Shown here piece by piece: positions 1-64,000 of a stretch of DNA of 64,000 nt (position 1 is the stretch's first letter; each line of letters starts with the position of its first letter). Position numbers and translations under genes: made by a program. The stretch spans positions 1,054,001 through 1,118,000 of the forward strand of contig NZ_AP023410.1 of assembly GCF_000193495.2 (NCBI RefSeq). Reading direction: 5' to 3'. The notes below the pieces were generated by a model. That model did no database searches and had not been told where the DNA came from. It was given only the letters and a program-made list of their open reading frames with translations. This DNA is from Acetobacter aceti NBRC 14818 (lineage in GTDB: Bacteria; Pseudomonadota; Alphaproteobacteria; Acetobacterales; Acetobacteraceae).

Positions 1-1155
1 CAGGCGCTCCGTGTCTGCTTCGCGGATCTGATCCAGCGTTGGCGCCGTATTCCACGTCACATCGACTCCGGCAGCCTGAAGCAGGCGATCAGCCTGACGC
101 TTCTTCGACGGGATGGTCACCAGAACGCAGATGCCCTTGCGGCCAGCACGGCCAGTACGGCCTGAACGATGTAGCAGCGTGGCAGGGCTACCCGGCAGGC
201 TGGCGTGAATCACCAGTCCGAGGGACGGTACGTCAATGCCGCGTGCCGCCACGTCGGTAGCCACGCAGACGCGGGCCTGACCGTTGCGCAGGCTTTCAAT
301 CGCACGGCTACGCTCATTCTGACCCAGTTCACCGGAAATCGCGACGGAAGAGAAGCCGTGCTGCAGAAGAGCGGCGTGCAACTGACGCACGCCTTCACGC
401 GTGTGGCAGAACACCATCGAACAGGGGCTTTCGATCAGCCGCAGCGTGTTGATAATGGCGCCGATCGTGTCGTTCTGATCGGCAAGAATGGCGCGATATT
501 CGATATCGGTATGCGGCTCATTGTCGCCGATCGTGTCAATGCGCAGCGCGTCATGCTGATAACGCTTGGCGAGACGGGCGATTTCGCGAGCGATCGTTGC
601 CGAGAACAGAAAGCTGCGACGATCCTGCGGAGTGGCGTCGAGCAGAGTTTCCAGTTCTTCGCGGAAACCGAGATCCAGCATCTCGTCGGCTTCGTCGAGA
701 ACGGCGACCTTGAGGCCCGAAAGATTCAGGTTTTTCCGTGAAAGATGATCGCACAGACGACCCGGCGTGCCGACCACAATGTGGCAGCCCATCGACAGCG
801 CACGCGCTTCCTTGCGCGGCTCCATGCCACCGACACAGGAGACGATGCGCGCGCCTGTGTCAGCGTAAAGCCATTCCAGTTCGCTCTTCACCTGCAGGGC
901 GAGCTCACGGGTCGGTGCGATCACCAGCGCCAGCGGTGTCGAGGCATGTGCAGCCTTGCCCTGCTCATCGAGCAGTTCGTTGGCCATTGCGAGACCAAAG
1001 GCGACTGTCTTGCCGGACCCTGTACGCGCCGAGACGAGAAGATCCCGTCCCTTTGCCTTTTCATCCAGCACTGCCTCCTGAACGGGCGTTGGCTCCTGAT
1101 AGCCGCGTTGGGCGAGAGCGTGCGCAAGCGTGGGGACTGTGTCCGGAAAAGGCAT
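1..1155 (-). CDS. DEAD-box ATP-dependent RNA helicase (3' end beyond window)
   Basis: The reverse strand is open for 385 codons from an ATG at 1155 to the window edge. All the core helicase motifs are visible in order: Q motif (GYQEPTPVQ), Walker A (ARTGSGKT), APTREL, TPGRL, DEAD (VLDEADEML), SAT, ATDVAARGID and HRSGRTGRAG. This is an RNA-dependent ATPase that unwinds short RNA duplexes, probably in ribosome assembly or RNA decay. The C-terminal tail, which would separate the RhlE, DeaD and DbpA subgroups, lies outside the window, so no symbol is given. The upstream neighbour is a porin gene with its own terminator, so this gene probably has its own promoter. Confidence 0.93.
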   Translation of the reverse strand, partial: MPFPDTVPTLAHALAQRGYQEPTPVQEAVLDEKAKGRDLLVSARTGSGKTVAFGLAMANELLDEQGKAAHASTPLALVIAPTRELALQVKSELEWLYADTGARIVSCVGGMEPRKEARALSMGCHIVVGTPGRLCDHLSRKNLNLSGLKVAVLDEADEMLDLGFREELETLLDATPQDRRSFLFSATIAREIARLAKRYQHDALRIDTIGDNEPHTDIEYRAILADQNDTIGAIINTLRLIESPCSMVFCHTREGVRQLHAALLQHGFSSVAISGELGQNERSRAIESLRNGQARVCVATDVAARGIDVPSLGLVIHASLPGSPATLLHRSGRTGRAGRKGICVLVTIPSKKRQADRLLQAAGVDVTWNTAPTLDQIREADTERL

Positions 1156-1232
1156 GGTTTAGATTGGTCCTGGAACGGGAGACTGGAAGCCGGACATAAA
1201 GAGAAATCTCGGGAAAAGCCAGCGTCAGCTCA

Positions 1233-1265
1233 TAAAAAACAACGGGCGCCCGGAGAGGAGCGCCC
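1233..1265 (-). terminator. Rho-independent terminator of the porin gene
   Basis: On the minus strand GGGCGC pairs with GCGCCC (1260-1265 with 1244-1249), followed by a T-rich tract (1234-1242). It lies just after the stop codon of the leftward porin gene and before the helicase start. Confidence 0.75.
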
Positions 1266-1288
1266 GCATGTCCTGTATGCAGCCATAT

Positions 1289-3133
1289 TTACTGAAATGG
1301 CAAATATCGAAAATCGAAGAAGAGCTGACTTTCGGAAGTATGCGGTTTTCCACCCACCCCCTGATAGGCCTGCACACGGGAATAGGCCAGCTGGGTTCCA
1401 AATTCGACAGTCCCGTACCGTCCCTTGAAAAAACGCCACCACGCGCCAATCGTGCCTTCCATGACGCTATGGATATTAGCCGTGCAGGGCATTGAGGACA
1501 TTTCGATATTACAGCCCGCATTCATCGCATTCGGGTTGCCGTAACCATAGGCCGAACCATTCAGGGTGGAATAGTTACGTCCGGCCCACTGGGTTCCGAA
1601 ATAGCCATAGACATCGAATCTCGCGCTGGGATGAGCGATGATGCCTGCCGTTCCCTGTGCCGAGAACAGTGGCTGCGGCTTGCCCTGGGCATTGATGGTC
1701 GCATCTGGCAGAAGAACCGAGCCATATCGACCAATGCCATACCCCGCCAGACCGGCGATCCGCACTTCCACCTTGTGCGGGATGACGGGAAGGATCATGG
1801 AACCGCCGCCGCCGCCGGTTGGCGCCGTGTAGTTGTGTCCACCACCGACCCATGACACGCGGTCATGCGCGAAATGGGCAATGCCTTCGATTTCGTAATG
1901 GCCCCAGTGCGGATCGTAGGCGATCTTGGCGATCACATCCGGCGCGATCTCGTTCGAGAACGGTCCATTATTGGTCAGCCCTGTGCCATCCTTGTTGATG
2001 GTCGCCACCTTGCCGCCCGGCAGAAGAACCCTTTCATCCCCATCTGTGGTGTAGCCGGTCGTATCATACAGGGTCTGGGGATTCTCGATGGACAGACCAA
2101 GCCAGAGCTTGTGCTTGAAGAAATCCTGCGTGATGCGGACCTGCCACTGGCGCGCCCACGTCTGACCCGCGATCATCGCGGCGTCGATCGTCTCCGGCAG
2201 ACTTTCCTGACGCGGGACGATGCCGATACGGCCCGGCGTCAGCATGCTCCATGCCTGACCGGCCAGAAAATGGAAGTTTTCCTTGCTGTTATCGTAAACA
2301 AGGTAGGCCTGCCGAAGACGCGGGGAGTAACTGTTACTCTCATAGGCGTTGGTCGTGTCAGCACCCGCGCCAAAATCGGTTTCAAAGAAGCCGGAAATGG
2401 TCTCGTACTGGTCGATATTGCCTCTGAGCATGAGAGAGAGGCGGCTGTATCGCGCAGAACCTTCAAAACTGTTTGTGTGATAGTTCGGGCTGTTCTTAAA
2501 CGGAAGTCCGGACCAGAAGGTGAAGGTGCCCGACGACATCTGGCGGTTTTGCAGCACAGTTGCGGCATCAACAAATCCGCCGAGCGCGATCGTCACCGGT
2601 CCTACGTGAAAAACCCCGTGATCGCCCACGGCACCGGCTGCCTGCGCGCCCACACTTTCACGCGCATGCGGCCCCACACCGTTTTCCGCGGTGTGGGCGA
2701 TCATGTCTTCCGAGCGATGGGCGGTCACTGTCTTGACCGTCGGAACATCCTCAGTCACGAAAGTCGGGCGTACCTCTGGTTCGTGCTTACGCGATGTCAC
2801 CCGCACCGGTTCCTCGATCTCCGTTTCAGGAACGGGGCCAGTCTCATTGTTGGTTATCATGATTTTCTGACGCGTGGCCTTGCTCAGACCGGCGTGACTG
2901 GTCGTTTTGCCGACTGCCGCCTTTCTTGCGACAAGCTGTTTCTGCAATCCCATAAGCGCTTTGGTCAGTTGCGCCTGCTGCTGCTGGATTCGTGCAATCT
3001 GCTGCTCCATCAGTTCCAGGGATTCGCTCTGTTCATCAGCGTAAGCTGCGAGAGGGAAAAAGGCTGCCCCGGCACAAAGCAGAAAAGCCAGAGAAGAGCT
3101 GGTCCGGCGGAAAAACGTCGGGCATTGGGGCAT
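1289..3133 (-). CDS. Outer-membrane porin with N-terminal coiled coil (DcaP-like)
   Basis: A 614-residue exported protein. A signal peptide ends near residue 32 (AYA-DE). A glutamine-rich coiled coil follows at about 35-70 (heptad-like EQQIARIQQQQ), then a low-complexity linker, and a beta-barrel from about residue 175 with alternating aromatic strands. A periplasmic coiled coil in front of a barrel is the plan of trimeric DcaP-type porins and some OprB-like channels, so passive uptake of small anions or sugars is inferred. Substrate is unknown. The C-terminus is FRYLPFQ, with phenylalanine next to last rather than last. It has its own terminator, and 178 bases separate it from the divergent dapF. 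Confidence 0.8.
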   Translation of the reverse strand: MPQCPTFFRRTSSSLAFLLCAGAAFFPLAAYADEQSESLELMEQQIARIQQQQAQLTKALMGLQKQLVARKAAVGKTTSHAGLSKATRQKIMITNNETGPVPETEIEEPVRVTSRKHEPEVRPTFVTEDVPTVKTVTAHRSEDMIAHTAENGVGPHARESVGAQAAGAVGDHGVFHVGPVTIALGGFVDAATVLQNRQMSSGTFTFWSGLPFKNSPNYHTNSFEGSARYSRLSLMLRGNIDQYETISGFFETDFGAGADTTNAYESNSYSPRLRQAYLVYDNSKENFHFLAGQAWSMLTPGRIGIVPRQESLPETIDAAMIAGQTWARQWQVRITQDFFKHKLWLGLSIENPQTLYDTTGYTTDGDERVLLPGGKVATINKDGTGLTNNGPFSNEIAPDVIAKIAYDPHWGHYEIEGIAHFAHDRVSWVGGGHNYTAPTGGGGGSMILPVIPHKVEVRIAGLAGYGIGRYGSVLLPDATINAQGKPQPLFSAQGTAGIIAHPSARFDVYGYFGTQWAGRNYSTLNGSAYGYGNPNAMNAGCNIEMSSMPCTANIHSVMEGTIGAWWRFFKGRYGTVEFGTQLAYSRVQAYQGVGGKPHTSESQLFFDFRYLPFQ

Positions 3134-3311
3134 GGAGGAGGAGCGTCCGTTGTCTTGAAGAAGTTTTACGTCAAAGTATTTCTTATTCAGGACATTTAAT
3201 AATAAACCAGCATTAAATTGTCATTCAAAAAAATTTTAAGAAGCCTGCCAAAAGCTTCGCCAATCGTAATTTTTCCCGGAAAATCGTGCATTCAAGGGAT
3301 TTTTGGCCTAA

Positions 3312-4148
3312 ATGTCACATATGAAGACATTTTTTCACAAGATGCATGGATTGGGGAATGACTTCGTCATCATCGACGAAAGATCAGGCTCTTTTGACTT
3401 GACACCCACGCGCATCGCCAGTCTGGCCGGTCGCAGGCGTGGAATCGGCTGCGACCAGTTCGTCACTCTCTCAGCGTCCTCAGATGATAAAGCGGCTGTT
3501 TTTGTGCGCTTTTTCAATCCTGACGGCAGCGAGGCGGGAGCCTGCGGCAATGCGTCCCGCTGCGTCGCCAGCCTGCTCGGACAGGAACGCGACACTGACA
3601 GCCTGACCTTCGAGACCCGCAACGGGCTCCTGAAAGCAGAAGTGCTTTCCCGCGACGCGCTGGGAGGCGCTGTCGTGACAGTCGATATGGGGTGCCCCCA
3701 GACTGACTGGCAGGCGGTGCCGCTGGCCAAACCAGCCGACACACTCCGCCTTCCTCTTGCGGGCGAGCCTGCGGCCCTTTCCATGGGCAATCCGCACGCG
3801 ACCTTCTTTGTAGAGGATCTGTCGGAAGCGGAGCGCGGCCCGACACTGGAAGTCGATCCGATTTTCCCCGATCGCGCCAATATCGGCTTTGCCCGCATCG
3901 ACGCGCCAGACCGGATGCGACTGCGTGTCTGGGAACGCGGCGCGGGCTTCACCTTGGCCTGCGGCTCCGGCGCCTGCGCGGCCGTCGTGAACGCCGCCCG
4001 GCGTGGTCTGGGAGAACGCCGGATGACAGTAGAGGTTGACGGCGGGGAGATGGTTATCGCATGGGATGCCAACGATCATGTGCTGATGACCGGTCCCGCC
4101 CAGCTTGCCTTTGAAGGGACCGTCGATCTCGAGGCCTATCCAAAATGA
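3312..4148 (+). CDS. dapF: Diaminopimelate epimerase
   Basis: Interconverts LL- and meso-diaminopimelate, the last step before meso-DAP enters peptidoglycan or lysine synthesis. At 278 residues it has the normal family length. Both catalytic cysteines are present: C78 in GACGNASRC and C217 in ACGSGAC. The N-terminal signature MHGLGNDFV is intact. Two in-frame starts exist, ATG 3312 and ATG 3321; an AAGG at 3294-3297 sits closer to the first. The stop overlaps the mtaB start by ATGA, so the two are translationally coupled. Confidence 0.96.
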   Translation: MSHMKTFFHKMHGLGNDFVIIDERSGSFDLTPTRIASLAGRRRGIGCDQFVTLSASSDDKAAVFVRFFNPDGSEAGACGNASRCVASLLGQERDTDSLTFETRNGLLKAEVLSRDALGGAVVTVDMGCPQTDWQAVPLAKPADTLRLPLAGEPAALSMGNPHATFFVEDLSEAERGPTLEVDPIFPDRANIGFARIDAPDRMRLRVWERGAGFTLACGSGACAAVVNAARRGLGERRMTVEVDGGEMVIAWDANDHVLMTGPAQLAFEGTVDLEAYPK

Positions 4149-5437
4149 CTGACACCCCTCCGGACATGCCGGCGGACGAGACGCCCAACGCAACACAGGG
4201 CGTGGATATCCTGACTTTCGGCTGCCGCCTTAACACCTATGAGAGTGAGGTCATGCGCGGCCACGCGGCTGCGCTGGAGGATGTCATCATCGTCAACACC
4301 TGCGCCGTGACCAACGAGGCCGAGCGGCAGGCGCGGCAGGCCATCCGCCGCGCACATCGCGAGCGTCCGGATGCCCGCATCGTCGTGACCGGCTGCGCCG
4401 CGCAGATCAATCCGGACCGCTGGGCCTCCATTCCCGGCGTGACCCGCGTGCTGGGCAACGAGGATAAGCTGAAAGCGGAAAGCTGGAGCCTCCCTGCCCT
4501 CGGGTCCGGCAATGCCGTGTCCGACATTATGGCCGCCAAGGAGACTGCCGCGCATCTGGTGACGGAATTCGCCGGACGTACCCGCGCTTTCGTGCAGGTT
4601 CAGCAAGGCTGCAACCATCGCTGCACATTCTGCATCATCCCCTACGGGCGCGGACCTTCCCGCTCCGTGCCGGTCGGCGTGGTGGTGGAACAGGTGCGGG
4701 CGCTCGTGGCGTCCGGCTACCGTGAGGTCGTGCTGACCGGCGTGGACATCACCTCATGGGGTGACGATCTGCCCGGAACACCGCAACTTGGTCAGTTGTG
4801 CCGACGTCTGCTCGCGCTGGTGCCTGAACTGGAACGGCTCCGGCTGTCCTCCGTCGATCCGGTGGAGATCGACGAGGATATCTGGCGTCTGCTGGAAAAC
4901 GAACCACGCTTCATGCCTTACCTGCATCTGTCCCTGCAGGCCGGGTCGGACATGATCCTCAAGCGGATGAAGCGGCGTCATCTGGTCGCAGATGCAGCGT
5001 CTGTTATTGAACGGGCACGGTCGATCCGGCCCAAGATCGGCATTGGCGCGGACCTGATCGCCGGGTTCCCGACCGAAGACGAAGTGCTGTTCGAGGAGAC
5101 ACTCTCTTTCCTTGAGCAGGCCGCCCTTCCCTATCTGCACGTCTTCCCCTACAGCGCCCGTCCCGGCACTCCTGCCGCAAAGATGCCCGCCGTGCCGGTC
5201 GTCGAGCGCAAGGCCCGCGCTGCCCGGGTTCGCGCTGTCGGTGAGCAGTCGGCGCAGAGCTATTTCAGGAGCCTTTTGGGTCGTGAACTACGCGTCCTGA
5301 TGGAAACCCCTGAAAGCGGTCACAGCGAGGAATTCGCCCCGGTCCGGCTGGCGCAGGGTCAGTCCGAGATGGGGCGCATTGAAGTTCTGCGTCCCGTAGC
5401 GGTTGACGAAAAAGGGCTTGTGGCGGAGATCGTATAG
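4145..5437 (+). CDS. mtaB: tRNA t6A37 methylthiotransferase MtaB
   Basis: A radical-SAM methylthiotransferase that converts t6A37 of ANN-decoding tRNAs to ms2t6A. The N-terminal UPF0004 domain carries three cluster cysteines, C27, C53 and C84. The radical-SAM motif CxxxCxxC is C156, C160, C163 (GCNHRCTFC). A C-terminal TRAM-like region follows. Length (430) fits MtaB rather than MiaB, as does the CIIPYGRGPSRS motif. It overlaps dapF by four bases, and ftsY starts two bases after its stop, giving a tight dapF-mtaB-ftsY operon of the kind common in Alphaproteobacteria. Confidence 0.95.
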   Translation: MTDTPPDMPADETPNATQGVDILTFGCRLNTYESEVMRGHAAALEDVIIVNTCAVTNEAERQARQAIRRAHRERPDARIVVTGCAAQINPDRWASIPGVTRVLGNEDKLKAESWSLPALGSGNAVSDIMAAKETAAHLVTEFAGRTRAFVQVQQGCNHRCTFCIIPYGRGPSRSVPVGVVVEQVRALVASGYREVVLTGVDITSWGDDLPGTPQLGQLCRRLLALVPELERLRLSSVDPVEIDEDIWRLLENEPRFMPYLHLSLQAGSDMILKRMKRRHLVADAASVIERARSIRPKIGIGADLIAGFPTEDEVLFEETLSFLEQAALPYLHVFPYSARPGTPAAKMPAVPVVERKARAARVRAVGEQSAQSYFRSLLGRELRVLMETPESGHSEEFAPVRLAQGQSEMGRIEVLRPVAVDEKGLVAEIV

Positions 5438-5439
5438 TC

Positions 5440-6399
5440 ATGGCACTCGGATTTTTCTCCCGTCTCAAGCAGGGGCTGTCGCGCTCCACCCAGAAACTCA
5501 GCAGCGTCTTCACCAAGCGCAAGCTCGACGAAGCGGCACTGGAAGATCTGGAAGATCATCTGATCGCGGCGGATCTCGGTCCGGAAGTTGCGGAACGGGT
5601 CATCGAATCCTTCCGCAGCACCCGTTTCGGGGCGGAAGTGACAGATGATGAAATCCGGCAGACCCTCGCGGATGAAATCGCCCGCGTCCTGACGCCAGTC
5701 GCGATCCCTTTCGAGCCAGACCCGAAGCTCAAGCCGCATGTCGTGCTGATGGTCGGTGTCAATGGCACCGGCAAAACCACCACCATCGGCAAGATGGGCC
5801 GCTATTTCAGCGAGCAGGGCAAGAAAGTCATCATGGTGGCGGGCGATACCTTCCGTGCCGCCGCTGTTGAGCAGCTTCAGGTCTGGGGTGAGCGGACGGG
5901 TGTGCCGGTCATTGCAGGCAAGCCTGAGGCCGATGCTGCGGGACTTGCTTTCGAGGCTCTCAAGCGCGGCAAGGAAGAAGGCGCGGACCTGCTTCTGATC
6001 GACACGGCCGGACGCCTGCACAACAAGGGCGCTCTGATGGAGGAGCTGGCCAAGATCATCCGTGTAATGAAGAAGTTTGATGAGACAGCACCCCACTCCG
6101 TCATTCTGGTGCTGGATGCGACGACCGGGCAGAACGCGATTGAACAGGTGCGCGTTTTCCGTGAGCTGGTGAATGTCACAGGTCTGATCGTGACCAAACT
6201 GGATGGCTCGGCCCGTGGCGGCATCGTGGTGGCACTGGCGGACCAGTTCAAGCTGCCGATCCATGCCGTTGGCGTTGGAGAGAAGGCTGAGGATTTACGT
6301 CCTTTCTCGGCGCAGGAATTCGCTCGTGGTCTGGTTGGCAAAACAGACATTTCGACGACAACTGCTGAAGAGACAGCCGAACAACCCAAGCCTGAATAA
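5440..6399 (+). CDS. ftsY: Signal recognition particle receptor FtsY
   Basis: A GTPase that docks SRP-ribosome complexes at the inner membrane for co-translational insertion. It has 319 residues: a helical N domain (about 1-95), then the G domain with P-loop GVNGTGKTTT (106-115), DTFRAAAVEQL, DTAGR and TKLDGSARGG. The long acidic A domain of E. coli FtsY is absent, as in many Alphaproteobacteria. The start ATG at 5440 is two bases after the mtaB stop. A short acidic/proline-containing tail (EETAEQPKPE) ends the protein. Confidence 0.97.
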   Translation: MALGFFSRLKQGLSRSTQKLSSVFTKRKLDEAALEDLEDHLIAADLGPEVAERVIESFRSTRFGAEVTDDEIRQTLADEIARVLTPVAIPFEPDPKLKPHVVLMVGVNGTGKTTTIGKMGRYFSEQGKKVIMVAGDTFRAAAVEQLQVWGERTGVPVIAGKPEADAAGLAFEALKRGKEEGADLLLIDTAGRLHNKGALMEELAKIIRVMKKFDETAPHSVILVLDATTGQNAIEQVRVFRELVNVTGLIVTKLDGSARGGIVVALADQFKLPIHAVGVGEKAEDLRPFSAQEFARGLVGKTDISTTTAEETAEQPKPE

Positions 6400-6771
6400 C
6401 GCAGAATTAACGAGCGCATCTATTCTTGCGAGTGAATGACTGAATACAGAAATCCATCACGCCTTTACCAATTTCTGCTGTAAAATAAGAGACGTGATGA
6501 GTCCCAGCCCTTAAAGTCAGCGGAAAAAAAGCCCCTCTCCACACCACTAAAGCGAGGGGAATTATATATCAGAAGCGCAGCCGGAATGGCCGCGCATGTT
6601 TTCCGATATCGCACGATATTTTCAAAAGGTCTTTTCGTATCTACAGATGATACAAAAAGGCGCTTTGTGTTTTTTTGTTTCACATTCAAATGAATTTACC
6701 CTTATGATCGTGTCATACTGAAATGCGCCATCGGCGGAGAGTTGCGTTTTCTCCGCAACACAGGAAGAGAA
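6400..6771. other. Structured intergenic region, no protein gene
   Basis: There is no convincing coding sequence between ftsY and the next porin. Three inverted repeats are visible: a minus-strand terminator-like hairpin (6523-6560), a perfect ATATCG-CA-CGATAT palindrome (6606-6619), and a hairpin with arms TTTTcGTATC / GATACaAAAA (6632-6658). The region is noticeably AT-rich. It may hold the promoter and operator of the porin gene and possibly a small RNA on the minus strand. Confidence 0.5.
6523..6560 (-). terminator. Terminator-like hairpin without an upstream gene on that strand
   Basis: On the minus strand CCCCTC (6559-6554) pairs with GAGGGG (6537-6532) and is followed by C and seven Ts (6530-6524). 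No protein gene reads into it from the right, since the neighbouring genes point the other way. Confidence 0.5.
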
Positions 6772-8034
6772 ATGCCAATATCAAAATGGAAACCAGCCCT
6801 TATCCCTGCATTGGCTCTTCTGACGACAGGCAGCTCCATTTCGGGCCACGCCGCGATTCCGTTATTTACCAAAAGTACTGAAGCAACCGGTTTCGAGGAA
6901 TGGTGGCGGGGCATTACGCTGGCCGGCCGTATCGATGGCGGCATATCTGCCAATCCGGCCCGCCCCGATAACGGTATCAATTTCGGCAACTTTATTGGCG
7001 ACCATGCCAATCAGGCGCAGCTCAATCAGTTTGCCCTGACGCTGGCACATGACATCGATACAACGACTGATGGCTACAGCTTCGGTTTTACCCTTGAAGC
7101 GTCCTATGGTTCGGACTCACGGTATTACCATCTCCTCGGCATTTCCGACCGGGCTTTCAATTCGCGCTATCAGATCATTCCTTCCCATGCGCAGGTGGAC
7201 GCTCATCTCCCGTGGTTCACCAAGCTGGGCGTCGATATGCACGCCGGCATCCTTCAAGCCCCCATGGGGCTGGAAGCGTTCGATCCGAACGCACGGCCAT
7301 TTTATACATTTAGCTATACGGGCCAATATTCTGTGCCCTTCCAGCATGTCGGGATGATGGCCACCATTCACGTCACGCCCATGATTGACGTGCTCACAGG
7401 CATAGATACCGGTAACCAGACGACATTCGGACGGAGCGACAACAACAGCGCGCCTGCCGGATACGCAGGCATCACGTTGAATAATCTTGCACATGGCAAA
7501 CTGACCATAACGGAATTAAGCCGTTTTGGCTCTGAGGACTCTCGTATCGCCTTTCATCATGGCGCCAATGAGGATCTACGCTTCTGGAATGACCTTACGG
7601 CCATTTATAAAATTACTCCCACCGTTACTTTGACCGGTGAATTCAATTACATGCATGATGATGGACTGAGAGCCGATACAGAAAGTTTTGTTTCTTATCT
7701 CAGCTGGAATTTCATGAAAAATCTGACCTTCAATTATCGAGGCGAGATTTACCGTGACAACACGGGCCTGATGGTCGCCAATTTTTTAACCAATGAAGGT
7801 TACATGAACGCCATTGCGGGTCGTTCAGCACCGACAGAGAGCGCTCCACCCACCACTTATGGCGCCATGACACTGGGCGTGACCTACAGGACCTCTCTGA
7901 GCAAAGACTATGGTTATTTCGCAATCCGCCCGGAAGTCCGCTTTGATCGCTCGCTGAATGGGACGACACCGTTCAATGATAACCGTAACAGTGGCATGTT
8001 CACGTTCGGTGGCGACGCCATGATAGGTTTCTGA
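6772..8034 (+). CDS. Outer-membrane beta-barrel porin, BBP2/OmpL-like family
   Basis: A 420-residue exported barrel. The signal peptide ends at about SGHA-AI. The body has family-typical stretches (DAHLPWFTKLGVD, ARPFYTFSYTGQYSVPFQHVG) and ends in phenylalanine (AMIGF), as expected for Bam-inserted barrels. It is clearly paralogous to the porin at 51833-53194 in the amine dehydrogenase cluster (shared DAHLPWFTK, RPFY, GYxG and DGKL/HGKL blocks). The start at 6772 was chosen because AGGAAGAG ends two bases before it and the signal peptide then has a normal length; an upstream in-frame start at 6742 would add an unlikely extension. Substrate is unknown. It follows a structured intergenic region. 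Confidence 0.85.
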   Translation: MPISKWKPALIPALALLTTGSSISGHAAIPLFTKSTEATGFEEWWRGITLAGRIDGGISANPARPDNGINFGNFIGDHANQAQLNQFALTLAHDIDTTTDGYSFGFTLEASYGSDSRYYHLLGISDRAFNSRYQIIPSHAQVDAHLPWFTKLGVDMHAGILQAPMGLEAFDPNARPFYTFSYTGQYSVPFQHVGMMATIHVTPMIDVLTGIDTGNQTTFGRSDNNSAPAGYAGITLNNLAHGKLTITELSRFGSEDSRIAFHHGANEDLRFWNDLTAIYKITPTVTLTGEFNYMHDDGLRADTESFVSYLSWNFMKNLTFNYRGEIYRDNTGLMVANFLTNEGYMNAIAGRSAPTESAPPTTYGAMTLGVTYRTSLSKDYGYFAIRPEVRFDRSLNGTTPFNDNRNSGMFTFGGDAMIGF

Positions 8035-8041
8035 ACAGTCA

Positions 8042-8069
8042 GCAGAAGGGCTTTCAGATACCCTTCTGC
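8042..8069 (+). terminator. Terminator hairpin between porin and flgL
   Basis: A 9-bp perfect stem, GCAGAAGGG (8042-8050) with CCCTTCTGC (8061-8069), followed by ACTATCATTTT. It lies between convergent genes and could serve both strands. Confidence 0.65.
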
Positions 8070-8093
8070 ACTATCATTTTCAAAAATTGCTTA

Positions 8094-9206
8094 TCAGATA
8101 TAGTCTGCCAGCGTCATACCCTTGAGATCAGAGATCAGGGTGTAGGATGCAAGAAGCTGGTCCTGAACATTTCCCGTCTGCACAGAAACCGCTGCAATAT
8201 CAACATCCTTGATATCCGAAAGCTGAGACGTCAGCATAGTGCTCATTGTTGACAGGTTTGTAGACTGCGCTGTCAACGAGTTTTGCGTAAGAGCAAGAGA
8301 ACTCACCTGATTACTCAGCTCTGTTCCCACCGTACTGGTTGATGCTTTCAACTGATCCACAAGATCGGAGAAATTACTGCTGGACGTATCAGCATTTCCA
8401 AGAGAAGCGACAATCATCAGGTTACGCATCAGATCCCGAATGGGAGATCCAGTCGTAGTTGTTTGAGAACTCGTCGGCGTCGTACCTTCTGTAGCAACCA
8501 TGCCCACATTGACAACAGCCCCTTGTCCGACAACTGCTTTTGTCTCAAGCCCTTCTGCCGAACTGGGATCCGTGGACAGAGCAGATGAGAAGACAGAAAG
8601 ACCAACTGTTGTATTATCCGTAGTAGTATACGTTCCACCACTTGCGGCGTATGAAGTCGCTGTCTGAAAAACTGAAGACGCGCCCAGCGTATCAAGCTGA
8701 CTGACGGCATCGGACGTAACTGTCGCAAGAGTACTGGTAGCTAGATTACTGGCATCTGGAACCGGAGCGTTATTGACATCAGTGCCAGCAAATACATATC
8801 CGTTGCTGCCTTTCGTATTCAGATAATCTCCCAGTTCAGACAGAGCTGTTTTTGCACTTTCGACAACAGTCGCCAAGGTTTCCTGTCCATACGTCCCATT
8901 CAGGGAAAGCAGATCGGTTTGTAGTGTCGTATTGAGTGATGAAATTTGCGTCAGGGCACTCTGCGTCACACTTAAATTCGTCTGCGCGCCAGAAACGGAA
9001 GTTTGCCAAGTGGAAATTGCGGTAATCTGCGGCTGCAAACTCAACGCCTGTCCACGCTGATCTCCCAGACCAGCATATGTATCTGACGTCACGCCAGTTG
9101 TCGCCTGCGCAACAAGGGCTGTCTGCTTGTCAGTCAGAGTGCTAACCGCCTGCTGCAACACATAAGCCGTGCCACTTGCGCCATAAAGACCAACAGATGT
9201 ACTCAT
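8094..9206 (-). CDS. flgL: Flagellar hook-filament junction protein FlgL
   Basis: Forms, with FlgK, the junction between hook and flagellin filament; secreted by the flagellar type III system. It has 370 residues with the N-terminal flagellin-like helical region (VLQQAVSTLTDKQTALVAQATTG) and a matching C-terminal helical segment (DIKDVDIAAVSVQ, QDQLLASYTLISDL). The central part is rich in Ser, Thr, Val and Asn. It starts five bases after the flgK stop, so it is co-transcribed with flgK and probably flgE. Confidence 0.9.
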   Translation of the reverse strand: MSTSVGLYGASGTAYVLQQAVSTLTDKQTALVAQATTGVTSDTYAGLGDQRGQALSLQPQITAISTWQTSVSGAQTNLSVTQSALTQISSLNTTLQTDLLSLNGTYGQETLATVVESAKTALSELGDYLNTKGSNGYVFAGTDVNNAPVPDASNLATSTLATVTSDAVSQLDTLGASSVFQTATSYAASGGTYTTTDNTTVGLSVFSSALSTDPSSAEGLETKAVVGQGAVVNVGMVATEGTTPTSSQTTTTGSPIRDLMRNLMIVASLGNADTSSSNFSDLVDQLKASTSTVGTELSNQVSSLALTQNSLTAQSTNLSTMSTMLTSQLSDIKDVDIAAVSVQTGNVQDQLLASYTLISDLKGMTLADYI

Positions 9207-9211
9207 GATTC

Positions 9212-10762
9212 TTACACCGCATCCAGAAGCGCCGTGAACATATCCTTCACAGCCGTGACGATTTTTGCATTCGCTGTATAGGCATTTTGCAATGCAATGA
9301 TATTGGACATCTCGTTATCCACATTGACCCCCGAAACATTCGAGACTTTGGTGGTCAAGGAAGATTGAACGGACGTAGCTGTCGTGAGACTTGCTGAGAC
9401 CGTCGATGCCACCTGCGCCTGGGCGGAGGTCAGAGAGGTCGCAAGATTGGCAAGTGTCTGGCTCCCGCTATAGCCGGTGGAAATATTCCCATCCACACCA
9501 AGCCCCGAACCTGGAGCCGCAGGAGAGTCTGATCCAAGTGTAGTCTGCAACAGGGCCAGAGCAGTATCTGTCGATCCATCCTCAGATAATGAAGATGGGT
9601 CAGCAGCAATCGCCGCGCCTACCTGAATGGTGCTGGAAAACCCTACGATACCATCAGGAGGAACGGCTGTTGTGCTTGATCCCGGCACATCACCGGAAGC
9701 GTCAGTGAACAGCTTAACCCCTTGATCGTTAAAGCGCGTCGCAAGAGTGGAGGAAAAGGAATCCAGCTGGGCCTGCATCTTCGGGTAAACATTGTCACGC
9801 AGATCAATGTTCGCGCCAAGCTCGCCACCCGTCAGATGAGATGTAAGATCAGTTGTACTGCCGACCAGCGTGATGGCCGGGATATAGCTGCTGGTATCCG
9901 AAGCCGTAATGGAAGAGGTCGCAGTGATGGTTACATCGTCTGTCGTCAATGGCCAGGTCGAGCTGGGTTCCAGCGTGGATGTTCCCGTACTATTGGAATC
10001 AGTCGTGGGATAAGTGGAAAGAATGCTGTTATTGCTATCTTTCGGGTAGGTCGGCAGCTGTGTTCCATCAGCAGTCTTGACCAGCATGTCCCCTTTGGAT
10101 GTCTCGGTATATGTAACCGACATATAGGATGAGAGATCAGACATGGCAGCGGCACGCTGGTTTTCCAGATCTGCCGTGCTCATCCCCTGCACTTTAAGTG
10201 ACATGATCTGCTTTGACAGAACACCAATCGTCGTCAGATCCGTATTCACCGATGAAATTTCAGCGGTAATTGAATCCTGTGCCGCCTGACGCTGCGCCTG
10301 ATAGGTTGACGACAAAGTATTGATGGACGAAGCCAGTGTCTGCGCATTGCTGATGACGGTACTTCTCGCCGTTGCATCGGAAGGCGTTGAAACAAGGGCC
10401 GTTATGGCATTTGAAAGATTGCCGACTTCGTCAGAGAGAGTCGCGCTTGATCCTGAATCTGAACTGGTCGATCCCTGAAGCGCCGTAATGGCGGAGAGAG
10501 AATTATTCTGCACCGTCAGCGCAGCAACTTCGGCATTCTGCGTGTACAGACTACCCTGCAGTGCGTTGTTTACGTTGCGCGTTGTCAGGCCAATCGTGAC
10601 GCCGGAGCCCGTGCCCGTCGTATCGGCAGAGTTGAGGTTTGCAACCTCTTCCACATAGCCAGTAGTGCTGGCATTGGAGACATTCTGTGACAGCACACCG
10701 AGAGCGTACTGATTGCCTTCCAGCCCGCTGGTGGCGATGGACAGGGCATTGTTCAGATCCAT
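9212..10762 (-). CDS. flgK: Flagellar hook-associated protein FlgK
   Basis: The first hook-filament junction protein. The N-terminus (MDLNNALSIATSGLEGNQ, then VLSQNVSNASTTGYVEE) is the flagellar rod/hook Flg_bb_rod signature. The C-terminus (VSGVNVDNEMSNIIALQNAYTANAKIV) is the matching Flg_bbr_C helix. The body is Ser/Thr-rich. It has 516 residues from the ATG at 10762. An upstream in-frame start at 10837 would add 25 residues ahead of the conserved N-terminus, and GGAG plus AAGG lie just before 10762. It follows flgE after a 158-base gap with no clear promoter. Confidence 0.92.
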   Translation of the reverse strand: MDLNNALSIATSGLEGNQYALGVLSQNVSNASTTGYVEEVANLNSADTTGTGSGVTIGLTTRNVNNALQGSLYTQNAEVAALTVQNNSLSAITALQGSTSSDSGSSATLSDEVGNLSNAITALVSTPSDATARSTVISNAQTLASSINTLSSTYQAQRQAAQDSITAEISSVNTDLTTIGVLSKQIMSLKVQGMSTADLENQRAAAMSDLSSYMSVTYTETSKGDMLVKTADGTQLPTYPKDSNNSILSTYPTTDSNSTGTSTLEPSSTWPLTTDDVTITATSSITASDTSSYIPAITLVGSTTDLTSHLTGGELGANIDLRDNVYPKMQAQLDSFSSTLATRFNDQGVKLFTDASGDVPGSSTTAVPPDGIVGFSSTIQVGAAIAADPSSLSEDGSTDTALALLQTTLGSDSPAAPGSGLGVDGNISTGYSGSQTLANLATSLTSAQAQVASTVSASLTTATSVQSSLTTKVSNVSGVNVDNEMSNIIALQNAYTANAKIVTAVKDMFTALLDAV

Positions 10763-10920
10763 GACCTTGAACTCCGACAAAACCTCGCCAACCAATAAAA
10801 ATGGAGCAAGGCGCACCACGTCCAAGTTTTTTGGCAACGCAGCGCTTTGTTGAACCGGGCGGGACTACCGATCTTTTGCTCAGATTACCCCACTCAGATG
10901 AAAAACAGGTTAATGAGCCG

Positions 10921-12270
10921 TTAGCGGATCATCGCAATCGTCGCCTGCAGCAAGGTGTCAGCCGTCGTGACGATCTTTGTGTTGGCTGTGTAGGCTTCCT
11001 GAGTGACGATCAGGCTGGACAGATCGGACGTCAGGTCCGTGGTGGAGGATTCTGTGGAGGATGTTTTCAGAACTCCGGTACCGTTTGAGCCCACAGTCCC
11101 GATTGTTGCGGAACCAGAAGCTGAAGTTGCCTGATAGGCCTGCCCATCAACAGCCATAAGCCCGTCCGGATTCACGAATGAAGCAAGAGCGACTTTACCA
11201 ACAAGCTGAGTGTCACCGTTACTGAAGGTCGCCATGATCGAACCGTCAGTTTCCATGGAGATACCCTGGTAAGTACCTGTCGTCACACTATCACTGGTCA
11301 GATCAGATTGTGCGTTAGTATCCGTGGTTCCAGCATTACTACCAATCGTACCCAGATTGAGGCTTATGGTCTGATCTGTAGGAGTAGCCTTCGTGGTCAG
11401 ATTTTCAGTATAAGTCAGAGGAATTGAAAGAGTTGCTGTTGACCCGGTGTAACCCGTGCCGACAACGTTACCAGTTGCATCTTTTACACTCTCAAGATTA
11501 CCGGAAGAATCAAAAGAAACTGTATACGTCAATGGTGTTGTCGAGCTGGTGTTTCCTGAACTATCTTCCCCCATTACCGACATCGTGGTGTCCGTTGAAC
11601 TAGCATTCGCTATCGTGACCTGATAAGTCGCGGTACCGCTTGCATCAGTCGTTGGCGTTCCCCACGTAACACTCAAATCATGGGACTGTCCGGTGGAATC
11701 ATAAATTGTCGTGGAATCCGGGGTTGAAGTGCTTATCCCTCCCGTTCTCGTCAGAGTAGTTGTCTCCGTAGGACGAAAGGCCACATCGGAAACCTGTATC
11801 TGAGACAGTGTAGAGCTAAGCTGGCCTGTTGTGGGATCAGCCATATAACCATTCAGATAGTAACCTGATGTATTGACCAGATAGCCATTTTTATCCTGAT
11901 AGAAATCACCATTTCGTGTAAAATACTGTTGGTTGCTGAATGATTCCTGACCGGCCGTTGCCTGCCCATTAGGCTGCGAGACATCGAAAAAGCCATTACC
12001 GGAAATCGCAACAGCAAGCGTGTTCGTGCTGGCTGCAATCGTACCTTGCTGCTGGGTCTGTGAAGTTGTGTAAGCTGATACACCGTCAGAAACAGCCTGC
12101 CCCTGCGCATAAGAAGCAAGATTATTGGAAACCGTGTCCTGAAAACTGGTTTCCGACGCCTTGTATCCGACAGTCTGGGAGTTGGCGATATTATTACTGA
12201 GATTTGTAAAAGCTGTTGACTGAGCATTGATACCTGCAACAGCCGTTGTAAGGGAATTGAAAATCGACAT
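10921..12270 (-). CDS. flgE: Flagellar hook protein FlgE
   Basis: The structural subunit of the flagellar hook, 449 residues. The N-terminal rod/hook helix (MSIFNSLTTAVAGINAQS, NLSNNIANSQTVGYKAS) and C-terminal helix (DLSSLIVTQEAYTANTKIVTTADTLLQATI) are both present. The middle holds FlgE-type D1/D2 beta-rich domains, with TRNGDFYQDKNGYLVNTSGYYLNGY as a clear hook motif. AGGAG lies five bases before the start. A sigma-54 promoter match (12333-12348, minus strand) lies about 60 bases upstream. This is probably the first gene of flgE-flgK-flgL. Confidence 0.94.
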   Translation of the reverse strand: MSIFNSLTTAVAGINAQSTAFTNLSNNIANSQTVGYKASETSFQDTVSNNLASYAQGQAVSDGVSAYTTSQTQQQGTIAASTNTLAVAISGNGFFDVSQPNGQATAGQESFSNQQYFTRNGDFYQDKNGYLVNTSGYYLNGYMADPTTGQLSSTLSQIQVSDVAFRPTETTTLTRTGGISTSTPDSTTIYDSTGQSHDLSVTWGTPTTDASGTATYQVTIANASSTDTTMSVMGEDSSGNTSSTTPLTYTVSFDSSGNLESVKDATGNVVGTGYTGSTATLSIPLTYTENLTTKATPTDQTISLNLGTIGSNAGTTDTNAQSDLTSDSVTTGTYQGISMETDGSIMATFSNGDTQLVGKVALASFVNPDGLMAVDGQAYQATSASGSATIGTVGSNGTGVLKTSSTESSTTDLTSDLSSLIVTQEAYTANTKIVTTADTLLQATIAMIR

Positions 12271-12332
12271 GGATCACTCCTAAAGGGCGGCCCCGGCAGC
12301 GCGGCGCCGACGACCTCAACACCCCTTATCCA

Positions 12333-12348
12333 TGCAGAAAGCGTGCCA
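12333..12348 (-). promoter_or_regulatory. Sigma-54 (-24/-12) promoter for flgE
   Basis: The minus strand reads TGGCACGCTTTCTGCA. The GG and GC dinucleotides are exactly ten bases apart and the -24 block TGGCAC is perfect. The expected transcription start is about 12 bases further, about 50 bases before the flgE ATG. Confidence 0.75.
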
Positions 12349-12686
12349 ACCTTCACCCAATCACGATTTTTTATCGAAGTTAATAAACACTCCCGGAAAC
12401 CTGCGGGAATCTTGCATGATATTTACTTTTCTTTTTTTCGTTTATTGGCTGCTGAAAAAGACACATTACGGCAAACCGGCACATTTTGCCGACCAAGGCA
12501 TTTTTGTTCCTGTATGAGGCAGATATTTCGCTGCCAATTTATTGCCGCATCCATCTCACTACAAATCCTTTTCATTTCATCCAACCATATGAATTTTATA
12601 AAAACACAATAAATTCAATAAATTATAGAAAAATCATAGCAAAAAATCGATGCCAAACACCCATAAAAAGATTGATCAGTCGAAGT

Positions 12687-12702
12687 TGGCCCGAAAGTTG
12701 CA
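12687..12702 (+). promoter_or_regulatory. Sigma-54 (-24/-12) promoter for fliK
   Basis: TGGCCCGAAAGTTGCA matches the consensus with correct GG-N10-GC spacing and a perfect TTGCA -12 block. It lies 36 bases before the fliK start. Confidence 0.75.
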
Positions 12703-12738
12703 TCTATTCTCATTGCATAATTCGACTGGGATTAAGTC

Positions 12739-15123
12739 ATGGCAAGTCTGGTGACATCGTTGCTTACAGAAACCGCCCCCAAAATGACCAAGACAACCAA
12801 GGTCACATCCGGAAAGTCCGTGTCTTCTGCTGCGACATCCCAACGCCCCCTGTCTTCTGCCCAATCATCGACAGGCGATCAGGCTGAAACCGGAACGCAG
12901 TCCACATTCGGCGATCATATGGCGCGCCAGACCGCCAGTCTGCCGCACAATTCCCAATCCCGGAACAGGCCGGCAAATTCTGCCCAGTTACAGACATCAA
13001 GCGCCTCCTCCCAATCGCTGGAACAGAATGAAGACGCGCAGGTATCGTCTGACAACACAACATCAGCCGATAATACGTCCCTGTCACTTTCCGCCATCAA
13101 CATGGCACAGGAAGACGCCGCAGAAAAAGCGAAAGCCCTGACAGCGGATGCAACTGCCACCATCGCAGCTAGCCAGTCTTCATTGTCTTCCGCTACAGAA
13201 AACAGTTCTTCAGCTTCCACTGTCAGCAGCGCTGTGACTGACGGTAGCCATAAACCAACTGACAGTCGATCAACCAAAAATCAGCACCCGGAAAAGCTGA
13301 CCAGCTCTGAAAATACGACAAATGACAGCAGCAGCCAGACGCTACCGCCCTCAGATACAACGCTGGAACTGGCAGCCCTGAGCGTTTACCAGCCGTCATT
13401 CTCTCCCTCAGAAACACCTGCCACACTCTCCGGCAATGAAGATCAGACAACTCTTTCTCCATTGTCTGCGCAGGAAATCGCTGTTCCTTCATCATTTGCT
13501 TCCAGTTCCGTGTCAGAAAACACTTCGATGACGGCAAAGGCTGTCCGTAATATACTTTCAGGCACCGATGCCTCTCTCTCCGGAGAGGCATCGTCAAGTA
13601 ACGCGAAAGCAGAAGCGCCTGGTCAGCCCAACTCCGTGGTTGACTCAAAAAATTCCGACACGGCCAGTTATCTTCGTAATGTTTCTGTAAGCGATGTTCT
13701 CGCTCAGACAGTACAGAATGAAATGACGGGCAACCAGACGGCGAGCAGCAAGAGCACAGACACACAACCAGCGAGGCCAACAAACAGCGCTACCACTGAC
13801 ACTCAAACGAGGGACTACAAAACAGTCCTGACAATGCCTGCTGATATAAAAGTCAGTTCAATTTCCGACACCAGCGGCGCCTCATTCTTTCATGATGACG
13901 TCCGCCCTACGAGCGTAACCAGTTTCAGCCAGATCCAGTCGTTGCAGGATATTGCCACCACATCGGTCAATACTGAAACAAACAGACAATCTCTTTCAAA
14001 CAACACACAGTCACTTCCACAAACCAAGACTGAAGCAACACCTGCCCCTGTTGCCGATCCTGCTCAGAATGTTCCGGTTCAGCCGACGGTCGTGTCCACA
14101 AATACATTGACCAGTCAACCGGAGACGGCCTCCGCTATCCAGAACAGCAAAACCGCCAGCACTGATGCTGGGCAGTCAACAGATACATCCGCACAAGTGC
14201 AGATGGCCTGGAATCCTGCTCCTGTCACCTCGACGCCCTCCGCAGGGAAAGTCACTGCAAGCAGGACATCCCCGCTGGACGATCGCACATCAGGACGCAC
14301 AGACATTTCCAACGCTGCGCAGGCACAGACCGCGCCAGTCGAACCGCAGACAGATGACGTAGCGTCTTCCACCACTTCAGAGAAAACGTCTGCAGATCAG
14401 CAAGGCAACAAAGACGATAACAGAAACTCTGATCAGCACACGTCATCTGATCGGTCTCTGACCGCAAACATGACACTGCCACAGACCTATAACGAGGCCG
14501 CACCCTTTTCTGAACAGCTGGTCGCCAGCACAGCGAGTGACGCCTCTTCTCCTGCCTCCACCACTACACAGGCATCAGCAACGACCTCGTCTTCCTCCAT
14601 CGACACAGCTGCCGCATCCGACGCCAGTTCAACAGCCCTTAATCTGACAGTTGCTCTGCAAAATGATGATCAGACACCGCTCCATGTCACCATTGACAAG
14701 TCCGACAAGTCTGACGGACTGAATATTCACATTGGCGCAGACGGTCTCACGACCCTGAACGAGCTGCAGAACCATAAACACGAACTGGTTCATGCTCTGG
14801 AAAATGCGGGCATCTCAACTGCTGGATCACAGATTTCATTCGGTCTTGCCGATAACAATGCCGATTCATCCTTCTCGCAAAACCATCAGTCTCAGCAATC
14901 ACCACAGGATAACAGCACGAACACGACTGCTGGATCTTCAGATTTTGCAAACGCTTTTGGCGGTACACTCTCTGGAAACAGTAACGGAGACGGCTCCAGA
15001 AACAGCTGGAGTGCGGCCGCCACACCCATGACCTCAACCACGGCTTCAGACGCCGATGACACCAGCGATCAGACTTACGCCCTGACTGCCCTGCGGACAG
15101 GCTCAGTCAACATCACAGCCTGA
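12739..15123 (+). CDS. fliK: Flagellar hook-length control protein FliK
   Basis: The molecular ruler and substrate-specificity switch of the flagellar export apparatus. It has 794 residues, most of them low-complexity Ser/Thr/Ala/Gln/Asp sequence with very few hydrophobic runs, as expected of a secreted, largely unfolded ruler. The recognisable part is the C-terminal Flg_hook domain at about 635-715 (LNLTVALQNDDQTPLHVTID, then GLNIHIGADGLTTLNELQNHKHELVHALENAGI). The long ruler would predict a long hook, though this has not been tested here. flgD follows 11 bases after the stop. Confidence 0.88.
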   Translation: MASLVTSLLTETAPKMTKTTKVTSGKSVSSAATSQRPLSSAQSSTGDQAETGTQSTFGDHMARQTASLPHNSQSRNRPANSAQLQTSSASSQSLEQNEDAQVSSDNTTSADNTSLSLSAINMAQEDAAEKAKALTADATATIAASQSSLSSATENSSSASTVSSAVTDGSHKPTDSRSTKNQHPEKLTSSENTTNDSSSQTLPPSDTTLELAALSVYQPSFSPSETPATLSGNEDQTTLSPLSAQEIAVPSSFASSSVSENTSMTAKAVRNILSGTDASLSGEASSSNAKAEAPGQPNSVVDSKNSDTASYLRNVSVSDVLAQTVQNEMTGNQTASSKSTDTQPARPTNSATTDTQTRDYKTVLTMPADIKVSSISDTSGASFFHDDVRPTSVTSFSQIQSLQDIATTSVNTETNRQSLSNNTQSLPQTKTEATPAPVADPAQNVPVQPTVVSTNTLTSQPETASAIQNSKTASTDAGQSTDTSAQVQMAWNPAPVTSTPSAGKVTASRTSPLDDRTSGRTDISNAAQAQTAPVEPQTDDVASSTTSEKTSADQQGNKDDNRNSDQHTSSDRSLTANMTLPQTYNEAAPFSEQLVASTASDASSPASTTTQASATTSSSSIDTAAASDASSTALNLTVALQNDDQTPLHVTIDKSDKSDGLNIHIGADGLTTLNELQNHKHELVHALENAGISTAGSQISFGLADNNADSSFSQNHQSQQSPQDNSTNTTAGSSDFANAFGGTLSGNSNGDGSRNSWSAAATPMTSTTASDADDTSDQTYALTALRTGSVNITA

Positions 15124-15134
15124 AAGAACCGGAT

Positions 15135-15938
15135 ATGACAACGACAGTAGCAACTTCATCCTCTTCAACTTCGCTTCTTTCATCTGCGGTCAATGCGTCC
15201 CAGTCTGCAGCCTCCGTCAATGCCGCCGCCAACACCGCAGCCTCCTCCACAACGGCGACCGATACCAGCACAAGCGCTCTCTCCTCGCTCACCAGCAACT
15301 TCAACACGTTCCTCACCCTGCTCACCACACAGCTCAAGAATCAGGATCCGAGCAGCCCGATGAGCAGCGATACGTTCACCTCCGAACTCGCCCAGTTCGC
15401 AAGCGTGGAACAGCAGGTTGATACCAACACCAACCTGAAAACACTGATTTCCCTAACGCAGGATGGTCAGCAGTCGACCGATATGTCACTGGTCGGCAAA
15501 ACCGCGGTCGCGACCACAAGCGAACTGCCGCTGCAAAACGGCAGCAGCAGCGTTTCCTTTAACGCGACGACCGAAGAACCGATTGCGATTGCCGTCACCG
15601 ACAGCAACGGCAATGTCGTCAAGACAGCTGAGCTTACCTCCACTGTCGGCACCAACACATGGACATGGAACGGCACCAGCGATAGCGGAGCCCAGCTCAG
15701 CGACGGTTCCTACAACATCGCCGTGCAGACGGCGGACACGTCAGGCAATACCTCCGACGTTCCATTTACCGTCACAGGCACTGTTACAGGCGTCACCCGC
15801 AATGGCAGCTCGATCTACGTCAATATGGGGGACAGCACGATCGACATGTCGGACGTCAACTCGTTCTCCGACACGTCGAGTCCCAGCACGACTTCGACGT
15901 CGTCTACATCGTCAGACTCTTCCTCTACCTCAAGCTGA
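15135..15938 (+). CDS. flgD: Flagellar hook capping protein FlgD
   Basis: The scaffold at the tip of the growing hook, needed for FlgE polymerisation and discarded afterwards. It has 267 residues. The N-terminal FlgD signature (FLTLLTTQLKNQDPSSPMSSDTFTSELAQFASVEQQ) is intact, followed by the FlgD Ig-like and tudor-like regions (DSNGNVVKTAELTSTVGTNTWTWNG). The C-terminus is a run of about 30 Ser/Thr/Asp residues with no clear role. It is co-transcribed with fliK. Confidence 0.94.
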   Translation: MTTTVATSSSSTSLLSSAVNASQSAASVNAAANTAASSTTATDTSTSALSSLTSNFNTFLTLLTTQLKNQDPSSPMSSDTFTSELAQFASVEQQVDTNTNLKTLISLTQDGQQSTDMSLVGKTAVATTSELPLQNGSSSVSFNATTEEPIAIAVTDSNGNVVKTAELTSTVGTNTWTWNGTSDSGAQLSDGSYNIAVQTADTSGNTSDVPFTVTGTVTGVTRNGSSIYVNMGDSTIDMSDVNSFSDTSSPSTTSTSSTSSDSSSTSS

Positions 15939-15950
15939 TGATGGAGCGAA

Positions 15951-15987
15951 GCAGGGTCTTTTCCACAGATCAGACCCTGCCTGTTTC
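15951..15987 (+). terminator. Hairpin after flgD (first of two)
   Basis: GCAGGGTCT (15951-15959) pairs with AGACCCTGC (15972-15980), followed by CTGTTTC. The stem is strong and the U-tract weak. Confidence 0.5.
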
Positions 15988-16016
15988 AGGCATAAGTTGC
16001 ATACGGGATTGTGGAA

Positions 16017-16044
16017 ACCGGCTCTTTTCAGAGAGCCGGTTTTT
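16017..16044 (+). terminator. Rho-independent terminator of fliK-flgD
   Basis: ACCGGCTCT (16017-16025) pairs with AGAGCCGGT (16032-16040), followed by TTTTC. It lies about 80 bases past the flgD stop. Confidence 0.75.
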
Positions 16045-16147
16045 CAGAAGCCCTTTCAGACGTGAGCCTCTCCTGAAACGCATCTGCGCTCTATAATCTG
16101 TCCCGCAAGCAGACTTCTGAAACAGCTTGGCAGAACATACAGACTAC

Positions 16148-16354
16148 TTACTCGTCCTCTCCAAGCACCTCACGGGCGCGCCGGACAATCGTTTCATACT
16201 CTTCATCAGACAGCTCTCCCCGATGATAAAACTCGCTGGCACGGGCAAGCGCATCTCTGGCATGACTTTTGTCGGGAATGGGATAGCGCCTTCCCGGCAA
16301 GGCAAAGGCACTGTCAGGAAGCGCATCGCGCTCGGCTTGTGTCAGACGTGACAT
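16148..16354 (-). CDS. Small conserved protein, DUF6582-like
   Basis: A 68-residue acidic/basic soluble protein. The segment LPDSAFALPGRRYPIPDKSHARDALARASEF resembles the short domain (ALPDSxFAxPxxRxYPIxDxxHARxAL) found in phage-related and small bacterial proteins. Function is unknown. The start at 16354 has GGAGG six bases before it; an in-frame start at 16426 would add an unrelated N-terminus. The C-terminal part (SDEEYETIVRRAREVLGEDE) is predicted helical. Confidence 0.7.
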   Translation of the reverse strand: MSRLTQAERDALPDSAFALPGRRYPIPDKSHARDALARASEFYHRGELSDEEYETIVRRAREVLGEDE

Positions 16355-16504
16355 GGCGATCCTCCAGAAAAAACGCTCGTCTGAAATCATTCCACCAACG
16401 ATCCCGGACTTGAGCGAAAGCTGCACCTCAGACCTTAAACAGGCAAGTCATGTGCCGCTTTGATATGACCCCTGTTTCTGTCGCAACAATTGCATGTCAG
16501 CTTT

Positions 16505-17977
16505 TCAGGAGGATCCATCTTTCGCACACAGATCTCCCTCATCCATTTCATCAAGATCCGCCATGGCAGCTTCCGCGCTCTGCGTCGGCACATCACTGGC
16601 CCGGACATCCATTCTCTGCATCGGTGCCGTAACAACGCCGGGAGCCGACAATCCGTGCACGACGCGGAAAGCGACAATGATCGCCAACCCGCCGAAAAGC
16701 ACGCTGCCCGCAGCCTGACCAATCTGCACACCCAGCGCTCCAAATCCGGCTCCATACGCCACAAAGGGGATCGTTCCCAATGTTGCGCGCCCCCAGTTAA
16801 ACAGGGTCGAATAAAGCGGGTGGCCAAGATTGTTGAACACCGTATTGGCGACAAAAAGCATACCGACAAACAGATAGCCCAACACCGTCCACGAACAGAA
16901 CAGATGGATCAGCGCGGCACCATCTCCCTGAAGATGAAAGCCCTCCGTCAGCAGATTCTGCGAGAGCGCCAGCACGCCCCAGGTGCAGGCGACGCATCCC
17001 ACCACAATCTTGAGAGAAGCGACCAGCACCTCCCGCACACGGTCCAGCTTGCCCGCTCCAAGGTTCTGCGAAATGATCGGTCCAACCGCGCCCGTCAGAG
17101 CGAAAACCATGGCGAACGCCACGACGACAATCCTCTCGACTGCTGTCTGACCACTGACCGCCTCAAGACCGAACTGCGCCATCCGCTCAGTGACGTAGGC
17201 TCCCCCCACCGGGGTCGCCAGATTTGTCAGAATGGCCGGAATGGCAATCCCCGCGACACGACGGCTATCGCCCCATATAGCAACGGGTTTAGGCCATTCG
17301 AGCATTCCGTGCAGACTTGCGCCCCGCCATCCGAGAACGAGAACCGCCCCACGCGCAAGGATCGTGCTGATGGCGGCTCCCACAAGCCCTTCCCTGAATC
17401 CGAGAATCAGGATCGGGTCCAGAATGGCAGTGAGGATTGCCCCAGCAAGGGTGACATTCATGGAGCGTTTTGCATCTCCGACTGCCCGCATCAGTGCCGA
17501 GGCGGACATGCCGAGCGAAATCAGTGGCAGAAAGGGAGACGTCAGATAGATGTAGAGAGCCGCCTGGTCGAGCGCCTCACCAGATGCGCCCAGCAGCGAG
17601 AGGATGGGACGCGCCAGAAGAGCCGTCACGATCCCCACCATCGCCGTAAGCACGAGATTGGTCAGCATGAATGAGGAAGCGATCCGTCGTGCCCGATAGA
17701 AGCTGCCGCCGCCGATCTCCCGGCCCACGCAGGCGCCAAGTCCAATAGTCAGACCGATGGACACCGCGATCTGGATACCGCCCACGGCGCCGGCAAAGCC
17801 GATTGCAGCCGTCAGGGCCGGCACACCGAGATGAGCGATATAGATCATGTTCAGCATATCGACGGCGAACACAGCCATCAGCCCGATAGCGCCGGTTCCC
17901 GCCATAACGAGAACGTGCCGCATAATGCTGCCGACCACGAAACACGCCTTTTGTCTCGGCACTGGTCTTCCGTTCAT
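16505..17977 (-). CDS. MATE family efflux transporter
   Basis: A multidrug and toxic-compound extrusion family antiporter in the inner membrane, 490 residues with about twelve hydrophobic segments in two related halves. Family features include VDMLNMIYIAHLGVPALTAAIGFAG near the first helix and VGPIISQNLGAGKLDRVREV after the sixth. Substrate cannot be read from sequence. The last 50 residues are a polar cytoplasmic tail. AGGA precedes the ATG at 17977. Confidence 0.9.
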   Translation of the reverse strand: MNGRPVPRQKACFVVGSIMRHVLVMAGTGAIGLMAVFAVDMLNMIYIAHLGVPALTAAIGFAGAVGGIQIAVSIGLTIGLGACVGREIGGGSFYRARRIASSFMLTNLVLTAMVGIVTALLARPILSLLGASGEALDQAALYIYLTSPFLPLISLGMSASALMRAVGDAKRSMNVTLAGAILTAILDPILILGFREGLVGAAISTILARGAVLVLGWRGASLHGMLEWPKPVAIWGDSRRVAGIAIPAILTNLATPVGGAYVTERMAQFGLEAVSGQTAVERIVVVAFAMVFALTGAVGPIISQNLGAGKLDRVREVLVASLKIVVGCVACTWGVLALSQNLLTEGFHLQGDGAALIHLFCSWTVLGYLFVGMLFVANTVFNNLGHPLYSTLFNWGRATLGTIPFVAYGAGFGALGVQIGQAAGSVLFGGLAIIVAFRVVHGLSAPGVVTAPMQRMDVRASDVPTQSAEAAMADLDEMDEGDLCAKDGSS

Positions 17978-18139
17978 TCAGATCCTGCGGGTCGGACTTT
18001 ATAATACTGCGCCCGCTCTCGCCGCAGTATGGCATGACCGGACTGCAACGCGAATGCCGAACGTCTATCACAAAAACATTTATATTCCGTGGCGGACTGT
18101 CACGGAGAAACCGGGAGGACAACTCCGGCAGAAAGGATG

Positions 18140-19288
18140 CTACCCTTCCGGAAGAGCCACTCCCCGCTCACGCGACCAGTTCCGCCAGAGCAGATGCAGC
18201 GTCGCCATCGCCGCCGGGCCGAGAAACAGACCGAGCAGGCCCCATGTCTCGGCACCACCGACAATCCCCAGCAGCACCCACAGGAACGGCAGCTGCGTAC
18301 TGCCGCCAATGAGGCCCGGACGGACAAAATGATCCGCCGTGAAAATCACTACCGCGCCAATGGCGAAGACCGCCACAGCCGACATCGTGCCGCCATCGAC
18401 CAGCAGGAGGGTCGCGGCCAGTCCGACCGGGATCATGGCGCAGAAGGGGATCATTGCTGCAATGGCCGTCGCTCCACCAAGCAGAACCGGATGAGGAACC
18501 CCTGTCAGAAAATAGATCACGCCCATGATGATCCCCTCGCCCACGCCAACGAGAACCAGTCCTGCGACGGTGCCATGAATGGACGCAATGATCTGGTGTC
18601 CGATCAGCTCACCCCGTCGGCCGAAAGCCCGACGGGAAGCTACCGTGCACTCGCGCATGATTGTGTCCCCGTCCTTGTAGAGAAAGAACAGGGTCAGGAT
18701 GGAGAAGAAGAACAGCGTGCCGCGATGAACGACCTGCGACCCGACGGTCTTTGTCATGGCCAGACCGCGCGCGTCGAAGGAACTGAAGAACTCCGCCGCC
18801 GCACTCGGGTCGGACAGATGGCTGTTCCACCATTTGACGACGGCGTTGGCGCCGAAAGGCAGCCTGCTCACCCAGACAGGAACCGGCACCCCGGCATTAC
18901 GGGCATGCTTCATCAGCCCGAGTACATTCTGTGCTTCGTTGGCGGCCTCAAGCCCGACAAACAACATGGGAATCAGAAAAAGGAGCGCCATACCCGCTGT
19001 GCAGAGTGCCGGCAGAAGGGCTCCCTGCGCCAGACGAGGCCAACGGGCCTGGATCTTGCGATAGAGCGGCCAGGTCGCCACAGCAAAGACCACGCCCCAG
19101 GCCAGCGCGCTCAGAAAGCCATGAATTGTGTAGGTTGTGATCGCGACAATGGCGAGAGCCAGAATTTCCCGCGCCTTCCATTGGGCGCGCCGGGCTGCCT
19201 GCCGCTGCTCAAGGGTGATATCTTCGACCGGACAGGGCGGGAGGTGAACATGGTCGTCATCATGCGGCGGCAGACCGGATTGTGACAT
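18140..19288 (-). CDS. AI-2E family transporter (PerM/TqsA-like permease)
   Basis: An integral membrane protein of 382 residues. Hydrophobic helices occur at about 45-95 and 105-135, with a larger soluble insert (about 140-210) and a C-terminal helix bundle including GVGEGIIMGVIYFLTGVPHPVLLGGATAIAAMIPF, the characteristic AI-2E block. Family members export diverse solutes or exchange ions; autoinducer export should not be assumed. The N-terminus is histidine/aspartate-rich (PPHDDDHVHLPP), possibly metal-binding. GGAAG precedes the start by about eight bases. Confidence 0.87.
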   Translation of the reverse strand: MSQSGLPPHDDDHVHLPPCPVEDITLEQRQAARRAQWKAREILALAIVAITTYTIHGFLSALAWGVVFAVATWPLYRKIQARWPRLAQGALLPALCTAGMALLFLIPMLFVGLEAANEAQNVLGLMKHARNAGVPVPVWVSRLPFGANAVVKWWNSHLSDPSAAAEFFSSFDARGLAMTKTVGSQVVHRGTLFFFSILTLFFLYKDGDTIMRECTVASRRAFGRRGELIGHQIIASIHGTVAGLVLVGVGEGIIMGVIYFLTGVPHPVLLGGATAIAAMIPFCAMIPVGLAATLLLVDGGTMSAVAVFAIGAVVIFTADHFVRPGLIGGSTQLPFLWVLLGIVGGAETWGLLGLFLGPAAMATLHLLWRNWSRERGVALPEG

Positions 19289-19379
19289 TCAGCTATCTTC
19301 CCTCAAGCATTGCTCCCCGGACAGGCCTTGGCGAAATCTGTGGACCAGATAAACGGCATGCCACGCGAGGCTGCTCCTG

Positions 19380-21476
19380 TCACGCTTCCGGCTGTCGGCT
19401 GCGTGCTTCCGCCCAGATGGCGAACGCATGAATCAGCGCCGCTTCATCAAGCGCCTTGAAGCGTCCTGACGCGCCGCCATGACCGGCTTCCATGTTGATC
19501 CGCAGCAGAAGCGGATTGTCCGACACAGAATACTCACGCAGTTTCGCGATCCATTTGGCAGGCTCCCAGTAGGTCACCCGCGGGTCGGTCAGGCCGCCGA
19601 TCGCGAACACTGCCGGATAGGGCTTTGCAGCGATCTGGTCATAGGGTGAATAACCGGCAATCCGGTCATAGGCCTTTTCATTGACCAGCGGATTGCCCCA
19701 TTCCGGCCACTCAGGCGGCGTCAGAGGCAGACTGTCGTCCGACATGGTGTTCAGCACATCCACGAACGGCACGACGGCCACCACACCTGCGAACAGTTCC
19801 GGGCGCATGTTGGTGATCGCCCCCATGAGCATGCCGCCTGCCGATCGGCCATCCGCAACAATCCGTCCGGCATCCGTCCAGCCCTGTTCGATCAGATGAT
19901 CAGCACAGGCGATGAAGTCCGTGAAGGTGTTCGTCTTGTGCTCCCCTCGCCCGCCAAGGAACCAGTTCCAGCCCTTTTCCGAACCGCCCCGGATATGCGC
20001 GATGGCATAGACCCAGCCGCGATCGACCAGGCTCAGGTTGCGGGTCGAAAAGGTTGGATCGATGGAGATTCCATAGGAACCATACCCGTAAAGCAGCATC
20101 GGCGCGGGCTGACCTTCCGGTGTATCCCGGTGCCAGAGCAGCGTAATGGGGACGAGTTCGCCGTCCGGCGCCTTGGCCATCAGCCGCTTCGTCCGATAAT
20201 TCTCCGGGTCATGTCCTGACGGCACGTCCTGCATCTTCAGCAGATGCCGCGTGCGATCCTGCATGTCGTAGGAGAACCACTGCCGCGGCGTGGTTGGCGA
20301 CTGGTAGGAATAGCGGAGTTCCGTCGTCTCGAACTCGTAGGATCCGTCGAGCGAAAGCGTGTAAGCGTCTTCGTCTGTCGCAATCTGGTGCCGCACGCCA
20401 GCCTTGTCTTCAATGGCGATGATGATGTTTGCATTCACCCGCTCGGTCCACACTAGATGGTCGGCAAAACAGATTGCCCCCGTGATGTAGTGCCCAGCGC
20501 GATGCGGCACATGCTCACACCACGCAGAGCGGTCACCCACAGCTTCATCGGCGACCGTCATCAGCTTGAAATCTGTGGCCCCATCAGCATTTGTGCGGAT
20601 AACGAACCTGTCTCCACCATGAGACAGCTCATACATCAGCCCCTTTTCACGCGGGGCGACGCACACGGGAGCAGCTTCAGGAGCAGCGCCGGGGATGATC
20701 CAGTTTTCGGACGTATCGTGATCGTTGGAGCTGATGACAATCCATTTGCCGGAACGCGCTGCGCTCACTCCAACAAAAAAGCCTGAGTCCGGCTCATCAT
20801 ACACCAGCACATCATCGCTTGCGGTCAGGGCACGGCGATAAATCTTCACGGGACGACCGTTATCGTCCCGGCAGGTCCAGAAGATGTACTTTGAATCCGG
20901 AGAAAAGGTGAACTCGCCTGAACAGTTCTCAATCTCGACAGGCAGTATCTCGCCCGTGGTCAGGTCACGCACGCGGATGGTGTAAATTTCGGAACCCTGC
21001 GTGTCTTCCGCCCATGCAAACAGGCGATGGTCGGGACTGTGAGTCGCGCCCCGCGCTGCGTAATAGGGCTGTCCCTTCGCTCGCACGTCCGCGTCGAGCA
21101 GCACTTCTTCCGTTTCTGGATGCCCTTCCGCATGACGCACGTAACGGGGATACTGCGATCCCGACTCATAGCGGACGCCATAGCGCCATGTGCCGTGCGG
21201 GAGTGGTGGAAAAGTGTCGTCTTCCTTCAAACGTCCCTTCATCTCCGCGACGATTTCGCTCTGCAACGCCTTCGTCGGGGCCAGCACGGCATCAGAGTAA
21301 GCGTTTTCCTTGCGCAGATGATCGGCAATGTCCGATCGCAGCAGGGCCGGATCACGCAGAACTTCCTGCCAGTTATCGTCCTTCATCCACGCATAGTCAT
21401 CCACACGGGTACGTCCGAGCTGCTCGATGCGGCAGGGCTTCTTGTGGGCAACGGGCGGTGCGGGGATTTGCGACAT
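19380..21476 (-). CDS. ptrB: Oligopeptidase B (S9 family serine peptidase)
   Basis: A prolyl-oligopeptidase-fold enzyme that cuts short peptides after Arg or Lys. It has 698 residues: an N-terminal seven-bladed propeller (about 75-420) and a C-terminal alpha/beta hydrolase. The nucleophile lies in ADGRSAGG, followed by the conserved SLPLTPPEWPEWGNP, and the catalytic His is in EAGHGGASGRF. No signal peptide is seen, so it is cytoplasmic. A 9-bp hairpin (21481-21510) covers its ribosome binding site. Confidence 0.93.
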   Translation of the reverse strand: MSQIPAPPVAHKKPCRIEQLGRTRVDDYAWMKDDNWQEVLRDPALLRSDIADHLRKENAYSDAVLAPTKALQSEIVAEMKGRLKEDDTFPPLPHGTWRYGVRYESGSQYPRYVRHAEGHPETEEVLLDADVRAKGQPYYAARGATHSPDHRLFAWAEDTQGSEIYTIRVRDLTTGEILPVEIENCSGEFTFSPDSKYIFWTCRDDNGRPVKIYRRALTASDDVLVYDEPDSGFFVGVSAARSGKWIVISSNDHDTSENWIIPGAAPEAAPVCVAPREKGLMYELSHGGDRFVIRTNADGATDFKLMTVADEAVGDRSAWCEHVPHRAGHYITGAICFADHLVWTERVNANIIIAIEDKAGVRHQIATDEDAYTLSLDGSYEFETTELRYSYQSPTTPRQWFSYDMQDRTRHLLKMQDVPSGHDPENYRTKRLMAKAPDGELVPITLLWHRDTPEGQPAPMLLYGYGSYGISIDPTFSTRNLSLVDRGWVYAIAHIRGGSEKGWNWFLGGRGEHKTNTFTDFIACADHLIEQGWTDAGRIVADGRSAGGMLMGAITNMRPELFAGVVAVVPFVDVLNTMSDDSLPLTPPEWPEWGNPLVNEKAYDRIAGYSPYDQIAAKPYPAVFAIGGLTDPRVTYWEPAKWIAKLREYSVSDNPLLLRINMEAGHGGASGRFKALDEAALIHAFAIWAEARSRQPEA

Positions 21477-21480
21477 ATAA

Positions 21481-21510
21481 ATGGCCTTCCAGTGACGACT
21501 AGAAGGCCAT
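21481..21510 (-). promoter_or_regulatory. Hairpin sequestering the ptrB ribosome binding site
   Basis: On the minus strand ATGGCCTTC (21510-21502) pairs perfectly with GAAGGCCAT (21489-21481) across a 12-base loop. The 3' arm contains the AAGG that lies eight bases before the ptrB ATG. It could damp translation of ptrB or act as a read-through attenuator for the gene upstream. Confidence 0.45.
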
Positions 21511-21595
21511 TCTTACACAGGATGGCTCAACGAACACCCTGTCGGGTGAAAGGGTTCAGCCATGCAATCGTTGAAAAGCTGTAAAAAACGCCCAA

Positions 21596-21928
21596 TCAGG
21601 TGTCTTTCAGAGCCTTTTCTTCCTCTTCACGCGTTCCGAACGGCACTTCCTGCCTGTCGTCCTGCTCGTCCATGCTGCCTCCGAGATTACCCAGATTTTC
21701 CTGAATCTTGGCGTCTTCAATCGGCTCGCCATTCGGGGCCAGCGGCACAGCAGACTCGACCGGGATTTCCCCGGCGTCAGGATTGATCTCCATCCCGATC
21801 AGATCTGTTGCGGCTTCCATATAGCCTTCCGGACCACAGGTCGGCTTGCCGTCGGCAATCCACATTTCCTTGGCTTTGGCCTTGATCTTGGCGTCGCGCT
21901 GCGGCGAGTCTTCCAGTGGGTTTTCCAT
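21596..21928 (-). CDS. Small acidic protein, DUF2934-like
   Basis: A hydrophilic protein of about 110 residues. The N-terminal part (RDAKIKAKAKEMWIADGKPTCGPEGYMEAATDL) resembles the short DUF2934 helix that begins with basic residues and contains a W-x(2)-DG/EG-P pattern. The rest is acidic and lacks an obvious fold. Function is unknown. The start at 21928 is preferred because GAGGAG lies eight bases before it; an ATG at 21937 is too close to the same site. Confidence 0.7.
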   Translation of the reverse strand: MENPLEDSPQRDAKIKAKAKEMWIADGKPTCGPEGYMEAATDLIGMEINPDAGEIPVESAVPLAPNGEPIEDAKIQENLGNLGGSMDEQDDRQEVPFGTREEEEKALKDT

Positions 21929-22070
21929 ATCATGCACTCCTCAAATGACCGTCACTGTGCGGAGACGAACTCCGCTTGCCCATCAGAACGACCTGAGCGG
22001 GAGGCAGTTTCGGTCCTGCCTGTCATGTTAGGCCAGCCATCACCGGAACACACCCCCTTCAGAAAGCACC

Positions 22071-23117
22071 TCAGGGAGCCGGATTGTTATGGATCTGATG
22101 AATGGCGTTGATCCGGCTTTCCAGCTCCGGCGTGATCTCAACATCCACTGATCCGAGAATGGTCTGCAACTGGGCGATACTGGTCGCCCCGATGATGTTG
22201 GAGGTGACAAAGGACCTTGACGTCACGAACGCGACTGCCAGCTGCACCGGATCGATTCCAAACTCTCTTGCCAAAGCGATATAGGCCCGGATGGCGTCAT
22301 CCACGCCCGGCTTTTCATAGCGCTGACCCCGGTTGAACAGGGTGGTGCGTGCGCCAGCAGGCCGCGCGCCGTCCAGATATTTTCCTGTCAGATAGCCCTG
22401 TGCCAGAGGTGAATAGGCCAGCAGCCCGACCTGCTCACGCAGCGCGAACTCCGCCAGACCCAATTCGAATGTCCGGTTGATCAGATTGTAGGCGTTCTGG
22501 ATCGACACGACCCGTGGCGCGCCCTGACGGGACGCTTCCAGACACTTGGCGACACCCCAGGGTGTTTCATTGGACAGACCGACATGCCGGATCTTCCCTT
22601 CCGTCACGAGATCGCCCAGCACACCAAGCGTTTCCTCAAGAGCCACTTCATCATCGACAGGCGGTTTTTCAAATGTCGTGCCACCTGCGCCAAACAGATT
22701 GACCCGACGGTCCGGCCAGTGAAGCTGGTAGAGATCGACATAATCCGTGCCGAGCCGCTTGAGCGATCCTTCCAGCGCATACCGGATCTGGCGTGGTGTC
22801 AGACGGGTTTCTTCGCCACCCGGGCGGAACCATTCCATCGGGCTACGACCGACAACCTTGGTCGCAAGGATGATCTGATCACGACGTCCGCTCTTCGCCA
22901 GCCAGCTGCCGACGATCCGTTCCGTGGCGCCAAACGTCTCGGCTCTGGGCGGAATGGAATAGAGTTCGGCCGTATCGATGAAGTTGATGCCATTTTCGAT
23001 CGCAAGATCGAGTTGGGCATGGCCTTCCACTTCCGTGTTCTGCTGACCGAACGTCATCGTACCAAGACAGATTTCACTGACGAGGATGCCGGTGCGCCCG
23101 AGTTCACGTTGTTTCAT
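22071..23117 (-). CDS. Aldo/keto reductase (Tas-like)
   Basis: An NADPH-dependent aldo/keto reductase of 348 residues with a TIM-barrel fold. Visible features are MKQRELGRTGILVSEICLGTMTFG, the catalytic FIDTAELYSIPP (Asp, Tyr) and TKVVG (Lys), DLYQLHWPDR (catalytic His), and the C-terminal cofactor segment SFVTSNIIGATS. The insert after the PxRxxT loop and the WFRPGG stretch place it with E. coli Tas/YghZ-type enzymes. The substrate is probably a small aldehyde or ketone. It appears monocistronic. Confidence 0.92.
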   Translation of the reverse strand: MKQRELGRTGILVSEICLGTMTFGQQNTEVEGHAQLDLAIENGINFIDTAELYSIPPRAETFGATERIVGSWLAKSGRRDQIILATKVVGRSPMEWFRPGGEETRLTPRQIRYALEGSLKRLGTDYVDLYQLHWPDRRVNLFGAGGTTFEKPPVDDEVALEETLGVLGDLVTEGKIRHVGLSNETPWGVAKCLEASRQGAPRVVSIQNAYNLINRTFELGLAEFALREQVGLLAYSPLAQGYLTGKYLDGARPAGARTTLFNRGQRYEKPGVDDAIRAYIALAREFGIDPVQLAVAFVTSRSFVTSNIIGATSIAQLQTILGSVDVEITPELESRINAIHQIHNNPAP

Positions 23118-23434
23118 ACTGTCTGTCTCCTGTCCGGATGAGTCTCGAGCTGGAGATAAGCAGCCCTTTACGGATTATCGCAAGGGAGACGAATGATTTT
23201 CGCCCTCAAATTATTGGATGACGTTAATTGAAAGGATTTCAACTGATGATACAGGAATCAGAAGGCACAGCATTTATTTGAATGCGATATTAAAACCACA
23301 TTTCCGAACTCTGCGTTGCAGGTTCAGTCAGTTTTCCTGTTCCTGAAAAAATCATCGCCAGCGAGGCCGAGCCTTATTTCGCATTATTATGGATACGACT
23401 TCCTCTTTTACAAGAACCAGCTTTTGGAACCAAC
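23118..23434. other. Intergenic region, nothing recognised
   Basis: An AT-rich stretch of 317 bases upstream of the aldo/keto reductase (read leftward) and downstream of trhO. It presumably holds the reductase promoter. No gene, RNA or strong hairpin was seen. Confidence 0.5.
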
Positions 23435-24394
23435 TTACTCCACCGGCCCCAGATGATGCGTGCCACGTCGTGCAGCCAGACGGGTCTGCTGCTCGCGATC
23501 CGCATAACGGCGGCGCTGCGCTTCAGTCCGTTCATCATGGCAGGCAGGGCAGCTTACTCCCTCCTCATAGAGTGGTGACGCCTTGTCCTCATCACTGACC
23601 GGACGACGGCAGGCGTGGCAGACGGAGTATTTTCCCTGCTCAAGGCCGTGTTTCACCGTCACGCGCTGGTCAAAAACGAAGCACTCCCCTTCCCAGAGAC
23701 TCTTATCTTCCGGGATGGTTTCAAGATATTTCAGAATGCCGCCCTTGAGATGGAAAACATCTTCCACACCCTCCGCCTTGGCAAAAGCCGTAGACTTCTC
23801 GCAGCGGATACCGCCGGTGCAGAACATGGCCACCTTCGGCTTGCGTCCCTGCGCCGCAAGTTCGTCGCGTTTTGCACGGAACCAGTCCGGAAACTCACGG
23901 AATGTCGCAATCTGCGGGTCTATCGCGCCATGGAATGTTCCAACCGCCACCTCATAATCATTGCGGGTATCAATGAGGATCGTATCCGGGTCTGAAATAA
24001 GGTCGTTCCACTCAGCCGGATCGACATAGGTCCCAACAATGGCGCGAGGATCGACACCCGGCACGCCCATGGTGACGATTTCTTTCTTGACGCGCACTTT
24101 CATCCGCAGAAACGGCAGTTCCGCAGCGCGGGATTCCTTGATTTCCAAGTCGGCGCAACCCGGTAAGGCGCGAATATGCTCCAGCACCTTGTCCATGGCC
24201 TCGTCACTACCGGCGATCGTACCATTGATGCCTTCATGGGCGAGAAGCAGGATGCCCTTTATGCCCAGAGAACAGCACAGTTTCGCCAGAGAGCCGCGGA
24301 TGGCCTCACAATCCTCGAACGGCGTGAAACGATAAAGCGCGACAACCCGGACAGGCAGAGTGGAGTCAGACAGATTATGATCAGACATGAGCAT
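23435..24394 (-). CDS. trhO: tRNA U34 hydroxylase TrhO (YceA-type rhodanese)
   Basis: Oxygen-dependent hydroxylation of wobble uridine to ho5U in tRNA. It has 319 residues: an N-terminal acylphosphatase-like domain (about 15-105), then a rhodanese domain with catalytic Cys in [13 protein letters not shown], preceded by [13 protein letters not shown]. The C-terminal extension has a CxxC...CxxC zinc-like pattern (CHACRRP, then CPACHDER). It overlaps the upstream ABC ATPase gene by 14 bases in a different frame, so the two are co-transcribed. ATG 24388 is an alternative start. Confidence 0.93.
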
Positions 24395-25232
24395 TCATCG
24401 CTTCCGCATAAGCCTTCAGCACGTCAGAGGCCGGGCCATCCATTTTCACACGCCCGCCTTCAAGCCAGATAATCCGCGAGCACCATTCTTCAAGCACAGG
24501 AAGGGAATGGGAGGTGATGACCAGAATCTCCGCTCCGTCCACGACATTGGCAAGACGGGCGCGCGCCTTGTCCTGAAAGCGGGCGTCGCCTGCCATGAAC
24601 CATTCATCCATCAGCAGGATCTGCGGCGCAATCGCCGTCGCCAGTCCAAAGCCGAGACGGATAGCCATGCCCGATGAATAGAGTCTCAGTGGCAGATCCA
24701 TGAATTCGCCAAGTTCGGCGAACGCTTCCACATCCTGTTCAAGCTGTTTGAGTTGCGCGGATCGGAGCGCCTTGTGCTGTGCGAGCAGATAGATGTTCTC
24801 ACGCCCTGTCAGTGCCGGATTCATGCCGGAATTGGTGTCGATCAGCGTCTCGACCGAACCGCGCACTGTCACCATGCCGGGCTGTGCGAGATAGATCCCA
24901 CCCAACACCCGTAGGAGCGTGGACTTCCCTGCCCCGTTATGACCGACCAGACCGACACGCTCTCCGCTACGGATCGTCAGCGACAGATCGCTGATGGCCC
25001 GCACTTCAAGCACGCCGGGCGCATTATCGCTCATGCGGACTTCGCCACCCGTGCGGGAGCCCCGGCTTAACTGAAGGGGACGTTTGACCTTGCCGAACAG
25101 ACTTTTCTTGAGTGAACGCGCTCCGCCGTGAAAGATCGGGAAATCGAGAGTCAGGTGGTCCAGCCGGATGAACGCCTTCGGCTGTCCCGGTTTCCTGTCG
25201 GTCATGGCTGGAGCGGGGGCAAGGCCTGTCAC
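24381..25232 (-). CDS. ABC transporter ATP-binding protein, polysaccharide export type
   Basis: The ATPase subunit of a KpsT/Wzt/TagH-like exporter, 283 residues. It has Walker [10 protein letters not shown], signature YSSGM (reduced form typical of this group), Walker B ILLMDEW, and the H-loop TSHSL. The family trait [15 protein letters not shown] is present. An N-terminal extension of about 60 residues precedes the fold. There is no C-terminal O-antigen-binding domain, so it is more KpsT-like than long-form Wzt. The annotated start is GTG 25232; ATG 25205 is an alternative. It pairs with the permease directly upstream. Confidence 0.9.
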
Positions 25233-25236
25233 GTCG

Positions 25237-26286
25237 TCAGATCCAGAAGGCGAGTTGCGCCCGTGAGCGCGAAAACACGAAAAGACTACTGAGCCAGAGC
25301 AGAACGCTCAACCCGATTGCGACACTCCATACAGAGATGGAGGGCATCTCTCCCGTCAGAGGTTGCCTGACAATTTCAAGCAACGGATAGAACGGGTTGA
25401 AAATCAGCCACCATCCTTTTGCACCAAGCTGTTTGGCGCTCCAGATGATCGGCGTCACATAGAACGCGACCTGCACGATACTGGCGACAATGGGCGGAAT
25501 ATCCCGGTAACGGGCGGCGACCGAACCGAGCAGCAGGCAAAAGGCAAAAGCGTTCAGCGCCCAGATGAGCAGTCCCGGCACCGCAAACAGGGCGACCGGT
25601 CCGGGCAACAGCCCAAAGATCAGATAAACCCCTATCGGCACGACAATGTTGTAGCCAAACATCAAGCCATTGCGGACCAGAACGCGTAGGGCCTGAAGTG
25701 AGAACGGCAGACGCGTCGCCCGGATCGAACTCGCCGCATTGATAAAGCAGGAACAGGCGTCCTGCGTCACCCCTGCAATCCCGATCTGCCAGAGGATCAT
25801 GGAGATCGCGAGATAGGGCAGATAATCCTTCAGGACGATATGGAAGAGATTACTGTAAATCCCTCCCATCGAGCCGATCATCACCGCCGTGCCGAGTGTG
25901 AGCCAGAGCGGCCCCACCCGGGAGCCTCGGAACTGAAGTTTGATATCCAGCCAGCCGAGGGACACGGCCAGACGCCACAGGCGCAGGCCCTCTCCGATAT
26001 CCGCAAGAGCCAGCCTCAGACGGGAGTGGCTGACGGCCGGATCATCATCGGGACCACCCTGCTCCCAGTCATCGACATGCCTGTCGGCAGCCGCCTCACC
26101 TACCGACAAGGACGCATGCTCCATACTCTCCTGCGTGGAGGAGATGGGGAAATCCCCGATGATCGGTGTCGCAGCAGAAAGCTGGCCAGTCGAGGCAGTC
26201 ATGGTCCGACCGCGTAGCCCATCCGCCCCGTCGGCGGCAACTCCCGTGAGCCATCCGGCACCCGGAAGCAGGCTGCTCTCCGCCAT
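25237..26286 (-). CDS. ABC-2 type permease, polysaccharide export
   Basis: The membrane partner of the ATPase at 24381-25232, 349 residues. The first about 110 residues are polar and carry no membrane segment; six hydrophobic helices follow. The WLDIKLQFRGSRVGPLWLTLGTAV motif marks the start of the ABC2_membrane (KpsM/Wzm) domain. It probably moves lipid-linked or free polysaccharide across the inner membrane. No sugar biosynthesis genes flank the pair. AGG lies eight bases before the ATG. Confidence 0.87.
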   Translation of the reverse strand: MAESSLLPGAGWLTGVAADGADGLRGRTMTASTGQLSAATPIIGDFPISSTQESMEHASLSVGEAAADRHVDDWEQGGPDDDPAVSHSRLRLALADIGEGLRLWRLAVSLGWLDIKLQFRGSRVGPLWLTLGTAVMIGSMGGIYSNLFHIVLKDYLPYLAISMILWQIGIAGVTQDACSCFINAASSIRATRLPFSLQALRVLVRNGLMFGYNIVVPIGVYLIFGLLPGPVALFAVPGLLIWALNAFAFCLLLGSVAARYRDIPPIVASIVQVAFYVTPIIWSAKQLGAKGWWLIFNPFYPLLEIVRQPLTGEMPSISVWSVAIGLSVLLWLSSLFVFSRSRAQLAFWI

Positions 26287-26537
26287 TAATCGAACCTGTG
26301 AAAACGCGACTCCGTCTATGCCACGATAACGTCATAATTCAGAGCCAAAGGGGAGGTTCTCAGGATCAGGCTCGTATGCAAGGCGGATAAATCGCGTGCA
26401 TCCTGCCGCATTGAGGGTTATTCCTGCGCTTTGAAACACAGGGTGGAAAGGGGAGATACGCTTTGCGGACCGGGAACGAGAGACCGATGCACCATGCGCC
26501 CGGGTTTCCCCCGCGTCACGCCAGAACATCTGCTCCC

Positions 26538-27923
26538 ATGCACAGCACAAAGCGCAAGGTTCCCCACATAGTCCGCCAGCTTCAGGCTCCTGCCGTTCTC
26601 GGTCTGCTTGCCCTCCTGTCAGCATGCGCCGGTCAGGGACCGGAGTCTGACATGCAGATTCCCATCGCGCAGGAAGAAGCGCGCTACCGGGCCCATGCGA
26701 AATCCTATTACGCTCCTCCCGGCTCAAGCGATGATCCGTGGGGCCCCTACATCACGGAAGCCTCCCAGCGCTTCGACATCCCGGAAATCTGGATTCGCAG
26801 CGTCATCCAGCGCGAATCCGGCGGCCGACTGTTCCATAATGGCGAGCTGGTTACATCCGCTCCCGGCGCAATGGGCCTGATGCAGCTGATGCCGCCGACC
26901 TACGACGCCATGCGCAGCCAGTACAATCTCGGCGACGATCCGTATGATCCTCATGACAACGTGCTCGCGGGCACGGCCTATATCCGCCAGATGTATGACA
27001 TCTATGGATCGCCGGGCTTTCTGGCCGCCTATAACGCAGGCCCCGGTCGTCTTGAGGACTTCATTTCCCGTAATCGCACCCTGCCGCGCGAGACCCGTAA
27101 CTATGTCGCCGCCATCGGGCACGAGATCGCCGGGATTTATCCCAACAGCCGCTCGCAGGCTGATCTTCTCGTCGCCAGCCATACAACCGGTCAGAGCGCG
27201 GAATATGCCGCAGCAGCCCTGCCGACAGGAACAGCCGCGAGCATTCGTAATGCGTGGGCGCAGCGTACAGGCGGCAACGCGCGACCTGTAGAAGTTGCAG
27301 AAGCGCCAACGTCCTCCGCAGAGGACACGACGCCTGTCGTTTCGGCTCCGAGCTACACCAGCCAGATGGCCCCGGTTTCAAGCAATACCGAGTCTCCACA
27401 GGCTGTCAGCTCGGTCTGGGCGGCACGCATGAAAGCCAGCGGTGCAAGTGCAGAGCCTGCGGAACAACCGCAGGCGTCAGTTGAGCCGGTATCTGCTCAA
27501 CCCGTCGTCATCAATGATAACGCCATGCCTGCGGCACGCCCTGCCCGCACCGCCAACAGGTTCGCCCTGATCTCGTCAGCCTCCGCCGCGTCCGCCCCGC
27601 TGTCTTCCCGCATGACGACCAGCAATCGTGTTTCAACGACAGCAGAAAGTGCAAGCGTGGCCAGTTCTTCCCGGGCATGGGCCATTCAGGTAGGTGCGTT
27701 CAGCACACCCTCCCTCGCCCAGACTGCTGCCAGCCGCGCCCGCTCCAAGGCAAGCAATGACCTGTCTTCGGCCAGAACCCAGATCGCCAGTGTCCGTCTG
27801 GCCAAGGGTCAGATCTATCGCGCACGCCTGACCGGCCTTTCCCGCTCGGAAGCAACAGCCGCCTGTCATCGCCTCGATGTCGGCTCCTCCAACTGTGTGG
27901 TTGTCTCGCCTGAAGGCATCTGA
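26538..27923 (+). CDS. Lipoprotein lytic transglycosylase with SPOR domain
   Basis: Cleaves peptidoglycan glycan strands. Lipobox LLSAC is about 27-31 residues from the ATG at 26538. The SLT goose-lysozyme-like domain follows, with catalytic Glu in IQRESGGRLFHNG, then GAMGLMQLMPPT and AAYNAGPGR. A disordered Ala/Ser/Pro linker leads to a C-terminal SPOR domain (RAWAIQVGAFSTPSLAQTAA, ending VVVSPEGI) that binds denuded glycans at septa. Start choice is uncertain: TTG 26463 has a good ribosome binding site (GGGGAG) but would give an overlong signal region, and ATG 26487 is also in frame. Confidence 0.88.
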   Translation: MHSTKRKVPHIVRQLQAPAVLGLLALLSACAGQGPESDMQIPIAQEEARYRAHAKSYYAPPGSSDDPWGPYITEASQRFDIPEIWIRSVIQRESGGRLFHNGELVTSAPGAMGLMQLMPPTYDAMRSQYNLGDDPYDPHDNVLAGTAYIRQMYDIYGSPGFLAAYNAGPGRLEDFISRNRTLPRETRNYVAAIGHEIAGIYPNSRSQADLLVASHTTGQSAEYAAAALPTGTAASIRNAWAQRTGGNARPVEVAEAPTSSAEDTTPVVSAPSYTSQMAPVSSNTESPQAVSSVWAARMKASGASAEPAEQPQASVEPVSAQPVVINDNAMPAARPARTANRFALISSASAASAPLSSRMTTSNRVSTTAESASVASSSRAWAIQVGAFSTPSLAQTAASRARSKASNDLSSARTQIASVRLAKGQIYRARLTGLSRSEATAACHRLDVGSSNCVVVSPEGI

Positions 27924-27968
27924 CCAGACTTCGCTATCAGCTCTATTCACCGGCAAGGAACGATCATC

Positions 27969-28517
27969 ATGGCCAAACGCAAGCTCTTCGGCCTGATCCT
28001 GACGGCTGGTCTGATGCTCTCGCTACAGGCAAACGCCGCTCTGCCGCCGGGTGACAAGGCTCCCGCTTTCACGCTTCCGGCAAGTCTGGCTGGACATGAA
28101 TTCAGTTTTTCTCTGGCGAAGGCCCTGAAGAAAGGCCCTGTCGTCCTGTATTTCTATCCTGCCGCCTTCACCCCCGGCTGCACGATAGAAGCGCATGATT
28201 TTGCCGAGGCGATGGACCAGTTTCAGGCCCTGAACGCAACCGTCATCGGCATCTCGATGGATCAGCTCGATACGCTGAAAAAATTCTCGGTCAGCGAATG
28301 CCGCAATCGGTTCGCTGTCGCCGCCGACGAGAGTGGTTCCGTATCCGCGCTGTATGACGCCAGACAGTCCCATGACACGCATGCAGCACGTGTATCCTAC
28401 GTCATCGCGCCCGACGGAAAGATTCTTCTGAGCTATGAAAATCGCTCGCCTGACGAGCATGTCTCCCGGACTCTTGCGGCTCTCCAGAAATGGAAAGCAG
28501 ACTCATCCCGGCACTGA
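27969..28517 (+). CDS. Exported peroxiredoxin, Bcp/PrxQ-like
   Basis: Reduces peroxides in the periplasm. It has 182 residues with a signal peptide ending QANA-AL, followed by an AhpC/TSA fold. The peroxidatic cysteine is in FTPGCTIEAHDF; the usual PrxQ resolving cysteine five residues later is absent. Another cysteine in KKFSVSECRNRF could serve instead. Exported members of this group are less common than cytoplasmic Bcp. It lies 45 bases after the lytic transglycosylase, same strand. Confidence 0.88.
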   Translation: MAKRKLFGLILTAGLMLSLQANAALPPGDKAPAFTLPASLAGHEFSFSLAKALKKGPVVLYFYPAAFTPGCTIEAHDFAEAMDQFQALNATVIGISMDQLDTLKKFSVSECRNRFAVAADESGSVSALYDARQSHDTHAARVSYVIAPDGKILLSYENRSPDEHVSRTLAALQKWKADSSRH

Positions 28518-28537
28518 AGTCCTTCAGGAAACAATAA

Positions 28538-29020
28538 TCAGCCTGTTTCCCACTGCACCTTTCTGAGAAACCACTGCAACTCCAGAACGCTGGTCAGGCG
28601 TGAGCCTTCCGACGTGTCGATCAGCCCCCCTGTACGGCTGCGGGGTTCGATCAACCCCCATTTCACCAGATCACCACGGATCTTGACGTCGTCATACTCG
28701 TAACCTTCCCGCACGATTTCCTTCAATCGTTCGACAATGGTGGCCAGAAGAGTGAGATCAGCCGAGTGTCGCGCCAGCATGCTGCGCCTCACCTCGGCCA
28801 CAGCCTGCATGGCCACACGCGGCACCTCTCCTTCCTGCACGAGAGGCGTGATTGTATAGCCAAGATTGAGATAACGCTCGGGGTAATCCGTCGTGAGCCA
28901 CTTCTCACGCCCTGCCGCTTCGACAAGCCACGCTTCCACCTTCGCCTCGATCTGCGGCAGGGCGAAATTTCCGCTCAGAATTTCCTCAGGTGTCGGTGAG
29001 TCTTTTCGCCCGGCAGACAT
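28538..29020 (-). CDS. Conserved-looking protein of unknown function
   Basis: About 160 residues, soluble and charged, with no signal peptide or membrane segment. Predicted helices dominate (IEAKVEAWLVEAAG, VAMQAVAEVRRSMLARHSADLTLLATIVERLKEIVREG). The C-terminus has DVKIRGDLVKWGLIEPRSRTGGLIDTS, a wHTH-like look but not diagnostic. I do not recognise the family. The start is uncertain: ATG 29020 follows GGGGAGG too closely, and the frame stays open upstream to a TTG at 29155. Confidence 0.6.
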   Translation of the reverse strand: MSAGRKDSPTPEEILSGNFALPQIEAKVEAWLVEAAGREKWLTTDYPERYLNLGYTITPLVQEGEVPRVAMQAVAEVRRSMLARHSADLTLLATIVERLKEIVREGYEYDDVKIRGDLVKWGLIEPRSRTGGLIDTSEGSRLTSVLELQWFLRKVQWETG

Positions 29021-29412
29021 CGCCTCCCCGGAGGAGTGCTGTTCTGCCCGATCTTCAGGCACATCCTTATTCAACAGGATCTTGCTCCTCCGTGGGCACC
29101 TCAGGGGCAGTGCAATACCCAAGTTATCATTGGCCAGACAGACACTCTGCCACAACAGCAGAACATGCTATTTTCCACGAAACCCCGACCGGGAAAACAG
29201 CGTTGCCGCATTTTTCAGACGATTGTTAACGTCTCAATACATAGTCCATTTCCATCACCGACCATAGGGTCAGCCCACGTCACCCGCCCGAAATCAACTG
29301 ACAGGGTGAAAGAAACCAGATGACAACCGACTGGGCGTTTATGCCCTGTAACCTCTGTACTTTCCCATTCTGGCAAAAAACAGACAGATCATTCGCCAGA
29401 CGGGTCAATCCA
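29021..29412. other. Mostly noncoding stretch
   Basis: Between the unknown gene and hemW, both leftward. The first part (to 29155) may code the N-terminus of the unknown protein if an upstream start is used. I see no RNA gene or convincing terminator. Confidence 0.4.
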
Positions 29413-30609
29413 CTACAGCACAAGCCGTGGCAGAATCGCTTCCAGTCGCACGCGGCCAGATGGCGTCGCCACCAGGCCGCCTCCCGTAAGCTGTCGCAGA
29501 TACCCTTCCTCCAGACACAGTTGCAGCACGTTGTCATCAAGAGCATCGGCGAAGACGCAGCCTGTGCGCGCTTCAAAAGCGGCGCTGGAGACACCCTCCG
29601 CCAGCCGTAGTCCCATGAGCAGCATCTCCCGGGAGCGATCCAGCCTGTCCAGAGGATCAGCGCTGGTCTCACCGGAGCCGGTCTGCTCGACCTTTTCAGC
29701 CCATATCTCCGGCGCGCGATGACGGCGCGTTGCCAGCAATTGTCCGTCGAGTGTCAAACGCCCGTGCGCCCCGGCTCCGATGCCGAGGTAATCCCCGTAG
29801 CGCCAGTAGGCCAGATTATGGCGACTCTCCGCGCCCGGCACGGCGTAATTGGAAACTTCGTAAGCCGACAGGCCATGTCCGGCCGCCACCTCTGTCGTGT
29901 CGTCATAAAGCGCCGCCGCCAGATCCTCATCAGGCAGGACAAGCTTGCCCTGACGGAACAGCCCTTCAAACTTTGTGCCGTCCTCGATGGTCAGTTGATA
30001 CAGCGAGACATGATCCGCGACGAGATCAAGCGCCTGAGCCAGTTCAGCACGCCAGTCTTCCCGCGACTGCCCCGGACGAGCGTAGATAAGGTCAAACGTG
30101 ACCCGAGGGAAAATCGTTCGCGCCATTTCCAGCGCCCGCACCGCCTGCCCTGCGGAATGCTCGCGACCGAGCATCTTCAGCGCATCATCACGCAGGGACT
30201 GCACGCCCAGCGAGACCCGGTTCACACCCGCGTCACGGAAGCCCTGCAAGCGGGCCGCTTCCACACTCGTTGGATTGGCTTCCAGCGTGATCTCGATATT
30301 CGGATCCGCATCGAATAGCGCCCGGGCATCCTCGATCAGCGCCGCCACACCTTCCGGTGGCATCAGGGAAGGCGTTCCACCCCCGAAGAAAATTGACGTC
30401 AGGGACCGACGATCCAGACGAGCCGCTTCATGCGCCAGCTCCTTTCGCAGGGCCGCGATAAAACGGTCGGACGGGATACGCTCGCGCACATGGCTGTTGA
30501 AGTCACAGTACGGGCATTTCGCCAGACAGAACGGCCAGTGGATATAAAGCGCAAGAGGCCCGCCATCTGCTGACGAGCCTCCTTGCATGAGAGAAGATGA
30601 GGTTATCAC
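29413..30609 (-). CDS. hemW: Radical SAM heme chaperone HemW
   Basis: Homologous to oxygen-independent coproporphyrinogen oxidase but acting as a heme-delivery protein. It has 398 residues. The N-terminal radical SAM motif is HWPFCLAKCPYCDFNSH (CxxxCxxC, where HemN would have a further conserved Cys); GGGTPSLM follows. The C-terminal HemW domain includes SRHNLAYWRYGDYLGIGAGAHG, diagnostic of HemW. The start is a GTG with GAGG four bases upstream, eight bases after the kup stop region; an ATG occurs seven codons on. Confidence 0.92.
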   Translation of the reverse strand: MITSSSLMQGGSSADGGPLALYIHWPFCLAKCPYCDFNSHVRERIPSDRFIAALRKELAHEAARLDRRSLTSIFFGGGTPSLMPPEGVAALIEDARALFDADPNIEITLEANPTSVEAARLQGFRDAGVNRVSLGVQSLRDDALKMLGREHSAGQAVRALEMARTIFPRVTFDLIYARPGQSREDWRAELAQALDLVADHVSLYQLTIEDGTKFEGLFRQGKLVLPDEDLAAALYDDTTEVAAGHGLSAYEVSNYAVPGAESRHNLAYWRYGDYLGIGAGAHGRLTLDGQLLATRRHRAPEIWAEKVEQTGSGETSADPLDRLDRSREMLLMGLRLAEGVSSAAFEARTGCVFADALDDNVLQLCLEEGYLRQLTGGGLVATPSGRVRLEAILPRLVL

Positions 30610-30615
30610 AAAGCC

Positions 30616-32607
30616 TCAGATAGCGACTTTCACGCCTAGTTCCACCACACGATCCATCGGAATCCTGAAGAATTCGGTCGCCGGTGTAGCGTTTCGCGCC
30701 ATGAACATGAACACCGCCATCCGCCAGCGCGCCATTTTCGGCACAGAAGAGCGGGCGATCAGCTCACGCGAGATAAAGTAGGAAGCGAGAGACGGATCGA
30801 AATCGATGCCGTTGGCCTTAAGTTCTTCCAGCGCACGCGGGATATTCGGCGTTTCCATGAAACCATAGCGCAGGATCACCCGGTAAATGTCGTGCGCCAA
30901 TTCCTCGACCATCACACGGTGACCGCGATCGGCTTCCGGCTGATCAAGGTTCTGGATGGTCACGAACAGCACATGATCGTGCAGAACCTTGTTGTGCTTG
31001 AGGTTATGCAGCAGGCACGGCGGCACGAAATCAGGCGTAGCTGTCAGAAACACGGCCATACCCGGCACACGTATCGTGCGGGACTGCGGGAGACGGGCGA
31101 TAAACGAACCCATCGGCAGACTGTCCTGTCCCTGCCGCGCAATGATGAGGCTCCGGCCGCGTTTCCACGTCGTCATCATCAGGGTGAGGACGCAACCCAG
31201 CATCAGCGGCACCCAGCCGCCGTCCGGAATTTTCAGCGCATTGGCCGAAAAGAACGTCATATCAATGAGCAGGAAGGGAATGAACGTGCAATAGACCGCC
31301 TGCGCCGACCAGTGGAAATGCTTGCGGAACACGATGAAGCACAGAACCGTCGTGCAGATGAATGTCCCAGTAACCGCGATGCCGTAGGCAGCAGCCAGCG
31401 CATCCGAGCTGCGGAACGCCACCACCAGCAGGATCGCCCCCACCATCAGGAAGCGGTTGAAGTCAGGAAGATAGATCTGTCCTTCTTCCTCGGCATTCGT
31501 ATGCACGATGCGCATACGCGGCAGATAGCCAAGCTGAATAAGCTGTCGGCACACCTGGAAACCACCAGAAATCCCGGCCTGACTGGCGATGACCGTGGCA
31601 AAGGTGGAGAGGATCACCAGCGGCACCTGCATGGAATGCGGGGCCAGCATGAAGAACGGGTTCGCCAGCGCGCTGGGGTTCGCCATCACCAGCGCTCCCT
31701 GCCCGAAGTAGTTCAGCACCAGCATCGGCAGGACAAAGAACAGCCACGCATAACGGATCGGCTGCCGACCGAAATGACCCATATCGGCATACAGCGCCTC
31801 GGCGCCCGTCACGCAGAGCACAACGGAGCCGAGCGCCATGAAGGACAGGGTGCCGTGATGGATGATGAACTGAAGGGCATAGAGCGGCGAGATGGCGAAC
31901 AGCACGCCCGGATGATGCAGGATCTCAAAAAGCCCCATCATGCCGAGAGACCCGAACCACAGCAGCATGACGGGACCGAAGATCGCTCCCACCTTGCCTG
32001 TGCCAATCCACTGGACACTGAACAGGCCGATGATCACCGCAATGGCCATCGGGATGATAAATTCCTGCGCCGCAGGAAAGCTCACCTCCACACCTTCAAT
32101 CGCGGAAAGGACTGAAATGGCAGGTGTGATGATGCCATCGCCAAAAAACAGGCAGGCTCCGACAATGCCGATCAGGCCGAGGATCATCCGCATGCGGCCA
32201 TCAGCCGTGACACGCTGGGCGAGAGAGGTCAGCGCAAGAATACCGCCTTCCCCATTATGATCGGCCCGCATCACGAGGAGAACGTAGTTGACGGTCACGA
32301 CGATGATGAGTGTCCAGAAGATCAGGCTTTCAATGCCCAGAACCTCTGTGTTCTGCACTGGATGATGGCCGGACACGACTTCAATGGTGGAGCGCAGTGC
32401 GTAGAGCGGGCTGGTGCCGATATCGCCATACACAACGCCAAGCACACCGAGGAGTGCTGCGAAACCAACGGGCGGAGCCTCATGCTGAGGCTGATCCGCA
32501 CCGAATTCCGTCACTTTCGGGTCCTGATGGGCCGCAGCCCCCGCGCCTTTGTCCGCAGCAGCAGGCGGTGCGCCGTTGCTGCCAGCCGATGTCTCGTGTC
32601 CGGTCAT
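30616..32607 (-). CDS. kup: Low-affinity potassium/proton symporter Kup
   Basis: A KUP/HAK/KT family potassium uptake system, 663 residues. About 45 polar residues lead into twelve membrane helices. The family signature GVVYGDIGTSPLYALRST is at the first helix, and ALTSLAQRV, FFGDGIITPAISVLSAIEG and QAGISGGFQVCRQ follow. The cytoplasmic C-terminal domain (about 500-663) is complete. hemW begins a few bases after its stop, so they are probably co-transcribed. Confidence 0.95.
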   Translation of the reverse strand: MTGHETSAGSNGAPPAAADKGAGAAAHQDPKVTEFGADQPQHEAPPVGFAALLGVLGVVYGDIGTSPLYALRSTIEVVSGHHPVQNTEVLGIESLIFWTLIIVVTVNYVLLVMRADHNGEGGILALTSLAQRVTADGRMRMILGLIGIVGACLFFGDGIITPAISVLSAIEGVEVSFPAAQEFIIPMAIAVIIGLFSVQWIGTGKVGAIFGPVMLLWFGSLGMMGLFEILHHPGVLFAISPLYALQFIIHHGTLSFMALGSVVLCVTGAEALYADMGHFGRQPIRYAWLFFVLPMLVLNYFGQGALVMANPSALANPFFMLAPHSMQVPLVILSTFATVIASQAGISGGFQVCRQLIQLGYLPRMRIVHTNAEEEGQIYLPDFNRFLMVGAILLVVAFRSSDALAAAYGIAVTGTFICTTVLCFIVFRKHFHWSAQAVYCTFIPFLLIDMTFFSANALKIPDGGWVPLMLGCVLTLMMTTWKRGRSLIIARQGQDSLPMGSFIARLPQSRTIRVPGMAVFLTATPDFVPPCLLHNLKHNKVLHDHVLFVTIQNLDQPEADRGHRVMVEELAHDIYRVILRYGFMETPNIPRALEELKANGIDFDPSLASYFISRELIARSSVPKMARWRMAVFMFMARNATPATEFFRIPMDRVVELGVKVAI

Positions 32608-32706
32608 TCTTCGCGTTGCACTCCCTTACGCGGGCCTTACGCGGACTTTCACACTGAGAAATCCGCGTCCTCGGAAAAATCGTTGCCGGAGACTTACCAG
32701 CTCAGG

Positions 32707-33432
32707 TCAGTCTCCGGCAAGCCCTGTGGGTCTTGCGCCAAAGATGGCTGTCCCAACACGCACCAGCGTCGCGCCCTCGGCAATCGCTCGGGGATAGTCC
32801 GCCGACATGCCCATCGAACGCACAGGCAGACCATGCTGATCGGCCAGCGACCGCAGAAAACGAAAATGTGGAACAGGGTCCTCACCCGCTGGCGGAATAC
32901 ACATCAGTCCGCGCAGTTTTTCGCCGAAACGCTTACGGCTCTGGCGGATAAATTCGTCGGCGTTTTCACGGGGAACACCGAATTTCTGCGGTTCATCTCC
33001 CGTGTTCACCTCGACCAGCAGGTCCGGCAGGCAACCTTCCTGATCCGCCGCCTTCGCCAGCGCGTCTGAAAGAGAGGGACGGTCCAGACTTTCGATCACA
33101 TCGGCAATCCGCACGGCTTCCCGCGCCTTGTTGGTCTGAAGACCACCGATGAGATGCAGCCGAAGATCAGGATACTGCGCACGCAGGGCGGGAAATTTCT
33201 CTGCGGCTTCCTGTACCCGGTTTTCTCCGAACACTCTCTGTCCAGCATGCAGGGCAGCTTCCACCGCAGCAGCAGGATGAAACTTGGATACAGCGACCAG
33301 CGTGACTGCATCGGATGGCCGTCCGGCTATTTCCACAGCCTCTGCAATCTGCCCACGGACCTCATCCAGGGCCTTGCCGATATCCGAAGCAGCCATATCC
33401 ATGGGAGATCCGTCAGAATGTGGAAGCATCAT
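32707..33432 (-). CDS. yggS: YggS family pyridoxal phosphate homeostasis protein
   Basis: A PLP-binding TIM-barrel protein that buffers intracellular PLP, 241 residues. The PLP lysine is in LVAVSKFHP; HLIGGLQTNKA (usually IGxLQxNK) and RSMGMSADYPRAIAEGATLVRVGTAIFG are the remaining signature blocks. The start at 33432 has AAGG eight bases upstream; the GTG at 33441 would overlap that site. Neighbours give no further hint. Confidence 0.93.
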   Translation of the reverse strand: MMLPHSDGSPMDMAASDIGKALDEVRGQIAEAVEIAGRPSDAVTLVAVSKFHPAAAVEAALHAGQRVFGENRVQEAAEKFPALRAQYPDLRLHLIGGLQTNKAREAVRIADVIESLDRPSLSDALAKAADQEGCLPDLLVEVNTGDEPQKFGVPRENADEFIRQSRKRFGEKLRGLMCIPPAGEDPVPHFRFLRSLADQHGLPVRSMGMSADYPRAIAEGATLVRVGTAIFGARPTGLAGD

Positions 33433-33642
33433 GCCCTGCACCTTGCGCTTTTGTCATGCGCGGTCAAGAGCCGCCCTGTTATGACCGCGTGATCGCATGT
33501 GTTCGCGTCAGTAGGCCGCCCTTCTTTCCCGCATTACCACTCGTTTGGGAACATTCAGTCATAAAGCAGTAACACGCACGGGAGATATCGCACCCTAACT
33601 CTTCTGATCGAACATCGTTATTTCAAATGAGGCGCATTTCTC

Positions 33643-34509
33643 ATGCAAGGTTCCAATCAGGAAAAACGGGTGATTGTGGTCCTCGGCGCGCGAAGCGGCA
33701 CTTCAGCTCTCAGCGGCACCCTGTCATTTCTTGGAGCCGGTCTGCCTCAAAACCTGATGCAGGCGAACTGGGCCAACCCGAAAGGATATTTCGAACCGCA
33801 GGACATAGCAGAACTGCATGACGAAATTCTCGCCTCCACGGGAAGCTCATGGTCCGACTGGCGTGAATTTCCCCGCGACTGGTTCCATTCCGAAGCCGCA
33901 GCCCATTACGCGACAAGACTGACTGAGATGTTCCTCAATGATTACCGGAGCGCCTCAGGACTCTGTATTCTGAAAGAACCCCGGATCTGTCGCCTTCTTC
34001 CCCTCTGGGCAGACGTCTTTCAGGCGGCGGGCGTCGTGCCGCTGTTCTGCTTCATCGACCGGGCGCCGCGTGAGGTTGCCGCCTCGCTGGCGGCACGGGA
34101 TGGCTCCTCCATGGAGCAGGGACTTCTCTATTACATCCGCAATCATATCGAATCAGAACGGGATACACGCAGCGCCCGACGGGCTTTCGTTCAGTACGAC
34201 GCCCTGCTGCATGACTGGCGAAGCATTGTCGACGGACTCAACCGGGCGCTCGGCATATCCTTTCCGCTCGACGGCGCTGAAGCGGCGGAAGTGGATCAGT
34301 TTCTCGAACGAAATCTCAGGAATCAGAATGTCGGCCAGACGGAGCCTGCTGACTGGATCGAGGCTCTGGCCAACTCAATCCACAAAGCCTTTTCAATGCT
34401 GACGAACGATCCTTATGACCCGGTAGGGCTTGCCATCATGGATCATGCGCGGGTCGTCTTCGATATGCGCAGTTCCGAAATCAGCACCACCCAGAGCGCA
34501 AACACCTGA
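33643..34509 (+). CDS. Sulfotransferase-like protein
   Basis: A 288-residue protein of the bacterial sulfotransferase fold. The N-terminal phosphosulfate-binding loop is VVLGARSGTSALSG, in place of the usual GxxRSGTS, and LCILKEPRICRLLP corresponds to the 3'-phosphate-binding KxPR strand. Related proteins occur beside glycosyltransferases for surface polysaccharides or rhamnan chains, and here a convergent glycosyltransferase follows. It could sulfate a glycan, or simply bind the nucleotide. The acceptor is unknown. Confidence 0.8.
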   Translation: MQGSNQEKRVIVVLGARSGTSALSGTLSFLGAGLPQNLMQANWANPKGYFEPQDIAELHDEILASTGSSWSDWREFPRDWFHSEAAAHYATRLTEMFLNDYRSASGLCILKEPRICRLLPLWADVFQAAGVVPLFCFIDRAPREVAASLAARDGSSMEQGLLYYIRNHIESERDTRSARRAFVQYDALLHDWRSIVDGLNRALGISFPLDGAEAAEVDQFLERNLRNQNVGQTEPADWIEALANSIHKAFSMLTNDPYDPVGLAIMDHARVVFDMRSSEISTTQSANT

Positions 34510-34530
34510 ACAGAATGTGGCCGGCACTCC

Positions 34531-35532
34531 TCAGTCCAGACGCCGCTTTTCCCCCATTCCGAAGGCGAGATAATGGTAAAAGGCTTTCATGCCCGAGGCA
34601 GCGACGTCGGGGTAAAGCTCAAGATATCTCTCTGCCTTGAATGTCTTGGTCTGGGTAATCCTGCCGTCTTCCACTTTCACCAGTTCGACAAGATCTGTGG
34701 GGGAGGCTGGCACCGCCGGTTGCACCGTTCCAAAAAACTCTGAACACACTCCGATGGCCCGAAAATGGTTCAATACACCGGGGAAGCGCAGATAGACCCC
34801 GTTGGCAGAGTGCGCGAGATAGTCCTGCTCCGTCATGAAAAAATATTCGATCAGATGCATACCCGCGCCCGAAAAGTTTTTCAGCGCTTCCAGGTCCGTC
34901 ACATCCACCCGGTCACGGAGCTTGCGAGAGGCGTGCTCCACCAATATGGGAAATGGCTTGTGATGCATGTGCAGATAGGCCAGCCGGGTTTCGACAAAGC
35001 CTTCCTCCACCCGCGACGTAATCGCATGATAGCCGAGATCCACTTCCCCAACGGTTCCACTTGCGACGAACCTCTTGGGAAAATCCATCGGCATGAAACA
35101 GCCGGGCACTCCAGGAACATTGCCCGGGTTGAAGCGGATCTGCATTGCCCGTTTTTCACCGACCAACGCATCCAGATACGCGTGAACCGCTTCTCTGGAA
35201 CAGGAGAAACCGTCTTCCGTGTAAACCGAGAGAAACTCGTCGCAATCAACCGGAATCGCAAAATCATATTCTTCCGTTGCGTCCCAGAACTGGGTGATAC
35301 GTCGGGCATATTCGCCCTTAGCTTCAAAATCCTTCGCCTTGCCCAGCCCCCGGAAAACCCGGACACCCGCCTTCTCATAGGTGTCGAGCGTGGCAAGCAC
35401 TGAGGGTTCGACAGAACCATTATCCAGAACAACAAGATTTTCGAAGCCAAACAGGTATCCGTAGTGCCTGAACCACGCATCCAGCAGCAGGGTTTCATCC
35501 CGCTGCATCATCACACATTTCACACGCGCCAT
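34531..35532 (-). CDS. Glycosyltransferase family 2-like protein
   Basis: A 333-residue cytoplasmic protein. The start VKCVMMQRDETLLLDAWFRHYGYLFGFENLVVLDNGS is characteristic of the Glyco_tranf_2_4 group, and IPVDCDEFLSVY holds the DxD-like metal motif. The C-terminal 50 residues (FKAERYLELYPDVAASGMKAFYHYLAFGMGEKRRLD) form a repeat-type module that often tails polysaccharide-related transferases (YLxxYPDVAxxG...HYxxxGxxEgR). It is convergent with the sulfotransferase-like gene, suggesting both modify a surface glycan. Confidence 0.84.
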   Translation of the reverse strand: MARVKCVMMQRDETLLLDAWFRHYGYLFGFENLVVLDNGSVEPSVLATLDTYEKAGVRVFRGLGKAKDFEAKGEYARRITQFWDATEEYDFAIPVDCDEFLSVYTEDGFSCSREAVHAYLDALVGEKRAMQIRFNPGNVPGVPGCFMPMDFPKRFVASGTVGEVDLGYHAITSRVEEGFVETRLAYLHMHHKPFPILVEHASRKLRDRVDVTDLEALKNFSGAGMHLIEYFFMTEQDYLAHSANGVYLRFPGVLNHFRAIGVCSEFFGTVQPAVPASPTDLVELVKVEDGRITQTKTFKAERYLELYPDVAASGMKAFYHYLAFGMGEKRRLD

Positions 35533-35723
35533 TCGCGCAGCACCCCGTCCGGCTTTGACTCTGCCAGCACCCTACAGTCGAGGGGGTTAAAACTCTACAT
35601 CCTCCCTGAACAGGCAGTTTTGGCGGAGCGTTCACTCTATGGTAAACGCCGCATCGACCTTACACAAAAGCCGCCTCCCCGCGGCCTGAGCCCGGCATCC
35701 GGCCGGGCGACCCGGAGCATCAC

Positions 35724-36458
35724 ATGAACCTCGACCGGACTACGGACCTCGCAGCGAACGCCCCCGTCAACAGAGACGAGACGACGCACGCGACCCATCA
35801 TCCGGATGACAGGCTGGTGCTGGCGCTCCCCAAGGGCCGTATTCTGAAAAGCGCCGGACCTCTTCTGAAGAAGGCAGGCATTATTCCGTCTTCCGACTGC
35901 CTTGATGAAAGCAGCCGTCGCCTCCGCTTCTCCACCAACAATCCGAACCTCGACGTCGTGCGGGTGCGCTCCTTCGATGTAGCGACCTTTGTGGCGCAGG
36001 GCGGCGCCCATCTCGGTATCTGCGGAGCCGATGTCATCATGGAGTTCGATTACCCCGAGCTCTACGCACCGCTGGATCTTGGTATCGGCGGCTGCCGCGT
36101 CTCCGTGGCGCAACCCGTTTCCGATTCCCTCGAAGAAGATGAAACGCGCCTGTCGGAAATTCGCGTCGCCACCAAATATCCCTCCATTACCCGCCGCCAT
36201 TTCGCCGCTCGCGGCATAAACGCCGATATCGTGCATCTGCATGGCGCGATGGAACTGGCCCCAATGCTTGGCCTATCCCGCGTGATCGTCGATCTGGTCG
36301 ATACGGGCTCCACCCTGCGCGCCAACGGCCTGCGTGAAGTGGAAACCATCGCCCACATCACGAGCCGTCTGGTCGTCAATCGCACGGTCATGAAGACGCG
36401 CCCACAGGAAATCGCAAGTCTGATCGCCAGTTTCCGCGATGCCCTGACGACACCCTGA
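35724..36458 (+). CDS. hisG: ATP phosphoribosyltransferase, short form
   Basis: The first committed step of histidine biosynthesis (ATP + PRPP). It has 244 residues with LVLALPKGRILKSA, VRSFDVATFVAQGGAHLGICGADVI and the PRPP loop VDLVDTGSTLRANGL. It lacks the C-terminal allosteric domain of long HisG, so a HisZ subunit is expected elsewhere; none is in the window. About 25 polar residues precede the fold. GGAG lies six bases before the ATG. hisD follows after 56 bases. Confidence 0.95.
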   Translation: MNLDRTTDLAANAPVNRDETTHATHHPDDRLVLALPKGRILKSAGPLLKKAGIIPSSDCLDESSRRLRFSTNNPNLDVVRVRSFDVATFVAQGGAHLGICGADVIMEFDYPELYAPLDLGIGGCRVSVAQPVSDSLEEDETRLSEIRVATKYPSITRRHFAARGINADIVHLHGAMELAPMLGLSRVIVDLVDTGSTLRANGLREVETIAHITSRLVVNRTVMKTRPQEIASLIASFRDALTTP

Positions 36459-36514
36459 TCACTCGATACATTTTATCCGGCCCGATTTCACCGGGCAGAA
36501 AGACAGAGAGCATC

Positions 36515-37807
36515 ATGAAACGTCTTGATACAGGCTCCGCCGAGTTTGAAGCCGGTTTTGTCGCGCTGCTGGCCGACCGTGAGACGGAAAGTGGCCGTGT
36601 CGACAAACCTGTCGCCGCCATTCTTGAAGACGTCCGCACCCGTGGCGACGCCGCCGTCTGCGAACTGACATCAAAATTCGACAGACTTCCCCTGACACCG
36701 GACCGCCTCCGCATCTCGGCGGAAGAAATCGACGCTGAAACGGCGAAAGTGCCGCAGGACCAGATTGACGCACTGAACGTGGCCGCGTCCCGTATCGAAG
36801 CCTTTCACCGCGCCCAGTTACCGAAGGACATGGAATTCACGGACGCTGATGGCGTGACTCTCGGCCAGCGCTGGAACGCACTCGACGCTGTGGGGCTCTA
36901 TGTTCCCGGCGGCAAGGCGGCCTATCCCTCCTCCGTGCTGATGAACGCCATTCCGGCCCATGTGGCTGGCGTGGAACGTCTGGCGATGTGCGTGCCGACG
37001 CCGGATGGCGTGCTGAACCCGCTGGTTCTGGCAGCCGCAAAGCGTTCCGGCGTAACCGAGATTTACCGTATAGGCGGTGCGCAGGCTGTTGGCGCGATGG
37101 CATACGGCACGGAGACAATCCGTCCCGTGGACCGCATTGTCGGCCCCGGCAATGCCTATGTTGCGGAAGCCAAGCGGCAGGTTTTCGGACGTGTCGGTAT
37201 CGACAGCATCGCTGGCCCCTCCGAGGTCGTCGTGGTGGCGGACAATCAGAACAACCCACGCCTCGTCGCGCTGGACCTGATGGCGCAGGCAGAACATGAC
37301 GAACTGGCGCAGTCGATTCTTATCACGAATGACACCGCTTTTGGTGAGGCGGTCGCCGCCGCCGTCGAAACCGAACTGAAAACGCTCACCCGTTCCGCCA
37401 TCGCTTCCGCGAGTTGGCGCGATTTTGGTGCGATCATCACTGTCGCAAACTGGGATGAGGCCGCGAAACTGGTGGATCGGATTGCGCCCGAGCATCTTGA
37501 ACTGATGCTGGATGATCCCAAATCAGTGTTCGCAAAGGTGCGGCATGCCGGTGCAGCGTTCCTCGGACGCTTCTGTCCTGAAGCGGTCGGCGATTATGTC
37601 GGTGGCCCAAACCACGTCCTGCCGACCTCACGCACGGCGCGGTTCGCGTCCGGTCTGTCAGTCTACGATTTCCTCAAGCGTACGACCTATATCGCCGCAG
37701 ACAGGGAAGCGCTGGAAAAGATCGGACCCGCAGGCGTAACCCTTGCCAATGCGGAAGGTCTCGAAGCCCACGCGCTGAGTATTTCGGCGCGTCTCGGCAA
37801 TTCGTGA
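36515..37807 (+). CDS. hisD: Histidinol dehydrogenase
   Basis: Catalyses the last two steps of histidine synthesis (histidinol to histidine, NAD- and zinc-dependent). It has 430 residues, normal for the family. Signature blocks are present: GLYVPGGKAAYPSSVLMNAIPA, GPGNAYVAEAKRQVFG, AGPSEVVVVAD, DLMAQAEHD (zinc ligand region) and APEHLELM. It pairs with hisG; the remaining his genes are not nearby. Confidence 0.97.
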   Translation: MKRLDTGSAEFEAGFVALLADRETESGRVDKPVAAILEDVRTRGDAAVCELTSKFDRLPLTPDRLRISAEEIDAETAKVPQDQIDALNVAASRIEAFHRAQLPKDMEFTDADGVTLGQRWNALDAVGLYVPGGKAAYPSSVLMNAIPAHVAGVERLAMCVPTPDGVLNPLVLAAAKRSGVTEIYRIGGAQAVGAMAYGTETIRPVDRIVGPGNAYVAEAKRQVFGRVGIDSIAGPSEVVVVADNQNNPRLVALDLMAQAEHDELAQSILITNDTAFGEAVAAAVETELKTLTRSAIASASWRDFGAIITVANWDEAAKLVDRIAPEHLELMLDDPKSVFAKVRHAGAAFLGRFCPEAVGDYVGGPNHVLPTSRTARFASGLSVYDFLKRTTYIAADREALEKIGPAGVTLANAEGLEAHALSISARLGNS

Positions 37808-37848
37808 CTCGGCAAAAATCAGCCAGAACTTGACCCGAAGGCGCAGGC

Positions 37849-37864
37849 GCGGTCATAAGACCGC
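37849..37864 (+). terminator. Hairpin after hisD
   Basis: GCGGTC-ATAA-GACCGC, followed by CCTTGACC with no U-tract. It may be a pause site rather than a true terminator. Confidence 0.35.
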
Positions 37865-37937
37865 CCTTGACCAGCTATTTCAAGCAACCGGGTTCACTAC
37901 AGGGAAGCCGACAACCATATGAAGAGTGGAAATAACG

Positions 37938-38156
37938 ATGTCTAAAGAGGACATGATCGAGTTCAGTGGAACCGTAACGGAGCTGCTGCCTAACGCCATG
38001 TTCCGCGTCAAGCTCGACAACGAGCACATGATTCTGGCCCACACGAGCGGAAAGATGCGCAAGAACCGCATCCGCGTGCTGGCTGGTGACCGTGTGAGCG
38101 TAGAGATGACGCCGTATGACCTGTCCAAGGGTCGCATCACATTCCGCTTCAAGTAA
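37938..38156 (+). CDS. infA: Translation initiation factor IF-1
   Basis: A 72-residue single S1/OB-fold protein that binds the 30S A site. The start [26 protein letters not shown] is the usual IF-1 N-terminus; a GTG four codons upstream is not needed. The complete family length ends [10 protein letters not shown]. It is first in the infA-maf-rng-yacG string. Confidence 0.97.
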
Positions 38157-38162
38157 GACCGG

Positions 38163-38810
38163 GTGCCGGGATTGTCTGATAACCCGGCAGGCGGACCGGG
38201 TGACGCCGCGCAAGAGCGGCCCCACCTGATCCTTGCCTCGGCCTCTCCACGCCGTCTGACTCTTCTCGAGCAGATTGGCCTGAAGCCGGATCGCATCGAT
38301 GTTCCCGATATTGATGAAACGCCCCGAAAAGATGAATTGCCGCGCCTCTATGCCCAACGGCTGGCGCAGGAAAAGGCAGCAATTGTCGCCGCCCGCACGG
38401 CTGACCCGGCGTTGATTCTGGCCGCCGATACGGTCGTAACGCTGGGTCGTCGTATTCTTCCGAAAGCTGAAGACCGCAAGACAGCCGAATCCTGCCTGCG
38501 CCTTCTCTCCGGGCGTCGTCACATCGTTCTGACAGCCGTCGCCATCCTGCCCAGTGCTGCATGGACAGACGGACGCGCCGGTCTGCGTGTGGTGGAAACG
38601 GGCGTCGTATTTTCCCGCCTGACCGAAGCGCAGATTCAGGGACTGCTTGATGGCGGCGACTGGGAAGGCAAGGCCGGAGGCTATGCGCTTCAGGGACAGG
38701 CAGCCTCCTGTATCCGCTTTGTCTCCGGAAGCCCGTCCGCCGTCATCGGCCTGCCGCTTTTTGAAACAGCCCAGCTTCTCCGTGGGCAGAAAGGCCAGTG
38801 GTTGCCGTGA
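38163..38810 (+). CDS. maf: Maf family nucleotide pyrophosphatase
   Basis: Hydrolyses non-canonical or modified nucleoside triphosphates (7-methyl-GTP, dTTP or UTP, depending on subgroup). It has 215 residues with the phosphate-binding LILASASPRRLTLL and the catalytic LILAADTVVTLGRRILPK. The start is a GTG at 38163, six bases after infA; about 20 non-conserved residues precede the fold. The stop overlaps the GTG of the next gene. Confidence 0.92.
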   Translation: MPGLSDNPAGGPGDAAQERPHLILASASPRRLTLLEQIGLKPDRIDVPDIDETPRKDELPRLYAQRLAQEKAAIVAARTADPALILAADTVVTLGRRILPKAEDRKTAESCLRLLSGRRHIVLTAVAILPSAAWTDGRAGLRVVETGVVFSRLTEAQIQGLLDGGDWEGKAGGYALQGQAASCIRFVSGSPSAVIGLPLFETAQLLRGQKGQWLP

Positions 38811-39904
38811 AAGGCACGCTACGCCTCGCCTGCTCGCCGGGTGAGGCCCGGATCGCTGTTTTCGAGAACGGCACCCTTCAGGATTTCGGGATCTGGACAC
38901 CGGGTTATTCAGATCATCTTGGTTCTATCTTCCTTGGGCGCGTCACAGCTCTTGCGCCCGCGCTCGGAGGGGCCTTCGTTCATATCGGCCTCGGCGAAGC
39001 CGGCTTCATGCCGGTGCGGGACAACGATCCCGCCTTGCACGAGGGTGATGCCGTCCCTGTGCAACTCATCCGCTGCGGTATGGGCGGCAAAGGTCCACGC
39101 CTGAAACGGGTGGAGCTGCCTTCTCCTGCTACAGAGATCGGCTTGATACAGCAGGGCCCTTCACCGCTGGAAGATATGGCGCAGCAATGGACTGGCGATA
39201 TTCTGGTCGATCATCCGACTTTTGCCGCCCGTGTGCCCCCGCTTCTCCGGGACCGGGTCAAACTTGTGCAGCAGGCATGGACCGATGATATCCACGATGC
39301 CGTTAACGACCTGCTGGCATCGGACATTGCGCTGCCGGGTGGAATGCGAGCCAGCATTACGCCTACTCCCGCGCTTGTCGCCATCGACATGGACACGGCT
39401 GCCGCCTCCGGAATGGCAGGACTGAAACAGACAACCCAGTTTGCCCTGAACCGGGACGCCTTCCCGGCGCTGGTGCGACAGATCTGTCTTCGCAATCTTT
39501 CCGGCGCAATTCTGATCGACCCCGCCGGTCTTTCGACCCGCAAGAGGCAGGCGCTTCGTGTCTCCATTGAAGAGGCTCTGAAAGCTGACCCTCTGAAAGC
39601 CCGCTGTCTTGGCATTACAGCACTGGGTCTGGTGGAAATCGTGCGAAGCAGAATCCGCCCTCCCCTGCATGAGCAGATGTCCAGCCCTCATGGCCGCGCC
39701 ATGACCGCGCTGCGGGATGTCGTGGCATCCTGTGCCGATCAGCCTTCCTCGCGTCCGATTCTGGAGGCTGGAGCAGGGCTTGCAGAGGCTCTGAGCAGCG
39801 ACACTCTGGCTGTCGAAGACGTTGCCGCATGGTGTGGCTATCCTTTGACCCTTCGCAGCACTCCGAATCTTCCCTCTCTTTCATGGAGTATTGTCCGTGG
39901 CTGA
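38807..39904 (+). CDS. rng: Short ribonuclease E/G family protein
   Basis: An RNA endonuclease relative of 365 residues, much shorter than RNase G (about 490). The S1-like region ([30 protein letters not shown]) and catalytic core are present. The metal-binding positions appear as VAIDMDT (E. coli RNase E has AIDIN, so Asn is replaced by Asp) and ILIDPAG (VIDFIDM in RNase E). The CPxC zinc-link motif and sequence after it are missing. The start is taken as GTG 38807, overlapping the maf stop (GTGA); GTG 38798 is possible. Confidence 0.87.
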
Positions 39905-40082
39905 GTCCCGCCCCTGCCCGATCTGCAAGAAACCTTCGACGCCGGAGTTTCGTCCATTCTGTTCCCGTCGCTGCGCTGACATTGATCTCGGCCGGTGGTT
40001 TTCCGAGGATTATCGCGTTCCGGCAGAACCCGTTTCCGAGGATGGAAAAATTTCTGACACAGAAGACGACCTCCCGGCTTGA
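39897..40082 (+). CDS. yacG: DNA gyrase inhibitor YacG (zinc-binding)
   Basis: A 61-residue protein with the four-cysteine zinc motif CPICKKP...[14 protein letters not shown], the YacG signature, and an acidic tail. It binds GyrB in E. coli. The start is most likely GTG 39897, with GGAG eight bases upstream; TTG 39891 is in frame. It overlaps the end of rng by eight bases, completing the operon. Confidence 0.93.
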
Positions 40083-40143
40083 TCTTCATGGCAAGGCGGG
40101 TTAAATGCTCCCCCACACCAGCCGGTCAAACCGCTGGCCAGGT

Positions 40144-40219
40144 GCCCAAGTAGCTCAGTTGGTAGAGCATGCGACTGAAAATCGCAGTGTCACTGGTTCG
40201 ATCCCGGTCTTGGGCACCA
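40144..40219 (+). tRNA. tRNA-Phe (GAA)
   Basis: A 76-base cloverleaf. The acceptor GCCCAAG (40144-40150) pairs with CTTGGGC (40209-40215), the D-arm has AGCTCAGTTGGTAGAGC, the anticodon is GAA at 40177-40179 in ACTGAAAATC, the T-arm is GGTTCGATCCC-like, and the discriminator is A with an encoded CCA. Confidence 0.97.
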
Positions 40220-40366
40220 TTTTTATCCTACATCGATAGTATTGCAGCAACGAAACAGAAGTCATTCTGACGTGTTCGGATTTTTCCCGCGTTGAACCCT
40301 GTTTTATGCTGCTCCTCACGCACGTAGCAATGCAGTGGAGCGACATTTCCGCCCTTAACGTAAATG

Positions 40367-40822
40367 GACCATATCCCCGCGCAAGCGGGGAACACGCGCT
40401 CGTCACTGATCCTGACGGGAAATATCCCGGTTCATCCCCGCGTAGGCGGGGAACACTGGCGCACCATCCGGATTTTTTATCGCTTCGACGGTTCATCCCC
40501 GCGTAGGCGGGGAACACTCGCTGAAACTGACAAAAGACGGTCGTGCCTCCGGTTCATCCCCGCGTAGGCGGGGAACACACCACGTCCATTGGCCGGGATT
40601 CAGTCGTGACCGGTTCATCCCCGCGTAGGCGGGGAACACTGTAACGGGTGAAGGTGTGTCCATCAATACCGCGGTTCATCCCCGCCTACGCGGGGAACAC
40701 TAACGGCAGGCGGCCAGCCCATCCCGGCTGACCGGTTCATCCCCGCCTACGCGGGGAACACGTCTTGAAAATCATCCGGGGCCATCTGACTACGGGTTCA
40801 TCCCCGCCTACGCGGGGAACAC
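40367..40822 (-). CRISPR. Type I-E CRISPR array, 8 repeats, 7 spacers
   Basis: 29-base repeats start at 40367, 40428, 40489, 40550, 40611, 40672, 40733 and 40794; all seven spacers are 32 bases. On the plus strand the repeat begins CGGTTCATCCCCGC and ends GCGGGGAACAC around a 4-base loop. Its reverse complement ends GATGAACCG, like the 3' end of I-E repeats (ATAAACCG handle in E. coli), so the array is read leftward. The leftmost repeat is degenerate in its outer half (GACCATATCCCC), as expected of the oldest, leader-distal repeat. Plus-strand loops are GCAA (repeat 1), GTAG (2-5) and CTAC (6-8). No cas genes lie in the window. Confidence 0.97.
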
Positions 40823-41156
40823 TCTTCGTGGAAACCACTGATTTAAAACAACTTTTTTGATGTCAAAGATCCTACCGATTTAAAACAGCGTTTCAGACCG
40901 GTTTTTCAGAGACAATTTATACGGATTCAGGACTGCACAAAGCAATCATCATCTGGTGAATTTCATCCTCCATCAGAAGACCAGGCACTCCCCCGCCCTA
41001 CCTACAGTCATCTCAGCGACAGCACGGCTTCCGGGTGACAACGCCGGAACTTTCATATGAAATCGGCAGGACGTTGGATGTAGCCGAAAACCGTTTTCAG
41101 AATTTCGCTGACATCACAATCAGTTCTGCATCTCAGGGAGCGGGTCCAATCCTGTT
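40823..41156 (-). promoter_or_regulatory. CRISPR leader and adjoining intergenic region
   Basis: An AT-rich sequence on the side of the youngest repeat. The 11-base motif GATTTAAAACA occurs twice, at 40840-40850 and 40877-40887, the nearer copy starting 18 bases from the array. A TTGACA (minus strand) lies between them. The remainder to the moaC stop shows no gene. Confidence 0.6.
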
Positions 41157-41684
41157 TTACTGTTGTCCTGCGGTCTTCTGGCCGTCAGCCGGCGCCAGCA
41201 AAGTGCCAAAATCCCGCTTTCCACCGACCTTGCCCAGCAGCCCGACGCTGTGAATCACCATGTCATGGCTTAACGCCTTGCACATGTCATAGATGGTCAG
41301 AGCAGCGACCGTAGCGCCTGTCAGCGCCTCCATTTCCACACCTGTCTGACCGACGCAGGCGACACGGCAGTCAATGACGGCGTCCTGACCCTCGATCGTA
41401 ATCTCAAGCTTGCAACCGCTGATGGACAGAGGGTGACACATCGGAATCAGCGATGAGGTCGTCTTGACGCCCATGATTCCGGCGATCTGCGCAACCGTCA
41501 GAACCGCTCCTTTTTTCGTCATGAAACCGGATTCACGCAAGGTAGCAATCACACTTTCCGGAAACCGCAGACGCGCCTGGGCGTGGGCCTCTCTTTTGGT
41601 GACCGCCTTGTCGCTGACTTCCACCATACGGGGCTGCTCGCCGGTTTCATCAACGTGAGAGAGGAGCGGTGAGGTCTCGGTCAT
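41157..41684 (-). CDS. moaC: Cyclic pyranopterin monophosphate synthase MoaC
   Basis: Forms cPMP in molybdenum cofactor synthesis. It has 175 residues, with the conserved MVEVSDKAVTKREAHA, TTSSLIPMCHPLSISG (active-site His), GVEMEALTGATVAALTIYDMCKA and HSVGLLGKVGGKRDF. The product would supply Moco for enzymes such as the molybdenum aldehyde dehydrogenase at 47-51 kb. No other moa gene is adjacent. Confidence 0.96.
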   Translation of the reverse strand: MTETSPLLSHVDETGEQPRMVEVSDKAVTKREAHAQARLRFPESVIATLRESGFMTKKGAVLTVAQIAGIMGVKTTSSLIPMCHPLSISGCKLEITIEGQDAVIDCRVACVGQTGVEMEALTGATVAALTIYDMCKALSHDMVIHSVGLLGKVGGKRDFGTLLAPADGQKTAGQQ

Positions 41685-41941
41685 GAGGATTCCAGATCCC
41701 TGAAAGGCTGATACCTGTTAAGGCAGATTGTCTGCACTGTGCTGATGAAAATCAGCGTGGCTTATCTCTCCTTTAGGCATTCCGGAGAAGTGTGGCCAGC
41801 AGGCAGCGACAATACGGCTTCCGTTCCATAAAGAGAGGGCCGACTTCCGAATCCGATATATGTCTTTTCCGTAACAACATGCTAGTCTTGAGGTAATGTT
41901 CAACCCTATGCAGGCCTGAACGAGCATTCTGGATTTCCGTC

Positions 41942-43183
41942 ATGAAAACACCCGAAAATACGGGCGACCATTCTGCGAATACGCCACCAGCAACCGGCCT
42001 CGCAGGCTGGATCGATCAGCGTCTTCCAGTCATATCCGCGTTTCGCGCCGAATATGTCGATTTCCGCCTCCCTCGCAACCTGAACTGGCTTTGGAACTTC
42101 GGAGCCATTCTGACGGTCGTGCTGGTGCTGATGCTGGCGACCGGCATCTTCCTCGCCATGAACTACACGGCGACAGATGCGGGCGCTTTCCTTTCGGTCG
42201 AGGCGATCGACCGGCAACTGGCAGGTGGCTGGCTCCTGCGGGCCATGCATATGACAGGCGCAAACCTGTTTCTGGCGGCGCTCTACATCCACCTTTTCCG
42301 TGGCCTGTATTACGGTTCCTACAAGGCTCCCCGTGAAATCCTCTGGCTGACCGGCCTCATCCTGCTGGTCATGGTCATGGCGACCGCCTTTGCGGGCTAC
42401 ATGCTGCCGTGGGGCCAGATGTCCTACTGGGGGGCGGATGTCATCACCAAGGCCGTCGGTGCGGTCCCTGTGATCGGTGGCACGCTTGAACACATCATGA
42501 CCGATAGCGACCATCTGGGCGACGTGTTCCTGCATCGCTTTTTTGTGCTGCACTTCCTGATGGCGTTTCTCGTCGTGGCCGTTGTCGGGCTGCATGTGAC
42601 AGCCGTGCATATCAGCGGCTCCAACAACCCGCTGGGCATTGAACCGAAGACAAAGAAAGACACGCTGACCTTTCATCCTTACTACACCACCAAGGATCTG
42701 GTCGGCTTGATCATCTTCGCCCTGATCTTTACGGCCCTGATGTTCTTCTGGCCCAATCTTCTGGCTGAGCCGGCGAACTATGCGCCCGCCGACCCGATGC
42801 ACACGCCCGCTGACATTGAGCCGGAATGGTATTTCCTGCCGTTCTACGGACTTCTTCAGTCGGTGCCGTCCAAGTTCGGCGGTCTTCTCGCCGCTGCCGG
42901 TTCGATTGCCGTGCTGTTTTTCCTGCCCTGGCTGGATCGCTCCCCCATCCGTTCGGCGCGATTCCGTCCGCTCTGCCGTGTGGGGCTGCTTGGCCTTGTC
43001 GTGGCGTTCGTGCTGCTGGCCGTCGCGGGCAAGCATCATGCGGAAGGCGTGTGGATGATCGTCGCCCGTCTGGCCGGTCTCTACTACTTCGGCTACTTCC
43101 TCGTGCTGCTGCCACTGGCCGCCCGCATGGAAAAGACGCGCCCCCTGCCCTCATCCATTGCCGCCGCAGAGGGAGACGCATGA
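41942..43183 (+). CDS. petB: Ubiquinol-cytochrome c reductase cytochrome b
   Basis: The diheme membrane core of the bc1 complex, 413 residues with about eight helices. Heme-ligand His pairs lie in RAMHMTGANLFLAALYIH and LHFLMAFLVVAVVGLHVTAVH; the Qo-site motif is PEWYFLPFY. The first 45 residues are polar and cytoplasmic. Its stop overlaps the next start, forming a petB-petC-petA operon with the Rieske gene last. Confidence 0.96.
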   Translation: MKTPENTGDHSANTPPATGLAGWIDQRLPVISAFRAEYVDFRLPRNLNWLWNFGAILTVVLVLMLATGIFLAMNYTATDAGAFLSVEAIDRQLAGGWLLRAMHMTGANLFLAALYIHLFRGLYYGSYKAPREILWLTGLILLVMVMATAFAGYMLPWGQMSYWGADVITKAVGAVPVIGGTLEHIMTDSDHLGDVFLHRFFVLHFLMAFLVVAVVGLHVTAVHISGSNNPLGIEPKTKKDTLTFHPYYTTKDLVGLIIFALIFTALMFFWPNLLAEPANYAPADPMHTPADIEPEWYFLPFYGLLQSVPSKFGGLLAAAGSIAVLFFLPWLDRSPIRSARFRPLCRVGLLGLVVAFVLLAVAGKHHAEGVWMIVARLAGLYYFGYFLVLLPLAARMEKTRPLPSSIAAAEGDA

Positions 43184-43959
43184 TGAAAAACGCACGTTTC
43201 CTCGCGCTCGCTGCTGCCGCTTTTCTTTCGGCTCCCCTGACCACACTAGCGGCTGTTCCAGAACCACTGGTTCCACCGCACCAGAAATGGGATTTCGACG
43301 GTCCGTTCGGGCAGTTTGACCAGAAAGCTCTGCAACGCGGTTTCATGGTCTATGACCGGATCTGCTCCACATGCCACGGTATGAAGGCGCTGACCTACAA
43401 TGACCTCAGCGGCATCGGGATGAGCGAGCAGGCCATTCTTGATCTGGCACATTCCAAGATGATTGCCGGACCACCCGATGTGTCCGGTCAGCCGACGTCC
43501 CGCCCCGGTCGTCCTGACGATCATTTCCGCTCACCGTTCCCAAGTGACGAGGCCGCGGCGGCGATGATGGGTGGCGTCGCGCCGCCGGATCAGTCCCGTC
43601 TGGCCGTCATTCAGCCGCACGGTGCGGACTGGCTTTACGCCTTTCTGACCGGCTACAAGATGCCACCGCCAGCGGATGCGCCTGTCGTGCCGGGCAAGTT
43701 CTATAATGACTGGGTGGATGGGCATCTGATCGGCATGCCACCCCCGCTGATGAACGGCATGATTCAGTATCCGGACGGCACGCCCGCGACGGTCGAGCAG
43801 CAGGCGCGCGACGTGACCAGCTTTCTGGTCTGGGCCGCCGACCCGCATCGCAACGCCCGTCATCGGACGGGACTCTGGGTGGTGCTTTATCTTATCGGGC
43901 TTCTTGTTCTGGCGATCGCATGGAAGAAGAAGACATGGAAACGCGTGAAGTCGCAGTAA
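43183..43959 (+). CDS. petC: Cytochrome c1
   Basis: The membrane-anchored monoheme cytochrome of bc1, 258 residues. A signal peptide ends near LAA-VPEP. The heme site is ICSTCHGM, with DWLYAFLTGY and MPPPLMNGMIQYPDG typical of c1. A single C-terminal anchor helix (LWVVLYLIGLLVLAIAW) is followed by a basic tail. ATG 43180 and ATG 43183 are adjacent; either may start. Confidence 0.95.
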   Translation: MKNARFLALAAAAFLSAPLTTLAAVPEPLVPPHQKWDFDGPFGQFDQKALQRGFMVYDRICSTCHGMKALTYNDLSGIGMSEQAILDLAHSKMIAGPPDVSGQPTSRPGRPDDHFRSPFPSDEAAAAMMGGVAPPDQSRLAVIQPHGADWLYAFLTGYKMPPPADAPVVPGKFYNDWVDGHLIGMPPPLMNGMIQYPDGTPATVEQQARDVTSFLVWAADPHRNARHRTGLWVVLYLIGLLVLAIAWKKKTWKRVKSQ

Positions 43960-43975
43960 ACGGGACGTGCAATCA

Positions 43976-44602
43976 ATGACCGATCATTCTGATACCACGG
44001 AAAGCACGGAACCCGGTCGCCGGGACTTCCTCGGCATGGTGACGACAGCTGGTGTGGCGGCTGGGGCCTGCGCCTGCGCTGTTCCCTTCGTGCAGAGCCT
44101 TGCGCCTCAGGACAGCGCCTCCGCGCATCTGCCAGTGGACGTGGACATTTCCAAACTCGCGCCCGGTCAGCAGATGACCGCCGTGTGGCAAGGCAAGCCG
44201 GTGTTCATCCTGCGCCGCACACCGGAAGACCTGAAGCAGCTTCAGGACGCCGCTCTGGTGGCCGATCTTCGAGACCCGGACTCCTCCGTGCTCCAGCAGC
44301 CATCCTACGCCAAGAACTGGCACCGCTCGCTTGTGCCGGAATATGGGGTGTATGTCGGTGTCTGCACGCATCTGGGTTGCGTGCCGGTTTACGAAGCCAT
44401 CACCGGAGGTGATAACAAGGGGCGCTATAACTGCCCGTGTCATGGCTCGAAATTCGATCTGGCCGGGCGTGTGCGTAAAGGGGTTCCGGCTCCTTACAAT
44501 CTGCCGGTTCCGCCGCATGTGCTGGTCAGTCCAACCCAGCTTCGGTTGGGGGAAAGCCCCAAAGGCGAGAGTTTCGATTTTTCGAGTATTGTGCAGATTT
44601 GA
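43976..44602 (+). CDS. petA: Rieske iron-sulfur subunit of bc1 complex
   Basis: Carries electrons from ubiquinol to cytochrome c1. It has 208 residues with a Tat-type N-terminus (GRRDFLGMVTTAGVAAG) that remains as an anchor, and Rieske ligands in VCTHLGCVP and NCPCHGSKFDLAGRV. It lies downstream of cytochrome c1 rather than upstream of cytochrome b. An in-frame ATG at 43967 is possible. A strong terminator follows immediately. Confidence 0.95.
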   Translation: MTDHSDTTESTEPGRRDFLGMVTTAGVAAGACACAVPFVQSLAPQDSASAHLPVDVDISKLAPGQQMTAVWQGKPVFILRRTPEDLKQLQDAALVADLRDPDSSVLQQPSYAKNWHRSLVPEYGVYVGVCTHLGCVPVYEAITGGDNKGRYNCPCHGSKFDLAGRVRKGVPAPYNLPVPPHVLVSPTQLRLGESPKGESFDFSSIVQI

Positions 44603-44605
44603 TGG

Positions 44606-44634
44606 AAAGCCCCGTTAATAGCGGGGCTTTTTTA
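44606..44634 (+). terminator. Rho-independent terminator of petBCA
   Basis: AAAGCCCCG (44606-44614) pairs with CGGGGCTTT (44622-44630), continuing into TTTT. It begins three bases after the petA stop. Confidence 0.9.
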
Positions 44635-44801
44635 AAGTGAAGTAATCATACCGTCTATAAATATGGCTGTTATCGCCCTCATCAAAGACACCCAGCAGAT
44701 CAAAACTGCTTCCTAAACCAAGTCACTCGCTGATTTAATGGGGCCTCGACCCAACTGACTTCATTTTTAAATATAAATTCTGATGGAAGAGGAAATATCC
44801 A

Positions 44802-45374
44802 TCAGAAAATACCGCGGCTCTGTTCAACTTCTATTTCAGCACCTTGGCACCAAGTCGTAATCATCCAGTGCGCTTGAAAAAGATGATCCAGATCAATTTC
44901 AATATCCTCGAATGGCTGACCATTTCTCTTATTTGGATAGCGGAAGCGATCTGCGAAAGGATCGAAAGATTGCACCTCGGCTATCATAATCTGCACGCAT
45001 CGAGTGAGATCGTTATCGTCGCAGTATCCAAGGATCGCACGTTCCCGGAGCAATTGGATAAACAGTTTGTTCAGGTCGTGGCCGAACCCACCTTTTACGT
45101 CGCCGACCGTATATGCAATGGCTGATTTGATATGGAGCTCTACACTTTGCCGCCAGAGCATCAGAAGTGGCCTATCGAGAACACTCCTTGACCTGTCGAG
45201 TTGAGCACGATCCCACATTTCCTCAAATCCGCGCTCAAAGCTGTAGGCGAGAAACTCCCAAGAACCTGTCATCGAATTGCCGGAGTTCGGTCTGAGGAAT
45301 GACCGAAGTTCTGGCTGCAAGTCCATACACTGCTCGGCTAATGAATCACGGCGTTCAAATGACACTGCCTTCAT
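44802..45374 (-). CDS. Hypothetical accessory protein, HEPN-like features
   Basis: A 190-residue soluble protein I cannot name with certainty. LLMLWRQSVELHIKSAI followed by GGFGHDLNKLFIQLL resembles the helix pair of HEPN-type proteins (ELxLKxxL...GHDLxxLF), and FADRFRYPNKRNGQPFEDIEIDLDHLFQAH resembles the FRYPxDxxG segment often following it. The spacing R-x5-H in RQSVELH fits RX4-6H, but sits in the first helix rather than the usual late one. It is visibly more AT-rich than its neighbours and stands alone, signs of transfer. A defence or toxin role is only a possibility. Confidence 0.6.
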   Translation of the reverse strand: MKAVSFERRDSLAEQCMDLQPELRSFLRPNSGNSMTGSWEFLAYSFERGFEEMWDRAQLDRSRSVLDRPLLMLWRQSVELHIKSAIAYTVGDVKGGFGHDLNKLFIQLLRERAILGYCDDNDLTRCVQIMIAEVQSFDPFADRFRYPNKRNGQPFEDIEIDLDHLFQAHWMITTWCQGAEIEVEQSRGIF

Positions 45375-45497
45375 ACCCTATAAAATTCTCAGTCGACTAC
45401 ATGTCTGGCGTGATTTATATGCGCGGGTAAGTAAAAGAATAGAGCGCTCTATTACCAGAACACATCAAGCCTTATGACAGAAACCATATCAACAACA

Positions 45498-47051
45498 TTA
45501 CCTCTTCCTTCCCTGCCGAATCATCAACCCCAAAATCATCAGAAACGCCAGAAACATAAAGCTGCTGCTGACACTGAGGCTAGCGCTGATCGCCCCCTTG
45601 TAAGCTTCCGTCACTTCCGTATGGACTTCCGGCGAAACAGTCTTGATCGCAGCCATTCCTTTTTCCAGAAAAGCTGCGATATCGATTTTTTCTGGCAGAT
45701 TACTCAGGTTTTTCTGCAAGGTCAGCGCCATGACGCCGCCGGAAAGCGCCACGCCGAGTGAACCACCAAGCGAACGGATGAATGACATCATGGCCGTCGC
45801 AATGCCGAGCCTGTTACCGGGCACGGAGTTCTGGATGAGGACCGTTGCATTCGGCATGCCTATACCCATGCCGATCCCCAAAGCGCCCAGACTCAGCAGA
45901 AAGAACAGGGCCGGAGCCCCATGATGCGCACAGAATGCGATCAGGCTGAGCCCGGTGAATTCAATTCCCACCCCAATGACCAGCAACAGTTCATACCGCT
46001 GGGTCTTTGACGAAACATACCCTCCCAGAACCGAGCTGATCATCATCGTGCCGACCTGTGGCAACATCATCAGGCCGGAGACTTCAGGCGTCTCGCCAAG
46101 AACGAGCTGATAATACAGAGGCAGGAAAATCATTGATCCCATCATGGCGAATGACATGATGCCGGTCGCCGCGACGCACACGGAGAAATCCAGAATCCGC
46201 AGCAGATCAAGACTGACCAGAGGCTCAGGCGCTCGTCTTTCCTGTCGAATGAACATCACCAGAAAGAGGAAGCTGACAGCAAAAAGCAGACCCGCCAGAG
46301 GCGAGGTCCATGAGAGCGTTGTGCCGATGGAATTGAACAGCAGCAGAAAGCCTGCCGTGGCGACGCTCAGCAGAGCGGCCCCAAGATAATCAATCTGCGG
46401 CTTTCTCCCGGCGCGTCCTGCAGGAAGCCCCAGCATGATCAGAGCGAATGCGAGCAGACCGACAGGCAGATTGACGAGAAACACCCAGCGCCAGGAAAAG
46501 GAACTTGTCAGCACACCGCCCAGAAATGGCCCAGTGACACTGCTGACAGCAAAGGCACCGGTGAACAGACCCTGATAGCGTCCCCGCTGCTGTGGAGGCA
46601 CGATATCGCCGATGACCGTTTGCGACAGTGTCATCAGTCCGCCAGCGCCAATGCCCTGAAGCCCTCGGAAAAACACCAGTTGCCACATGCTCTGCGCTAC
46701 ACCGCACAGGAGCGAGGCAAACAGGAAAGCGCCGATGCTGAAGGCGAGCAACGGTCTGCGCCCGAACATGTCCGACAGCTTGCCATACATGGGCGTGGCG
46801 ATGGTGGAGGTCAGCATGAACGCCGTGACGATCCACGAGATATGCGCCAGCCCGCCCAGATCGCTCACGATGGTAGGGAGCGCTGTCGAGACGATGCTCT
46901 GATCAAGCGCCGCCATGATCATGGTGAGGATAAGACCGGTAAAGACAAAGACCCGGGTCACAGGTTGGCTGGATGTTGTGGTCTGTGTGTCGGAAGTGGG
47001 CTGCACGAAAATTTCCCAGACAGTCGAAATTCGGGCGGCAGCCTTACACAT
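45498..47051 (-). CDS. DHA2 family MFS drug exporter (EmrB/QacA-like)
   Basis: A proton-coupled exporter of 517 residues with fourteen hydrophobic helices. It has motif A-like GKLSDMFGRRPLL, LDQSIVSTALPTIVSDLGG at helix 1 (the D1 motif of DHA2) and motif C-like GPFLGGVLTSSFSWRWVFLVNLPVG. An EmrA-type partner is not adjacent. The start is uncertain: ATG 47051 has an ill-spaced AAGGGA, and GTG 47006 is the alternative. Confidence 0.9.
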   Translation of the reverse strand: MCKAAARISTVWEIFVQPTSDTQTTTSSQPVTRVFVFTGLILTMIMAALDQSIVSTALPTIVSDLGGLAHISWIVTAFMLTSTIATPMYGKLSDMFGRRPLLAFSIGAFLFASLLCGVAQSMWQLVFFRGLQGIGAGGLMTLSQTVIGDIVPPQQRGRYQGLFTGAFAVSSVTGPFLGGVLTSSFSWRWVFLVNLPVGLLAFALIMLGLPAGRAGRKPQIDYLGAALLSVATAGFLLLFNSIGTTLSWTSPLAGLLFAVSFLFLVMFIRQERRAPEPLVSLDLLRILDFSVCVAATGIMSFAMMGSMIFLPLYYQLVLGETPEVSGLMMLPQVGTMMISSVLGGYVSSKTQRYELLLVIGVGIEFTGLSLIAFCAHHGAPALFFLLSLGALGIGMGIGMPNATVLIQNSVPGNRLGIATAMMSFIRSLGGSLGVALSGGVMALTLQKNLSNLPEKIDIAAFLEKGMAAIKTVSPEVHTEVTEAYKGAISASLSVSSSFMFLAFLMILGLMIRQGRKR

Positions 47052-47272
47052 AATCCCTTGTGAGAACAGGATAAGGGAAAATTGAACGGGGCGTATTCCG
47101 GATGTGGATCTGACGAAGTCTATATCCTGTTGAAAACAGTTATCGATAATAAAAACCCAATCTATATTTCAATATATACAGACATAAACAAATAATTTTC
47201 CAATAATGAAGCCAGAACGTTTTTCAGGTGTTATGGTCGTTTAGAGCAGCCACAACACTCAAGAGGACTCAC

Positions 47273-47734
47273 ATGCAGACAGTGCGCGTGAACGGACAGA
47301 CACATTCGGTCGATGTCGATCCTGACACGCCTTTGCTTTGGGTCTTGCGCGATGTGCTGGGGCTGAACGGCACAAAATTCGGGTGCGGCATCGCCCAGTG
47401 CGGTGTCTGCACTGTCCATCTCGACGGCCATCCTGTTCGCGCCTGCAATCTGCCTGTCGGCATGATCGGGGAGCGCTCTGTCACCACTATTGAAGGCGTC
47501 GACAACGCCGACCCCATCGTGCATGCCGTCAAGAAAGCCTGGACCGATCTGGATGTTGTGCAGTGCGGTTACTGTCAGCCGGGACAGGTGATGGCGGCGA
47601 TCGGGCTGCTGAAAACCGTTCCGAACCCGACGGATGAGCAGATCGACAGCGCTATGTCCGGCAATATGTGTCGCTGCGGCACCTATATGCGCATCCGCAA
47701 GGCCATCCATCTGGCGGCGGGAGAAACGGCATGA
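47273..47734 (+). CDS. 2Fe-2S subunit of molybdenum aldehyde dehydrogenase-type enzyme
   Basis: The small electron-transfer subunit of the xanthine oxidase family, 153 residues. The first cluster site is [22 protein letters not shown], the second [14 protein letters not shown] with [19 protein letters not shown] lies five bases before the ATG at 47273. It is first of three coupled genes; together they match the membrane-bound aldehyde dehydrogenase or isoquinoline oxidoreductase type enzymes of acetic acid bacteria (AldF/IorA-like). It overlaps the large-subunit start by four bases. Confidence 0.92.
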
Positions 47735-49887
47735 CCCGGATGCCTCTCACCACCCGTCGCGCCGCGCTTTTCGGTGGCGGTGGACTGCTTCTGGCGACAC
47801 TTTGGCCCTCGGCTTCACCGCGCGCGTCCACGGGCATGCTGGTTGAAAACGCCACGGCTCCCTTTGCACCCAATGCCTATATCCGCATTACACCCGACAA
47901 CAGCATCACCCTGATCCTGCCCAATATCGAAATGGGGCAAGGTATCTATACGTCATCCGTCATGCTGATCGCCGAGGAACTCGGCGTCGATCTGGCACAG
48001 ATCGAGATTGAGGCCGCCCCTCCCGGCAGCGCCGAGATCACTGGCGGCTCCACCTCCATCATGACCGAGTGGAAGCCCCTGCGTGAAGCCGGAGCGGCCG
48101 CAAGAACGGTGCTTGTTCAGGCCGCTGCCAGCCGATGGAATGTCCCCCCCACAAGCTGCACCGCCGCGTCAGGTGTTGTCACGCACACGCCGTCCGGTCG
48201 GACCTTCAAGTTTGGCGAACTGGCCACGGAGGCCGCCAAACTTCCTCTCCCCAAGGAACCGACACTCAAGGCAGCGTCCGATTACAGCCTGATCGGCAAA
48301 TCACAGCATCGTGTCGATAGCGCCATCAAGGTGAACGGCACTGCGGTTTTCGGCATCGACATCAATGTTCCGGGCCAGAAAATCGGAACGGTAGCGGCCA
48401 GTCCGGTCATCGGTGGCACAGTCCGCAGTCTGGATCGTGACGCCGCCATGGCCGTCCGGGGCGTTGTAGCTGTTCTGATCAACGAACCGCGTGATGCTGT
48501 CTGTGTTGTGGCCGAGCATTACTGGGCGGCGCACAAGGGGCTACAGGCTCTTCGGCCCGTGTGGAGCGAGAACGACAATGCTCATGTCAACACAAAGACA
48601 ATTTACGATCAGTTGCATGACGGTCTGAAAGGACCAGCGATCATTCCCAGCCCCAAAGGGGATGCGGACGCCGTCATTGCGAAATCCCATTCCACTTACA
48701 GTGCTGTTTACCAGCAGCCCATGCTGGCCCATGCGACGATGGAGCCCATCAATTGCACGGCTCATGTCCGTCCGGACGGCTGTGATGTCTGGGTTGGGAC
48801 GCAGGTTGCTGACCGTGCGCAGGAAACAGCCGCAGACGTCACTGGCCTTCCCAAGGAAAAGATCGCGGTTCACAGCCAGTATATCGGCGGTGGGTTTGGT
48901 CGTCGGCTGGAACATGAATACATCACTCAGTGTGTGCAGTTTGCGAAACAGACGAGTTATCCACTGAAAATTGTCTGGAGCCGTGAGGAAGACATTACAC
49001 GCGACCGCTATCGCCCCGCCTATGTCGATGAAGTGACAGCGGGCCTTGATGAAAAAGGCCATATCACGGCCATGAAACATCGCATTGTCGGTCCTGCTGT
49101 CGTCGCCCGCTGGGATCCACCGGAGCTGACAAAAGACGGCTATGACGAGGATCTTTCCGTCGCCACACTGATTACGCCCTACACTTACGATGCTTACAGG
49201 CTTGAATTCGCAAGACGCGAAGCACCGGGTGTCATCACCGCATGGTGGCGTGGCGTTGGCGGCACGCGAGGTCTATTTGTCGTGGAAAACTTCATTGACG
49301 AGCTTGCCGTCAAAGCTGGTGCTGATCCGGTTGCCTACCGCAGGGAGCTTGCGAAAGACAATGCTCGTGCCGTTGCTGTTCTGGACAGGGTGGCCAAGGA
49401 CTCAGGCTGGAGCGACCCTGTGTCGAAAGGACGGGCACGAGGTGTCGCACTTCAATTCGCCTTCGGCTCCTACATGGCCACCGTTGCGGAAATCGAGATG
49501 CCGACACCAGAGACCGTCATCATCCATCGCGTGACAGCAGCGGTGGATTGCGGACAGGTCGTCAATCCGGATCAGGTGATTTCCCAGATTGAAGGCGGTT
49601 TGATCTTTGGTTTCAGCGCGGCGCTCTATAACGAGATCACTCTGGAAAACGGTCGTGTGCAGGAAAACAATTTCAATACATGGCGTGTGATGCGCATGAA
49701 CGAAGCCCCACGACGCATTGATGTTCACCTGATCGCCAGCACAGAAGATCCGGGCGGCATTGGAGAAGTCGGAACGGCAGCGGCTGCTCCGGCGCTGGCC
49801 AACGCTATGGCCTCGGCACAGGGACATCGTTATCGGACACTCCCTCTGCTTTCCAGCCGGAATCAGGAAAAGGAAGCAGCACGATGA
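47731..49887 (+). CDS. Molybdopterin large subunit of aldehyde dehydrogenase / isoquinoline oxidoreductase type
   Basis: The catalytic subunit, 718 residues. The Tat signal is [12 protein letters not shown]. The Mo-cofactor regions include [32 protein letters not shown] and, near the end, the catalytic-Glu segment [16 protein letters not shown]. Members with a cytochrome c partner oxidise aldehydes (for example acetaldehyde) in the periplasm, feeding ubiquinone; the exact substrate cannot be read here. It overlaps both neighbours by ATGA-type junctions. Confidence 0.92.
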
Positions 49888-51128
49888 ACCGCCGCATTGT
49901 CTCTCGCTCCTGTTTTACACTTGCCCTGCTTGCCGGAACCAGTCTCTTCTCGACCTCTCGTGCCGCCACGGCTTCCTCACTTGAACGGGGCGAATATCTC
50001 GCCCGCGCCGCAGACTGCGAGGCCTGCCATACCGCACCGGGTGGCGCGCCTTTCGCGGGAGGACGCGCCTTCAATGTGCCGGGCATTGGGGTCATCTACT
50101 CCCCGAACATCACGCCTGATCCGGTTCATGGAATTGGCCGATGGACGGACGATGAATTCGTAAAATCTGTGCGAGAGGGTGTCTCTCCCGGCTGGAAGCA
50201 TCTCTATCCGGCCATGCCTTACCCCGCCTACTCCCGCATGAGCGTGGACGAGATGAAGGATCTTCGGGCGTGGCTCGAAACAGTTCCGGCGTCTGCCAAC
50301 ACAGCACCAGCCAATCAGGTAAAATTCCCGTTTTCCATCCGGACTCTGATGGTTGGCTGGAACCTGCTCAATGGTCCGGCCTCGTCCTATCCTGACGACC
50401 CGCAGAAGTCGCCTGAATGGAACCGGGGACGGTATCTGGTCGAGGGGCCCGGACATTGTGCTGACTGTCATTCGCCGCGCACAATAACTTTCGGCCTGTC
50501 AAAAGATAAGGCTTTTGCAGGGAATGTCGTCAACGGTCAGCGTGCCTACAATATCACCTCTGACAAAGGCAGCGGTCTGGGCGCATGGACGGATCAGGCG
50601 CTGACTGACTATCTGGCGACTGGCCATGCTGATGGCCACGGAACGGCATCGGGTGATATGGCGGAAGTCGTCAGCTATAGCCTGCGTCATCTGAAACCCG
50701 ATGATATTCACGCCATGATTGTCTATCTGCGTGATGTAAAACCCCAGTCATCCAATGATGGTGCGGCACCAGCACGCCAGCCTCCTTCCGGTGATACCAC
50801 CCTGCCCCAGCAGGCAAACGGAGCGAGACTGTTCGCATCGGCCTGTAGCGGCTGTCATCTGCCTGACGGTAGCGGTCGCCAGTCCGCTTTCGCCAGCATT
50901 GCCGGGGCTCGTAGCCTGAGCGCGGACAATGGCCGTAACCTGCTCCACGTCATCATGAATGGCTCGACCCTGATGACGGACAAGGGAAACCAGCCCATGC
51001 CCGCCTTCTCAGGAGGAAATTACAGCCAGAAAGACCTGAATGACATTGCCGCTTTTGTGATGACGCACTTTACAGAGGGCAAACCTTCGGAACACGCCTT
51101 CAGCGAATTTGCGAAGAAGCCAGACTAA
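49884..51128 (+). CDS. Triheme cytochrome c subunit of the aldehyde dehydrogenase-type enzyme
   Basis: A 414-residue periplasmic protein with a signal peptide (ending near SRA-AT) and three heme sites: CEACH (45-49), CADCH (192-196) and CSGCH (321-325). The three-domain layout matches cytochrome subunits of acetic acid bacterial alcohol and aldehyde dehydrogenases, which pass electrons to ubiquinone. The C-terminal tail shows no clear membrane helix. It is last in the operon and followed by a hairpin. Confidence 0.93.
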   Translation: MNRRIVSRSCFTLALLAGTSLFSTSRAATASSLERGEYLARAADCEACHTAPGGAPFAGGRAFNVPGIGVIYSPNITPDPVHGIGRWTDDEFVKSVREGVSPGWKHLYPAMPYPAYSRMSVDEMKDLRAWLETVPASANTAPANQVKFPFSIRTLMVGWNLLNGPASSYPDDPQKSPEWNRGRYLVEGPGHCADCHSPRTITFGLSKDKAFAGNVVNGQRAYNITSDKGSGLGAWTDQALTDYLATGHADGHGTASGDMAEVVSYSLRHLKPDDIHAMIVYLRDVKPQSSNDGAAPARQPPSGDTTLPQQANGARLFASACSGCHLPDGSGRQSAFASIAGARSLSADNGRNLLHVIMNGSTLMTDKGNQPMPAFSGGNYSQKDLNDIAAFVMTHFTEGKPSEHAFSEFAKKPD

Positions 51129-51134
51129 GATCCC

Positions 51135-51175
51135 CTGCTCTCTGGAACTTCCTTTTTCAGAGAGCAGATTTCTGT
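51135..51175 (+). terminator. Terminator after the aldehyde dehydrogenase operon
   Basis: CTGCTCTCTG (51135-51144) pairs with CAGAGAGCAG (51158-51167), followed by ATTTCTGTTT. It lies between convergent operons. Confidence 0.65.
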
Positions 51176-51208
51176 TTCTGACAAGAATAGTTGGGGGGAA
51201 AATACCTG

Positions 51209-51808
51209 TCAGGCCGCCTGAATTTTCTGGCGCTTACGGTGCGTGATGTAATCCTGCACCGTTGTGAAACCGCTTTCCCAGGCGTTCAGCAGACTTTCCA
51301 GATGCTCCCGACTGTTCACCAGACCACGGGACAGTATGACGCCTTCTGAAGAAAGCAGGAACGCAGCGGGAAGTTTATCGACCTCCAGCACACGTCCAAT
51401 GATGGGATCATTGATAAAGCAATCCGCCTTTATCCCTGACTGCTGAACAAAACGCTGCTGAACCTCCGGCACATCATCTCCTGCAAAGACCAGATCGACT
51501 TGTTCTTTCCGGCAGAAGTCCTGTGCAATCGGAATGATCTTGCGCGACACAGGACATGTTGCAGAGACAAACAGCAGAAGAGTCGTACCACCTTTGCTAA
51601 CTGGACTGAAAGCCGCTCCGTTCAGCAAACGGAATGGTCCCGATGGGCAGTTGTCTCCCGGCTGAGGGCCTTTTGATCCTGTCAGCGCTCCTGCCGGTGC
51701 GACTTCCTTAAAAAGCTGCCTGACCTGATGCGTCAATCGCCAGGTCACAAAAAGCGTCGCCAGCACCACCACCGTCAGCAGCACATTGACACAGATCAGT
51801 GCTGTCAT
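51209..51808 (-). CDS. MauD-like redoxin with CxxS motif
   Basis: A 199-residue membrane-anchored thioredoxin-fold protein: an N-terminal helix (residues 3-22), then the redoxin domain. The active-site position reads CPVS (C85, S88) where the MauD at 54861-55466 has CPVC. The two share the anchor, PxxGD/GQ, LLLFVSATCPV and LPAAFLLSSEGVI blocks. A single cysteine suggests a monothiol, isomerase or chaperone role rather than dithiol oxidation. It is last in the amine dehydrogenase cluster. Confidence 0.8.
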   Translation of the reverse strand: MTALICVNVLLTVVVLATLFVTWRLTHQVRQLFKEVAPAGALTGSKGPQPGDNCPSGPFRLLNGAAFSPVSKGGTTLLLFVSATCPVSRKIIPIAQDFCRKEQVDLVFAGDDVPEVQQRFVQQSGIKADCFINDPIIGRVLEVDKLPAAFLLSSEGVILSRGLVNSREHLESLLNAWESGFTTVQDYITHRKRQKIQAA

Positions 51809-51832
51809 CGTCCCGCCTCCAGCCTGCAGACT

Positions 51833-53194
51833 TCAGAATGCCCAGATTGCGTCACAGCTGAACCAGAACATGTTGTTGGTGCCGTTGTTCGCATAGTTGA
51901 TGGTTGGATCATCCGTGGGCGACACGCGATTGAAAGGCCTTGTTCCATTCAACGACTTGTCCAGACGCAGTTCCGGACGAATGGTCAGGCTGCCTTTTGG
52001 CAGATGCAGGAACTGCGGACGATAGGCTACACCCACGGTCAGTGCGCCATAGGTAGTCCCGGCAGCATAATCGTACGGATAGGCCCGACCACGCAACTCG
52101 TTGATGTAGGACATCGTCGAAGTGTTGTTGCCGATGACACCACCATTATTGTCACGGAAAATTTCTCCCCGGGCATTGAATGTCAGCCAGGGATAGAAGT
52201 CATGGGCGAAATAGGCTGTGACGCCGTAAACATCGTCCTGCAGGTAATCGTCATGAAAATATGTGCCATTGAGAGTAAATGTCGTCTTATCATTGATTTT
52301 ATAGGATGCGATGATATCGCCGATATATTCCATCTCATGATTGGCGTCGCGACCAATGGCGTACACGCTCTGCTGTGGTCCGACATAGGCAAGAGCCGAA
52401 ATATCCAGTTTTCCATCGAGAAGGCCGTTTGACTGGAAACCGAAATATCCTTTTGGACGACTGTTGTTTTTCGCACCACCGAATGACGTCGAGTTACCGG
52501 CGTTCACGCCGAGTATCCAGTCGAAGTGATCCGCCAGATGGACTGTGGCCGTCACACCCACCACCTCAAACGGCACGATGAAGTCAGACGAGTAGTTGTA
52601 GCTGTAGAATGGACGTTCCAGAGCATCCGTCCCTTCCACACCCTGCATGCCGTACATCTGCCCGATCTGAAGATCGACGCCATCCTTTGTGAACCAGGGA
52701 AGATGCGCATCGATATGCGCCTGTGTAGGTGCAAACTGGTACATACCGGTGATGGCACCATCAGCCATGCCAATGGTCGGATTGAAACGGGCGTCCGAGC
52801 CGTACAGGACTTCAAATGTGAAGCCGAGCCCGTATCCGGCGCCGATTTCGGAAACCGGATGAGACAGCGTGCCAGTAATCTGGTTCAGCGTCGCGGTATT
52901 GGCGCGATCGACATAGGACTGCGCCCAGTTACGCCCTGTATGGGTCCAGGGGTTGCCGTTCACACCGGCTTCAACAACAATGTGACCTTCGAGATCATCA
53001 AACCAGCTATGGCTTCCGGGCGGTTGAAGATTCACGTCCACCTTGGCAGCATCAGCTTTCTCGGCTTCCGTCTCCTCACCGACCAGAGGACGTCCCGACT
53101 CTTCCGGTGTCAGTCGCTCCTGAGCAAAAGCAGGCAGCGAAACAAGCTGGAGTGCAAAATACGCACCAATGGAGAGACGGGGACGAAAAGCCAT
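51833..53194 (-). CDS. BBP2/OmpL-like outer-membrane porin in the amine dehydrogenase cluster
   Basis: A 453-residue barrel with a signal peptide ending PAFA-QE and a C-terminal phenylalanine (CDAIWAF). It is paralogous to the porin at 6772-8034, with shared DAHLPWFTKDGVD, ALERPFYSYNYSS and GYFGFQSNGLLDGKL blocks. Between the cytochrome genes and the redoxin, all leftward, it may supply the outer-membrane path for the amine substrate. GGAG lies 13 bases before the ATG, somewhat far. Confidence 0.84.
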   Translation of the reverse strand: MAFRPRLSIGAYFALQLVSLPAFAQERLTPEESGRPLVGEETEAEKADAAKVDVNLQPPGSHSWFDDLEGHIVVEAGVNGNPWTHTGRNWAQSYVDRANTATLNQITGTLSHPVSEIGAGYGLGFTFEVLYGSDARFNPTIGMADGAITGMYQFAPTQAHIDAHLPWFTKDGVDLQIGQMYGMQGVEGTDALERPFYSYNYSSDFIVPFEVVGVTATVHLADHFDWILGVNAGNSTSFGGAKNNSRPKGYFGFQSNGLLDGKLDISALAYVGPQQSVYAIGRDANHEMEYIGDIIASYKINDKTTFTLNGTYFHDDYLQDDVYGVTAYFAHDFYPWLTFNARGEIFRDNNGGVIGNNTSTMSYINELRGRAYPYDYAAGTTYGALTVGVAYRPQFLHLPKGSLTIRPELRLDKSLNGTRPFNRVSPTDDPTINYANNGTNNMFWFSCDAIWAF

Positions 53195-53284
53195 GTGCGG
53201 AACACTCCTTATCTGACATCATACTGGCTGGTCAGCGACGTCCCGGTATCCAGAAGATTACAGAGATGAGCGACCGTTTTATTT

Positions 53285-53833
53285 TTACAGTTTCTTTGCA
53301 GTCTTCTGGGCACAGGCTGCCAGAGAACGTTCAAGGGTCTGCCCCCGCTGCGCCATGAAATCCGGAACCGATAAAGGCTCTCCCCGCCATTGATGAATCT
53401 CGGCTGCCGTATAGGGTCGGAATCCTTTCGGCAGACTGGTTCCCGCCAGACGGAACATGACAAAATTCATGACATCCGCGAGGGTTTGATCGTCCCGAAT
53501 GAGCGACATCGACACACCGGGCACACGGATCAGATAGGCGCGCCCTTCGTCCGTGCAGGCAAACCCACCGACAGCGTTGCGCAGAGTGGGAACAAAGCTG
53601 TTTCCCGACACGCCCTCAATACCGTGACACCCGCCGCAATGAGACAGATAGGTCACGCTGGTGTGGTCAAGCACAGTCGCGTGCTCCACGGAATCCTTCG
53701 CATGGGAAACACCGGACAGGAAGAACCCACTTCCTGCGATCAGCATCAGAACCGGAACGACCCGCAGCATGAGAGCCGCTCCGAAAACTGAACGCCGCAA
53801 TCCCGCTTTCTCAGGGGACAGGATGCGCAGCAT
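53285..53833 (-). CDS. Monoheme c-type cytochrome
   Basis: A 182-residue exported protein with one heme site, CGGCH (66-70). A signal-anchor lies at about 22-45. The start overlaps the end of the upstream cytochrome gene by 23 bases. MPS/APC-type azurin or amicyanin is not present in the cluster, so this and the next cytochrome are the obvious electron acceptors. The C-terminal half (RPYTAAEIHQWRGEPLSVPDFMAQR) has no motif I know. Confidence 0.85.
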   Translation of the reverse strand: MLRILSPEKAGLRRSVFGAALMLRVVPVLMLIAGSGFFLSGVSHAKDSVEHATVLDHTSVTYLSHCGGCHGIEGVSGNSFVPTLRNAVGGFACTDEGRAYLIRVPGVSMSLIRDDQTLADVMNFVMFRLAGTSLPKGFRPYTAAEIHQWRGEPLSVPDFMAQRGQTLERSLAACAQKTAKKL

Positions 53834-54287
53834 TCAACTTGTTTCGCTCTTCAAGAACAGCCGCAGGCGTCAGGGAAGACGCACGTTCCTTCTTCACCTC
53901 ATCAGCAGAGAAAGTCGGTGCAGGCTTTACGTCGCTGAGAGACGCAACATAGGTCAGAATGGCCGCAATATTCTCGTCACTCTGCGCACCAAAGGACGGC
54001 ATGTAGCCCATGTAAGGGTTACCCCCAGCCTTGATCATGCCGGACAAACCGTTGAGCAGAACGTGCGTGACATACGCCTTGCCTTCCGGTGTGGAAGCAA
54101 TCGTGCCGATACGGTCCTTGAGCGGGGGAAACTGTCCGACAACACCTGCGGCGCTGGCCTGATGGCACAGGCTGCAATTCGCTGTGTAAAGCTGCTGTCC
54201 GTCTGCTGCGGCATGCGCGTTGCCGGAGATGGCCGTGCCGCCGACAAGAAGGGCCGCGGCACTCAGGGAAAGGAGAATTTTCTTCAT
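53811..54287 (-). CDS. Monoheme c-type cytochrome
   Basis: A 158-residue class I-like cytochrome c. The signal peptide ends NAHA-AA near residue 26; the heme site is CSLCH (38-42), with a probable distal Met in NPYMGYMPSFGAQSDENIAAILTYV. The start at 54287 was chosen because MKKILLSLSAAALL is a clean signal peptide; the frame is open upstream into the light-chain gene. It directly follows the light-chain gene and is the likely first acceptor of electrons from TTQ. Confidence 0.9.
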   Translation of the reverse strand: MKKILLSLSAAALLVGGTAISGNAHAAADGQQLYTANCSLCHQASAAGVVGQFPPLKDRIGTIASTPEGKAYVTHVLLNGLSGMIKAGGNPYMGYMPSFGAQSDENIAAILTYVASLSDVKPAPTFSADEVKKERASSLTPAAVLEERNKLNAAHPVP

Positions 54288-54313
54288 TATCACTACAATC
54301 TGCTTCTGGAGTC

Positions 54314-54874
54314 TTACGATGCCCTGCCGACCACGGCTGCGGTCGAGCAATTGTACATCTCCGATGTTCCCGTTCCGAAACACCATATGATGTCGTTGTT
54401 GGCCATCGGGCGATAGGACGGCTGATCACCATCCGTATTGAGGCAGGTCACCTCGTTACAGGAGTCCTGACCACAGCAGTCACGATAGGCAATCATGTAG
54501 GAATTGCCATCCTGCGGATTATAGCAGCTTCCGATCCATGAAGTGGGTGACGGCGCGGTTCCCGGCGGACATGTATGGGTGCCGCCACCGCAGGAGGTGC
54601 AGAGATTGCCGTCGATGGCGCAGTAACGCCAGTAATCGCAGGCCAGATCATCCTTGGCCTGTGCTTTCGCAGCAAACGGTGACTGCGCCTTGGGCTTTGC
54701 AGTCGCCGCGTCAGCGCGGCTGACCGGCAGCAGCATGAATGCCGGAGCCGCCGCAACAGCGCCACCGACCTTTGTCAGCACATCGCGGCGCGAGGTACGC
54801 CCGGCGATCCGCCGAAGAACGCTTTCTGTCAGACGATCCAGCATTGAACCCTGTTTCTTTTCAGACGGCAGCAT
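54314..54874 (-). CDS. mauA: TTQ amine dehydrogenase light chain (MauA/AauA)
   Basis: The catalytic subunit of methylamine or aromatic amine dehydrogenase, 186 residues. The Tat signal is TSRRDVLTKVGG (RR at 29-30). The mature part keeps twelve cysteines for the six disulfides. Aligned to Paracoccus MauA, the two TTQ tryptophans are W113 (SWIGSCYNP) and W164 (NDIIWCFG), and the key aspartates are D88 (AIDGN) and D132 (AYRDCCG). It overlaps mauD by 14 bases. ATG 54844 is an alternative start. Aralkylamine versus methylamine specificity is unresolved. Confidence 0.95.
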   Translation of the reverse strand: MLPSEKKQGSMLDRLTESVLRRIAGRTSRRDVLTKVGGAVAAAPAFMLLPVSRADAATAKPKAQSPFAAKAQAKDDLACDYWRYCAIDGNLCTSCGGGTHTCPPGTAPSPTSWIGSCYNPQDGNSYMIAYRDCCGQDSCNEVTCLNTDGDQPSYRPMANNDIIWCFGTGTSEMYNCSTAAVVGRAS

Positions 54875-55466
54875 GAGAAATCACTCCTGTCTCCACCCGC
54901 TCGACTTTCGGAGCCACCGGAACAGTGTCCAGCAAATCCTCGATCTGACGGCGTGTATTCACAATATCCTTGACCCGGATGACGCCGCGCTCATCAAGCA
55001 GCACCAAAGCAGGCAGACGGTTGATTTGCAGGACCAGCCCAAGCTCCACTCCCGTCAGAAGCGGAACACCCTGCATCTCAGGGCGGCTGGCCACCATATC
55101 CTGAAGTTCGGGAACAGGACCGTCCCCGACAAACAAAAACTCGAACCCTCTGGAAGCGGCCACCTCACGCGCAACGGGAATCACGCGTTTGCAGACCGGG
55201 CATTCAGGTGCCACGAACAGGAGCATCTGGTAATGTCCCGGTTGCAGGGCGTCACCGATCATAACCGGCTTGTCTTCCAGCGTGTGCAGAACCAGTCTCG
55301 GAACAGTCTGCCCGACATCCAGTCCCGGCCGCGCTTCCTGATCGCCAATCGGCGCGGTGCGTTCGTGAAGAACACCGATCTGGCGTGCGAGCGCGAGCAG
55401 CGTCACAGCAAGGACCAGCACCAGAACCGTCAGAAAGCCCTGCCAGATGAGAAGAGCGACCATCAT
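54861..55466 (-). CDS. mauD: MauD, disulfide-handling maturation protein
   Basis: Needed in known systems for disulfide formation in the light chain. It has 201 residues: an N-terminal anchor helix (about 3-27), then a periplasmic redoxin domain with the dithiol site CPVC (C89, C92) in LLFVAPECPVCKRVIP, and LPALVLLDERGVI. It overlaps mauE by four bases and mauA by 14. Confidence 0.93.
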   Translation of the reverse strand: MMVALLIWQGFLTVLVLVLAVTLLALARQIGVLHERTAPIGDQEARPGLDVGQTVPRLVLHTLEDKPVMIGDALQPGHYQMLLFVAPECPVCKRVIPVAREVAASRGFEFLFVGDGPVPELQDMVASRPEMQGVPLLTGVELGLVLQINRLPALVLLDERGVIRVKDIVNTRRQIEDLLDTVPVAPKVERVETGVISHAAV

Positions 55467-56011
55467 GCCCGCTCTCCTCCTGTCGCATCACTGAGCGACA
55501 CATCCGGCAGAACACGCAGCGCCTGCCAGAGCACCCACAGAGCCACGCCACAAGCGACGCCTTCAAGCTGGACACTGACAGAAGGCGCCACTCCAGCCAT
55601 CACAGGCAGCAGTGCGGGCAACGCACAAACCAGCGTCCGCAACACCAGTGACCTGGAAAGCGTCTCGCCTTTCTGTCCCGGCGTGCAACCACAGGACAGA
55701 TCGGTACGTCCCCGCATGACGTTGACACCCATCGCTACAGCGAAGAGCACCAGAAGCCCAGCGGCAACAACACCCCCGACGGCCTGCCTGACACCGGACA
55801 GCAACATCAGACCAGCAAGCACCTCTGCCGCACCCAGCCCCCACGCAGCAGCCTCAAGAGACCATGCGGGAAGGAGCCGGTAGGACGACAGCGTTCCAAG
55901 AAAGAGGTCATGTTCCCGTAGCTTGGACACTCCAGCGACAAGAAACATGATCCCCACCCCTCCGGCACAGAGGGCAGAAAGTCCACCCATCATGAGAGAG
56001 GCGGCATTCAT
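55463..56011 (-). CDS. mauE: MauE, membrane maturation protein
   Basis: A 182-residue inner-membrane protein with about five hydrophobic helices and the MauE/DoxX-like pattern FLVAGVSKLREHDLFLGTLSSYRLLP near the start. A cysteine pair (DLSCGCTPGQ) sits between helices and could exchange electrons with MauD. It works with MauD in light-chain disulfide formation in characterised systems. It overlaps both neighbours by four bases. Confidence 0.92.
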   Translation of the reverse strand: MNAASLMMGGLSALCAGGVGIMFLVAGVSKLREHDLFLGTLSSYRLLPAWSLEAAAWGLGAAEVLAGLMLLSGVRQAVGGVVAAGLLVLFAVAMGVNVMRGRTDLSCGCTPGQKGETLSRSLVLRTLVCALPALLPVMAGVAPSVSVQLEGVACGVALWVLWQALRVLPDVSLSDATGGERA

Positions 56012-57237
56012 CCTTCACCGGGTGCAACCGTGAAGATCAACGAACCGCCAAGGGCTTTCATCTTGTGCACCTGCTTGCCGGTTTTCGCATCGAGGATATA
56101 AAAATCGCCCGTGTCTTCGTCCGTTGTGAACATCAGCGGATGATCATCCTGAGTCACGCCAACCATCGGGCTCGGCGTGGGCAGGGACATGCGGCGAACA
56201 CGCTTGTGCGTTTCGGTGTCGTAGACCCAGACTTCCGAGCCGGCTTCCTTGTGGCTCCAGAACGGTCCCTTGTGCATCAGCACATACAGTTCGTGACTGC
56301 TTTTGTGCAGGGCGGACATCTGCCAGCCACCCGGACGCCATGTCACCTCGAAAGGCTTGGACGAGTCCGGCGCCGCCTTCATGCCAGCCCCTTCCTGCAG
56401 GGACCATGGCTTGCTCACAACAGCATCCGCTCCGAGCTTCGTTTCATAAACCTTGCCGGTATAGCTGATGAACCAGGCCATACCGTCCTTGGTCACGGAC
56501 GGGCTCTGCTCAAAGATACCGTCGTGGTCAGGCTCAAAGAAAGCTGCGCTATGCGTCATGGACGGCTTGCCGTCAGCGCCGATGCTGACATTGGCCAGCG
56601 TGCCATCAGCACAGAGCGAGGAAAAACCGCTATTGCCCCAAGGGTAAACCAACGCACAACCCGGCACATCGACCGTCTGCGTGACCTTATGGGACGCAGT
56701 ATCCACCACTTCGACCGCACTACCGGGGCTCATCTGGTAAACATAGACATGAGACCCGTCCGCACTGATCGCGAGGTTGTTGCGCTTGGGCGTGACCAGC
56801 GCACGGGACGGAAGCTTTTCGTCAGCAACGATCTTCAGCGTGCTGCTTTCATATTCAGCCAGCAGATCATTACGCTCACCGCGATTGCCGCGTTCCCATG
56901 TTGTTTCACCAACAAAGAAATGGCTTGCGTCAGGCGACAGAACGACATTGGGGTTATAGGCAGCCTGCACCATTCCCAGCAGACGCCCCTTGTCGGCGTC
57001 CACCACATAGGCGCGGCCATCCTTGCCATGCTGATACACCGCATCCACGACCAGAATCGTATGAGGCGACCATGGGGCCAGCGTTGCAATATCGCTTTGT
57101 TCCGTCTGGGGAATGGGTTCGTCTGCCCGCGCCGAGGCTGTTGCTGCAAGAAGAGCGACCCCGCCCAGTAAAGAACGGAGAAAAGCAGCGCGACTGCTCT
57201 TCGTATTACGCGAATGCGGGAACGTCATGAGACTCAT
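56008..57237 (-). CDS. mauB: TTQ amine dehydrogenase heavy chain (MauB/AauB)
   Basis: The large subunit, 409 residues: signal peptide (cleaved near ARA-DE) and seven-bladed propeller. Recognisable blocks are HTILVVDAVYQHGKDGRAYVVDADKGRLLGM, ERGNRGERNDLLAEYES, PGCALVYPWGNSGFSSLCADGTL and, near the end, SEVWVYDTETHKRVRRM. It forms an alpha2beta2 enzyme with the light chain. It is first gene of the cluster, with a 533-base intergenic region upstream. Confidence 0.94.
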   Translation of the reverse strand: MSLMTFPHSRNTKSSRAAFLRSLLGGVALLAATASARADEPIPQTEQSDIATLAPWSPHTILVVDAVYQHGKDGRAYVVDADKGRLLGMVQAAYNPNVVLSPDASHFFVGETTWERGNRGERNDLLAEYESSTLKIVADEKLPSRALVTPKRNNLAISADGSHVYVYQMSPGSAVEVVDTASHKVTQTVDVPGCALVYPWGNSGFSSLCADGTLANVSIGADGKPSMTHSAAFFEPDHDGIFEQSPSVTKDGMAWFISYTGKVYETKLGADAVVSKPWSLQEGAGMKAAPDSSKPFEVTWRPGGWQMSALHKSSHELYVLMHKGPFWSHKEAGSEVWVYDTETHKRVRRMSLPTPSPMVGVTQDDHPLMFTTDEDTGDFYILDAKTGKQVHKMKALGGSLIFTVAPGEG

Positions 57238-58766
<1,529 letters not shown>

Positions 58767-58789
58767 AAGAAATCAAGGACCAGAACACT

Positions 58790-58821
58790 GTATCGACAGC
58801 GGAAATTCCGTCTGTCGATAC
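58790..58821 (+). terminator. Hairpin after hemB
   Basis: GTATCGACAG (58790-58799) pairs with CTGTCGATAC (58812-58821), with a further CGGAA/TTCCG inside. The U-tract after it is weak (TGCCATTT). Confidence 0.5.
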
Positions 58822-59008
58822 TGCCATTTACAGTGACGAAATCGCAACACTTCAAAACATTACACACCCCCCAAATCTGGAATGCAAATTAAATCAGTGA
58901 CTTAAAAACAAACATCTTATGTGACGCTTTTAATCACAATGTAACTACGCTGATACATGTGGCATGCGGTTCACCAACGTTCCAACGCTGGTGAAAGCCC
59001 TGAGCCTG

Positions 59009-59911
59009 ATGATCCGCAAGACTACCTTTCTGACCTGCCTGACAGCCGCAACGCTTACTTTTTCGATGATCGGCGCAGCCTGCGCTGCTCCTCCGGCCGT
59101 TGTCGCCGTCAATCGGGAGATCGGTCTGTCTGTGACGGGTAATTTTCAGGATGTGACCAATAAATATGGGCAGCAGTCTACCTATAATGATTCCTATGGG
59201 GGTTATGGCAGCCGAAACGACACGGGGCGGGATCACGCCACCGGCTGGACACCCGGTTTCCGGGCCGATGCCCAGTACATGTTTGATACCAGTATCCTGA
59301 AGCACCTTTACGCTGCCGCAAGCTTTACGTTGGACGACGGCACGATCGAGGCCAGCGGCAAATATGGCTCCAGAACTTCAGGTTCAGATTATGCCCCGCG
59401 TCACCGGTCAGGCCGCTACAATTTCGGAGCGAACCGCTCCAACATCAATGTGACGGGGGAAATCGGTAAAGGCTTTCTGCTTCTGAACGACCAGTTGCTC
59501 ATCACCCCGACCATACAGGGCGGTTATCGTGCGGGTGCAGAAGACTCATTTACGGCTTACGGCAAGGGTTATGTAGGCATGGCTCTGCACATTGATTATG
59601 CCATCACCTCACGACTTGTCATCCGGGGCCGCGCTGGCTGGGCGCAATATCTGGAAGTGCATGATTACTATCACAATCAAAACTTCAAACAGGGCTCACG
59701 GTCTGAATGGAGCGGTGATATTGCTCTTGATTATCGCATGACCGACCGTCTCCATCTGACTGGCGGCGTGCGTTATACATACCTGAACTACGGTCGTACC
59801 AGACTCAATTACGACTACAACATCTACTCATTTCATAATTCCGTGTCTAACAATGACCTGTCCTGGCGAAATGGCGTTCAACTCCGCCTTGGCGTGGCGT
59901 ATCAACTCTGA
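59009..59911 (+). CDS. Exported outer-membrane beta-barrel protein, unknown function
   Basis: About 300 residues. The signal peptide from ATG 59009 ends GAACA-AP. The rest alternates hydrophobic and polar residues with many Tyr, Gly and Asn, ends in a hydrophobic-rich strand (LRLGVAYQL), and resembles OmpA/Opa-like small barrels (about 8-12 strands). The family is not recognised; receptor, adhesin or channel are all possible. An earlier ATG at 58964 is in frame but lacks a ribosome site and would lengthen the signal peptide. Confidence 0.7.
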   Translation: MIRKTTFLTCLTAATLTFSMIGAACAAPPAVVAVNREIGLSVTGNFQDVTNKYGQQSTYNDSYGGYGSRNDTGRDHATGWTPGFRADAQYMFDTSILKHLYAAASFTLDDGTIEASGKYGSRTSGSDYAPRHRSGRYNFGANRSNINVTGEIGKGFLLLNDQLLITPTIQGGYRAGAEDSFTAYGKGYVGMALHIDYAITSRLVIRGRAGWAQYLEVHDYYHNQNFKQGSRSEWSGDIALDYRMTDRLHLTGGVRYTYLNYGRTRLNYDYNIYSFHNSVSNNDLSWRNGVQLRLGVAYQL

Positions 59912-60036
59912 GAAAAGAATGAGGACATACCCGGTCTTCAATTGACGGAGGACGTGGCAGTTCGCCATTATCTGTGACCTGCCCGGCCGGACCGGTCTGG
60001 AGCAGGACACACAGCAATGCGGGAGGCAGAAGACTG

Positions 60037-60768
60037 ATGACTTTTTCGTCTCGGCACCCGCAGTTTTTCTATACGACCGCCCCCCAGCCCTGCCCCTATC
60101 TGCCGGATCGGATGGAGCGGAAGGTCGTCACCGATCTTTCCGGCCCCAATGCGGAAACGCTACATGATCGGCTGTCACGCGCTGGCTTCCGTCGCAGTCA
60201 CGCCATTGCCTACGCACCCGTCTGCAACGGCTGCAACGCCTGTGTCCCGATCCGTATTCCCGTTCAGCGATTTACTCCCGGCCGCACGCAGAAACGCGTC
60301 TTCAAAGCCAATTCCGATCTGCAAGGCTTTCAGGTTCCCGCAAAGGCAACTGCCGAGCAATTTGTGCTGTTTCGCCAGTATCAGCTTGCCCGACATGCAA
60401 CCGGCGACATGGCCAGCATGAATTTCGCCGATTATCGCTCCATGATTGAGGATACCCCCATCGACACGTTCATGGTGGAGTTCCGCTCGCCGGAAAATCA
60501 CCTTATGGCGGTCAGTCTGGTGGATGCACTGAGCGACGGACTATCCGCGGTCTACAGTTTTTACGATACAACCGATAGCGCGCGGTCTCTCGGCAGTTTT
60601 GCGGTTCTCTGGCTGATTGAGCACGCCAGACGGCGACGCCTGCCCTATGTCTATCTCGGCTACTGGATCGCCCAGAGCCGCAAAATGGCCTACAAGACCA
60701 ACTTCCGCCCCGCCGAGATTTTATCCCGCGGCAGCTGGCGCGACCTCGGCGAGCAGGACCTCGCCTGA
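60037..60768 (+). CDS. bpt: Aspartate/glutamate leucyltransferase (Bpt)
   Basis: Transfers Leu from tRNA to N-terminal Asp or Glu, marking proteins for ClpS-ClpAP. It has 243 residues with the N-terminal cysteine motif APVCNGCNACVPIRIPV and the C-terminal YVYLGYWIAQSRKMAYKTNFRP, both diagnostic of the arginyl/leucyl-transferase family. GGGAGG lies about ten bases before ATG 60037; the frame extends upstream without conserved sequence. Confidence 0.93.
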   Translation: MTFSSRHPQFFYTTAPQPCPYLPDRMERKVVTDLSGPNAETLHDRLSRAGFRRSHAIAYAPVCNGCNACVPIRIPVQRFTPGRTQKRVFKANSDLQGFQVPAKATAEQFVLFRQYQLARHATGDMASMNFADYRSMIEDTPIDTFMVEFRSPENHLMAVSLVDALSDGLSAVYSFYDTTDSARSLGSFAVLWLIEHARRRRLPYVYLGYWIAQSRKMAYKTNFRPAEILSRGSWRDLGEQDLA

Positions 60769-60806
60769 AATCCACCAAGGTCGGGAGCATGAAGCCAACC
60801 TCGCCG

Positions 60807-60830
60807 TTACATGAATAACACCTCATGTAA
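60807..60830. promoter_or_regulatory. Inverted repeat TTACATGA-N8-TCATGTAA
   Basis: Perfect 8-base arms between bpt and the response-regulator gene, about 135 bases before the latter. It could be an operator for the two-component operon or part of a bpt terminator (GACCTCTTTT follows). Confidence 0.4.
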
Positions 60831-60963
60831 GACCTCTTTTCGGCAGGAAACCGGGGTTGCGGCAAACGGCAGAGGCCCCCTCCCGTGACAGGGACTGCAA
60901 CTCTCTCTAATCTTTCGCTTAAATTCAGTATGCGACCCGTCGCAGCATCGGAGATCAGGTTTT

Positions 60964-61644
60964 ATGCGCATACTTCTCGTTGAGGATGATCCGACAGTCC
61001 GTGGTTTCGTCGCCAAGGGCCTGACCGAGACAGGCCACCTCGTCGAGCAGGCCGACAATGGCAAGGACGGCCTGTTCCTTGCCGTCAGTGAAAAGTTTGA
61101 CGTGATCATCCTTGATCGCATGTTACCCGGCGGCATCGACGGTCTCCGCATCCTTGAGACGCTGCGCTCGCAGGCCAACGCGACTCCGGTGCTGATTCTT
61201 TCCGCTCTGGCTGACGTGGACGACCGCGTTGCCGGCCTCAAAGCCGGGGGTGATGATTATCTGACCAAGCCATTCGCCTTCTCGGAGCTTCTGGCCCGTG
61301 TCGAAGCCCTTGGACGACGGGGCCGCAATGAGTCAGCCCCTCAGACCAAGCTGGAAATCAGTGGCCTTGAAATGGATCTTCTGTCCCGAACCGTGAAACG
61401 CGAAGGGCAGAAAATTGATCTCCAGCCACGAGAATTCCGCCTGCTTGAGTTTCTGATGCGCCACGCCGGACAGGTTGTCACGCGCACGATGCTTCTTGAG
61501 GGCGTGTGGGATTATCACTTCGACCCGCAGACGAACGTGATTGATGTCCATGTGTCCCGTCTGCGTCAGAAAGTGGATAAACCGTTTGAACAACCGCTGA
61601 TCCACACTGTCCGGAACGCGGGCTACATGCTCCGGGCTGACTGA
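60964..61644 (+). CDS. OmpR/PhoB family response regulator
   Basis: A 226-residue DNA-binding regulator. The receiver domain has acidic EDD near the start, phospho-acceptor D51 (VIILDRMLPG) and K102 (DDYLTKPF). The C-terminal winged helix has LQPREFRLLEFLMRHAGQVVTRTMLLEGVWDYHFDPQTNVIDVHVSRLRQKVD. The cognate kinase follows 127 bases downstream. The stimulus is unknown. Confidence 0.95.
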   Translation: MRILLVEDDPTVRGFVAKGLTETGHLVEQADNGKDGLFLAVSEKFDVIILDRMLPGGIDGLRILETLRSQANATPVLILSALADVDDRVAGLKAGGDDYLTKPFAFSELLARVEALGRRGRNESAPQTKLEISGLEMDLLSRTVKREGQKIDLQPREFRLLEFLMRHAGQVVTRTMLLEGVWDYHFDPQTNVIDVHVSRLRQKVDKPFEQPLIHTVRNAGYMLRAD

Positions 61645-61771
61645 CCTTTTCAGTAACCCGGTGAAAGGTTGCAGCTTTTCCCTCTTCCTTTCATCGGTTT
61701 TCGCCAGTCGGGATACTGATCGTGCGTGATGGCCTCTTTCCATTTTCCTGCCAATTCATGGTGGCTGACTT

Positions 61772-63346
61772 ATGATATCCGGCCCCAGTGAATCTGATGA
61801 GCAGGACCTTTCCGCACCCCGCCGTGGATTTCGACTCCCTCGTCTCTCGCTCAAGGCGCTGCGTTACCATATCGGTGGCCTGAGATCGGCCGGTGTCCGC
61901 TTTGCTCTCGGCTATGCTGTCCTGTTCTGGGTTTCTGCCGGGCTGTTTCTCTCGGTTATCTGGTGGGGAACCGCGAGCCTCCTGCAGCGACAGGTGGAAG
62001 CGTCCGTCGCAGCCGATGCGCGCGCCCTTTCCGAACGGTGGTCGGATGGCGGTCTCTCGGCGCTGGCGCTCACTATTGAAGATCGACTGGAAGACAATGT
62101 CGATGATGACGCCCTGTATCTGCTGGTGGACCCGCAGGGCGAGCGTATAGCGGGCAATCTTCCCGCATGGCCGGAAGCCGTGGCCATGAGCAACGTCTGG
62201 TATCAGCTCACCATCAAACGGGCCGGTGTCCGGGGCGTTGCCGAAGTCCAGTCTTTTGATCTTCCCAAGCACTATCGGCTTCTTGTCGGAAGAGATGTTC
62301 GCGGAAGGTCGACGCTGCGTCACCTGCTCACCGACACCCTGTTCTGGGCATGGGGCGTCATTACCATCCTGACATTCATCGGCGCCTTTTTCGTCCGAAG
62401 CATGTTCAGGCGCATGATTTCCTCGATTGCGCGTACGACCTCCGCCATTGCCCACGGCGATATGGACCGTCGGATCCCTCTTTCCGGGCGTGGTGATGAA
62501 ATTGATGAAGTTGCTGAAGCCATCAATGAGATGCTTGATCGCATCAAACGCCTGATGGACGGTGTGAAGCAGGTTTCGAATGCGATCGCCCATGATTTGC
62601 GCACGCCCATCACACGTGCACGTGCGCAGCTCGAATATGCCGCCCTGCACGCCAAGGATGAACACGCTTTACGTGCCGCCATTGAAGAAGGCGTCAGCGA
62701 CCTCGACAATATTACAGCCGTGTTCGAAGCCCTTCTGAGAATTGCACAGATCGAAGCGGGCTCAAGACGGTCGGCTTTTGCAACTTTCGATCTCATGCCT
62801 GTGCTCAGTGATATTGTGGAGCTTTACGAACCGCTGGCCGATGATCAGGGCAGTAGAATCGTTCTGCGTGCGCCGGAACATCTTCAGTTCTACGGCGATC
62901 GCTCGATGATTCAGCAGGCGGTTTCAAACCTTATTGATAACGCCATCAAGTTTTCGCCAGATGATGGCACCATAACCGTTGCTGTCGCTACCGGCTTCAA
63001 CCCCGCCCCCGCCGATCGGGCGGGCGGACGGATCGTCACAATCGACGTCAGCGATCAGGGACAGGGCATGACGGACGCAGACATGGAGAGGGCGTCCGAG
63101 CGCTTCTTCCGTGCTGACGCCGCCCGAAATACACCGGGTTCCGGCCTTGGTCTTTCACTTGTACAGGCTATCGTCCAGCTTCACGGCGGTGTGTTGCAAT
63201 TTTATTCCCGCAGTCCCGGTCTTTGCGTGAGAATGTATCTGCCGCTTCCTGAGGATGATGGCAAAAAGCAGGATACAGATATGACGGAGGATTCACGGAC
63301 TTACCATCCGCAAGACAGACCCGATCTGTTAATGTCTCAATCATGA
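61772..63346 (+). CDS. Membrane sensor histidine kinase
   Basis: A 524-residue kinase. Membrane helices lie at about 42-66 and 190-210, enclosing a periplasmic sensor loop of about 120 residues with no known domain. HAMP follows, then HisKA with H274 in NAIAHDLRTPITRARAQLE, and HATPase with N, G1 and G2 boxes (SNLIDNAIKFSPD, DQGQGM, GSGLGLSLV). The C-terminal tail (about 30 residues) is polar. It overlaps the next gene by four bases. Confidence 0.94.
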   Translation: MISGPSESDEQDLSAPRRGFRLPRLSLKALRYHIGGLRSAGVRFALGYAVLFWVSAGLFLSVIWWGTASLLQRQVEASVAADARALSERWSDGGLSALALTIEDRLEDNVDDDALYLLVDPQGERIAGNLPAWPEAVAMSNVWYQLTIKRAGVRGVAEVQSFDLPKHYRLLVGRDVRGRSTLRHLLTDTLFWAWGVITILTFIGAFFVRSMFRRMISSIARTTSAIAHGDMDRRIPLSGRGDEIDEVAEAINEMLDRIKRLMDGVKQVSNAIAHDLRTPITRARAQLEYAALHAKDEHALRAAIEEGVSDLDNITAVFEALLRIAQIEAGSRRSAFATFDLMPVLSDIVELYEPLADDQGSRIVLRAPEHLQFYGDRSMIQQAVSNLIDNAIKFSPDDGTITVAVATGFNPAPADRAGGRIVTIDVSDQGQGMTDADMERASERFFRADAARNTPGSGLGLSLVQAIVQLHGGVLQFYSRSPGLCVRMYLPLPEDDGKKQDTDMTEDSRTYHPQDRPDLLMSQS

Positions 63347-63753
63347 TACGGATCATACTTTTAATTGCGGCGCCGATTCTGCTGATCGGCCTATGTGGAG
63401 CAGCCGCGGCGCAGACCGGAGAATCATCCGTTCATACGCTCTTTCCTGACAAGCCCCTGACCGAGAGAGATCTCTCTCGGGGTACGAATGTCGCCTCCAT
63501 CGTTCAGACAGCAGAACGGGGTGACACCTCACCTACTGAAGTGGGGATGGAAGTCACATCCGACAGTCGGGATTACTGCTCCCGACTGATGCGCACGATT
63601 GACACATACAACGCACAGTCCCATTCCGAAACTGATGTCACAGCGCTCAGAAAAGAAGGCCAGCGCCTGTGTAGTCAGGGCTATGTCAGATTGGGCGTCA
63701 CCCGGCTGAGGGAAGCTCTCGCCATTCTCAAAGGCAGGAATATTCGCCAATGA
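63343..63753 (+). CDS. Small exported protein, unknown function
   Basis: A 136-residue protein with a signal peptide (ending AAAA-QT). The mature part has two cysteines (DYCSRLM and RLCSQGYVRLGVTRLREALAIL), probably a disulfide, and a helical C-terminus. I do not recognise the family. It is translationally coupled to both the histidine kinase and the SIMPL gene, so it may act with the sensor in the envelope. Confidence 0.72.
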   Translation: MIRIILLIAAPILLIGLCGAAAAQTGESSVHTLFPDKPLTERDLSRGTNVASIVQTAERGDTSPTEVGMEVTSDSRDYCSRLMRTIDTYNAQSHSETDVTALRKEGQRLCSQGYVRLGVTRLREALAILKGRNIRQ

Positions 63754-64000
63754 TCCCTTCAAAATCGCTGTATCTTGTAACCTGCGGGATAGCCCTGATG
63801 GGCAGTGTATCGGTCGGGGCAACTTATGCTGCCGAGCCGGCAACACCTGACAACACGACCCGCCTGAATGTAACGGGTTCCGGGTCCGTCGATGCCGCTC
63901 CCGATCTGGTGACAGCAACCCTGCTTGTACAGAATGAAGCGACAAAGGCTGTGGACGCGCAGGCCCGCACCAACGATGCTGCGCATAATGCGGTGACAAA
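63750..64000 (+). CDS. SIMPL (DUF541) domain protein, cut by window edge
   Basis: 83 codons are visible. A signal peptide ends near TYA-AE, followed by TRLNVTGSGSVDAAPDLVTATLLVQNEATKAVDAQA, which is the start of the SIMPL domain (vxGxGxvxxxPDxaxxxxxv). Family members are periplasmic or outer-membrane proteins of poorly defined stress role. The ATG at 63750 overlaps the previous stop. The 3' end is beyond the window. Confidence 0.87.
   Translation, partial: MIPSKSLYLVTCGIALMGSVSVGATYAAEPATPDNTTRLNVTGSGSVDAAPDLVTATLLVQNEATKAVDAQARTNDAAHNAVT

Follow-up and report, generated by a model that had tools for sequence, protein, structure and literature searches.

How TTQ is completed in amine dehydrogenase clusters that lack mauG has, to our knowledge, been an open question since the description of the aau cluster, reportedly by Chistoserdov in 2001. 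The mechanistic literature on TTQ familiar to us rests on the MauG route, and in a literature search on TTQ, AADH and a monoheme TTQ factor we recognised no paper on a MauG-free TTQ factor. The question is raised by a 64-kb stretch of Acetobacter DNA (hereafter the window), the minus strand of which carries mauB-E-D-A, two monoheme cytochromes c, a BBP2 porin and a second MauD-like redoxin. We lean, by a small measure, towards reading this cluster as one for a periplasmic TTQ amine dehydrogenase that would have its own maturation and electron-transfer genes and would form TTQ free of MauG via the second cytochrome (cyt2). The genes are as follows.

56008..57237, minus strand: MauB-like heavy chain, beta-propeller, of a TTQ amine dehydrogenase (PF06433, E 1.2e-56)
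55463..56011, minus strand: MauE, membrane protein with a presumed role in light-chain export and folding (PF07291, E 1.9e-23)
54861..55466, minus strand: MauD, thioredoxin-like, motif CPVC (TIGR02661, E 2.6e-37; 128.1 bits, below the cut-off of 188.6)
54314..54874, minus strand: MauA-like TTQ light chain (PF02975, E 2.5e-49; 166.8 bits, cut-off 25)
53811..54287 (open reading frame to 54386), minus strand: cyt1, monoheme cytochrome c, motif CSLCH (PF00034, E 6.6e-12)
53285..53833 (open reading frame), minus strand: cyt2, monoheme c552-like cytochrome, motif CGGCH, the proposed TTQ maturation factor
51833..53194, minus strand: BBP2 outer-membrane porin, presumed route of substrate entry (PF07642, E 9.2e-42)
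51209..51808, minus strand: second MauD-like redoxin, motif CPVS (TIGR02661, E 3.4e-33, below the cut-off)

All eight genes of the original prediction were confirmed at these positions by family-model matches and motifs. Relatives show the identical gene order, and this recurrence indicates that the arrangement is not due to chance. The start of cyt1 is probably the internal Met at 54287, which would open a signal peptide, and the light chain bears a twin-arginine-type leader (TSRRDVL) at its N-terminus. The CPVC of MauD is intact, whereas the second redoxin, reading CPVS, has lost the second active-site Cys. Models for MauF, MauG, MauJ, amicyanin, MauM and MauN matched no open reading frame in the 64-kb window, in agreement with the absence of mauG, mauF and amicyanin that had been noted for the cluster. 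No relative was found in the viral contigs searched.

The residues that had been named as evidence for TTQ in the light chain (W113, W164, D88, D132 and 12 Cys) are all present in the window sequence, and in an alignment with Paracoccus denitrificans MauA the two tryptophans and two aspartates fall on its TTQ and catalytic sites. Equivalents of W57, W108 and D76 are kept in all 150 aligned light chains and that of D32 in 145, the window included each time (3 short rows of 153 were omitted, and some organisms are counted twice). With a PF02975 light chain that holds both TTQ tryptophans and the catalytic Asp, the window enzyme falls under the general definition of a TTQ amine dehydrogenase. That no TTQ is made in the host, or that the enzyme is non-functional there, strikes us as scarcely credible in view of this residue conservation and of the conservation of the operon among relatives; the enzyme probably oxidises amines in the periplasm.

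Two known systems invite comparison. The aau cluster encodes the aromatic amine (aralkylamine) dehydrogenase of Alcaligenes faecalis; in P. aeruginosa RW109, where it is annotated, it reads aauB-mauE-mauD-aauA-cyt-cyt, an order identical to that of the window, and both clusters are without mauF, mauG, mauJ, mauM and mauN. The window differs from it in its additional BBP2 porin and second redoxin, in S177 of the light chain, which replaces a Thr invariant across MADH and AADH, and in the placement of its subunits, which the AADH clade omits in both the light-chain tree (98/94) and the heavy-chain tree (99). The mau cluster of Paracoccus and Methylobacterium has the mauB-E-D-A core in common with the window and provides the nearest solved relatives of both subunits, solved MADH outscoring solved AADH as a match for either chain. 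From it the window differs in lacking MauF, amicyanin, MauJ, MauG and MauM/N, in the same Ser for Thr, and in a Tyr at the position of the heavy-chain Phe55 gate. Against the MADH equivalog models the heavy chain remains far below the cut-off (TIGR02658, 199.5 bits versus 454.45) and the light chain misses narrowly (195.6 bits versus 196.85). The mau rows form a separate clade, to which the window does not belong, among both the light chains (100/99, 3 rows) and the heavy chains (100, 5 rows). The window's group adjoins the mau clade in the light-chain tree at 93/87, below the starring threshold, and its heavy chain sits in a third clade of the heavy-chain tree. Both trees are unrooted. That of the light chains comprises 73 of 153 rows after a redundancy filter and retains three wrong-frame, long-branched rows (L057, L079, L123), to which we give no weight; that of the heavy chains was made by a quick method from 60 of 150 rows, the loci being hand-chosen to span groups.

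By these sequence comparisons the window subunits are outside both the MADH and the AADH clades, and nearest to MADH. Identification of the enzyme as AADH from its layout was rejected, since both trees exclude it from that clade; so was identification as MADH from the best PDB matches, the MADH cut-offs being unreached. The suggestion that the layout looks nearer to the aau type fails for the enzyme itself, its chains scoring higher against MADH than AADH and falling in neither clade; the MauG-free aau layout survives.

A whole-genome search for MauG, which had been proposed as a check, showed two CCP_MauG proteins encoded in the Acetobacter genome, both unlinked to the cluster. TTQ might be finished by such an unlinked member of the MauG superfamily, in which case this would be an ordinary system of the mau type whose genes happen to be dispersed. 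On TIGR03791 the two proteins score 139.9 and 81.6 bits against a cut-off of 443.85, which no genome exceeded (0/42 and 0/11). The annotated MauGs of P. denitrificans (only 94.6 bits) and Indioceanicola (398.6) also miss this cut-off; with its positive controls having failed, TIGR03791 was set aside as a criterion for MauG and replaced, on 21 light-chain genomes, by a model made from three mau-linked MauGs. The genome's own two proteins reach 188.8 and 138.4 bits on that alignment, as the dispersed-gene explanation would have it, and a TIGR03791 match at E 1e-3 occurs in 42 of 46 light-chain genomes (34/36 from the family, 8/10 from the phylum). The three mau-linked MauGs from which the model was made, however, reach 486–601 bits on it, and a superfamily protein is present also in 5/5 of the Acetobacter genomes searched that have no light chain. 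Furthermore, at E 1e-3 the MauG alignment matches in 12 of the 21 genomes, our own included, and finds nothing in the other nine, two of which are complete single contigs; 9 of 21 is not a rate, because 15 genomes were hand-picked, including the four without a TIGR03791 match. One of the nine (G654) has a weak TIGR03791 match of 20.8 bits. We regard completion of TTQ by an unlinked MauG relative as highly unlikely.

The distribution of cyt2 points elsewhere. The TTQ-type cluster is not rare in the Acetobacteraceae, with a light chain over the cut-off in 36 of 397 genomes. All 36 have a cyt2 of at least 120 bits, compared with 1/361 of the others, and in the phylum draw the 11 of 398 genomes that have a full-length light chain are also the 11 with a strong cyt2. 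Overall, cyt2 occurs in 46/46 genomes with a full-length light chain versus 1/748 draws without one. One genome (G659) has a light chain formally over the cut-off (the match covers 23 residues and scores 24.5 bits, or 25.1 with neighbours) and no cyt2. We also compared 148 related loci, taken with up to 10 kb per side (for 18 of 152 light-chain copies one side is shorter than 5 kb) and representing fewer organisms than loci, some having been fetched from both collections. Cyt2 without MauF or MauG is found in 140 of them, MauF and MauG without cyt2 in five, and neither in three, whose genomes all carry cyt2 elsewhere. The genes mauF, mauJ, mauG, mauM and mauN and that for amicyanin are absent from 143 of the 148; five mau loci carry the set, except that L194 is without amicyanin. 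None of five plasmids with classical MauG clusters carries cyt2 (0/5). Cyt2 is retained in 14 loci whose clusters are without mauE and mauD, and 20 of 21 paralogous copies track cluster type, not genome. In both unrooted trees the MauG-bearing clusters form one clade within the cyt2-type diversity. A clustering of all open reading frames near the loci, blurred by overlapping frames, served for leads only.

Cyt2 itself has no Pfam match at 1e-3, and the MauG model matched no cyt2. MauG belongs to the diheme peroxidase family (PF03150) whereas cyt2 has a single CxxCH, so the likeness between them is one of proposed function only. The AF2 model of cyt2 has a pLDDT of 93.3; a Foldseek search with it against the PDB gave no match at E <= 0.001, the best (1.2e-3, hence above that threshold) being Thermus thermophilus cytochrome c552 (1c52, 1dt1), with which the heme motif and C-terminal half align. 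Compared with c552, cyt2 has a deletion of about 18 residues bearing the axial Met, the heme ligand of c552, and cyt1 keeps these residues. The Met-bearing loop is missing in 84/84 non-redundant cyt2 rows, and the loop distance is 22–23 in these versus 41–42 in 67 of 68 cyt1 rows. Cyt1 is of the Thermus c552 kind (c552 E 2.5e-25), with the loop intact and the Met in 67/68 rows. The CxxCH heme site occurs in 133 of 137 cyt2 matches, the other 4 being partial or frame-broken open reading frames; its invariance in the cyt2 alignment is by construction, because those 4 were dropped beforehand. Of the features of a class I c552, then, cyt2 has the CxxCH and lacks the axial Met loop. In 54 of the 84 rows a Met or His is present in the short distal segment (Met68 in the window), where a sixth ligand is therefore possible; the remaining 30 have neither.

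Co-occurrence, mutual exclusion with MauG and loop deletion together single out one gene, cyt2, as the likely replacement for MauG in finishing TTQ. It could instead be only a dedicated electron acceptor, or a relay with cyt1, TTQ being formed by another route, such as autocatalytically with MauE and MauD. We hold this to be rather unlikely, although cyt2 is a small secreted c-type cytochrome within the operon and an obligatory acceptor would co-occur with the light chain just as well. Docking on the heavy chain could also give the higher distance correlation of cyt2 with MauB (0.89) than with MauA (0.78) across 141 clusters, and the distal Met or His of the 54 rows would suit an acceptor. Such a role sits poorly with the universal loss of the Met loop, with the 30 rows devoid of either residue, and with the presence in 74 of the 148 loci of a Met-keeping cyt1. 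Moreover, the electron acceptors of amine dehydrogenases are known to vary (amicyanin, azurin), and cyt2 does not.

In the maturation role that we favour for cyt2, heavy and light chains form the enzyme, as homology and residues indicate. The MauE and MauD families have a role in light-chain export and disulfide folding, and their members here would serve the same ends. The light-chain Trp pair would become TTQ without MauG; the cyt2 heme, its sixth-ligand loop gone, may activate O2 or H2O2 and withdraw electrons in MauG's place. TTQ amine dehydrogenases convert a primary amine to an aldehyde and ammonia, as this enzyme would, and electrons could leave via cyt1, an ordinary Met-type cytochrome, instead of amicyanin. 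If cyt2 does act in this way, the MauG route is not the general one. More tentatively, and from sequence considerations, cyt2 may be another way of making TTQ that arose independently: a c552 descendant with one heme, turned into an O2- or peroxide-activating enzyme by the loss of its axial-Met loop and perhaps working with Met-type cyt1 as a split counterpart of the two-heme MauG. Were that so, the cyt2 system would be general and older, and MauG would have replaced it once, at a later point, in a branch to which the methylotrophs belong.

The porin may let the amine in, and the aldehyde could be oxidised by a neighbouring molybdo-enzyme, the genes of which recur near related clusters. In the window these are the following.

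47228..47734, plus strand: 2Fe-2S subunit of a molybdopterin aldehyde-dehydrogenase-type enzyme (PF01799, E 1.1e-28)
47668..49887, plus strand: molybdopterin subunit (PF02738, PF20256)
49884..51128, plus strand: cytochrome c with three CxxCH motifs (PF00034), tail to tail with the cluster across an 80-bp gap

Homologues of the 2Fe-2S subunit are found in 17/73 Acetobacteraceae and 18/45 sphingomonad/caulobacter loci, those of the molybdopterin subunit in 20/73 and 18/45, and those of the three-CxxCH cytochrome in 24/73 and 0/45. The adjoining enzyme suggests a periplasmic route from amine through aldehyde to acid. The remark that acetic acid bacteria are not known for amine respiration holds for the literature, our search having found no paper on it, but the genes are common in the family (36/397 genomes, as above). 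Primary amines thus join the substrates that acetic acid bacteria may oxidise in the periplasm. In a cocoa-fermentation metagenome, genes labelled as methylamine dehydrogenase/amicyanin (EC 1.4.9.1) are reported to surge at one time point and are treated under the methane cycle (PMC9671152); acetic-acid-bacterial clusters are a possible alternative source of these genes.

The cluster is a minus-strand run of eight genes (window 57237 to 51209) encoding, in order, the heavy chain, MauE, MauD, the light chain, two monoheme cytochromes c (cyt1 and cyt2), a BBP2 porin and a second MauD-like redoxin with the motif CPVS, not CPVC. The original prediction had named all eight genes and all are present. 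It had also described the tryptophan tryptophylquinone (TTQ)-forming and catalytic residues of the light chain as kept, and W113, W164, D88 and D132 do align with W57, W108, D32 and D76 of the Paracoccus light chain, in what we take to be the numbering of that protein. As it had further proposed for mauG, mauF and amicyanin, models of MauF, MauG, MauJ, amicyanin, MauM and MauN matched none of the ORFs of the 64-kb window. The light chain shares 100% identity with one from Acetobacter sp. UBA5411, and it was matched only once, in the window, across its own genome (3.69 Mb, 5 contigs). Upstream, hemB (window 57627-58766, plus strand) lies head to head with mauB; hemC comes after the cluster on a Haematobacter plasmid (locus L203), and this hemB/hemC adjacency is possibly due to chance.

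The cluster very probably encodes a TTQ amine dehydrogenase outside the clades of both methylamine dehydrogenase (MADH, mau) and aromatic amine dehydrogenase (AADH, aau). The layout had been judged nearer to the aau type, but solved structures favor MADH for the light chain (3c75, 179.7 bits, in a match that includes the leader; 4o1q, 143.1 bits, mature chain; AADH 2agl, 127.9 bits) and for the heavy chain (164.3 bits, as against 146.7 for AADH). Both chains miss the NCBI MADH equivalog cut-offs, the heavy chain widely (199.5 versus 454.45) and the light chain narrowly (195.6 versus 196.85). In a heavy-chain tree of 60 of 150 sequences, made by a quick method, the window sequence falls inside a 29-member clade of acetic acid bacteria, sphingomonads and Caulobacteraceae (support 100), separate from both the five sequences of MauG-containing clusters (100) and the AADH group (99). 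The light-chain tree (73 of 153 sequences) groups the window with nine more Acetobacteraceae sequences (99/95) and excludes it from a three-member mau clade (100/99) and from an 11-member AADH-type clade (98/94); the latter contains Pseudomonas aeruginosa RW109, whose subunits have the solved AADH as their best structure match. It is chiefly the heavy chain that supports separation as a third clade, because the light-chain tree nests mau in a larger alphaproteobacterial group (97/100), next to the window sequences at 93/87, under the threshold at which nodes were starred.

Serine at the position that we take to be Thr122 in MADH numbering marks the window's group: it occurs in 114 of 114 sequences there, and threonine in all five mau and all 16 AADH-group sequences. 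Elsewhere, the two sequences of loci L151 and L152 have serine and 13 more are mixed (nine Ser, three Thr, one Arg). The heavy-chain position that presumably corresponds to the Phe55 gate is tyrosine in the window and variable across its group, which hints that substrates may differ within the group.

The light chain has a constant partner in cyt2, which lies 3' of it, immediately or behind cyt1, at 78 of 80 loci from named genomes (retained from at least 591 related stretches) and at all 12 loci from the phylum draw. Among Acetobacteraceae, cyt2 scored at least 120 bits in all 36 genomes with an over-cut-off light chain and in one of the remaining 361, where the runner-up scored 56 bits; the exception, G145, is 66% complete, and its cyt2 lies where a contig begins. 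The phylum draw yielded the same 11 genomes for a full-length light chain as for cyt2 at 112 bits or more (next score 48). With the draws pooled and the window's own genome, present in both, counted once, cyt2 occurs in 46 of 46 distinct light-chain genomes versus 1 of the 748 other draws. At a threshold of 60 bits, 140 of 148 loci have cyt2 without MauF or MauG, five have MauF and MauG without cyt2, and three (L068, L151 and L152) have neither. The last are additional heavy-light pairs: the genome of L068 has cyt2 beside its other light-chain copies, and those of L151 and L152 have full B-E-D-A-cyt2 clusters at another site. Searches of the five mau plasmid records, over their whole length, found no cyt2. 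The gene is also kept at 14 loci without mauE and mauD, a count that includes L069, truncated by the end of its contig, and some organisms twice; six secondary clusters of a multi-cluster genus (L047, L060, L062, L064, L066 and L071) likewise lack mauE and mauD and comprise the genes for the heavy and light chains, cyt1 and cyt2. Paralogous cyt2 sequences group by cluster type, not by genome, in 20 of 21 cases, a pattern that shared descent of whole clusters explains in part.

Sequence comparison assigns both cytochromes to c552 descent: they align with each other at 98.6% probability, and the AlphaFold2 model of cyt2 (pLDDT 93.3) has Thermus c552 as its top PDB matches (E 1.2e-3). The distal loop with its methionine is kept in 67 of 68 cyt1 sequences, whereas cyt2 lacks about 18 residues there, the span being 22-23 residues in 84 of 84 cyt2 sequences versus 41-42 in 67 of 68 of cyt1. 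The remaining cyt2 segment has neither Met nor His in 30 of 84 sequences, and no Met, His, Cys, Lys, Arg or Tyr in 15. The aligned position is variable (H 23, M 20, F 14, R 6, G 6, others) and is Met in the window; beyond the heme motif, Gly27, Gly33, Pro41 and Asn82 are invariant in an alignment from which sequences without CxxCH had been removed. Because it always accompanies the light chain and yet does not conserve its sixth ligand, cyt2 resembles an enzyme more than a carrier, and the chance that it substitutes for MauG is close to even, if slightly below.

The first paper on the aau cluster reportedly found mauF, mauG, mauL, mauM and mauN absent and a monohaem cytochrome, orf-2, present, and a second is said to have shown that aauBEDA together with orf-2 gives a functional enzyme in Paracoccus denitrificans, which has its own mauG. 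MauG oxidizes the tryptophans of preMADH to form TTQ, according to PMC6405878; PMC7876137 gives its substrate as mono-hydroxylated tryptophan, the first hydroxylation being thought autocatalytic. At E 1e-3, the NCBI MauG model TIGR03791 had superfamily matches in 42 of 46 light-chain genomes, none over a cut-off that also excludes the annotated P. denitrificans MauG. A model built from three mau-linked MauGs had no match at E 1e-3 in nine of the 21 light-chain genomes given to it: G219, G178 (89% complete), G654 and the single-contig, 100% complete G453 and G585, together with those of L151, L152, L101 and L138 (L151 and L138 being marked as metagenome assemblies). G654 has a 20.8-bit TIGR03791 match; G453, G585 and G219, a 100% complete Acetobacteraceae genome, match neither model. 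A whole-genome search for MauG, proposed with the original prediction, found two superfamily relatives in the window's own genome (188.8 and 138.4 bits with the three-MauG model), both distant from the cluster, and such proteins are also present in five of five Acetobacter genomes searched that lack the light chain. One of the two is nearest to the NCBIfam model MbnH, below its cut-off, and appears to resemble a membrane-anchored cytochrome c peroxidase; the second CCP_MauG protein (locus L003, 63-2661) adjoins a gene whose product appears similar to a phosphoesterase or phospholipase C.

The neighboring genes suggest a physiological setting. Adjacent to the cluster lies:
47228-51128, plus strand, three-gene molybdopterin enzyme of the aldehyde dehydrogenase type, including a cytochrome with three heme motifs, tail to tail with it
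A homologue of its large subunit accompanies 20 of the 73 Acetobacteraceae loci, at 46-97% identity among the matches listed, and 18 of the 45 loci from sphingomonads or caulobacters (33-45%, likewise among those listed), by rough estimate far above chance for a protein with few copies per genome. TonB-dependent receptors recur beside other clusters of the family, two queries matching at 29 and 1 of the 73 Acetobacteraceae loci, 0 and 10 of the 45 sphingomonad or caulobacter loci and 1 and 6 of 30 loci, and the BBP2 porin occurs at 15 loci, all Acetobacter. A periplasmic chain could run from amine through aldehyde to acid, with the substrate, which may be larger than methylamine, entering across the outer membrane. 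The window also holds a second BBP2 porin (6742-8034, plus strand; PF07642, 170 bits), distant from the cluster, and genes for cytochrome b and cytochrome c1 of a bc1 complex (41942-43959, plus strand) about 7 kb from it; ORF clustering placed the family of the bc1 ORF, with a cytochrome-b-like example, at eight loci.

At E 1e-3 the light chain was matched in 37 of 397 Acetobacteraceae genomes (36 over cut-off) and in 11 of 102 genera, counting that of G122, an Acetobacteraceae genome whose below-cut-off match is a gene remnant with four in-frame stops (locus L165, C1:1656488-1656691). All 13 matching genomes of one genus (g42) have two or three copies. The phylum draw gave matches in 13 of 398 genomes, 11 of them full-length and two fragments, in G659 (23 residues, just above cut-off) and G122. 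Acetic acid bacteria with such clusters might be the source of the abundant genes labeled methylamine dehydrogenase/amicyanin that are reported from a cocoa-fermentation metagenome (PMC9671152). On the Pseudomonas aeruginosa plasmid pF061_1 (locus L205, 5644-9413), a six-gene B-E-D-A-cyt-cyt block is flanked by recombinase and transposon genes, as if it had moved as one unit.
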